31,465 nucleotides of DNA from a virus. The notes beneath the pieces were generated by a model. That model worked only from the letters and a program-made list of their open reading frames with translations, was not told the DNA's origin and searched no databases. Positions 1 to 31,465 of this stretch are shown here, piece by piece; positions within the stretch are counted from its first letter, which is position 1, and each line of letters opens with the position of its first letter. The translations under genes were made by a program, and so were the position numbers. The stretch lies in IMG/VR virus record IMGVR_UViG_3300044530_002431, positions 1-31,465 of that record; one strand, written 5' to 3'.

Positions 1-1
1 T

Positions 2-643
2 TGTAACGATAAAAATATTAATTTCAGAGGAAAAGTAATATTTTCTGAAGAAAACCCCACAGGTAAGTTCCCAATTTTTTATAGACCTAACTTTTTTTTA
101 TGGAGTTACATTGACCCATCCCTTTCTAAAGGAAAGAATTCAGATGGAATTGCATCAGCCAGTGAAATATATAAAAATATAAAGTTAAGTCCTGCAATTA
201 ACGTTAACGGTAACGGTTTGATTTGGAAAAAAGATACTGTAGGTACTCCGATTGAAATTAAAAAAGAAAAAGTAAATCAAGTTGTTTATGATGGTAAACC
301 AACGACTTTTGGAGGATTAGCCTCAGATACTTTCTATTTGTTATCTTATTTGACTCAACCACCAAACGGTAAAAGACCTATAATTTACGACGATACTTTA
401 TATGGGTTTACTACCGAAAAGGTGACGAGAGAACTTTTACCTAACACATCAAGTATGGTTAGAGGTGAGGAGCTATTAGAGTTACTAAATGTAATTGTTA
501 AATTCTTGATTTCACACACTCACGCATACCCTGGTATGCCACCTGTACCAATCACTCAAGAAGGAACATCAACTTCCGACATACTAACTCAAATGCAAGA
601 AGCTTACACAAATATTCTTAATGCAAATCTTCGTATAAATTGA
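2..643 (+). CDS. Probable virion (tail/baseplate-type) protein, 5'-truncated by the window edge
   Basis: The reading frame is open from base 2 to the TAA at 641-643, so this is the C-terminal 213 residues of a longer protein. A TTG at 218 could be mistaken for a start, but the frame upstream is continuous and reads like protein (for example FPIFYRPNFFLWSYIDPS). The C-terminal part contains a helical stretch with LLELLNVIVKFLISHTHAYPG followed by a proline-rich turn and a second helix (DILTQMQEAYTNILNANLR). I do not recognise a defined family. The placement directly upstream of a 500-aa structural-type gene on the same strand suggests a virion component; that is inference. The next gene starts 20 bases downstream after a TATTTAT promoter-like motif. 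Confidence 0.7.
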   Translation, partial: CNDKNINFRGKVIFSEENPTGKFPIFYRPNFFLWSYIDPSLSKGKNSDGIASASEIYKNIKLSPAINVNGNGLIWKKDTVGTPIEIKKEKVNQVVYDGKPTTFGGLASDTFYLLSYLTQPPNGKRPIIYDDTLYGFTTEKVTRELLPNTSSMVRGEELLELLNVIVKFLISHTHAYPGMPPVPITQEGTSTSDILTQMQEAYTNILNANLRIN

Positions 644-650
644 TATTTAT
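644..650 (+). promoter_or_regulatory. TATTTAT late-promoter-like motif
   Basis: An exact TATTTAT lies 13 bases before the ATG at 664, oriented with the gene. The same 7-mer, in the same orientation relative to the gene, precedes many minus-strand structural genes in this window. It is inferred to be the phage late promoter element. Confidence 0.55.
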
Positions 651-663
651 ATTAAAAGTGTAA

Positions 664-2166
664 ATGTCAATTTTAAGGTCATATATTAACAAGAATAATA
701 CTATTACATCGAACTCATATGTTAATACAGGTAGAAACCCTGTAATTGAGTTAAACTTCGGCGCTTCGGACTATATTGTCCCTAATTACGGATTCACTCG
801 TTGTATCTTTGACTTAGGTTTAGACCTTCTATTAGAAAATATTCAATCAGGTGTAATTTCTACAGGATGTACAACAGGTATGACTCACACTCTTAAAATG
901 ACAAATACATCCTCATTTGACAATGAATTGTTGAATACTTTCATGTCAAATTCAAGAAGGAGAGCCACATCTTTCGATTTGATTTTATTTAGAATTCCTA
1001 ATGTTTCAGGCTCAACAGGAGAACCTCAAGAATGGGATGAAGGTGTAGGGTATGATTATAATGATTTCAACTTAGCAAAAAATAGTGCACAAGGGGGACA
1101 ATCTCCATTAACATATGTTGACCCTAGAAGTTTTTCTACAAGACCATCAAATTGGTATCAAATGACAACGTTGGACAACTGGTCTCAACAAGGATTATAC
1201 AGTAACACCAACTCGGGAAATGTAAATTATTCAGGTTTAACTATAGTAGCAACACAACACTTTGAACTTGGTAACGAAGATGTTGAAATGGACATGACTA
1301 ATGAAATAAATTCAATTATTGATGGGACTCTGACAGGTGTTACGGGGTGGGGATTATCTTATGTTCCTCAATTGGAAAGAATTACCGGACTCACTGACAG
1401 TTATAGTGTTGCGTTTTTTTCAAGACATACACAAACATTTTATCAACCTTTTCTTTTAACAAACTATGATGACCTCATTCAAGATGATAGGAATAAATTC
1501 TTGAAAAACCAAACGAACAAACTTTATCTATACGTTTATCAGAATGGAAACCCCGTAAATCTTGACGATAATCCAACGGTTAAAATTGAGGATGCAAATG
1601 GAAATGTGGTTAGTTCAATGTCATCTTTAACAACATGTCTAAGAACAAGGGGAGTATATGAAGTTGTGGTTCCAAATTCATTTACAGGTAGCCCTACACC
1701 CTGTATGTATTATGATGTGTGGGAAAACTTAGTAATTAATGGTCAACCTATTGCTAATATAACTAACCAATTTATATTACAACAATATTCAGCCGGTATA
1801 CAAATAGGTACATCATCAAGAGAACCTGAAAAATTCGGATTCGATTTTTATGGTATACTTCAAAATGAAAAAATTCTAAACTCTGATATTAGGAAAGTAG
1901 GTGTAACTATTAAAAAAGCTTACACGGGTCAAGTACCTTTAGAAAATATTTCAGCCTTTTACAGAGTATATGTGAAAGAAGGAACAACAGAAGTTCAAGT
2001 CCAAGATTGGACACCGATAAATAGGACACCTAATGAGTATTATTTTATTTTCGATATGAGAGATAAAATTCCGAATCAATATTTTGTCGACATTCAAGTG
2101 AACACAAGTGGTGAAAAAGATACTTATAAAAGAGAATTAACCTTCGAAATTGTAAATAAAAAATAA
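664..2166 (+). CDS. Probable virion structural protein, 500 aa
   Basis: Full-length frame starting at an ATG 13 bases after a TATTTAT motif. The protein is rich in Asn, Thr, Ser, Gly and aromatic residues with little charge, typical of beta-rich virion proteins. It has no signal peptide, membrane segment or catalytic motif that I can see. The C-terminal third (YYFIFDMRDKIPNQYFVDIQV and following) reads like an immunoglobulin-like beta domain. The stop codon overlaps the start of the next gene by one base (TAATG), which suggests translational coupling. The family is not recognised; a baseplate, neck or tail role is inferred only from composition and from the structural neighbourhood. Confidence 0.7.
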   Translation: MSILRSYINKNNTITSNSYVNTGRNPVIELNFGASDYIVPNYGFTRCIFDLGLDLLLENIQSGVISTGCTTGMTHTLKMTNTSSFDNELLNTFMSNSRRRATSFDLILFRIPNVSGSTGEPQEWDEGVGYDYNDFNLAKNSAQGGQSPLTYVDPRSFSTRPSNWYQMTTLDNWSQQGLYSNTNSGNVNYSGLTIVATQHFELGNEDVEMDMTNEINSIIDGTLTGVTGWGLSYVPQLERITGLTDSYSVAFFSRHTQTFYQPFLLTNYDDLIQDDRNKFLKNQTNKLYLYVYQNGNPVNLDDNPTVKIEDANGNVVSSMSSLTTCLRTRGVYEVVVPNSFTGSPTPCMYYDVWENLVINGQPIANITNQFILQQYSAGIQIGTSSREPEKFGFDFYGILQNEKILNSDIRKVGVTIKKAYTGQVPLENISAFYRVYVKEGTTEVQVQDWTPINRTPNEYYFIFDMRDKIPNQYFVDIQVNTSGEKDTYKRELTFEIVNKK

Positions 2167-2627
2167 TGAAAACTAATAGATTAACAGAAACGGATTTAAA
2201 AAGAATTATAGGCAAAGTTTTATCTGAAGAACAATTACCCGAAAATTATATGTTTTTCAGTAACCTTAGACAAATAAAAAGACAATGTGAAATGCTTTTA
2301 GAAATGGATGAATCAATGGTTGATTCCATAATTCAAAATGGTCATGATTGGGCGGATGACCACGTTACAGAAGCCAAAACAAACATGGACCAAGTTTTTG
2401 ATTTTTTTATGAATGAAAAATCTAAAAAAGAATCATACGTTGATTACGAAGACATAACTGAAGCTAAAAAAACAGGTTCTAAACTATGTTCAAGAGGTAA
2501 GGCGGCTGCTAAGGCTAAGTTTAAGGTTTACCCCTCAGCTTACGCTAATGGTTATGCTGTACAGGTTTGTAAAGGTAAGATGCCAGGTCTTGACGGAAAA
2601 AAACATTGTTCAGGTTCTTATTGTTAA
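2166..2627 (+). CDS. Small basic Cys-containing phage protein with N-terminal LTE/LxE helix
   Basis: 153 aa, start coupled to the preceding stop (TAATG). The N-terminus RLTETDLKRIIGKVLSEEQ is an amphipathic helix ending in LSE, which fits the (L/I)xE cleavage consensus of T4-type gp21 prohead proteases. The C-terminus, from about residue 100, is a compact basic module: SKLCSRGKAAAKAKFKVYPSA, then AVQVCKGKMPG and a final HCSGSYC. I recall very similar KFKVYPSAYAN modules in small proteins of large phages and some large eukaryotic viruses, where the function is unknown. The basic Cys-rich tail might bind nucleic acid or zinc. A capsid-internal protein is one possibility, given the N-terminal motif; this is inference. 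Confidence 0.7.
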   Translation: MKTNRLTETDLKRIIGKVLSEEQLPENYMFFSNLRQIKRQCEMLLEMDESMVDSIIQNGHDWADDHVTEAKTNMDQVFDFFMNEKSKKESYVDYEDITEAKKTGSKLCSRGKAAAKAKFKVYPSAYANGYAVQVCKGKMPGLDGKKHCSGSYC

Positions 2628-2651
2628 TTATTAAGTTTCTTCTTATATTTG
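2621..2651 (+). promoter_or_regulatory. Bacteroidota-type promoter (TTG-N20-TATATTTG)
   Basis: TTG at 2621-2623 and TATATTTG at 2644-2651, 20 bases apart, match the Bacteroidota sigma-A consensus. The G of the -7 box is only four bases from the ATG at 2656, so the transcript would start at or next to the start codon. Confidence 0.65.
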
Positions 2652-2655
2652 AACA

Positions 2656-3066
2656 ATGGAAAAAAAGATTGTTGGTTATATACCTAATTTACTTTTTAAA
2701 TTTTATCTACATTTAAAAGACAGGTTTGACCCAAAACCACCTATATCATATGAGGAAAAAACCTCTGTTGATATTTGTTTGAATTTGATATCAAGAAAAG
2801 ATTCCAAATTGACTTATGCACCAAAATCTCATAAAAGATTTATAAAAAATGACATGAACGATATGTTTATTGTCGTCGAAAACCGAACTGTTAATCTTAT
2901 TAATCACGTATATAGTTACACCGTTTATATTGAAGATGTAGAACTATACAATACACTAATTGATTCTTTTGATATTGAATTAGAAAAAAGAAGAGAAGAT
3001 TTAGAAAATGAGATAAAAAATAATATTCAACACTCTCTCAATAATATATTAAATAAGTTGAACTAA
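2656..3066 (+). CDS. Hypothetical protein, 136 aa
   Basis: The ATG lies four bases after a Bacteroidota-type -7 box, so the mRNA is probably leaderless. The N-terminal half is basic and contains a hydrophobic stretch (IPNLLFKFYLHL) too short and charged to be a clear membrane helix. The C-terminus is a long charged helix (ELEKRREDLENEIKNNI) likely to be coiled coil. No family is recognised. The host-type promoter, unlike the TATTTAT motif of its neighbours, suggests early or middle expression. The 3' end overlaps the convergent gene by four bases. Confidence 0.65.
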   Translation: MEKKIVGYIPNLLFKFYLHLKDRFDPKPPISYEEKTSVDICLNLISRKDSKLTYAPKSHKRFIKNDMNDMFIVVENRTVNLINHVYSYTVYIEDVELYNTLIDSFDIELEKRREDLENEIKNNIQHSLNNILNKLN

Positions 3067-3929
3067 TACCTACCTGTAAGGTAAACATATAAAACCTCAG
3101 GTATTCTAAAACAAGTTCTTTTCTCACCTTTATCATTCACACAATTAATTGGTGTGAGTTGACTAACAATTTTTTTAATTTCGATTGGAGCATTACTCAA
3201 TTGACTATAAATCTGTTCAACAGGATACAATAATCTAGAACTATACTCTTCCTTTAATACCTTCAAAATAATCGACTCAATTGATTCGTTCTTCGATTTA
3301 TATGAAACCATAGTTGGTTTGTTACCTGTACCAATTTTCGGATTGGATTTTTCCGCCCTTCTTTTTTGCTGACAAGCAGACCTTTTTTCCGACGCACTCA
3401 TTTTTGATGCAACATGAACTGCCCTACATTTTGGATATGATGTAGATTTTGCTTCAGGTCGACCACAAGGAGGATGTTTACCTTTTTCGTCTTTCCTACA
3501 AATGTTAACCCAAGGTCCTTTTGGTTGTTTACTACCTTTGGGTTTTTTCTTTGTCCCAAACCAAACAGCTAAATCTTCTTTTATAAATTCAGGTTCCTTT
3601 TGAGGTAAACCTGACATTGTGGGATTGATAGCTGAACCCTCCTCATCATTTTGTCCCTGATAGGATTTTTTGAGTTGAGTCATCAATTTTGATATCAATC
3701 TTGTTCTATTTTCCTTCTCTATAGTTTCTTGAGGCTCTAGTTTGAATTCATCGTCATAATCTTCATATTCTAACTCAGCATTTATAAAAGGAGAAACTCT
3801 ATCTGTGAAAGGTCCAAGTTGTTCTTCATTCCAATCTTGAGGTGCTAAGACAATTGGTACTTTATATTTTCCAGAATTAGCACTGCCGGTTGCTTCACTT
3901 ACATTTGTTTTTTTACTACTATTCATCAT
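3063..3929 (-). CDS. Phage protein with basic Cys-rich module, possible capsid or nucleoid component
   Basis: 288 aa. Residues 30-120 are acidic and look disordered. Residues 136-195 form a basic module with Cys144, Cys155, Cys168 and Cys186 in the pattern WVNICRKDEKGKHPPCGR, then YPKCRAVHVASKMS and ACQQKRRAEKS. I recall this module from uncharacterised large-phage proteins; the spacing suggests metal binding. Residues 214-230 (NESIESIILKVLKEEYS) repeat the helix-plus-LxE pattern seen at the N-terminus of the 2166-2627 protein. A TATTTAT motif ends two bases before the first ATG, five before the second in-frame ATG, so the message would be essentially leaderless. Function unknown. Confidence 0.7.
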   Translation of the reverse strand: MMNSSKKTNVSEATGSANSGKYKVPIVLAPQDWNEEQLGPFTDRVSPFINAELEYEDYDDEFKLEPQETIEKENRTRLISKLMTQLKKSYQGQNDEEGSAINPTMSGLPQKEPEFIKEDLAVWFGTKKKPKGSKQPKGPWVNICRKDEKGKHPPCGRPEAKSTSYPKCRAVHVASKMSASEKRSACQQKRRAEKSNPKIGTGNKPTMVSYKSKNESIESIILKVLKEEYSSRLLYPVEQIYSQLSNAPIEIKKIVSQLTPINCVNDKGEKRTCFRIPEVLYVYLTGRY

Positions 3930-3931
3930 AA

Positions 3932-3938
3932 ATAAATA
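3932..3938 (-). promoter_or_regulatory. TATTTAT late-promoter-like motif
   Basis: The minus strand reads TATTTATTTATGATG into the 3929 start, with two overlapping copies of TATTTAT. A related TATTCAT (3937-3943, plus strand) lies ten bases before the divergent start at 3954. The whole divergent control region is only 24 bases long. Confidence 0.5.
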
Positions 3939-3953
3939 TTCATAAATTTAAAT

Positions 3954-4199
3954 ATGGAACACAATCAATCATCAATTATTAATCTTTTTGATACTATACC
4001 TATTTCCAGTCAAGAAGAATTGGATTTGATATGTGAAAATCTTTCAGAAGCACAATCATTATTTTTTATAATTCAAGCATTAGAATTTTGTTACCATAAA
4101 GGTGTATTCAGTTTAACTGAGGCTGAACTTGTTTCTAAATCAATAAGAACTTTAAATAGTAGACCAAAAAAAACTAATGAATCCAAAAAAGATAAGTGA
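3954..4199 (+). CDS. Hypothetical protein, 81 aa
   Basis: A small acidic, helical protein with a basic C-terminal tail (RPKKTNESKKDK). The middle segment SEAQSLFFIIQALEFCYHKG is hydrophobic but interrupted, more like a buried amphipathic helix than a membrane span. It is divergent from the 3063-3929 gene with 24 bases between the start codons. Its 3' end overlaps the next gene by 23 bases in another frame, so the two are probably co-expressed. No family is recognised. Confidence 0.55.
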   Translation: MEHNQSSIINLFDTIPISSQEELDLICENLSEAQSLFFIIQALEFCYHKGVFSLTEAELVSKSIRTLNSRPKKTNESKKDK

Positions 4200-4362
4200 A
4201 TTAGAATCAAGAATAATTGAAATAGAATACCAAATTACCACAGAAATTTCCAAAGGACATAAACCATTTTATGGTGACCACTTGGAAAGTTTAAGACAGG
4301 AAGTCAAAACTTTAAGGTGTATTGTATTTGGTTATGAATCTTCATATTGTAAATCCAAATAA
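4177..4362 (+). CDS. Hypothetical small coiled-coil protein, 61 aa
   Basis: Starts inside the end of the preceding gene (23-base overlap) at ATG 4177. The sequence is mostly two helices with heptad-like hydrophobic spacing (ISELESRIIEIEYQITTEI and LESLRQEVKTLRCIVFG). A strong terminator begins at its stop codon. This and the preceding gene probably form a two-gene unit of unknown function. Confidence 0.5.
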   Translation: MNPKKISELESRIIEIEYQITTEISKGHKPFYGDHLESLRQEVKTLRCIVFGYESSYCKSK

Positions 4363-4363
4363 A

Positions 4364-4388
4364 AAAAGGGTCCTTTTGGGACCCTTTT
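4364..4388. terminator. Bidirectional Rho-independent terminator
   Basis: A ten-base-pair stem (AAAAGGGTCC with GGACCCTTTT) with a five-base loop is flanked by A and T runs. It can end transcription of the 3954-4362 pair on the plus strand and of the major capsid gene on the minus strand. Confidence 0.85.
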
Positions 4389-4409
4389 ATATTTTTGGTT
4401 AAGACCAAA

Positions 4410-6212
4410 TTATCTCAACTCTCTCAAGTCGAATGTTCTTACTCCATCAACTGTGATTCTACCATAGAATCTGTTGTTTACAACCTTCTTAGCGTATCTA
4501 GTCATGATACCTTTGATTGGTGTAAAGTTGAATGGATTATACATTGTTGGAGTTAATTGTAGAGGTACATATGGTGCGTAGATGTAACCTGTGTCTAGTA
4601 AAGACGTACCTTTGTGTCCCAATAACAATTGGTTAGCTGGGAAGTAAGGGTCTCTATAAACTTGGTATCTACCTGCAAGAGTACCAATTCTTTCAATACC
4701 CATGTTGTATTGGTCTTGCTCAGGAGCTGCGTTTGAAACGTGGAAATATTCTAAGTCATCAAAAATCGCAGAGATTTCAGATGAAACAACAATCCAGTTA
4801 GCACCGCCTCTAAGTGTTGACTTATGGATTTGAGCAGAAATTTGGTTTACTGCAGTGATAAGAGTTTGGTTCCAATCCTTTTGAGTATAAGGAACTGCAC
4901 CAATACTACTTAATCTCTTCCAACCGTTGTAATCCCATCTCAAGTTCCAAGCCGCTGCTTTTCTCAAATCTCTAAGGATTTCTCTATCGATTTCAGCTGC
5001 AACTTGCTCAGACAATAAAGCTGTCAATTCTGCTTCTGCATCAATATTGTGGAATGCTGCAACGTCTTGTGCCATTTCAGGAGACCATTGTGCTCTTAAT
5101 TTTCTCTCAGTTACAGAAACTGTTACTGACATAAGGTCAAAAGATACCTCACCAATCTTATCTTCGAACTCAAGGTTCTTGTAGATTTTGTAAGTACCTG
5201 TAAACGCGTCAGCTACAGCAGTAGCAGAAGAGAATGAAGAACCAGTGTAACCATCTAGTGAACCACCACATGAGATACATACTGGAACTTGTAAATCGAT
5301 TTCAAGGTAGATTTTACCTTCAACATCACAAAGGTCATCATATTGACCACCACCAGTTTTACTGTTAGGGAATACTGCAGTTGCGTTGTTGTTACCGTAT
5401 TGAACGATACCTTTACCATATCTTTGAGTTACCACTCTGAAAAGATAGTTGTTAGATGTGTTAGCCGAAGTATAAACGTTTCCTGCTTTACCTCTGATTG
5501 TCAAATCAGCCAAGAAAGATTCGTTATCAATCGGGTTACCATCTGGACCGATAAGTTTACCAGCTCCATCAGATGCGAAACCTGACATAACTACAAGAAC
5601 TTTTCTGTAATTATCTGTGTCATATCCTGAAGGAATTAATGAATCACCAACCCAAGCTACTGTTACTACAGAACCTGTAATTGCTGACCACTCACCCTTA
5701 GAATAATCGTAAAGACCTGGAGGGTCTAAAGCTGGTTCATTACCTTCATAAAATCTATCATAAAGGTCTTTGGTGTTGTTATAGTCATAACCACTGTTAG
5801 GTGTTTGACCTTCAGTCGCATTTGGTGCTCCGTAAGGTGCCCAGTGTGTTGCGTTGTTAGCTGTTTCAGTTTCATATGACTGAATGTTAGGTACAAAGTA
5901 GAACAATTTACCAATTGGTAAGTTCATAGCCTGTACTGAAACGATGTCGTTAGCTAAAAGTTTAGAGAATACTCTTCTCACAATAGGGAAAACCACAGTT
6001 TCAAACGCACCTGTATCAGATGTTGAAGCCGCTTCGTTGATTAAATATGAAGCTTGGTTTTCATAAAGTTGAGCTACATTCTCTTTTAAGTGACCTTTAA
6101 GACCCTCAAGGAATCCTAATTTGTCCCATTTGTTGATTGTGTCTTCTTTGATAACTTTGAGGTGCTTGAGACCGATGTTACCAACTAGACCTGATTCTAA
6201 TAATGCTCCCAT
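4410..6212 (-). CDS. Major capsid protein, T4 gp23-like
   Basis: 600 aa. Residues 61-110 follow the T4 gp23 pattern: a short disordered linker, then TGAFETVVFPIVRRVFSKLL and SVQAMNLPIGKLFYFVP, where gp23 begins its mature HK97-type fold. The first 60 residues are helical and end SYLINE; INE60 fits the (L/I)xE consensus of the gp21-type protease encoded upstream, and T4 gp23 is cut at a similar place (residue 65). The C-terminal part includes DREILRDLRKAAAWNLRWD and a conserved-looking RITVDGVRTFDLRELR tail. It is last in the terminase-portal-protease-scaffold-capsid order. The leader is very A-rich with no Shine-Dalgarno, as in strongly translated Bacteroidota genes, and by eye the gene uses more C-ending codons than its neighbours, consistent with high expression. 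Confidence 0.93.
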   Translation of the reverse strand: MGALLESGLVGNIGLKHLKVIKEDTINKWDKLGFLEGLKGHLKENVAQLYENQASYLINEAASTSDTGAFETVVFPIVRRVFSKLLANDIVSVQAMNLPIGKLFYFVPNIQSYETETANNATHWAPYGAPNATEGQTPNSGYDYNNTKDLYDRFYEGNEPALDPPGLYDYSKGEWSAITGSVVTVAWVGDSLIPSGYDTDNYRKVLVVMSGFASDGAGKLIGPDGNPIDNESFLADLTIRGKAGNVYTSANTSNNYLFRVVTQRYGKGIVQYGNNNATAVFPNSKTGGGQYDDLCDVEGKIYLEIDLQVPVCISCGGSLDGYTGSSFSSATAVADAFTGTYKIYKNLEFEDKIGEVSFDLMSVTVSVTERKLRAQWSPEMAQDVAAFHNIDAEAELTALLSEQVAAEIDREILRDLRKAAAWNLRWDYNGWKRLSSIGAVPYTQKDWNQTLITAVNQISAQIHKSTLRGGANWIVVSSEISAIFDDLEYFHVSNAAPEQDQYNMGIERIGTLAGRYQVYRDPYFPANQLLLGHKGTSLLDTGYIYAPYVPLQLTPTMYNPFNFTPIKGIMTRYAKKVVNNRFYGRITVDGVRTFDLRELR

Positions 6213-6243
6213 TTTTTTTATTTTTTGGTTTTATTTTATTTTT

Positions 6244-7788
6244 TTATCTAATCTTTGACATTAAATCTTTCATTCTTAGGAATTGAGGATTTTCATATGT
6301 CTTAGATTCGATTAATGTTGTCGCAGAACCTGAAGAAACTTCTTTATTAAGTTTTGTTTCGACAGTTTCGTTGATTGATTTAGTTTCTGTCTTAGATAAT
6401 TCGTCTTTGATTGATTTATAAAGAGTTTTTGACTCTTTTAAACTTTCTACAGAATCGAATCTTCTAAGAATATTTATTTTTTCTTTCTTAGTTGTTGAGT
6501 GTTCAGTGAATAATCTTGTTGCATATGCGAGATTAGAGTTAAAAATTGCAACTTCGTTCAATTTTTCTCTAAATACATTTAATGCTTTTCTGTATTCTTC
6601 ATTTTTTTCTCTCAACATACTAACTTCTGCATCAATTGATTCCTTTTTTACGTTAGCATTGAAACCTGAGTGAGCTCTTGGTTTTGGTAAACCTCCAGGT
6701 GTTCTGAAATTAGTACCACTACCTAAAGTTCTTGGTGACTCTTTAGCTTCAACTTTTTTAACCATTTTATTTTTACCAACTTCCGCATTTTCTCCCTTAC
6801 CGAATTTTACTTTTTTAGCATTACCAGTTCCTACAGATTTAGGACCTTCTTTCATTTTTGTATTGAATCCACCGCTTTCTTTCTTGTAAGAAAATTTAGG
6901 TCCTTTACCAAGTCCAAGTCCTTTAGCTTTAACTGACATTTTAGCTTCTTTAGTTTCTTTCTTGGGAGATTTTTTGTGGTTGTAAGATTCACCCATCATT
7001 GCTTCATCATCTGACTCTTCATCATCTGACTCTTCCATTATGTCGTCATCATCTGACTCTTCCATTATGTCGTCATCATCTGACTCTTCCATTATGTCGT
7101 CATCATCTGACTCTTCCATTATGTCGTCATCATCTGACTCTTCCATTATGTCCTCATCATCGTCCAAAGAAATTTCATAAACAATTTCTTCATCTTCGAT
7201 GTCGTCTTGAGATACGTCTGACATATCTGAGTCAGAACTGAATATCGCATCTAAAACGTCATCAATGTTTTCATTTGTTTCGTGCTCCATTTCATTAAAG
7301 TTTTCATCAATGTTTATTTTTTCGTTTTCTGCTTCACCAAGTTTTACAACATATTCGGTGTCGGCATCATTGTCTTTAAGATGAATGTCTTCACCGTCTT
7401 TTTTTACGATAATTCCATCATCTTCTCCCATTGCCTTGAAAACCTTTAGGAGTTCTTCTTCGTCCTCGATGTGAGTCAAATCAATTGGAGCTTCTTCCGA
7501 ATCCATATCTAGCTCGAAAGATTCTTCATCAGATTCTTCATCTTCGGGTTCAACTTCAGATTCATCGTCAAATGACATCTCCATATCTGTTTCGATATCA
7601 TCTTCCATTTCATCATCAGCTTCTTTTACAACCTCATCCTCATTTTCGGAAAGAGATTCTTTTACTAATTGGTTGATTTCTTCCTTCATTGTTGAAGCAA
7701 GTATTCCTTTTGCATTTTCGGCAATTGCTTCCTCAACGTTTTTCATTTGAATAAGCGCCTCTTGTACTAAATTTTTATTTTCTTGCAT
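6244..7788 (-). CDS. Prohead scaffold/core protein, T4 gp22-like, with acidic 9-aa repeats
   Basis: 514 aa, directly upstream of the capsid gene (31-base gap), the gp22 position. Residues 1-50 are helical with LxE-type sites (LVQE, SLSE). Residues 50-265 are extremely acidic and include about five tandem DIMEESDDD units (213-257). Residues 270-380 are basic and Gly-rich. Residues 384-468 form a helical domain (SMLREKNEEYRKALNVFREK, then LNEVAIFNSNLAYATRLFTE, then KKEKINILRRFDSVESLKES) that I take to be the conserved capsid-interacting scaffold domain of T4-related phages. Scaffolds are degraded by the prohead protease during maturation, and low-complexity acidic sequence fits that. A TATTTAT motif lies 24 bases upstream. 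Confidence 0.82.
   Translation of the reverse strand: MQENKNLVQEALIQMKNVEEAIAENAKGILASTMKEEINQLVKESLSENEDEVVKEADDEMEDDIETDMEMSFDDESEVEPEDEESDEESFELDMDSEEAPIDLTHIEDEEELLKVFKAMGEDDGIIVKKDGEDIHLKDNDADTEYVVKLGEAENEKINIDENFNEMEHETNENIDDVLDAIFSSDSDMSDVSQDDIEDEEIVYEISLDDDEDIMEESDDDDIMEESDDDDIMEESDDDDIMEESDDDDIMEESDDEESDDEAMMGESYNHKKSPKKETKEAKMSVKAKGLGLGKGPKFSYKKESGGFNTKMKEGPKSVGTGNAKKVKFGKGENAEVGKNKMVKKVEAKESPRTLGSGTNFRTPGGLPKPRAHSGFNANVKKESIDAEVSMLREKNEEYRKALNVFREKLNEVAIFNSNLAYATRLFTEHSTTKKEKINILRRFDSVESLKESKTLYKSIKDELSKTETKSINETVETKLNKEVSSGSATTLIESKTYENPQFLRMKDLMSKIR
7018..7152 (-). repeat. 27-bp tandem repeat inside the scaffold gene
   Basis: About five near-identical 27-base units (core GACTCTTCCATTATGTCGTC on the plus strand) encode DIMEESDDD. 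The units are almost identical in DNA as well as protein, so they probably expanded recently or are kept homogeneous by recombination. The unit length is a multiple of three, so copy number can change without a frameshift. Confidence 0.9.
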
Positions 7789-7812
7789 ACGAAAATGTAT
7801 TATTTTTAACTA

Positions 7813-7819
7813 ATAAATA
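7813..7819 (-). promoter_or_regulatory. TATTTAT late-promoter-like motif (scaffold-capsid unit)
   Basis: Exact TATTTAT on the minus strand, 24 bases before the scaffold ATG at 7788. No similar motif precedes the capsid gene, so scaffold and capsid are probably one transcription unit. Confidence 0.6.
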
Positions 7820-7848
7820 GTTTCTATTTTGAAAAAAGATTTAATTTG

Positions 7849-8181
7849 TTATACAACAACGTAAGATTTTGTTTGTTGTTGTAAATTCACAACACTTTTA
7901 CCTGTCTGTTGCGAAATCCAAGTTGTTATATTAGAAAAATTATCATCTAAGATAAGATATGAGAATTTTGCACTTGTCACATCATCTTCTAAAATAATGT
8001 TGTAGAAATTATTTGAACTTGGGCTGTTAATAATAACAGTAGTATTACTCTGTAAATAAATTATTTGTGAAATTGTTTCTCCGGCACCTTCCAAATATGC
8101 AATACAAGAGGACCATGATGGTGCATTAATTACTCTTTGTACATCAGTTGAACCGTTTTTTGAGAAAGTATTAAAATTCAT
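7849..8181 (-). CDS. Hypothetical protein, 110 aa
   Basis: I start this gene at ATG 8181 rather than an in-frame ATG at 8235, because a TATTTAT motif lies 13 bases upstream of 8181 and the longer version would run through a transcription terminator. The protein is rich in Ser, Asn, Thr and Ile, with a run of predicted beta strands (ISQIIYLQSNTTVIINSP, FYNIILEDD, KFSYLILDD). It has no signal peptide. Its position between protease and scaffold genes suggests a minor head component. T4 encodes small head proteins (gp67, gp68) upstream of gene 21, but I see no sequence resemblance. Confidence 0.6.
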   Translation of the reverse strand: MNFNTFSKNGSTDVQRVINAPSWSSCIAYLEGAGETISQIIYLQSNTTVIINSPSSNNFYNIILEDDVTSAKFSYLILDDNFSNITTWISQQTGKSVVNLQQQTKSYVVV

Positions 8182-8194
8182 TTTGTATTTTCCT

Positions 8195-8201
8195 ATAAAT
8201 A
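8195..8201 (-). promoter_or_regulatory. TATTTAT late-promoter-like motif
   Basis: Exact TATTTAT, 13 bases before the ATG at 8181 and just after the terminator of the preceding gene. The terminator-then-motif order is good support for the motif being a real promoter. Confidence 0.65.
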
Positions 8202-8213
8202 CTGACCATAAAA

Positions 8214-8241
8214 AAAAAAGTGGTTTTTCAACCACTTTTTT
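8214..8241 (-). terminator. Rho-independent terminator
   Basis: The stem is AAAAAAGTGGTT with AACCACTTTTTT, with a four-base loop. On the minus strand it overlaps the stop codon of the 8447-8241 gene and ends in a long T run. Confidence 0.8.
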
Positions 8242-8447
8242 TAAATTACTTCGTCAATCTTACTTTCCGACACGGAGGTTATTCTCCAATCATGTGAAAA
8301 GGATTCATATCTTTTAGTTACCTTAGCTTCAACGTCAGTAACCGAAAAACCCTTAACTAATTTTTCCTCCCTAATTTTTTTAATCTTCCCTGTGTTATCA
8401 TCGGGTAAATCGTAGGTAATTTTTGCAACAAAAAACTTTTCGTCCAT
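8241..8447 (-). CDS. Small DUF4494-like protein, 68 aa
   Basis: The sequence FFVAKITYDLPDDNTGKIKK followed by EEKLVKGFSVTDVEAKVTKR resembles the DUF4494 pattern (W/F-x-V-K-h-x-Y, a Gly-Lys turn, then Y/KLVxAxSFTEAEA), a small domain seen in Bacteroidota phages and elements. The role is unknown. A near-match TATTTAG (8465-8471) lies 17 bases upstream, inside the end of the protease gene. The gene ends in its own terminator, so it may be expressed both from the protease message and independently. The family call is from memory of the pattern. Confidence 0.6.
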   Translation of the reverse strand: MDEKFFVAKITYDLPDDNTGKIKKIREEKLVKGFSVTDVEAKVTKRYESFSHDWRITSVSESKIDEVI

Positions 8448-8456
8448 ATTTTAAAA

Positions 8457-9173
8457 TTATTTACCTAAATAATGAGAAAGTTTTTTCATTAAATCAAGTG
8501 ATTTGTCAACCGACTTTTCTTGTGATTGAATCTTCTTTTCTTCTTCTAAATTTTCTTCGTACTTATCTCTATCATTTACGTCTGAGAATAGATATGCACC
8601 TGGTGTTGATGGGGATGATACTAAGTCAAAACAAATTAATTCGAAATCGTCTTGTACTTCATTTCTTTCTCCAACATTTTTTAAAGAACCTACCCCTCTT
8701 GATGAAATACCTAGTGTAACTCCCTGTCTCATTAAGTTAGCTGCGACATCCCCTTTGGACGAAACAATTCCTCTTTCATGAAAACCTGGCGTAGTTAAAA
8801 GCTTTAACTTACCCATTAATATATTTTTATCCCACCAAATATCAGTTATGATATGTGAAACTCTATCCAAATCAATTAATGAAGATTCTGGATGGTTCAA
8901 CTCAGATGTTGAAAGTCCTTTAGCAATTGCTACTTTGTATTTGTCTGCTTCTCTTTTTAATATTTTTTCAGGATAAAATCTACCATTTCTATTTGGTGTA
9001 TTATATTTTTGTAAAACCGCATAAAATTCAAATGGATTTCTATAATCCAAATTATGAGCTTCTTTAAGAATTTCAAAATTCATCTTGTCTTTGGGTGAAA
9101 CAAAACCCGCATCCATTTCGATTAAAATTCCATGCCCTACTTCATTTGCCTCTAAAATTCTTAATTGTTTCAT
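8457..9173 (-). CDS. Prohead maturation protease, T4 gp21-like (peptidase family S77)
   Basis: 238 aa, close to T4 gp21. Catalytic candidates are His94 in STSELNHPESS and Ser157/Ser158 in TLGISSRGVGSL, the usual pair of this herpesvirus-protease-like fold; Asp183 in ELICFDLVSSPSTPGA follows in the expected place. The N-terminus MKQLRILEANEVGHGILIEM and the RNGRFYPEKIL segment are also typical. It cleaves scaffold, capsid and internal proteins inside the prohead at (L/I)xE sites. It lies between portal and scaffold genes as in T4. A TATTTAT motif is 13 bases upstream. Confidence 0.9.
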   Translation of the reverse strand: MKQLRILEANEVGHGILIEMDAGFVSPKDKMNFEILKEAHNLDYRNPFEFYAVLQKYNTPNRNGRFYPEKILKREADKYKVAIAKGLSTSELNHPESSLIDLDRVSHIITDIWWDKNILMGKLKLLTTPGFHERGIVSSKGDVAANLMRQGVTLGISSRGVGSLKNVGERNEVQDDFELICFDLVSSPSTPGAYLFSDVNDRDKYEENLEEEKKIQSQEKSVDKSLDLMKKLSHYLGK

Positions 9174-9186
9174 TAAACATTTTTAA

Positions 9187-9193
9187 ATAAATA
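9187..9193 (-). promoter_or_regulatory. TATTTAT late-promoter-like motif (protease)
   Basis: Exact TATTTAT on the minus strand, 13 bases before the prohead protease start at 9173. The spacing is the same as at 664, 8181 and 18777. Confidence 0.6.
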
Positions 9194-9215
9194 TCTTATG
9201 AAATATATTTTGACC

Positions 9216-9647
9216 TTAATGTTTCTTGGTGTTAGAAAATTCAAAATATTGATTGTTCGAGATATTATTACTAAAAATACTTTTAACAATACGTTTAACC
9301 GATTCTTTGACTTCGTTGGACTTGAAATCCAACTCATCCAAGGTATATAAATTTACTTCTAAATTAAAAAAAGATTTTTTACCATGTGATATACCACTTG
9401 TTCTCAAATCTAAATCAACAATGCTTTTATCTTGAAAAATTTGCGTTGGAATTGAATTATAGACAGAATGTTTTATTTCCCTTGTTAGATTACAAACGAC
9501 GCGGTTCCAATTATCGTGTTCGAATTTTGGGGTAACCCAAGATTGAATGTTTATGTATACTGATTTTAAATTTTTAGAATCAACAGTTCCATATATTGAT
9601 TTTATTGGGTTGAAAAGATTCAACTTTACACTTTTCCCTTTCTTCAT
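9216..9647 (-). CDS. Hypothetical protein, 143 aa
   Basis: Basic, mixed alpha/beta sequence with no membrane segment. The most distinctive part is SVYINIQSWVTPKFEHDNWN, followed by REIKHSVYNSI, and an FFNLEVNLYTLDELDFKSNE strand-helix segment near the C-terminus. No family is recognised. It sits between the core-like protein (9920-10618) and the protease, a position taken by small head genes in T4, but there is no sequence link. No TATTTAT motif lies close upstream. It is divergent from the bS21 gene with 95 bases between starts. Confidence 0.65.
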   Translation of the reverse strand: MKKGKSVKLNLFNPIKSIYGTVDSKNLKSVYINIQSWVTPKFEHDNWNRVVCNLTREIKHSVYNSIPTQIFQDKSIVDLDLRTSGISHGKKSFFNLEVNLYTLDELDFKSNEVKESVKRIVKSIFSNNISNNQYFEFSNTKKH

Positions 9648-9742
9648 TAAATTTCATCTTATTAAAAGTTTATTTTTAGAAAAATAGTAATGATTTATGT
9701 CTATGTCAAAAATTTTCTTCAAATAAGTGATATATGTAATAT

Positions 9743-9928
9743 ATGTTAGTGATTGAATTAAAAAATGGTGAAAATATAGAGAGAGCACTTAAAACTCTAA
9801 AATCAAAAGTTATAAAAACAAAACAAAATCAAATTCTGTTTGATAGAAAAGAGTTCACCAAGAAATCTGTAAGAAAAAGGAGTCAAATATTAAAGGCAAT
9901 TTATATTCAGAAGAAAAAATTAGATTGA
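9743..9928 (+). CDS. rpsU: Ribosomal protein bS21 (phage-encoded)
   Basis: 61 aa, close to bacterial bS21 in length. It matches bS21 along its whole length: MLVIELKNGENIERALKTLK, a basic middle, then FTKKSVRKRSQILKAIYIQK. bS21 sits on the 30S platform near the anti-Shine-Dalgarno end of 16S rRNA, and in Bacteroidota it helps sequester that sequence. Phage-borne bS21 is known from large phages, including phages of Bacteroidota, and is thought to exchange into host ribosomes. The gene is on the plus strand inside a minus-strand head cluster, and its 3' end overlaps the convergent gene by nine bases. I see no clear promoter motif of either class, although TATATG-rich sequence lies just upstream. 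Confidence 0.9.
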   Translation: MLVIELKNGENIERALKTLKSKVIKTKQNQILFDRKEFTKKSVRKRSQILKAIYIQKKKLD

Positions 9929-10618
9929 CCCTTCTAAACTTTTTAATTTCAAGAAGTTAATCTGGTCAAATTTTTCACCTTTAATTCTATCTATTGTTTC
10001 AGAAATTTTGGTTTTGACTTCAAATTCCTCTTCTTTATCCAAAATGGAATTCAATTTTTCAATTGTATTTTCTTTAAGGATTTCGAATTTGTCTTCAAGT
10101 GACTTAGTATCTTCTGAAACAATTGCAAAAAATTCTTTTTTTGCAGTTTCATCTAAAGAACTGATAAATGTATTTAAAGTTTGATTGGCAATGCTTACCA
10201 TTGATTTAATTGGAATATTAATACTTTCCTTAACCTTTTCTTTTTTTGAAGTTAAAACCTTGATTAAATTTTTCTTAGCCTCAATTCTTTCTTTTAAATT
10301 AATTTTTGTATCATAAACCAAAGTATCAATATCTGAATAAGAATTGTTAGATGATTCTTTTAAAGTGATTGGTAACTTTACGTTCTGTAAAAGTTTTTGA
10401 ATTAATTGAACCCCTTCTTGTATGAATTCTTTCGCATCTTCCTCAGATAACCCTTGGGAGTCGCTCAATTGGTCATATAGAGAATAAATCTTCGAAAGAT
10501 TTTTATTCTCAAGTACATTGTGTTTAAATTCTCTTAAAGATTTTTTGAATTCCTTTTCATTTTTGTAGGAATCAATCAGATTGTTCTCAATTATTGTTTT
10601 TACTTTGCCGAAAGTCAT
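9920..10618 (-). CDS. Hypothetical helical protein, possible prohead core component
   Basis: 232 aa, almost entirely predicted helix and highly charged (for example KNEKEFKKSLREFKHNVLEN and KTKISETIDRIKGEKFDQIN). It has no cysteines or membrane segments. It contains several LxE sites (VLEN, TLKE, ILKE), as expected for a prohead core protein digested by the gp21-type protease. It lies between portal and protease genes, where T4 places core genes 67 and 68. The function is therefore an inference from position and composition. The start is 17 bases after a TATTTAT motif. Confidence 0.65.
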   Translation of the reverse strand: MTFGKVKTIIENNLIDSYKNEKEFKKSLREFKHNVLENKNLSKIYSLYDQLSDSQGLSEEDAKEFIQEGVQLIQKLLQNVKLPITLKESSNNSYSDIDTLVYDTKINLKERIEAKKNLIKVLTSKKEKVKESINIPIKSMVSIANQTLNTFISSLDETAKKEFFAIVSEDTKSLEDKFEILKENTIEKLNSILDKEEEFEVKTKISETIDRIKGEKFDQINFLKLKSLEGSI

Positions 10619-10635
10619 TATAAGGGGATTTCCAA

Positions 10636-10642
10636 ATAAATA
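10636..10642 (-). promoter_or_regulatory. TATTTAT late-promoter-like motif
   Basis: Exact TATTTAT immediately after the stop codon of the portal gene and 17 bases before the ATG at 10618, so a promoter would fill the whole intergenic gap. Confidence 0.6.
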
Positions 10643-12487
10643 TTATGAATTTAGTAACTTGTCTAATTCTTTAGAGATTTTCCCTAAAGAATTTTGCGCT
10701 TGTCCTAAATTAATGATTTCTGAACCTTCAATTAAATTATTTTCGACTAAAATATTCAAATCTTTTTGTATTGATTCTGGTGTCACAGCCCCTCCTTCTG
10801 GTGGTGGAGGTGTGGTTTCTTCAGATGGTGGCGGTGGTGTTAATGGAGCCTCTTCTGATGGTGGTGGAGGTAATTCACCACCTTCGAATGAAGGTGATTC
10901 GGTAGATTGTGCACCTGCGTTTGATGTTGAACCGGAAGTTGTACCGTATAACTTATCGATGTTATCAAATACACCTGTTTTACTTATAACTGTCGGTGTT
11001 GCTTTGAGTTCTTCTCCCACGGCTCTTTCAATTCTTTGTTGTTGTAAATCTAATCTGATTTCTTCATCAGACCATCCAAATATGTGTTTCTTGGCCCAAG
11101 TTGATGATGTCGCCTGTATTCCGTTTCCAGGGTCAGCAACCAAATCTTTGTAAAGTAGAACTTTTTCTTTCCAAACGTCTATTTTAAGTAAATCAGCTTG
11201 TGTTGATGGGTTAGTAAGACCTAAAGTGAAGTTGGCCAACTCATCCTCAAATCCCAAAAGAAAAAGATGAATGATTGCGATTTTGTTAAGTTCTGCAATC
11301 ATACTTTTTTGAATCCTATTAATAGTTCTGGCAAATCTAATATCTTGTAATGATAAATTTTTACCATCGCCAACAACCTCTTCAAACCCTAAGAAAGCTT
11401 TGGGTACACGAAGTGCTGTTAATAATTTCTTTTGAATATATTCAATATCGGCAATTTCGGATAGGTTTGTAGCTCCCGGTAATGTTGTAATTGGGTCAGG
11501 AGCCGCTGGGTCACGTACAGGTATAAAATAATCTTGGTCAACCGCCATTTGGTTGAATCTCATATCCACATTGCCTGTTTTACTATCAACAATTTGCTCC
11601 CTTTTGAATTTATTTGCGACACGTTGTACATACGCCTCAACATCATCGTCATTCATGTTTCCAACGAATACTTTAAACATTCTTCTTTCAGGTGCTCTTG
11701 ATGTACGATAAATCAACATAGCATCTTCTGATAACAAAAGTTGTTTCCAAATTCTTCTTGCTTTTTCCAACATAGAAGTACCATAAGGAAGTTTTCTGTC
11801 GTCACCTAATAATCTAAAGTGAGCAATCTCCCACGATTGGAATTCCATATTTTTGTTCTTCCAAGTAAAAGCCAATGCTTTGGGTTTTTCAGGTTGTTGT
11901 GAACTAGGTGCAAGAATTTTGTTTTGGGCACCAACTTCATGTCTTTCTATTTCAATTGTTGGAAGTTGTTGACATCCAACAATACCCTTTTCAGGGTCTA
12001 ATTTAAGATATACAAAGTTGTCACCGAACTTACAAGTATTTCTTGTCCACATTGGTAAATTAGTATTGATATCCAATGTGTTGTTGAATAAATCCGCTAA
12101 TACAGATTTAATTCTCTTCGATTCAGAATAAATTTGTAATATAAAACCGTCTTCGTTAGTGGTTGTGGATTCTTCAGCATATATGTCCAAAGCGGCAGAA
12201 ATCTCAGGTGTATACTCCATTGACTCATAGTCATACTGAGACGACAACCTTGTTGGCTCGTAATAAATGGCTTGTGAATAAAGGTTATTTTCAACCTTAG
12301 CCCACTGATTTGTTAAATAATATGTTTGTTGTGCTTGGAGTTTTTCACGCTCGTATTCTTCTTTACTTTTAGTTCTTAACAACTCTTTTTTGTCGAACTT
12401 GAAAGTAGGATAGTCCTGATTCAACAAAGAATTAGGACCAAAAGTTTTCGATAGTCGTTGCCAAACCGTTAAATTATTTTCAGCCAT
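10643..12487 (-). CDS. Portal protein, T4 gp20-like
   Basis: 614 aa; T4 gp20 is 524. Portal features in order are an N-terminal region ending YESMEYTPEISAALDIYAEE, the clip-proximal WTRNTCKFGDNFVYLKLD, the wing segment FQSWEIAHFRLLGDDRKLPY, the long helix RRIWKQLLLSEDAMLIYRTS, then APERRMFKVFVGNMNDDDVE and FARTINRIQKSMIAELNKIA. The added length is mainly a Pro/Ser/Glu-rich C-terminal linker (PPPPSEE repeats around residues 540-575) followed by a short helix. The portal forms the dodecameric vertex through which the adjacent terminase packages DNA. A TATTTAT motif lies 29 bases upstream of the ATG. Confidence 0.92.
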   Translation of the reverse strand: MAENNLTVWQRLSKTFGPNSLLNQDYPTFKFDKKELLRTKSKEEYEREKLQAQQTYYLTNQWAKVENNLYSQAIYYEPTRLSSQYDYESMEYTPEISAALDIYAEESTTTNEDGFILQIYSESKRIKSVLADLFNNTLDINTNLPMWTRNTCKFGDNFVYLKLDPEKGIVGCQQLPTIEIERHEVGAQNKILAPSSQQPEKPKALAFTWKNKNMEFQSWEIAHFRLLGDDRKLPYGTSMLEKARRIWKQLLLSEDAMLIYRTSRAPERRMFKVFVGNMNDDDVEAYVQRVANKFKREQIVDSKTGNVDMRFNQMAVDQDYFIPVRDPAAPDPITTLPGATNLSEIADIEYIQKKLLTALRVPKAFLGFEEVVGDGKNLSLQDIRFARTINRIQKSMIAELNKIAIIHLFLLGFEDELANFTLGLTNPSTQADLLKIDVWKEKVLLYKDLVADPGNGIQATSSTWAKKHIFGWSDEEIRLDLQQQRIERAVGEELKATPTVISKTGVFDNIDKLYGTTSGSTSNAGAQSTESPSFEGGELPPPPSEEAPLTPPPPSEETTPPPPEGGAVTPESIQKDLNILVENNLIEGSEIINLGQAQNSLGKISKELDKLLNS

Positions 12488-12516
12488 ATTACAATTTTAC
12501 TTATTCCCTTGATAAT

Positions 12517-12523
12517 ATAAATA
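12517..12523 (-). promoter_or_regulatory. TATTTAT late-promoter-like motif (portal)
   Basis: Exact TATTTAT in the 40-base gap between the terminase stop and the portal start, 29 bases before the ATG. Confidence 0.6.
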
Positions 12524-12527
12524 GTTA

Positions 12528-14285
12528 TTACGCCCCGAATAACCACTTATATTTTTCATAATCATCTCTTGTCGGCTGATTAATACCTCTTTGATTATTA
12601 CCCACAGCTTGTGGTGCCATTGGGTTAAAAAATGCAGAGCTATTTTTGTTTTCGTTTGTGAATGTTGCCCATGAATTAATCATGGCTTTGGTATGATTTG
12701 TAACCTTTTGAATTGATTGAAATGATTTTTCTGCAACATAAATTGCCATAGAAATTGCCATTATACAGTCATCGTGATGACCTTTTTGGTGGTCAGGTCT
12801 TCCATTCACGTAAATAAATGTATTCATTTCATTATATAATCTGTGAGAATAAATTTTAAAATCGTGTCTAGCAGCTTCTTCAAGAGATGAAATAATTTGT
12901 ACCCTTTTGTTGTTGAAATTAATTCCGGGGATTTTTTCATTCAATTTAGGGTCCCATTTCCATTTATTTTTCGGGTCAATGTTATCGATGTAAAGACCTC
13001 CAGTATAGTTCATCTCCTGCATTTTTCTTGCTGTAGAAACTCCCATACCTCCCGTTATATCAACAACACAATAAGCGTTATACATACTACCCCATTTGTA
13101 TGCAATCTCGGCAATTACATCAGGGGGGACTTTACCAACATATTCTAACACCTGTTCCCTCTCATCAAAATCAATTATTTGAATACATGAAAAATCTTCA
13201 GAATCACCTCTTGATACGTCAACACCCATCACATACTTATGACTATTTTCAGGTTCTTTAAATATCCAAAGAGAAGCCCCCATCAATTTTGCCTGAGGTT
13301 CTCTCAACATATTTTTCATTATATTATCCATTAAATTGGAATCAAATACGTTATCACCCGAACCTAAGAAATTACATTCCAATTCCTGAGCGACTTTTCT
13401 TCTATCAAATTTCAATTTTTTAACCATACCTTCGAACCAAGAAGAACAGGGTTTATATCCTTGTTTGATATAATCTGTCACAACCTCATGGTTTCTTTCG
13501 TATGGGTTTAGAACTGTTAAATCGATTGTGGCATCGGAGGGATAATCTTCTCTATTCAAAAGGAAATGTACAATATCTTTTGTCTTGACCATATATAAAT
13601 CTTTGGTATATCTTGGGTCTCTATGCCAAAACATCTCAGAAATTTTGAATTCATTCATCCCTCTAAGAGCTTGATTGTATATATCGTAATAGATGGGGTC
13701 GTAACCGTTAGGGGTAGAAATTACAATAACTTTACCACCTGTAGAGAGTGAGGCCATACAGGCAGACCAGAAATCATCATCGGCTTCAATGAACGCGGCC
13801 TCGTCAAAAATCAAAATTGTAGGTGTATAACCACGGAGAGCATCTTTGGATGTTGCAACTGCCTTTACCTCACAATCATTAGTTAACTTAAAGTGTCTCT
13901 GCGAATTCTTTTCTGCTGAAAATCCAACTCCAACCCAAGCGGGCCATTGTTCGGTAAATCCTCTTACTTTGTTTGCAAATTCAACTGAAGTATCCAATTT
14001 GTTCGCAATAATTAGGATTTTTTCGGGCTTTTGTTTTTTTGCGAAAACTAATCTTTTTGATGCCCACGCAGCAGTCACTGTCGATACCCCGGCTTGTCTG
14101 TACTTTAGGGCGATATTCTCATTATATTGGTCATAATCTTCAATGAGAGTAACCTGGTCTGGAAATAAATCTAATGGTACATACTTTGAAACTGTGTTGT
14201 CGTATGTCTGCAAATAAGTTCTAAGTGCATAAGGAGTATTCCTCATACACTTGGTAACTTCAATAATTAATTGTTCTTTAGTCAA
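12528..14285 (-). CDS. terL: Terminase large subunit, T4 gp17-like
   Basis: 585 aa; T4 gp17 is 610. The ATPase domain has an adenine-motif/P-loop-like YRQAGVST (62-69), Walker B ILIFDE at 157-162 followed by AAF, and the coupling motif STPNG (190-194). The RNase H-like nuclease domain has candidate metal ligands Asp356 (GVDVSRGDSEDFS), Asp409 (YCVVDITGG) and Asp505/506 (KGHHDDCIMA). The P-loop lacks the usual lysine. The start is probably TTG 14285: an in-frame stop lies just upstream with no ATG or GTG between, and the next ATG (residue 14) would remove N-terminal sequence. It lies nine bases from the end of the preceding gene, so the two are co-transcribed. Confidence 0.93.
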   Translation of the reverse strand: MTKEQLIIEVTKCMRNTPYALRTYLQTYDNTVSKYVPLDLFPDQVTLIEDYDQYNENIALKYRQAGVSTVTAAWASKRLVFAKKQKPEKILIIANKLDTSVEFANKVRGFTEQWPAWVGVGFSAEKNSQRHFKLTNDCEVKAVATSKDALRGYTPTILIFDEAAFIEADDDFWSACMASLSTGGKVIVISTPNGYDPIYYDIYNQALRGMNEFKISEMFWHRDPRYTKDLYMVKTKDIVHFLLNREDYPSDATIDLTVLNPYERNHEVVTDYIKQGYKPCSSWFEGMVKKLKFDRRKVAQELECNFLGSGDNVFDSNLMDNIMKNMLREPQAKLMGASLWIFKEPENSHKYVMGVDVSRGDSEDFSCIQIIDFDEREQVLEYVGKVPPDVIAEIAYKWGSMYNAYCVVDITGGMGVSTARKMQEMNYTGGLYIDNIDPKNKWKWDPKLNEKIPGINFNNKRVQIISSLEEAARHDFKIYSHRLYNEMNTFIYVNGRPDHQKGHHDDCIMAISMAIYVAEKSFQSIQKVTNHTKAMINSWATFTNENKNSSAFFNPMAPQAVGNNQRGINQPTRDDYEKYKWLFGA

Positions 14286-14293
14286 TGGAAAAC

Positions 14294-15595
14294 TTATTTA
14301 GGTCTTGATATACCTAAACTTCCCAAGAAATCGTCTAAATCATCATCAGATTCATCGTCAGATTCGTCATCGCTTTCATCTTTGAAATCTTCGTACTCTT
14401 GTTTCAAAGTCATAGCTTCTTTCATAATTTCTTCGAATCTTTTTGTCGCTTTTTTGACTTTTGAATTATCTTCGGAAATTGCATCTCCGATAATTTCTAA
14501 AAACTCTTCCGCTGGAATTTGGTATAACAAAATATGGAACCAGTTTATTAGACCTTTATTTGTTTCAGAAAACATTTCATCAGGAAGTGCAAATCTGATT
14601 TTTTCAACTATTTCAGGCCCTATACGTAATTGCATTGGTTCGTTTGCTAATGTATCTACTGCACCTAAAACCTTTTGTCTCATACCAGGTTCTTTAGGTA
14701 ATCCGTGTCTACCTTTGGATTCTTCTATCCCTTTAATAATTTCATGGCATAATATTGGAAAAATCATACCGTAAGCTCTTATAACCGTATCCGATTCGCT
14801 ACCTTCACCATCACCTTCTTCACCTCCATCATCTTCGTTGTCTAATTCTACTTTACCTGCAACACCTTGACCTGTTTGACTCATCATTTCAATCATTTGT
14901 TCCATACTGAAATAAAGAAAATCATTTATAGCCATGATTGCTAAATAATCGTTATAAAGCCTTGGGTTAATTCTATCTAACTGAGCTTTAACTTCTGGTT
15001 TTTGGAATACGTAGTGACCTTTTTTTGCGGCACCTTGAATAAGAGCATTGATAATGTTTCTCTTATGTTTTTCTAATTCAAATACTTCTTCGTCGGTTAA
15101 ATCCTCGATATCAAAAGAAGGTATTTGTAATTTTTGCTTTTCCTCATCATCATTTTCTTCGTCATCAGTTTCAGGTTCTGGTTGGAACCTAAAGTTTGAT
15201 ATATCTACTTGTTCTCCTAAATGGGGTTCGATTGTAACCCAATTTTCAGGAATTTCAGCTTCTTCGATTGAAGCGTTTTTTGCTAGTTCTTCTAATTCGT
15301 CTTTATGAGCTCTTTCAATGTTCATAATACCAGGAACTCTTCTCATCATATCTTGTATGAGCATTCCCTGTATTTGTTGTGACGACAAATCTTGAATACC
15401 TGTAACTTCTTTCAATTTATCTACAACTTTTCCAAATCTATTTGAAACTAATCTTTGTACATCTTGTGGTCCTTTCCTAAATGCCGGATTTGTACCATAA
15501 AGGTTTTCTTTGCTCGCGAGTTTCCTTTCGAGATTTGGGTCCATCCTTTCAGGTCTATCGCCGTAATTTATTTGTTCAGATATTTTCTTTGCCAT
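14294..15595 (-). CDS. Probable virion or assembly protein, 433 aa
   Basis: Acidic, mainly helical protein with two disordered acidic segments (EPETDDEENDDEEKQK and a DDGGEEGDGEGSESD stretch) and a tandem acidic tail of DESDDESDDESD type ending DDFLGSLGISRPK. The ordered core includes SSQQIQGMLIQDMMRRVPGI and a long helical middle (INDFLYFSMEQMIEMMSQ). No catalytic motif is visible and no family is recognised. The gene begins two bases after the preceding stop and ends just before the terminase, so it belongs to the packaging operon. A head-associated structural or packaging-accessory role is inferred from this context. Confidence 0.7.
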   Translation of the reverse strand: MAKKISEQINYGDRPERMDPNLERKLASKENLYGTNPAFRKGPQDVQRLVSNRFGKVVDKLKEVTGIQDLSSQQIQGMLIQDMMRRVPGIMNIERAHKDELEELAKNASIEEAEIPENWVTIEPHLGEQVDISNFRFQPEPETDDEENDDEEKQKLQIPSFDIEDLTDEEVFELEKHKRNIINALIQGAAKKGHYVFQKPEVKAQLDRINPRLYNDYLAIMAINDFLYFSMEQMIEMMSQTGQGVAGKVELDNEDDGGEEGDGEGSESDTVIRAYGMIFPILCHEIIKGIEESKGRHGLPKEPGMRQKVLGAVDTLANEPMQLRIGPEIVEKIRFALPDEMFSETNKGLINWFHILLYQIPAEEFLEIIGDAISEDNSKVKKATKRFEEIMKEAMTLKQEYEDFKDESDDESDDESDDDLDDFLGSLGISRPK

Positions 15596-15597
15596 TT

Positions 15598-16458
15598 TTA
15601 CTTAGATAATAATTTTAATATAACATCCAAAACTTCATCCTTAGCTTCCTCAGGACTTGGTCTTTTCGCTTTTGGGGCAGGATTTTCTTTTTCGTTAGGG
15701 TTTTTAAAAGGATGTGGTGGTTTCTTTGGTTTTTCTGAAGGTCTTGTAGTTGGTTTTTCTTTCGGTTTTGTCGGTGCAACTGCAGGATTATTTTCAGATA
15801 AAAACTTTAGTAATTCACCTTTTGTGATTTTAGGAGGAAGGTTTTTTTCAACAATTTTCATAATTTGAGATTCTAAAAACAAAGATACGGGATTTTTACC
15901 TTCTTTCAAAGATTGTTTAACGTCTTTTACGCATCTCTCATATTTGTTTGTTTCTTTAGCACTCCACATACTTCTTTTTTGGGTACCAAATTCTTTTCCT
16001 AGTTGCGCAGTGCAAATTGCCCAAGGGCTAATTTTTTTCTTCTTTTTCTTCTTTTTCGCTTCCATTATACCCATCCCATCAGCATCATCTGAGTCCATTT
16101 CCTTATCAACTTGTGGGTTATCACCATAACTTCCCGGACCAACTTGTCTTTTATCTTGAGTTGATGATAATTCGAATGGGTCTTTTTCCATATCAACATT
16201 GTTTTCATCTTCTTTCATTTCACCCTCTTCAGCAGTAACCATAACTTCTTTTGTATTAGGGTCTTGTGAAACAACAACATTACCTATTTTACCACCTTTA
16301 GGTCCTACTTTATAAGTTTTTTTAGCAGGTATTTCAGTAACTTGTTCCGAACATAATCTATTGTGAAGAATCTCAACCTGAGATTCGTTTAACTTAGAAA
16401 CGGTCTTAGATGAAAGACCTTTTTCAATTAATTCCAATGCTTTGATATTAATTTTCAT
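15598..16458 (-). CDS. Phage protein with lysine-rich and Cys-containing module
   Basis: 286 aa. Residues 1-36 (IKALELIEKGLSSKTVSKLN, then ESQVEILHNRL) are a helical segment of the LTES/LNES type that recurs in this window. Residues 80-133 are acidic, 135-142 are eight lysines, and 143-185 form SPWAICTAQLG with YERCVKDVKQSLKEGK, a two-Cys module I recall from other large-phage proteins of unknown function. Residues 195-222 are helical (SQIMKIVEKNL, LLKFLSE), 228-270 are Lys/Pro-rich, and a final short helix follows. The gene overlaps its upstream neighbour by 11 bases and lies two bases from the downstream one. A capsid-internal or assembly role is plausible but unproven. Confidence 0.65.
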   Translation of the reverse strand: MKINIKALELIEKGLSSKTVSKLNESQVEILHNRLCSEQVTEIPAKKTYKVGPKGGKIGNVVVSQDPNTKEVMVTAEEGEMKEDENNVDMEKDPFELSSTQDKRQVGPGSYGDNPQVDKEMDSDDADGMGIMEAKKKKKKKKISPWAICTAQLGKEFGTQKRSMWSAKETNKYERCVKDVKQSLKEGKNPVSLFLESQIMKIVEKNLPPKITKGELLKFLSENNPAVAPTKPKEKPTTRPSEKPKKPPHPFKNPNEKENPAPKAKRPSPEEAKDEVLDVILKLLSK

Positions 16459-16843
16459 ATACTACTTGTTTTTCGAACTCTAATATTAAATCTCGTTCGT
16501 ATAATTTGTCTTTTATTTCTTGTTCACTTTGTCCAAATCTGAAAACTAATCTTTGTTTTCCTTGGACTTCCTCAGGCTCCCATGATAATGCAACAACATC
16601 ATCAATTGCGTCTATCATACAAAAAAAATCGGAGTTCTGAATCAATTCTAATTTTATATCAGTATTTCTCAGAACCCCTACCTTTTTAATATATTGTATT
16701 TCAGGTGGAGAAGGATACCCATTTGAGGGTCTACTTTCCCACGATTCACCCCAGACATCCGTTGTATCAGAAAAAATGAATTCGTATAGGTTGTCTCCCT
16801 TATAGTTGGGCCCTAAACCGTTTACGTAAATCAATTTACTCAT
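16448..16843 (-). CDS. Hypothetical protein, 131 aa
   Basis: Mixed alpha/beta protein beginning MSKLIYVNGLGPNYKGDNLY, with aromatic-rich loops (VWGESWESRPSNGYPSPPEI) and beta strands ending FRFGQSEQEIKDKLYERDLI. No motif or family is recognised. It overlaps the upstream gene by four bases (ATGA) and the downstream gene by 11, so translation of the three is likely coupled. Operon membership with terminase and portal suggests a role in virion assembly. Confidence 0.65.
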   Translation of the reverse strand: MSKLIYVNGLGPNYKGDNLYEFIFSDTTDVWGESWESRPSNGYPSPPEIQYIKKVGVLRNTDIKLELIQNSDFFCMIDAIDDVVALSWEPEEVQGKQRLVFRFGQSEQEIKDKLYERDLILEFEKQVVYEN

Positions 16844-18108
16844 ACTAAAAGTCCCTCAGGTGAAATTTTAACTCTTTTACCTTTTGAGTTTTCGAAAACT
16901 AAATTCTTTTTATTTGTTTTTCCGATAAACTCAGATGTAGCATTTTCTTCCAAAAATTTTTTAGAAGCCAATTCTTGTTCTGCGGTTTCTGAAAGATTTG
17001 AAACAGCTTTCATTTTTCTTTCGACAAATTTCAACTTTTCTTTTTCTTTCTCAATTTTTAGTTTTCTTTGCTCCATAATTTCTTTCTTACTCATTTCAAA
17101 ATATTTTGAAATGACCTTATCAACTTTTGATTCTCTGAAAATACTATCAATAATTGCACCGTGTCCACTTTCAGCCATTTCTGGTTCAGATTGCATGTCA
17201 CCACCTTGTTCAACATCAACATCCATATCTGCCTGAATATCTTCAACTTCAGAATCGTCTGTCAAATCAGTGCCGTCCATATCATCACCACCCAAATCTT
17301 CAGTTTCTTCCTCAAATTTAGACATGATATCCTCTTTATCTTCTTCAGAAAGATTTTTCAAATCTAATGAAGATAACACCATATTGATAACATATTTGAT
17401 ATCTTCAGAAGTCATACCCTCTTCACTATCAAGGGTTCTGATTTTTTGAGTTAACTTACCCGTTAGTTTTTGAATTGTTTTGAAAGTCACTTTCTCCTCA
17501 CCTCCTACTTCAACTTCAGCATCCATAGAAACCTCTTCTCCTTCAGGTGCATTTTCATCTCCCATCTCATCACCCATACCCTCAGGACTTGGAATATCCA
17601 TTCCATCTTCAGTTGGTGCGGCAGATGCATCTGGAGATGGTGGTAATTCTGGTTCAGGGACTGCTGGTGGTTCTGCAGGTGGAGCTGGTGGAGCCGCTAC
17701 CGGCTCATCCTCAACTGAACCCATAGCCTTTGGTGTTCTCAATACCACTTTTCTTTGCTCACCGAAAAGAGAAATTTCTTCCTCATTTTCATTAATTCTA
17801 TTAATCTCCTTTGTCAAAAGATTTAATCTTTTCAATGCTTGCGAATAAGATGAAAAATATTTTCTATTTTTCATTGGTTCAATATAATCAGTAGTTCCTT
17901 CAGAGATTGTTTTTTTGATAATGTATCCTTGTTTTTCTTTAACAATCTGATATTCATTACCATCGGCTAACCCGATATTGAATTCACTACGTGAGGTTTC
18001 GTTTAAGCTTGATGGAGAATTTTCTTTGTATCGAGCAATTTCCATGATTCTCTTAATTTTATCTTGGCCACTTAATTTTTCACTGCCAATTGGTTTTAAA
18101 TCTGCCAT
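16840..18108 (-). CDS. Probable assembly/virion protein with Pro- and acid-rich linkers, 422 aa
   Basis: The domain layout is an N-terminal globular part (1-125, including GNEYQIVKEKQGYIIKKTIS), a Pro/Ala-rich linker (136-165, with PPAPPAEPPAVPEPELPP), an acidic segment (168-205), a helical domain (208-266, with TIQKLTGKLTQKIRTL and SEDIKYVINMVLSSLDL), a second acidic linker and a C-terminal charged helix (KLKIEKEKEKLKFVERKMKA). This is the first gene of a tightly packed run leading to the terminase. There is no TATTTAT motif in its short leader, so it may be read from the promoter of the 18127-18777 gene. No family is recognised. Confidence 0.65.
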   Translation of the reverse strand: MADLKPIGSEKLSGQDKIKRIMEIARYKENSPSSLNETSRSEFNIGLADGNEYQIVKEKQGYIIKKTISEGTTDYIEPMKNRKYFSSYSQALKRLNLLTKEINRINENEEEISLFGEQRKVVLRTPKAMGSVEDEPVAAPPAPPAEPPAVPEPELPPSPDASAAPTEDGMDIPSPEGMGDEMGDENAPEGEEVSMDAEVEVGGEEKVTFKTIQKLTGKLTQKIRTLDSEEGMTSEDIKYVINMVLSSLDLKNLSEEDKEDIMSKFEEETEDLGGDDMDGTDLTDDSEVEDIQADMDVDVEQGGDMQSEPEMAESGHGAIIDSIFRESKVDKVISKYFEMSKKEIMEQRKLKIEKEKEKLKFVERKMKAVSNLSETAEQELASKKFLEENATSEFIGKTNKKNLVFENSKGKRVKISPEGLLV

Positions 18109-18126
18109 TTTATATTTTTTTTTTCT

Positions 18127-18777
18127 TTAATTGTTTAATCCGTTGAATCCTCCTAATTCCACAGCATTTAACTGTACAAATGGAACTCCTATTCCATCAG
18201 TATCTATTGGATGAGGATATGCGGTGTTTGAGGTTGTCGCACCTGTTGGTGGATTACAACATTGTGAATCATATTCATATTGTTCATTAACACTATAGCC
18301 AGTTAAAGGCCATGGTGTATGTGTAGGCGTTGGAGTTGCTGTATTTGTTGGTGTTTGAGTTGGTGTACCTGTTTGGGTATTTGTAGGTGTTGCAGTATTT
18401 GTAGGTGTGATTGATGGTGTCGGGGTATTACTTGCAGTTATAGATGGTGTCGGGGTATTACTTGCAGTTATAGATGGTGTTGGTGTTTGTGTTTGAGTCG
18501 CAGTATTTGTCGGTGTCTGTGTTGGAGTTGGCGTGTTTGAAGCAGTAGGTGTTGGTGTAATATCTTGTAAACATTCGACACATGAATTCCATGGTCCTGT
18601 AAAAATTACTGCTGTTTGGGCTATGGGTGATTCAGGTCCATTAGTTACTGTATAACAATCATTGGAACCAGCAATGGTGAGTTCATAAATTTTACCTGAT
18701 ATTAAGAATTCTTCAGATTTAATGAACAAAGTTCCTCCTCCACTACAAGGGTTCGCAATATAATATGTGAATGCCAT
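18127..18777 (-). CDS. Thr/Pro-repeat protein, possible virion surface or linker protein
   Basis: 216 aa. Residues 1-75 form a small beta-rich domain (MAFTYYIANPCSGGGTLFIK, with CVEC later). Residues about 76-156 are an uninterrupted Thr/Pro/Asn/Ser linker made of TPTPS-, ITASN- and TNTAT-like units. The C-terminal 60 residues are a second small domain (YSVNEQYEYDSQCCNPPTGA and the tail VELGGFNGLNN). There is no signal peptide, so this is not a secreted bacterial glycoprotein. A stalk between two domains on the virion is the simplest reading; that is inference. A TATTTAT motif lies 13 bases upstream. Confidence 0.65.
   Translation of the reverse strand: MAFTYYIANPCSGGGTLFIKSEEFLISGKIYELTIAGSNDCYTVTNGPESPIAQTAVIFTGPWNSCVECLQDITPTPTASNTPTPTQTPTNTATQTQTPTPSITASNTPTPSITASNTPTPSITPTNTATPTNTQTGTPTQTPTNTATPTPTHTPWPLTGYSVNEQYEYDSQCCNPPTGATTSNTAYPHPIDTDGIGVPFVQLNAVELGGFNGLNN
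18320..18560 (-). repeat. Low-complexity direct repeats encoding the Thr/Pro linker
   Basis: Short imperfect units (GTTGGTGT-like) run through the segment, with one 30-base unit containing GGTGTCGGGGTATTACTTGC present twice in tandem around 18415-18475. The repeats are coding. Confidence 0.85.
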
Positions 18778-18790
18778 CTATTTTTTCTTT

Positions 18791-18797
18791 ATAAATA
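18791..18797 (-). promoter_or_regulatory. TATTTAT late-promoter-like motif
   Basis: Exact TATTTAT, 13 bases before the start at 18777. It may also serve the long downstream run of genes to the terminase. Confidence 0.6.
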
Positions 18798-18816
18798 TAC
18801 GATTGGTACGAATAAT

Positions 18817-19560
18817 TTAAGATTCCAATTTATTCTCAACCGACAATTCTTTATCAACCAACTTATCTTTCATATCAAAAAGTTTCTGAATATGCCCTGA
18901 CCTTCTCAAAAATTTAAAAACTAAATTTTCATATGATAACTCACCTTCTTTTTCCAAACCAGATTTTCTATATTCTTTTAACTTGTCTTTTAATTTTTCT
19001 AATATTTTTTTATCGTCTGTGGTCGATGTTGATTCTAAAGTTGTGTCTATTTTATCCGTCCAACATTTTATTTTATTTTCCAAAACATCCCTATCTAACT
19101 CAAAATCTACTTTTTTTGGCTCTGTTAACCACTCATTATTCATTAAAGAATATACACCAGACGCAAAATGACTTTCTTCGGTGTCTTGAGCATAAAGTTC
19201 AACATCATATCCATAAATTTTGATATCATGTTTTTCATTAAAAATGTATTTTTTCAAATCATACATTTCTTTATATAATTCAGCTTCTTTTTCGTACTGT
19301 TGGAAATCTATTAATATATGTAAATCAAAATCTGAAAATTCAGACCAATTAAAATTTGCCAAAGACCCTGTCAAAATAATATCTTCAACAAAAACATCCT
19401 CACCCAAATAGTCAATAAATTCTTCGGCAATTCGCATCAAACCCTTTTTTACCTTAGGGTTTAACTTGGCATCTTTTGGGTCTTCAGGATTTTCCCAAAC
19501 TTTAGGATTTAAAGTTTTTTGTAACGAAAAACTGTTAAGGATTTTTTGAAAATTATTCAT
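18817..19560 (-). CDS. Nucleotidyltransferase-like protein, 247 aa
   Basis: Residues 60-85 (DIILTGSLANFNWSEFSDFD, then LHILID) carry the polymerase-beta-type nucleotidyltransferase signature: GS at 65-66 and the carboxylate pair Asp77/Asp79. Glu121 in YDVELYA is a possible third metal ligand. Such domains transfer a nucleotide to a small molecule, RNA or protein; the substrate is not evident. The preceding segment (LNPKVWENPEDPKDAKLNPK) is one I recall from phage nucleotidyltransferase-like proteins. The C-terminus is helical. A toxin-like or RNA-modifying function is possible but there is no antitoxin-like partner. A TATTTAT motif ends five bases before the ATG (with AAGG between). Confidence 0.75.
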   Translation of the reverse strand: MNNFQKILNSFSLQKTLNPKVWENPEDPKDAKLNPKVKKGLMRIAEEFIDYLGEDVFVEDIILTGSLANFNWSEFSDFDLHILIDFQQYEKEAELYKEMYDLKKYIFNEKHDIKIYGYDVELYAQDTEESHFASGVYSLMNNEWLTEPKKVDFELDRDVLENKIKCWTDKIDTTLESTSTTDDKKILEKLKDKLKEYRKSGLEKEGELSYENLVFKFLRRSGHIQKLFDMKDKLVDKELSVENKLES

Positions 19561-19565
19561 CCTTA

Positions 19566-19572
19566 ATAAATA
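19566..19572 (-). promoter_or_regulatory. TATTTAT late-promoter-like motif
   Basis: TATTTAT, then TAAGG and ATG 19560: the motif ends five bases before the start codon, implying a very short leader or none. Confidence 0.55.
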
Positions 19573-19581
19573 CTACGACTA

Positions 19582-19824
19582 TTATAGTTTTTTGTATTTA
19601 AACTTTTTTGATATTTCTGCAAAGAAAAATTTTCCTTGTGATTCTGCTAATCTGAATTTTGTATATAATTGGTGTGGAACCTCATCATATTCATACCTTA
19701 TACCAGTATTGAACTCAATTACTAACTTTTTTGACTCTGTGTCATATTCAGTTTTTCTGATATTTGATGAATTAAGTTCATTCAAAATCTTAGTCCCCTG
19801 TATTGTCTCTTTCGTTACTGCCAT
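19582..19824 (-). CDS. KTSC-domain protein, 80 aa
   Basis: The C-terminal 60 residues match the KTSC domain: SSNIRKTEYDTESKKLVIEF, then NTGIRYEYDEVPHQLYTKFR, then SQGKFFFAEISKKFKYKKL. KTSC domains are small, found alone or fused to other domains in bacteria and phages, and were named after a lysyl-tRNA synthetase C-terminal fusion; a nucleic-acid-related role is suspected but unproven. The gene overlaps the end of its upstream neighbour by 35 bases in another frame, so the two are co-transcribed from the TATTTAT motif at 20119-20125. Confidence 0.8.
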   Translation of the reverse strand: MAVTKETIQGTKILNELNSSNIRKTEYDTESKKLVIEFNTGIRYEYDEVPHQLYTKFRLAESQGKFFFAEISKKFKYKKL

Positions 19825-20113
19825 CTTTGAGTGGTGTTACTTCGTTAATCTTCATTAATAGAGGTTTGATATAGTCATTCAATTCCTCTCTTGTTATTTC
19901 GAAACCATAATCTTTTACATAACTAAGTAAATAATTCATTTTGTTTTGAAATTTATCGAAAAGATTCATCATCTTAAAGGTATAACTAGGAGGGTCATCT
20001 AACTGAGATTCACTAAAACCTAACTCTTGAAAATGTTGTCTCAGTTCAAAATAAACATCTAACGCTTGTCTTAAAGAAATATTATCTTCTAATAATTTTT
20101 CAAATGGTTTCAT
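19790..20113 (-). CDS. Hypothetical helical protein, 107 aa
   Basis: Predicted to be nearly all helical (MKPFEKLLEDNISLRQALDV and DKFQNKMNYLLSYVKDYG), with a charged C-terminal tail. No family or catalytic motif is recognised. It is the first gene of a pair with the KTSC gene. The start codon is five bases after a TATTTAT motif and only 17 bases from the divergent dioxygenase start. Confidence 0.6.
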   Translation of the reverse strand: MKPFEKLLEDNISLRQALDVYFELRQHFQELGFSESQLDDPPSYTFKMMNLFDKFQNKMNYLLSYVKDYGFEITREELNDYIKPLLMKINEVTPLKDGSNERDNTGD

Positions 20114-20118
20114 ATAAG

Positions 20119-20125
20119 ATAAATA
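20119..20125 (-). promoter_or_regulatory. TATTTAT late-promoter-like motif
   Basis: Exact TATTTAT five bases before ATG 20113, inside the 17-base gap between divergent start codons. Confidence 0.55.
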
Positions 20126-20130
20126 TTATT

Positions 20131-20691
20131 ATGGAACCATTCATTTTACATGGAGTATTAAATAAAAACATAATAAATCATTTTTTATCCTGCATCGATA
20201 ACTTAGATTGGGATGATTACGTGGAAAGACAAAAAAAATACTTTACTCACAGGCAAACCAAAACAATACCAATAATATTCGACAAATCTTTCAATTTGCA
20301 ACATTTTAATCCACATTACACTGAGAATTACAATTTGTTTCAAGAACAAATTAGTATAATTGAAAAAATAATTGATGAAAGTGTTGGTGAAAAAGGAAAA
20401 ATTTTCAGAGCCATTTTAGTTTTGTTACCTTCGAAAAAACTAATACCTCCACACATAGACATTGTCGGAAAATCTTTAGAAATCGGCAAAAGGTGTCATG
20501 TTGCAATCCAAACTAACGAAGATTGTTTATTCACGGTAGGTGATGAAACAAAACATTTATCTGTTGGTGAGATTTGGGAAATTGATAACTGTGGACAAGA
20601 ACATTCAGTATCTAATTTGGGTGAAACCGACAGAATTCATTTAATTATTGATTGGGTTTCAGAGTCATTTCTACTATCTCACAAAATTTAA
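20131..20691 (+). CDS. Aspartyl/asparaginyl beta-hydroxylase-like Fe(II)/2-oxoglutarate dioxygenase
   Basis: 186 aa from ATG 20131; an upstream in-frame ATG at 20104 would put its first codons inside the divergent gene and adds residues unlike the family. Family features are LIPPHIDIVG with His108, KRCHVAIQTNEDCLFTVGDE, the GEIWEIDN strand, and EHSVSNLGETDRIHLIIDW with His158 and Arg168. His108 and His158 are the likely iron ligands and Arg168 the 2-oxoglutarate anchor, since AspH-type enzymes use two histidines. The substrate could be a host or phage protein; the sequence does not say. It is followed two bases later by a sulfotransferase gene, so the two are co-translated and may act on the same target. 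Confidence 0.8.
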   Translation: MEPFILHGVLNKNIINHFLSCIDNLDWDDYVERQKKYFTHRQTKTIPIIFDKSFNLQHFNPHYTENYNLFQEQISIIEKIIDESVGEKGKIFRAILVLLPSKKLIPPHIDIVGKSLEIGKRCHVAIQTNEDCLFTVGDETKHLSVGEIWEIDNCGQEHSVSNLGETDRIHLIIDWVSESFLLSHKI

Positions 20692-20693
20692 AA

Positions 20694-21359
20694 ATGTTAT
20701 CAACATCTAATAAAATTATTTTTTTACAACCTCCAAAGTCAGGTTCAACATCGTTAACAAAAATGATAGAATCTTTAGGGTTAGGGTTTTCATTCCCAAA
20801 CGAATCTTATTGGAAACCTAAAATTCATCTTTTTCTTTCTGAAATTGTCGAGTATTTTGAAATAGAAAATTTAAACGATTATAAAATAATCCAAGTTACT
20901 CGCAATCCTTACTATAGGTTTTGTAGTGGATATTTTCACCTAATGAAATTATTAAAAAATGTGAAAACGAGTTCACCTGTGAAAAATATGAATTTTAATG
21001 AATTTACAAATCATGTTTACTCTGTTAGGGATTCAAAGGATTTAATTACAGACATTTTTGTGGATACATTATTTATCGAAAAATTTATAGAATACAAATT
21101 ACATTGGGGTGGAAGTAGAGTTTTTTTTAATCAAGTCCATTGGAACGACTTGAACCATGTTGTTAATTATATAAAATTAGAAGACATATCTTCTAATGCA
21201 GAACCTCTACAAAACCTACTTAACACCGATATACCTAAATTACCCTTACTAAATCGTGGTAGTTTTGAATGTTATGAAGAATTATTGACCAGTGATATTA
21301 AAGAAAAAATAGGGTTAATTTATTCGAGAGATTTTGAAACATTAAATTATATCCAATAA
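20694..21359 (+). CDS. Sulfotransferase family protein, 221 aa
   Basis: Start chosen at ATG 20694, two bases after the dioxygenase stop; a TTG at 20652 in the same frame lies inside the preceding gene and is less likely. PPKSGSTSL (13-21) is the 5'-phosphosulfate loop and IIQVTRNPYYRFCSGY (65-80) is the 3'-phosphate motif, with Arg70 and Ser78 in the expected positions for PAPS binding. The family transfers sulfate from PAPS to sugars, lipids or tyrosines. No membrane anchor is present, so a cytoplasmic enzyme is predicted. The acceptor is unknown. A host surface glycan, changed to block other phages, or a phage virion protein are both possible. Confidence 0.82.
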   Translation: MLSTSNKIIFLQPPKSGSTSLTKMIESLGLGFSFPNESYWKPKIHLFLSEIVEYFEIENLNDYKIIQVTRNPYYRFCSGYFHLMKLLKNVKTSSPVKNMNFNEFTNHVYSVRDSKDLITDIFVDTLFIEKFIEYKLHWGGSRVFFNQVHWNDLNHVVNYIKLEDISSNAEPLQNLLNTDIPKLPLLNRGSFECYEELLTSDIKEKIGLIYSRDFETLNYIQ

Positions 21360-21363
21360 AAAA

Positions 21364-21382
21364 CCCCACCTTTTGGGTGGGG
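21364..21382 (-). terminator. Rho-independent terminator of hsp20
   Basis: CCCCACC pairs with GGTGGGG across a TTTTG loop. The T run follows on the minus strand, so it terminates the small heat-shock gene. The plus-strand side lacks a T run, although the hairpin follows the sulfotransferase stop directly. Confidence 0.8.
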
Positions 21383-21394
21383 TAACTACGGAAA

Positions 21395-21787
21395 TTAAAG
21401 AATGGAAATTCTTTTCTTTTCTTGTTTTTTAAAATTTGGGACAAATACAGTTAGGAGTCCGTCCTCAATAGTCGCCTCAACCGAAGAAGGGTCATATCCG
21501 TCACCAATTCTGAATTCTTTTTTTATGGTTTTGACTTTTTCATCACCATTTAGTTTATATGTTCTACTACCATTGATGTAAAGATTACCATTCTCCATCT
21601 CTACTTTCAAAGTTGATTTGTTAAAACCTGGTGCATCGAAGAATAGGTATGCACCATCTTTTGTGTGGTTAATTTCATAATTGTTTTCGGTGTCATCATT
21701 TCTGATAATTGATGTTTTGTAATGAACATTTGGACTACCTCCAAATACTCTGTCAAAGATGTCGTTTAAATCTGAACCGTAAATCAT
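21395..21787 (-). CDS. Small heat-shock protein (Hsp20/alpha-crystallin)
   Basis: 130 aa. The alpha-crystallin domain runs from about residue 38 to 120: GAYLFFDAPGFNKSTLKVEM, then NGNLYINGSRTY and KKEFRIGDGYDPSSVEATIE, with the hallmark ATIEDGLLTVFVP. A C-terminal ISIL provides the I-x-I/L motif that binds neighbouring subunits. The N-terminal arm is short (IYGSDLNDIFDRVFGG). As an ATP-independent holdase it would keep unfolding or newly made proteins soluble. It is divergent from a Clp ATPase gene across a 199-base region rich in inverted repeats, which suggests joint control. Hsp20 genes are known in T4-like cyanophages. Confidence 0.9.
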   Translation of the reverse strand: MIYGSDLNDIFDRVFGGSPNVHYKTSIIRNDDTENNYEINHTKDGAYLFFDAPGFNKSTLKVEMENGNLYINGSRTYKLNGDEKVKTIKKEFRIGDGYDPSSVEATIEDGLLTVFVPNFKKQEKKRISIL

Positions 21788-21860
21788 AGTGTTATTTTTT
21801 TTATGAGTTTATTATTTGACCATTTCTAATACAATTTTTGTACCTACATATTTTTACAAA

Positions 21861-21939
21861 ACAATATGTCAGTCATTTTATCTATTTATGAGACATATTG
21901 TCATAATAAAAAAATATCCATGACAATTTGACAAATTGT
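21861..21939. promoter_or_regulatory. Inverted-repeat control region between hsp20 and clp
   Basis: ACAATATGTC (21861-21870) is repeated in inverted form as GACATATTGT (21892-21901), and a separate near-perfect palindrome, ACAATTTG-A-CAAATTGT, lies at 21923-21939. All three share an ACAAT/ATTGT core. Spacing of about 30 bases between the related sites suggests regulator binding on successive helical faces. A weak host-type box (CATCTTTG, 21963-21970) precedes the clp start. Confidence 0.55.
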
Positions 21940-21986
21940 TTGGTGATGTACGATTTTTGACTCATCTTTGTAAAAATTAATTAAAT

Positions 21987-24005
21987 ATGTCACACGATTT
22001 AATGGATGATGAAGAAAAAATGAGTAGTAAAAAACAAAAACAAAATTCGGACAGTAATACTCCTGTCTTGGATAACTTCAGTAGGGATTTAAATAAACTT
22101 GCTGAATTGGGTAAACTTGACCCAGTTATCGGTCGTGATAGAGAAATTTTAAGATTAGCACAAATTCTTTCTCGAAGAAAGAAAAACAATCCAATTATCA
22201 TTGGTGAACCCGGTTGTGGTAAAACGGCTCTTGTTGAGGGTCTCGCTATTAAAATCGTTAAAGGTGAATGTCCTCGTAATCTTATTGACAAGAGAATTGT
22301 TAACCTTGACTTGACCTCCGTTGTTGCCGGTACCAAGTACCGAGGACAATTCGAAGAAAGGATGAAAGTTATAATTGAAGAACTTCAAGCAAATCCTAAC
22401 ATTGTAGTTTTCATTGACGAAATTCACACACTTGTGGGTTCAGGTAATTCTGCGGGTTCTATGGATGGGGCGAACATTTTCAAACCTGCTCTTTCAAGAG
22501 GAGAAATCCAATGTATCGGAGCAACAACTTTGGATGAGTTTCGTAAGAACATTGAAAAGGACGGTGCTCTTGAGCGTAGATTCCAAAAAGTAATAGTTGA
22601 ACCTTCATCTGTGGCTGAAACAATTCAAATTCTGAAAAATATTAGAGATAAGTATGAAACATTCCATAAAGTTAATTACTCTGATGAAGTAATCGAAACT
22701 TGTGTGAAACTTGCTGACCGTTACATCACTGACCGAGAATTTCCTGATAAAGCATTTGACATCATGGATGAAGTAGGTGCAAGAATGCAAACTGAATTGA
22801 AGGTTCCCGCTTCTATTGAGGAATTGAAGAAAAAGGCGGCAGAAATACGTCAACAAAAAATTGACGTTGTAAAGAAACAAAATTATGAACAGGCTGCTCA
22901 ACTCAGAGATAAAGAAAAGAAACTCATTGATAAATTAGAGGCCGAGAAGAAAAAGTTCGAAGAAGAATTAGAGAAAGACAAGCAGAAAATTTCTTTGGAG
23001 GATGTTTACGACGTGGTTTCGAACATGGTAAAAATCCCTGTAAGTAAAATGAGTGTAGATGATACGAAAGCATTACTCAATATGGATAAAGTTTTATTCG
23101 ATAAAGTAATCGGTCAAAACGATGCTGTTAGAAAGATTGTTAAATCTATCAAAAGAAATCGTTTAGGTATCAAGGACCCAAATCGTCCTATCGGGTCATT
23201 CGTATTTTTAGGGTCAACTGGTGTTGGTAAAACTCACTTGGCTAAACAACTTGCAAAAGAAATGTTTGGTAGTGAAGATTCACTAATCAGGGTCGACATG
23301 AGTGAATATCAAGAAAAACATACAGTATCTAAACTTGTGGGAGCACCTCCCGGCTACGTAGGTTATGAAGAAGGTGGTATGTTGACTGAAAAAGTAAAAA
23401 ATAAACCATACTCAGTAATTCTATTTGATGAGGTAGAAAAAGCACATAAAGATGTTTTTACAGTACTACTTCAAATCTTAGACGATGGTCATGTAACAGA
23501 TAGTTTAGGTAGAAAGATTAATTTTAAAAATACCTTAATAATTCTTACCTCAAACTTGGGTGTAAAAAAACTTCAGGATTTTGGTACGGGAATAGGATTT
23601 AGTAATAACTCTTATTCTAATGAAGAAGCAAAAAAACAAATGTTAATGAAAGAGATGAAAAATTTCTTTTCTCCTGAATTTATTAACCGTATCGACGATA
23701 CTATTGTTTTTAATTCTCTCAGTTCAGATGACATCAAAAAAATTACTGAAATTGAACTAAAAAAATTAGTTTCAAGATTGGGTGATATGAAATATAATAT
23801 TACTTACGATGAATCATTAGTCGAATATCTTTCTAAAATAGGATATGATGAACTCTATGGTGCTAGACCACTCAAAAGAGCAATTCAAGATAAAGTCGAA
23901 GATTTGCTTTCCGAGGAAGTACTCACAGGAAAACTCATTGAGGGTAAATCCTATCAAATTAAAGTTGATGGTGAAGAAGTAATTGTACAAAAAAAGGGAC
24001 GATAA
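21987..24005 (+). CDS. Clp/Hsp100 AAA+ unfoldase, ClpA/ClpC-like, lacking the N-domain
   Basis: 672 aa with two AAA+ modules: Walker A GEPGCGKT (73-80), Walker B VVFIDE (140-145) and arginine-finger region ERRF (196-199) in D1; Walker A GSTGVGKT (409-416), Walker B ILFDE (478-482) and the pore segment GAPPGYVGYEEGG in D2. Between them lies a short UVR-like middle helix pair (QQKIDVVKKQNYEQAAQLRD) as in ClpC. The usual ~140-residue Clp N-domain that recruits adaptors is missing, replaced by about 30 charged residues. GIGF (535-538) in D2 matches the ClpP-docking loop. The simplest reading is a phage unfoldase that can use host ClpP, since no protease partner is seen here. A terminator overlaps the stop codon. 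Confidence 0.9.
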   Translation: MSHDLMDDEEKMSSKKQKQNSDSNTPVLDNFSRDLNKLAELGKLDPVIGRDREILRLAQILSRRKKNNPIIIGEPGCGKTALVEGLAIKIVKGECPRNLIDKRIVNLDLTSVVAGTKYRGQFEERMKVIIEELQANPNIVVFIDEIHTLVGSGNSAGSMDGANIFKPALSRGEIQCIGATTLDEFRKNIEKDGALERRFQKVIVEPSSVAETIQILKNIRDKYETFHKVNYSDEVIETCVKLADRYITDREFPDKAFDIMDEVGARMQTELKVPASIEELKKKAAEIRQQKIDVVKKQNYEQAAQLRDKEKKLIDKLEAEKKKFEEELEKDKQKISLEDVYDVVSNMVKIPVSKMSVDDTKALLNMDKVLFDKVIGQNDAVRKIVKSIKRNRLGIKDPNRPIGSFVFLGSTGVGKTHLAKQLAKEMFGSEDSLIRVDMSEYQEKHTVSKLVGAPPGYVGYEEGGMLTEKVKNKPYSVILFDEVEKAHKDVFTVLLQILDDGHVTDSLGRKINFKNTLIILTSNLGVKKLQDFGTGIGFSNNSYSNEEAKKQMLMKEMKNFFSPEFINRIDDTIVFNSLSSDDIKKITEIELKKLVSRLGDMKYNITYDESLVEYLSKIGYDELYGARPLKRAIQDKVEDLLSEEVLTGKLIEGKSYQIKVDGEEVIVQKKGR

Positions 24006-24017
24006 GTCCCTTTTTTT
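23993..24017 (+). terminator. Rho-independent terminator of clp
   Basis: AAAGGGAC pairs with GTCCCTTT across GATAA, followed by a T run. The hairpin includes the last codons and stop of the Clp gene. Confidence 0.85.
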
Positions 24018-24024
24018 ATATTTA
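24017..24024 (+). promoter_or_regulatory. Possible host-type -7 box (TATATTTA)
   Basis: TATATTTA overlaps the end of the clp terminator T run and ends six bases before ATG 24031. It differs from TAnnTTTG only in the last base. Position just after a terminator supports a promoter, but the match is imperfect. Confidence 0.4.
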
Positions 24025-24030
24025 ATATTG

Positions 24031-24789
24031 ATGAGGGAACTAATAAAAAAAATATTAAATGAAATTGTCACAAATAATAAAGTTATTTGTGATAACTGTG
24101 GATGGTCATGGAATTTGAATGATGGGGGAAAAGACCCATACACTTGTCATAAGTGTGGACATGAAAACAAAGTAGAGGTTGAAAAAAATAATTTCGAGAA
24201 AGTAATTGATAACTTCACCTCAACTAACTCAGATATTACAAATGAAATATCCCTTAAAATAAAAAAATTTGTTTATGACTTTTTGAAAAATAGGGGTTAT
24301 AATATAAAATTTTTAAAGGCATGTTCAGGATATAATGGGGTTAGAACAAAAGACCAAATTATAATTTGTTCACCTAGTTCAATGTGGAGTTTAGGAGATT
24401 TTCTTTACACATTATTTCACGAAGTTAGGCACGAACAACAAGTATCCGATTTGAAAATGCAAAACCCTCTTTCCGAAATGGATTTAGACGATTTCGAAAA
24501 ATTATATCAAAAATATTGGGATATGGAGTTAGATGCTGACCAGTATGCAAAAAATATGTTAGGTAAACTTGTCAGTTCAATGAATTTAGAAAAGTCCAAA
24601 ATTTCAAAAATATTTAAAGTTTCTTCTTTTATAGAAAACTATCCTCAGGCCTCCGATTATGTAAAAAGTGGTATCAAAAATATAGTTGATTCTATCAAAC
24701 TAATGAAAAGTCAAGGACAATCTTTTGAAGATATCCAAGACCATCCAATAGTCAAATCTCACATAAGTAAGCTGGAAAATTTTATTTAA
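24031..24789 (+). CDS. Zinc-ribbon HExxH metalloprotease-like protein
   Basis: 252 aa from ATG 24031; an in-frame ATG at 23983 lies inside the Clp gene and its terminator, so it is rejected. Residues 1-12 (MRELIKKILNEI) form a helix ending in LNE, a possible prohead-protease site. Residues 17-47 are a zinc ribbon (Cys20, Cys23, Cys39, Cys42; ICDNCGWSWNLNDGGKDPYT, then CHKCGHEN) of a type I recall from many large-phage proteins. Residues 127-138 contain LFHEVRHEQQ: His130, Glu131 and His134 are the catalytic zinc site, with Glu166 in DMELDADQYA as the likely third ligand. Role unknown; it could process host or virion proteins. It overlaps the convergent peptidase gene by four bases. Confidence 0.75.
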   Translation: MRELIKKILNEIVTNNKVICDNCGWSWNLNDGGKDPYTCHKCGHENKVEVEKNNFEKVIDNFTSTNSDITNEISLKIKKFVYDFLKNRGYNIKFLKACSGYNGVRTKDQIIICSPSSMWSLGDFLYTLFHEVRHEQQVSDLKMQNPLSEMDLDDFEKLYQKYWDMELDADQYAKNMLGKLVSSMNLEKSKISKIFKVSSFIENYPQASDYVKSGIKNIVDSIKLMKSQGQSFEDIQDHPIVKSHISKLENFI

Positions 24790-25622
24790 AGGTAAATTCT
24801 GTTTGGATTTTGTTTTTGTACTTCCTTAAAATGTAAGGTATATCCCAAAGATTCTATCATTTTTTTACCCATTTCAATTCCATTATACACATCTTCTATA
24901 ACAACATATTCATTCCTTGTGTGATAGTCGTAGTATCCTATGGAAAAATTGATACATGAAAAATTAAATTGTGTCCTTAGTGCATATACATCAGTATAAG
25001 GATGTGTCATATATTGTCTGAATTCAGGGTGCATTCCCTCTGTAAGGACCTTATCAATTTTAGAAAAAAATTCACTTTCTCTGTCAAAAAGTACTTGACC
25101 AAAACATCTTTCAGTAATCATCCAATTTTCAGGTGCGTCAAACTGAATTCCATACCCGACGTTTTTAAAAAACTCTGGGTCTGCTTTACGTGAACCATGA
25201 CATCCTGTTTCTTCAGAAACAAAAAAAGCAGCCTTTAAGTATGGTTGTTCATCAAGTAGTGTTAAACAAGCGAAAACACCGGCTTTATCATCACCTCCAA
25301 TACCCGTTGGGTTACCACTATCATTATATGCCTTAAGTGAAAGTTTGATTTCTTTCTGAGCATTGGGTAGGTATTCTTCTCTGATGTTTATTGAATCGAT
25401 TGTATGTACTGTGTCTGTATGAGAAATGACGCACGGAAAATAAAAATTTTCCTCGACTTCATCAATTTTTTTTGTTGCATAAACATTGCCGAATTGGTCA
25501 ACGTAATATTCGATATTTTTTTTGTGTAACCACTCGACAATGAATTCAATCATTTTGTCTTCTTGGTAAGTTTTGGTAGGAACACTGAGTACCGACTTTA
25601 AAAAGGGTATATTATAATTCAT
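24786..25622 (-). CDS. M20-type zinc aminopeptidase/dipeptidase-like protein
   Basis: 278 aa. The di-zinc site of the M20/M28/M42 clan is visible: His68 and Asp70 (ISHTDTVH), Asp111 (TGIGGDDKAGV), catalytic Glu137 and ligand Glu138 (VSEETGCHG), Asp162 (IQFDAP) and His234 (YDYHTRNEY). It is shorter than peptidase T (about 400 aa) and lacks room for the inserted dimerisation domain of M20 enzymes. It would release amino acids or hydrolyse a small amide substrate in the cytoplasm, perhaps recycling peptides made by Clp-type degradation; that link is inference. A TATTTTTG box ends four bases before the ATG, so the message is probably leaderless. Confidence 0.8.
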   Translation of the reverse strand: MNYNIPFLKSVLSVPTKTYQEDKMIEFIVEWLHKKNIEYYVDQFGNVYATKKIDEVEENFYFPCVISHTDTVHTIDSINIREEYLPNAQKEIKLSLKAYNDSGNPTGIGGDDKAGVFACLTLLDEQPYLKAAFFVSEETGCHGSRKADPEFFKNVGYGIQFDAPENWMITERCFGQVLFDRESEFFSKIDKVLTEGMHPEFRQYMTHPYTDVYALRTQFNFSCINFSIGYYDYHTRNEYVVIEDVYNGIEMGKKMIESLGYTLHFKEVQKQNPNRIYL

Positions 25623-25626
25623 TGTG

Positions 25627-25634
25627 CAAAAATA
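25627..25634 (-). promoter_or_regulatory. Host-type -7 box (TATTTTTG)
   Basis: TATTTTTG on the minus strand fits TAnnTTTG and ends four bases before ATG 25622. It occupies almost the whole 12-base gap after the stop codon of the upstream gene. Confidence 0.55.
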
Positions 25635-26681
25635 CTAAATTTCTGCCAATTCTCCAATTTTAAATAATTCCGGTTGGTAAAGAAGATTATAAAAATTTTC
25701 TTCAGTTAATTTCAACTCTTTTGCTTTGAGTTTTTTTTGTAATTTTACAATAATTTTTTTTGTAGGAAAATCATAACCTACTATTGAAAATCTTGTTTCT
25801 TTCGATTTGTCTTTTGGTAAGAATTGGAATTCTCCTGTGGGAAATTTAGAGGAAACTCTATCAATCATTTCTATGTATTTTTTGTTTCCTTCGTCTTCAA
25901 ATTTTTCAATAATTTTATCTAATTCCCATTGAACATCATTATTAAATCTTTCATTATCAAAAACTGTATCGCTTTGGTATTCCCACAAGTTGTCATACCA
26001 CCCCCCAACACTATCTTCGTTTTCGTAGATTTTTTTTATTAATTCTTTCGGTGTAAGATGAGGTGTTCCTAATCTTAAATAATTGTAGTATAAATCAGCG
26101 GCAGATGTGTATAAATTATCACGAGTTAAACCAAAACCCTTACTTCCTAAATATTCTTTTAAATCTTCTTCCATTTTATCTCTTGCAAGTGTGGTGATTT
26201 CATTATTTCTTTCATTCGTATAAGCGTCAATAATATTAGTTAATTCTTTTTTGGAATAATCGTAAAGTTTATCATAAAGTTCGTTAGAAAATTTATCTGA
26301 GTTTAGGTCAAATTCCATCGGTACAAGAACTTTGGATATCAATTTAAACTTGTCCATATTTTCTTCGTTTAGAGCATACCATAGTCCGTACCCACTTCTA
26401 AAATCCTCTACTGCCGAAGACCTATCAATCGGGTCATAAGAACTATATGGATTTGTTATTACATTATAGAACCAAGCATCATCATCCGAAATATTTAACA
26501 ATTCGAATACATTACTAATGTTTCCGAAATCAAAATAAATTTTACTTTGAGGTAATTTGTTTCTATCTAATCTAATTTCTTCTACATTATCAGAATTTGA
26601 AGTATTACTAATGAACTCAGTTGGGTTAATTTTACCCTTGATAAAATTTTTTAAATTAATAAAGAAATCGTAAGATGCCAT
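25635..26681 (-). CDS. Hypothetical protein, 348 aa
   Basis: Acidic, mostly helical protein with no signal peptide or membrane segment. Distinctive parts are an N-terminal MASYDFFINLKNFIKGKINP, a Trp/Tyr-rich middle (SGYGLWYALNEEN, GGWYDNLWEYQSD) and a basic C-terminal segment (KKIIVKLQKKLKAKELKLTE). No catalytic motif or family is recognised. It is preceded by a TATTTAT motif seven bases before the ATG, unlike the peptidase downstream which has a host-type box, so the two may be expressed at different times. Confidence 0.6.
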   Translation of the reverse strand: MASYDFFINLKNFIKGKINPTEFISNTSNSDNVEEIRLDRNKLPQSKIYFDFGNISNVFELLNISDDDAWFYNVITNPYSSYDPIDRSSAVEDFRSGYGLWYALNEENMDKFKLISKVLVPMEFDLNSDKFSNELYDKLYDYSKKELTNIIDAYTNERNNEITTLARDKMEEDLKEYLGSKGFGLTRDNLYTSAADLYYNYLRLGTPHLTPKELIKKIYENEDSVGGWYDNLWEYQSDTVFDNERFNNDVQWELDKIIEKFEDEGNKKYIEMIDRVSSKFPTGEFQFLPKDKSKETRFSIVGYDFPTKKIIVKLQKKLKAKELKLTEENFYNLLYQPELFKIGELAEI

Positions 26682-26688
26682 AACTCAT

Positions 26689-26695
26689 ATAAATA
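26689..26695 (-). promoter_or_regulatory. TATTTAT late-promoter-like motif
   Basis: Exact TATTTAT seven bases before ATG 26681 and next to the divergent tmRNA promoter. Confidence 0.55.
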
Positions 26696-26701
26696 TATTT
26701 T

Positions 26702-26732
26702 TTTGGTAAATAAAAATATTGTACTATATTTG
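26702..26732 (+). promoter_or_regulatory. Bacteroidota-type promoter of the tmRNA
   Basis: TTTG (26702-26705), a 19-base spacer and TATATTTG (26725-26732) match the Bacteroidota housekeeping promoter in both elements. The mature tmRNA begins about 20 bases downstream, consistent with a short 5' leader removed by RNase P. Confidence 0.8.
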
Positions 26733-26752
26733 TAATAGTTATTTGAAATTAT

Positions 26753-27166
26753 GGGGAAGTCACGGCATTGATTGGCGTGTGTAGGCATAGGTGGCACGTA
26801 GGAGCTGAGCTAACTCCTTTAAAACTGGTTTGAACAATAACAGGCGAAACTATCGCTAAACTTTCTGCTATCGGTCTTATCCGTGAAGAAAGTGTTGTTA
26901 CTGCCTAATTGGTAGGGAACAATGTCGGGTCGGTAAGGACATACACCTAGGAACAGAAGTCCATGAGGTTTAACAAATACCGCGTGATTAAGTTCAGGAA
27001 ATTTGTTTGAGCACATCGGCTGGCTCACTAAATCCGAGTCGGAACAGGTTTGTTGGTTACTCTGCAAGAAACCAACTATTTGTTGATTGTGAACAATCAA
27101 ATAAACGTGTAGTCATTTATGGTTATCGCGAACAAGACACGGGTTCGACTCCCGTCTTCTCCACCA
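26753..27166 (+). ncRNA. ssrA: Transfer-messenger RNA (tmRNA)
   Basis: The 5' GGGGAAG (26753-26759) pairs with 3' CTTCTCC to form a seven-base-pair acceptor stem followed by an encoded ACCA end (27163-27166). Just before it is a T arm, ACGGG-TTCGACT-CCCGT. The 5' region GGCATTGATTGGCG stands where tmRNAs carry the reduced D-loop. A hairpin (GGAG/CTCC) precedes the tag frame. The likely tag begins at 26843 with GETIAKLSA and ends REESVVTA at 26905, followed by TAA (26906-26908): 21 residues, starting with GE as in Flavobacteria tags but much longer and lacking the ALAA end. It would rescue stalled ribosomes with SmpB; no smpB gene is visible here, so host SmpB is presumed. Confidence 0.93.
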
Positions 27167-27169
27167 ATT

Positions 27170-27197
27170 AAAAGGGTTAGATTTCTAACCCTTTTTT
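27170..27197 (+). terminator. Rho-independent terminator of the tmRNA
   Basis: AAAAGGGTTAG pairs with CTAACCCTTTT across a four-base loop, followed by a T run, starting four bases after the tmRNA CCA end. Confidence 0.88.
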
Positions 27198-27200
27198 TAT

Positions 27201-27208
27201 TATATTTG
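27201..27208 (+). promoter_or_regulatory. Host-type -7 box (TATATTTG)
   Basis: TATATTTG ends four bases before ATG 27213, with the same four-base spacing as at 2656 and 25622. It follows the tmRNA terminator directly. No clear -33 TTTG is seen. Confidence 0.6.
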
Positions 27209-27212
27209 TACT

Positions 27213-27596
27213 ATGGGTGAAAATTGTAATATTTGTAGTTTTAAATGTTATGGTGTTGACAACTATCATGGGAGTTGTTGCTCCATAGAAGATAGAGATT
27301 GGATTATCGGTCCTCATCCCGATAATAAAGAATTTCTAAAAAGATTATCTGAAAAGTTCGGTAGGGAAATCAAATATCAAGAAGTTTTTATTGATTATGA
27401 AGAAGGTAAAAATTTATTTCCCGAAAAAAATGTTTGGCAGAATGAATCTGCTTATCCTGCTCTTAGAGTTAATTTGACCAACCCTAAAAAGTATTGTATA
27501 TTTTATAATGAAACTTTGAGAGCGTGTAGTGTTTATTCGATTAGACCAGAAACCTGTCGAAACTATGAATGCGATTATTTGAAAAATAATACATAA
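27213..27596 (+). CDS. YkgJ-like cysteine-cluster protein, 127 aa
   Basis: Nine cysteines in two groups: Cys5, Cys8, Cys12, Cys22, Cys23 at the N-terminus (NCNICSFKCYG, HGSCCS) and Cys95, Cys105, Cys115, Cys120 at the C-terminus (KYCIFYNETLRACSVYSIRP, then ETCRNYECDYL). The C-terminal pattern with CSVYSIRPETCR is that of the YkgJ/UPF0153 putative zinc- or iron-chelating family. The function of the family is unknown; metal-cluster binding is assumed. The host-type promoter suggests early expression and a leaderless message. Confidence 0.75.
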   Translation: MGENCNICSFKCYGVDNYHGSCCSIEDRDWIIGPHPDNKEFLKRLSEKFGREIKYQEVFIDYEEGKNLFPEKNVWQNESAYPALRVNLTNPKKYCIFYNETLRACSVYSIRPETCRNYECDYLKNNT

Positions 27597-27702
27597 CATA
27601 AACTTAATTTTTTTTTGATTTTTTCCAAACTTTGGACTATACTTATATTCAGTTGTATGAACATTTATTATACAAGAAATATCTTAAACATTGTAATATC
27701 AG
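27597..27702 (+). other. AT-rich 3' untranslated/intergenic stretch
   Basis: About 100 bases between the YkgJ-like stop and the next hairpin. No reading frame, RNA fold or clear promoter box is visible. ACTTTGGACTATACTTATATTC near 27630-27655 is reminiscent of a weak promoter but does not fit the consensus. Confidence 0.4.
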
Positions 27703-27733
27703 TCCCGTCGACGCCTTGTCTTCGGGATTTTTT
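27703..27733 (+). terminator. Hairpin with T run upstream of the TonB receptor gene
   Basis: TCCCG (27703-27707) pairs with CGGGA (27723-27727), with an inner GAC/GTC stem, followed by six T residues. It probably ends the YkgJ-like transcript; it could instead act as an attenuator for the receptor gene. Confidence 0.6.
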
Positions 27734-27739
27734 ATTTAT
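27733..27739 (+). promoter_or_regulatory. TATTTAT late-promoter-like motif (TonB receptor)
   Basis: Exact TATTTAT overlapping the end of the T run, 20 bases before ATG 27760. It has the orientation and spacing range of the motifs before the structural genes. The overlap with a T run raises the chance of coincidence. Confidence 0.45.
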
Positions 27740-27759
27740 AAACCAATAAACAAAAAAAC

Positions 27760-30700
27760 ATGAAAAAGCAAATCATGATGTCACTTTTGACCTTATTCGT
27801 GACAATCACATCTTTCGGGCAGATTACTACATCGACCCTGTCAGGTGTTGTGAAAGATGAAAAAGGCGAAAATTTGATTGGTGCAACGATTGTTGCGGTT
27901 CACCAACCAACAGGTACAAAGTACGGTTCTTCAACAAACGCGAAGGGGGCGTATTTCATCCCTGCAGCTAGAGTTGGTGGTCCTTACATAATTAAAGCAA
28001 CTTATTTAGGTTATAAACCTAAGGAGTATTCGGATATCGTAACTTCTTTAGGATTAACGACTAATGTGAACTTCGTTCTTCAAAGTGAAACAACGACTTT
28101 GGGTGAAGTTGTAGTTGTTGCTGGCTCAAGAAACAGTACATTCTCAAAAGAAAGAACTGGTGCAGCTCAACAATTTAGTCGTAGAGAATTACAAGCAGTT
28201 CCAATCACGGGTGCAAGAACTATCGATGGTATTACAAAATACAACCCATTCGGTAATGGTTCTTCATTTGGAGCTCAAGATTCTCGTCTTAACAACTTTA
28301 CGATTGATGGTTCGCAATTTAATAACAATTTCGGACTTGGTTCATCAGCACAGGCTGGTGGAAGAACTGGAGCATCAGCAATTTCTTTAGATGCTATTGA
28401 ACAGCTTCAAGTTAACGTAGCACCTTTTGATATTCGTCAAAGTGGTTTTATTGGTGCTGGTATCAACGCGGTTACCCGTTCAGGTACTAACGAAATTGAA
28501 GGTAGTTTTTACAGAACAACAAGAGATAACAGTTCTCGTTATGTTGGTGATAATGCAAGAGGTACCAAAGTTACCGCATCTCAATTTGATGAGAAGGTTA
28601 ATGGTTTCCGTTTAGGTGCACCTATCATCAAGAACAAATTATTCATATTTGGTAACTACGAAGAAATTGTTAAAACTGAACCAGGAACTACTTGGATTTC
28701 AACTGGTTCTCCATTAACAGGTTCTCAAGTTTCAAGACCAACATATCAACAACTAACTCAACTTTCTACATTCATGAAAGAAAAGTTTGGTTATGAAACA
28801 GGTCCTTTTGAAGGATACTCAAACGCAAACTCTTCAAAGAAGTTTTTGGTGAGAGTTGACTGGAACATTAATGACAAGAACAAGTTAACTGCTCGTTATG
28901 TACATCATAATTCTGACGCTGAGATTAATATTTCAAACTCACAATCAGCAGGATTTGGTAACAGAACTCAGAACATTAATGCAATGTCATTCAAAAATAG
29001 TGGATATGTTATCATGGATAACACTCGTTCCGCTGTATTGGAATTAAACTCTAAGTTTTCAACAACATTACATAACAACTTAATTGTTTCATTTGATAAA
29101 CAAATTGAGGATAGAGCATATCTTTCTCAAATGTTCCCAACTATTGATATCAAAGAAGGCGCAACAACACTTACTTCTGTAGGTTTTGACCCATTCACAC
29201 CTGGTAACAAATTAGATTACGCAACATTTAACGTAACTAATAACTTAACCAAGTATTTGAATAAGCACACTCTTGTTGGTGGTTTCAACTTCCAAAAATA
29301 TCAATCTAACAACTTATTCTTCCCAGCATCTAATGGTGTTTACATCTTTAACAGTTTGGCGGATTTCTATACAGCAGCAAACCAATCATTGGCTAACGGA
29401 GGTGCACCTTCAACGTTTGCACCAGCTCGTTTCCAATTACGTTATTCTGCGTTACCAGGAGCGGTAGAACCAATGCAAACTCTTAAATCAAACAGATTAG
29501 ATTTATATCTACAAGACGAGTTTGATGCTACTGAAAATTTAAAATTAACTTTTGGTATCAGAACAAATATTATCAACCTTGAAAACACGGCTTTAGAAAA
29601 CCCTACAATAACTTCAATGACTTTTGCTAATGGTGAAAAGTTCAATACAGGCGTAATGCCGAAAACACAAGTATTGTGGGAACCAAGATTTGGATTTAAC
29701 TATGACTTAAAAGGTAAAAGTAAAACACAGTTCAGAGGTGGTACAGGTGTATTCACGGGTAGACCTCCATATGTTTTCTTATCTAACCAAATTGGTAACA
29801 ACGGTGTGTTAACAGGATTTATTGATGTATCAGGAGCGGCAGCTGCGGCATACGGATTCACGGCAGACCCTAACAAATATTTCATACCTTCAACACCAAC
29901 ATTACCTTCAACATTTGATTTAGCTTTAACTGACCCTAATTACAAATTCCCTCAAGTTTGGAAAACAAACTTAGCAGTAGACCAAAAACTACCAGTTTTG
30001 GGATTAATATTAAGTGCTGAGTATCTTTACAATAAAACAATCAATGCTGTTCATTACTACGAAGCTAACTTACAGAACCCTGTAGGTACTTTAGGTGGTG
30101 TTGACAACAGACCTCGTTTTGGTGGCACAGATGCAACAGTTAGAGTTAATAACAACGTAAGTAGAGCTGCGGTTCTTACAAACAAGAACGGAGCGTTCCA
30201 CGAATCATTAACATTTAAATTAGAAAAACCAGTTCAAAAAGGTCTTTGGGGTTCATTTGCTTGGACAACTGCAAACTCAAAAGATTTCATGAGTGCTGGT
30301 TCAATCGCGAGTGGTTCTTGGCAATCAGCGTTATCGGTTAACGGAAACAATGATTTACAACTATCATTTGCAGACGCGTTTATTAAGAATAGATTCGTAG
30401 GTTTATTAGGTTATAGAATCGAGTATGGTAAAAAGTATGGTGGAGCGACAACCCTAACATTAGGTTATGTTGGTCAACAATCTAACCCATTCTCTTACAT
30501 TGTGGCGGGTGACTTAAACGGTGATAGAGTTAATAACAACGATTTATTATTTGTACCTGTAAAAGGTTCTGATATTAAATTCTCACCGCTAACAGTTGGT
30601 ACAAGAGTTTATACTGAAGCAGAACAACAAGCAGCATTTGACGCATTTATCAACCAAGACGATTACTTATCAACTCGTAGAGGACAATATGCTGAAAGAA

Positions 30701-31041
30701 ATGGTGGTTTACTACCTTACTTACACAGATTGGATTTCTCAGTTGCTCAAGACGTATTTGTTAAGATTGGTGGAAAGAAAAATGCATTCCAAATTAGAAT
30801 GGATATCTTGAACTTTACAAACATGTTAAATAATAATTGGGGAGTATCTCAAAGAGCTACCGCACCTCAGTTGTTAAACTTTGTAAGTAGAGACGCTAAC
30901 AACGTTCCATCTTATAGATTGGCAACTCAAAGATTAACTAACGGCACAACAATATTAGCAAGAGACACATATCAATACAATTCATCTGTATTTGATGTAT
31001 GGAGTGCTCAGTTAGGTATTCGTTATCTCTTCGGTAAATAA
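27760..31041 (+). CDS. TonB-dependent outer-membrane receptor, Oar-like, with carboxypeptidase-regulatory-like domain
   Basis: 1093 aa, intact. Residues 1-21 are a signal peptide (MKKQIMMSLLTLFVTITSFG, cleavage after FGQ as usual in Bacteroidota). Residues 26-108 form a CarboxypepD_reg-like beta domain (STLSGVVKDEKGENLIGATI). EVVVVAG (116-122) is a possible TonB box. The plug follows (LNNFTIDGSQFNNNFGLG, GINAVTRSGTNEIEGSFYRT) and then a long 22-strand-type barrel; it ends WSAQLGIRYLFGK, an aromatic C-terminal strand as expected for BAM assembly. DLNGDRVNNNDLLF is a calcium-loop-like segment typical of Oar proteins. This is a bacterial outer-membrane transporter family. It has its own terminator, and its codon choice (many C-ending codons) resembles the capsid gene. 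The substrate cannot be deduced. Confidence 0.93.
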   Translation: MKKQIMMSLLTLFVTITSFGQITTSTLSGVVKDEKGENLIGATIVAVHQPTGTKYGSSTNAKGAYFIPAARVGGPYIIKATYLGYKPKEYSDIVTSLGLTTNVNFVLQSETTTLGEVVVVAGSRNSTFSKERTGAAQQFSRRELQAVPITGARTIDGITKYNPFGNGSSFGAQDSRLNNFTIDGSQFNNNFGLGSSAQAGGRTGASAISLDAIEQLQVNVAPFDIRQSGFIGAGINAVTRSGTNEIEGSFYRTTRDNSSRYVGDNARGTKVTASQFDEKVNGFRLGAPIIKNKLFIFGNYEEIVKTEPGTTWISTGSPLTGSQVSRPTYQQLTQLSTFMKEKFGYETGPFEGYSNANSSKKFLVRVDWNINDKNKLTARYVHHNSDAEINISNSQSAGFGNRTQNINAMSFKNSGYVIMDNTRSAVLELNSKFSTTLHNNLIVSFDKQIEDRAYLSQMFPTIDIKEGATTLTSVGFDPFTPGNKLDYATFNVTNNLTKYLNKHTLVGGFNFQKYQSNNLFFPASNGVYIFNSLADFYTAANQSLANGGAPSTFAPARFQLRYSALPGAVEPMQTLKSNRLDLYLQDEFDATENLKLTFGIRTNIINLENTALENPTITSMTFANGEKFNTGVMPKTQVLWEPRFGFNYDLKGKSKTQFRGGTGVFTGRPPYVFLSNQIGNNGVLTGFIDVSGAAAAAYGFTADPNKYFIPSTPTLPSTFDLALTDPNYKFPQVWKTNLAVDQKLPVLGLILSAEYLYNKTINAVHYYEANLQNPVGTLGGVDNRPRFGGTDATVRVNNNVSRAAVLTNKNGAFHESLTFKLEKPVQKGLWGSFAWTTANSKDFMSAGSIASGSWQSALSVNGNNDLQLSFADAFIKNRFVGLLGYRIEYGKKYGGATTLTLGYVGQQSNPFSYIVAGDLNGDRVNNNDLLFVPVKGSDIKFSPLTVGTRVYTEAEQQAAFDAFINQDDYLSTRRGQYAERNGGLLPYLHRLDFSVAQDVFVKIGGKKNAFQIRMDILNFTNMLNNNWGVSQRATAPQLLNFVSRDANNVPSYRLATQRLTNGTTILARDTYQYNSSVFDVWSAQLGIRYLFGK

Positions 31042-31062
31042 TTTATATTTCTATATTAATTT

Positions 31063-31093
31063 AAACCCTCACTATACGGTGGGGGTTTTTTTT
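31063..31093 (+). terminator. Rho-independent terminator of the TonB receptor gene
   Basis: AAACCCTCAC pairs with GTGGGGGTTT (one G-T pair) across a six-base loop, followed by eight T residues. Confidence 0.88.
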
Positions 31094-31108
31094 GTAACAA
31101 TAATTTAC

Positions 31109-31116
31109 TATATTTG
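31109..31116 (+). promoter_or_regulatory. Host-type -7 box (TATATTTG)
   Basis: TATATTTG ends seven bases before ATG 31124, following the receptor terminator. The transcript would start within a few bases of the ATG. Confidence 0.6.
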
Positions 31117-31123
31117 TTACATT

Positions 31124-31465
31124 ATGAACAAATTAGGCTCAATTATTTTTATTCTCACGGTTTATCTTTTTTCACAGGCATTCACTTTTTACCAACTTCA
31201 AGGGCACCTTTGGAGTAAATGGATTAAAAACAACCCTTTTATGATGACTCTAATCGGAGTACCTGTTGGATATATCGTTATTCTTGCAAGTAGAGAAATG
31301 GTGAGTTTATATGATGGTCAAACATGGCCTAATCGTATCATTGGTTTCAGTATCGGTGTAATTGTATTTAGTATAATGGCTTGGGCAATTCTTAAAGAGC
31401 CAATAACAACAAAAACTTTAATTTGTTTATTTCTAAGTTTTCTTATACTTTTGATTCAACTTTTT
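31124..31465 (+). CDS. Small multi-helix membrane protein (DMT-like), cut by the window edge
   Basis: The frame is open from ATG 31124 to the end of the window (114 residues visible). About four membrane helices are evident: GSIIFILTVYLFSQAFTFYQ, then MMTLIGVPVGYIVILAS, then IIGFSIGVIVFSIMAWAIL, then TLICLFLSFLILLIQLF. The ILKEPITTKTLICLFLSFLI segment resembles the end of drug/metabolite-transporter-type repeats, and short proteins of this kind are something I recall from large phages. The function is unknown. The host-type promoter matches that of other accessory genes, which argues that the receptor gene is embedded in phage sequence rather than at a host junction. Confidence 0.7.
   Translation, partial: MNKLGSIIFILTVYLFSQAFTFYQLQGHLWSKWIKNNPFMMTLIGVPVGYIVILASREMVSLYDGQTWPNRIIGFSIGVIVFSIMAWAILKEPITTKTLICLFLSFLILLIQLF

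Follow-up and report, generated by a model that had tools for sequence, protein, structure and literature searches.

A phage tmRNA with a conserved 21-residue tag, encoded near a ClpC-type unfoldase: a possible private tag-and-destroy system in T4-like huge phages

The DNA that we analyzed, called the window here, is a 31,465-base virus record from IMG/VR. Its head and packaging module is of the T4 type (gp23 major capsid, gp20 portal, gp17 terminase and a gp21-type protease). The features at and around its tmRNA gene are the following.

21395..21787, minus strand: Hsp20 small heat-shock protein (PF00011, E 2e-13), in many but not all relatives
21987..24005, plus strand: ClpC-type AAA+ unfoldase of 672 aa, no N-domain, M-domain kept, GIGF loop (Pfam; PHROG 4871; best PDB match ClpC)
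23983..24789, plus strand: probable zinc metallopeptidase with an HEVRH motif (read from the translation), not in every relative
24786..25622, minus strand: M20-like peptidase between ClpC and the tmRNA (phrog_4191, E 1e-35; Pfam M20, E 2e-4, below the Pfam cut-off; synteny)
25635..26681, minus strand: fast-evolving conserved 348-aa protein that separates the peptidase from the tmRNA (26-42% identity; detected in 23 of 26 regions)
26702..26732, plus strand: candidate Bacteroidota-type promoter, TTTG-N19-TATATTTG (TAnnTTTG element kept in relatives)
26753..27166, plus strand: one-piece tmRNA (ssrA) gene (ARAGORN; RF00023; paired acceptor stem with G3-U70; encoded CCA)
26843..26908, plus strand: tag reading frame GETIAKLSAIGLIREESVVTA with stop TAA, resume codon GGC (conserved 21-codon frame, changes mostly synonymous)
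27170..27195, plus strand: intrinsic terminator directly 3' of the tmRNA (sequence signal)

ARAGORN and the Rfam model RF00023 agreed on a one-piece tmRNA at exactly 26753-27166, and the RF00023 match spanned the whole model (1-374) with 75.2 bits against a cut-off of 47 (E 1e-27). The acceptor stem (GGGGAAG/CTTCTCC) is paired at all 7 bp and contains G3-U70, the alanine identity; the T arm is present and ACCA is encoded. A preliminary description of this DNA had called the tmRNA structurally complete. We restrict that statement to the tRNA-like domain and the tag, because the pseudoknot region scores poorly, with low posterior and many non-standard pairs in the RF00023 alignment. A nucleotide search with the window tmRNA among named phages gave no match.

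The sequence TTTG-N19-TATATTTG stands 20 bases upstream of the tmRNA. The form TTTG-N19-TAnnTTTG is the promoter type of Bacteroidota, and as a single site in the AT-rich window it is not above chance. What makes the candidate promoter convincing is its retention across relatives and not the window site alone: the TAnnTTTG (-7) element lies upstream of the tmRNA in 22 of 23 relatives, which are not independent of one another, compared with 3.3% of random 62-mers.

A chimeric contig, in which a host tmRNA and an outer-membrane protein gene had been joined to phage genes, was ruled out: collinearity between the window and a 321-kb phage contig extends across both flanks of the tmRNA and takes in the outer-membrane protein gene. 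This gene (27760-31041) encodes a Bacteroidota outer-membrane beta-barrel protein of 1093 aa with a carboxypeptidase-regulatory domain, and is a standing phage gene. It is syntenic and 77% identical in the 321-kb relative, and shares 68% identity with genes of Sediminibacterium and further Chitinophagales; taken with the promoter type, this similarity makes freshwater Bacteroidota the probable hosts. Elsewhere in the window, two overlapping genes (20104-20691 and 20652-21359) encode aspartyl/asparaginyl beta-hydroxylase-like and sulfotransferase-like proteins, and in the 321-kb relative this pair was not detected at the corresponding site. A short N-terminal leader recurs on several unrelated proteins; it reads RLTETDLKRIIGKVLSEE in the window (2166-2627) and NRILEMHSGKKNVISEQ in a sister-lineage genome, G084 (L421:2656-3066 and 6761-7462), and is perhaps a sorting or processing signal.

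The tag codons occupy 26843-26905 and are followed by a TAA stop at 26906-26908, giving the peptide GETIAKLSAIGLIREESVVTA. The 21-residue tag had been written in this form in the preliminary description, and it was borne out by the ARAGORN call, by a conserved frame of 21 codons and by constraint at the protein level. The resume codon GGC is the site where host Bacteroidota tmRNAs resume (the GGC of GENNYALAA and GETNYAMAA). The resume position is 91 in the window compared with 96-98 in host tmRNAs, and the upstream context also agrees; we found no placement of the resume codon elsewhere that gives an ALAA-type tag. Of 90 sequences with a tag of this family, 89 stop after exactly 21 codons and one after 23. 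Scans with a pattern of the first eight codons added further members of the family, and the matches inside tmRNAs stop at 21 codons whereas those outside tmRNAs do not.

Comparison of the window with one relative (L219) showed that 18 of 63 nucleotides of the tag differ while 18 of 21 amino acids match, which was equaled in none of 5000 random simulations. Third positions are the most variable among the tag codons (permutation p = 0.006), and pN/pS is 0.53 when read in the tag frame, compared with 0.72 and 0.94 for the two alternative frames. Because the variation is biased toward synonymous changes, the window and L219 match so closely, and pN/pS is lowest in frame, the tag peptide is, judged from its substitution pattern, maintained at the protein level. 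In some relatives (L082, L088-L091 and L096-L101) ARAGORN misplaced the resume codon and printed short tags like AEEATVVA. We rejected the short reading, since it starts inside the same conserved frame and loses its most conserved half. Surveys based on ARAGORN would miss the tag family because of this misplacement.

For comparison with hosts, we used 25 Bacteroidota genomes that carry relatives of the window outer-membrane protein gene. In every one with a readable tmRNA, the tag is 8-10 residues long and ends in LAA or MAA, e.g. GENNYALAA and GETNYAMAA, and the difference from Bacteroidota tags that had been read from the window alone therefore stands. Other phage tmRNAs with plain short tags exist, e.g. 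ANPEFAMAA.

The T4-like huge-phage lineage was sampled by terminase and not by tag. Terminase relatives were taken from IMG/VR (36 records, up to 321 kb), and the records were searched whole with RF00023. A tmRNA was found in 23 of the 36, each with a tag of the same family. A terminase search of the sister lineage gave 24 more records with a tmRNA, all 24 with a homologous tag of the GNVINKLSAVGLIRAEEAVVA or GNVLNKMATIGLIREDAAVVA type, 21-22 residues long. Thus one tag family, of 21-23 residues, occupies 48 of 48 RF00023 tmRNAs (the window, the 23 and the 24), so that the long, non-canonical tag is shared by the related phages. Because many of the tag sequences come from close relatives, these counts overstate the number of independent events, and the firmer comparison is that between the two terminase clades, whose ClpC proteins are 68-71% identical.

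The family consensus is G-N/E-T/V-x-x-K-M/L-A/S-x-x-G-L...V-x-A. Among 38 distinct tags, four positions never vary (K6, G11, L12 and the final Ala), and two more are nearly invariant (G1 and the antepenultimate Val); the most conserved positions fall within the first 12 residues and not at the C-terminus. All 38 end in Ala (10 in VAA and 10 in VVA), and in most of them T, K, E, G or V precedes this Ala. The window tag ends in VVTA, and none of the 38 ends in LAA or MAA, so the canonical end of the ssrA degron is absent. In the 321-kb relative, no other protein carries a tag-like C-terminus or the tag motif. Two other huge-phage tmRNAs have putative long tags, each a single sequence: DNVNSFEQSILNELFAPVEMAVAA (24 aa) at L417:5507-5863 (LR756504.1) and GVNNADYESAGFTAEDFAQMDGESLYHGSERKPAAV (36 aa) at L419:4434-4880 (LR756508.1).

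The window ClpC matches PHROG 4871, an ATP-dependent protease, with E 3e-243, and its best solved relative is ClpC. It has two AAA+ modules with both Walker motifs and both pore loops, and a UVR-type M-domain. These features are common to 14 aligned relatives, except for small changes in one pore loop of G084, and the ClpP-docking loop, GIGF in the window, reads [IV]GF in 14 of 14. The N-terminal double Clp_N domain, the usual binding site of ClpC adaptors, is absent, and the first AAA+ module is preceded by about 20 residues. The phage protein is an N-domain-less form that probably works like ClpC. Beside the intact gene, G084 also carries an extra fragment corresponding to the second AAA+ module of ClpC (L421:7523-7987). 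In another genome, G112 (L545:13207-15432), the ClpC frame is 741 aa long and has an altered N-terminus without the first Walker A motif; the change may be an insertion.

The order and orientation ClpC, M20-like peptidase, tmRNA are kept in 26 of 26 regions, the sister clade included, with ClpC down to 68% identity. Hsp20 and the putative metallopeptidase are often present in this neighborhood. The M20-like peptidase had no match in PDB, and searches of Pfam and PDB with the HEVRH protein likewise gave none. For the 348-aa neighbor, considered as a possible adaptor, no significant fold match was found in PDB or viral libraries despite a high-confidence AlphaFold model (pLDDT 88).

A true ClpP is encoded in 26 of 34 virus records (PF00574, E 8e-58), with the Ser-His-Asp residues readable in the motifs GMAASMG, MLHQ and RDFWLSAEE. 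Its distance from the tmRNA is 22-26 kb for the first clade, compared with about 59 kb for the sister clade, so that the two are not tightly linked. Most of the records lacking ClpP end before its usual site; in G085, ClpP is missing at the usual place and the flanking genes are present. Neither ClpP nor SmpB was found within the 31-kb window, and no SmpB was found in four relatives of 317-321 kb (G062 included); host SmpB presumably serves the phages without their own. In one sister lineage (G081 and G084), SmpB adjoins the tmRNA, and tmRNA, SmpB, ClpC and ClpP all occur together; the tag of these two genomes, GETIAKLSAVGLIRSEEVVTA, is one of the nearest to the window tag. ClpC, ClpP and tmRNA are also found in other huge phages without the tag family, some with short ordinary tags. 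GOLLD RNA (RF02032, 273-328 bits) was noted about 1-2 kb from tmRNA, SmpB or ClpC genes at L421:2153-2560 (G084), G081:207804-208211, G111:107553-107961 and LR745206.1:420875-421280; in the 317-321-kb relatives it lies elsewhere in the genome.

We consider it an even chance that the phage reroutes the products of ribosome rescue to its own ClpC-ClpP by means of the 21-residue tag. A more far-reaching version, to which we give somewhat less than even probability, is a host-independent pathway in which the tag, written by the phage tmRNA (in one lineage with phage SmpB), is a private degron read only by phage ClpC-ClpP, so that stalled products are recycled or selectively removed without competing for host ClpXP. 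The steps that we infer, from expression and charging to recognition by ClpC, degradation and peptide recycling, would be as follows. The phage tmRNA would be made from its own host-type promoter and charged with alanine, and together with SmpB (mostly that of the host; the phage's own in one sister lineage) would rescue stalled ribosomes during infection. In place of the short LAA/MAA degron of the host, the 21-residue tag would bring a conserved inner block (K-[ML]-[AS]-x-x-G-L) together with a terminal Ala. Its hydrophobic, Ala-ended C-terminus could be gripped by the pore, and the inner block, which is absent from host tags, may be read by phage ClpC or by a phage adaptor, e.g. the 348-aa neighbor. 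Adaptor binding by the N-domain is established for ClpC/MecA-type adaptors; a ClpC without an N-domain presumably cannot use them, which is why we suggest the inner block as the recognition site for ClpC or an adaptor. Phage ClpC would then dock on phage ClpP, or possibly on host ClpP where none is visible, as in the fragment represented by the window, for degradation, and the released peptides could pass to the neighboring M20-like peptidase. Against this proposal, ClpP is only loosely linked to the tmRNA and is missing from its usual place in G085, the window contains neither ClpP nor SmpB, ClpC, ClpP and tmRNA also occur in huge phages that lack the tag family, and host ClpX may still bind the conserved final Ala. 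A syntenic phage backbone can, moreover, keep two genes together by inheritance alone, with no functional tie between them.

In the main rival to the ClpC-ClpP proposal, the Ala end is still recognized by host ClpXP. On this view the tmRNA does no more than boost rescue, the tag has drifted yet still works as a degron for host ClpXP, ClpCP or Lon, and other tasks fall to the phage ClpC and ClpP; we regard this as rather unlikely, while giving it real weight. Engineered ssrA variants ending in LVA serve as degradation tags in E. coli (PMC9382460), and the invariant final Ala and the VAA and VVA ends seen in the tags agree with such a reading. Most of these phages lack SmpB and rely on host parts anyway, and phage tmRNAs with plain tags exist. 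However, host degrons do not explain the conserved length of 21 residues or the invariant K-x-x-x-x-G-L, and drift would not hold the window and L219 tags at 18 of 21 residues across 18 nucleotide changes. Moreover, Ala-Ala-COO is the main ClpX determinant (PMC7652416), whereas the penultimate residue of the phage tags is mostly K, E, T, G or V. The preliminary description had proposed that, for lack of an LAA end, tagged proteins do not reach host ClpX in the usual way. Such a diversion is uncertain, because the final Ala is conserved and host ClpX may still bind. Its suggestion of another protease is plausible, since ClpC, and in most cases ClpP as well, is encoded by these phages; the suggestion that tagged proteins are spared found no support in the present analysis.

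We think it improbable that the tag is not, or not only, a degron, its inner block binding a phage factor, directing tagged proteins to some destination or sparing them from host proteases. The strongest conservation does lie in the first 12 residues, unlike in a pure C-terminal degron. However, the final Ala and the Val near the end are also conserved, the neighbors are proteolysis and chaperone genes, and we know of no non-degradative use of a tmRNA tag.

Conservation might instead come from RNA structure or codon constraint in an enlarged coding loop of the tmRNA, the peptide being of little consequence. There are few synonymous changes in the first eight codons within the GNTFAKMA group, and the pseudoknot region is unusual. 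Against this, different groups use different codons for the same residues (window and L219; TTT/TTC, GCT/GCA/GCG, CTT/TTA), third positions vary most and pN/pS is lowest in the tag frame, which makes this explanation very improbable. Finally, tmRNA genes (ssrA) are frequent attachment sites of prophages, and a captured host gene or integration scar without function in the phage could be imagined, but it is effectively refuted by the full synteny with the 321-kb contig on either side of the tmRNA, the gene order kept in 26 of 26 regions and the constrained frame of a tag unlike any host tag seen, in a complete gene with promoter and terminator at the same place in all relatives.

Tags of tmRNAs are normally short degrons for host proteases, and the well-studied exception is the Mollicutes, which switched tag and protease together. 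If the proposed ClpC-ClpP route is true, it would add a second example in which tag and reader changed together, here inside a cell with a standard host system. It would also offer a testable reason for the presence of tmRNAs in large phages, and provide a candidate orthogonal degron with a matching ClpC and ClpP.

The window tmRNA resembles the host tmRNAs of Bacteroidota in matching the whole RF00023 model, in its resume position and GGC start, in the G3-U70 stem and in the Bacteroidota-type promoter; it differs in its 21-residue tag with a V-x-A end, in the poor match of its pseudoknot region and in its location in a phage genome. Phage tmRNAs, sometimes with SmpB, were described for Melnitz (PMC9004378), for huge phages (PMC7162821), and for mycobacteriophages and Bacillus phage G (PMC4131195). 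As in the present case, their carriers are large lytic phages with SmpB at times, but the Melnitz tmRNA is two-piece and that of the window one-piece, and the portions of these three papers available to us describe neither a conserved phage-specific family of long tags nor a fixed order of ClpC, peptidase and tmRNA. The closest named relatives are the huge phages LR745206 and LR756502 (ClpC 58%; ClpP 63% and 49%), in which SmpB is present; no tmRNA over the cut-off was found in LR745206.1 and LR756502.1 (L407 and L409; 635-642 kb), where a divergent one may be missed.

In a literature of incomplete coverage, which makes this weak evidence of novelty, we found no published report of a phage tmRNA with such a tag or gene order. 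The long private tag family with the ClpC-peptidase gene order is apparently unreported, and we treat the combination as a novel variant because phage tmRNAs and the long Mollicutes tag are already known, as far as the available portions of those sources go. The extended Mollicutes tag is that of Mesoplasma florum, mf-ssrA, which works with mf-Lon (Gur and Sauer 2008, as cited in PMC9382460). As far as that citation describes it, the two systems share a longer tag without LAA and a dedicated protease in the same genome; they differ in that the Mollicutes tag has an NYAFA end and is served by Lon, whereas the phage tag ends in V-x-A, has no NYAFA and is linked to ClpC with ClpP.
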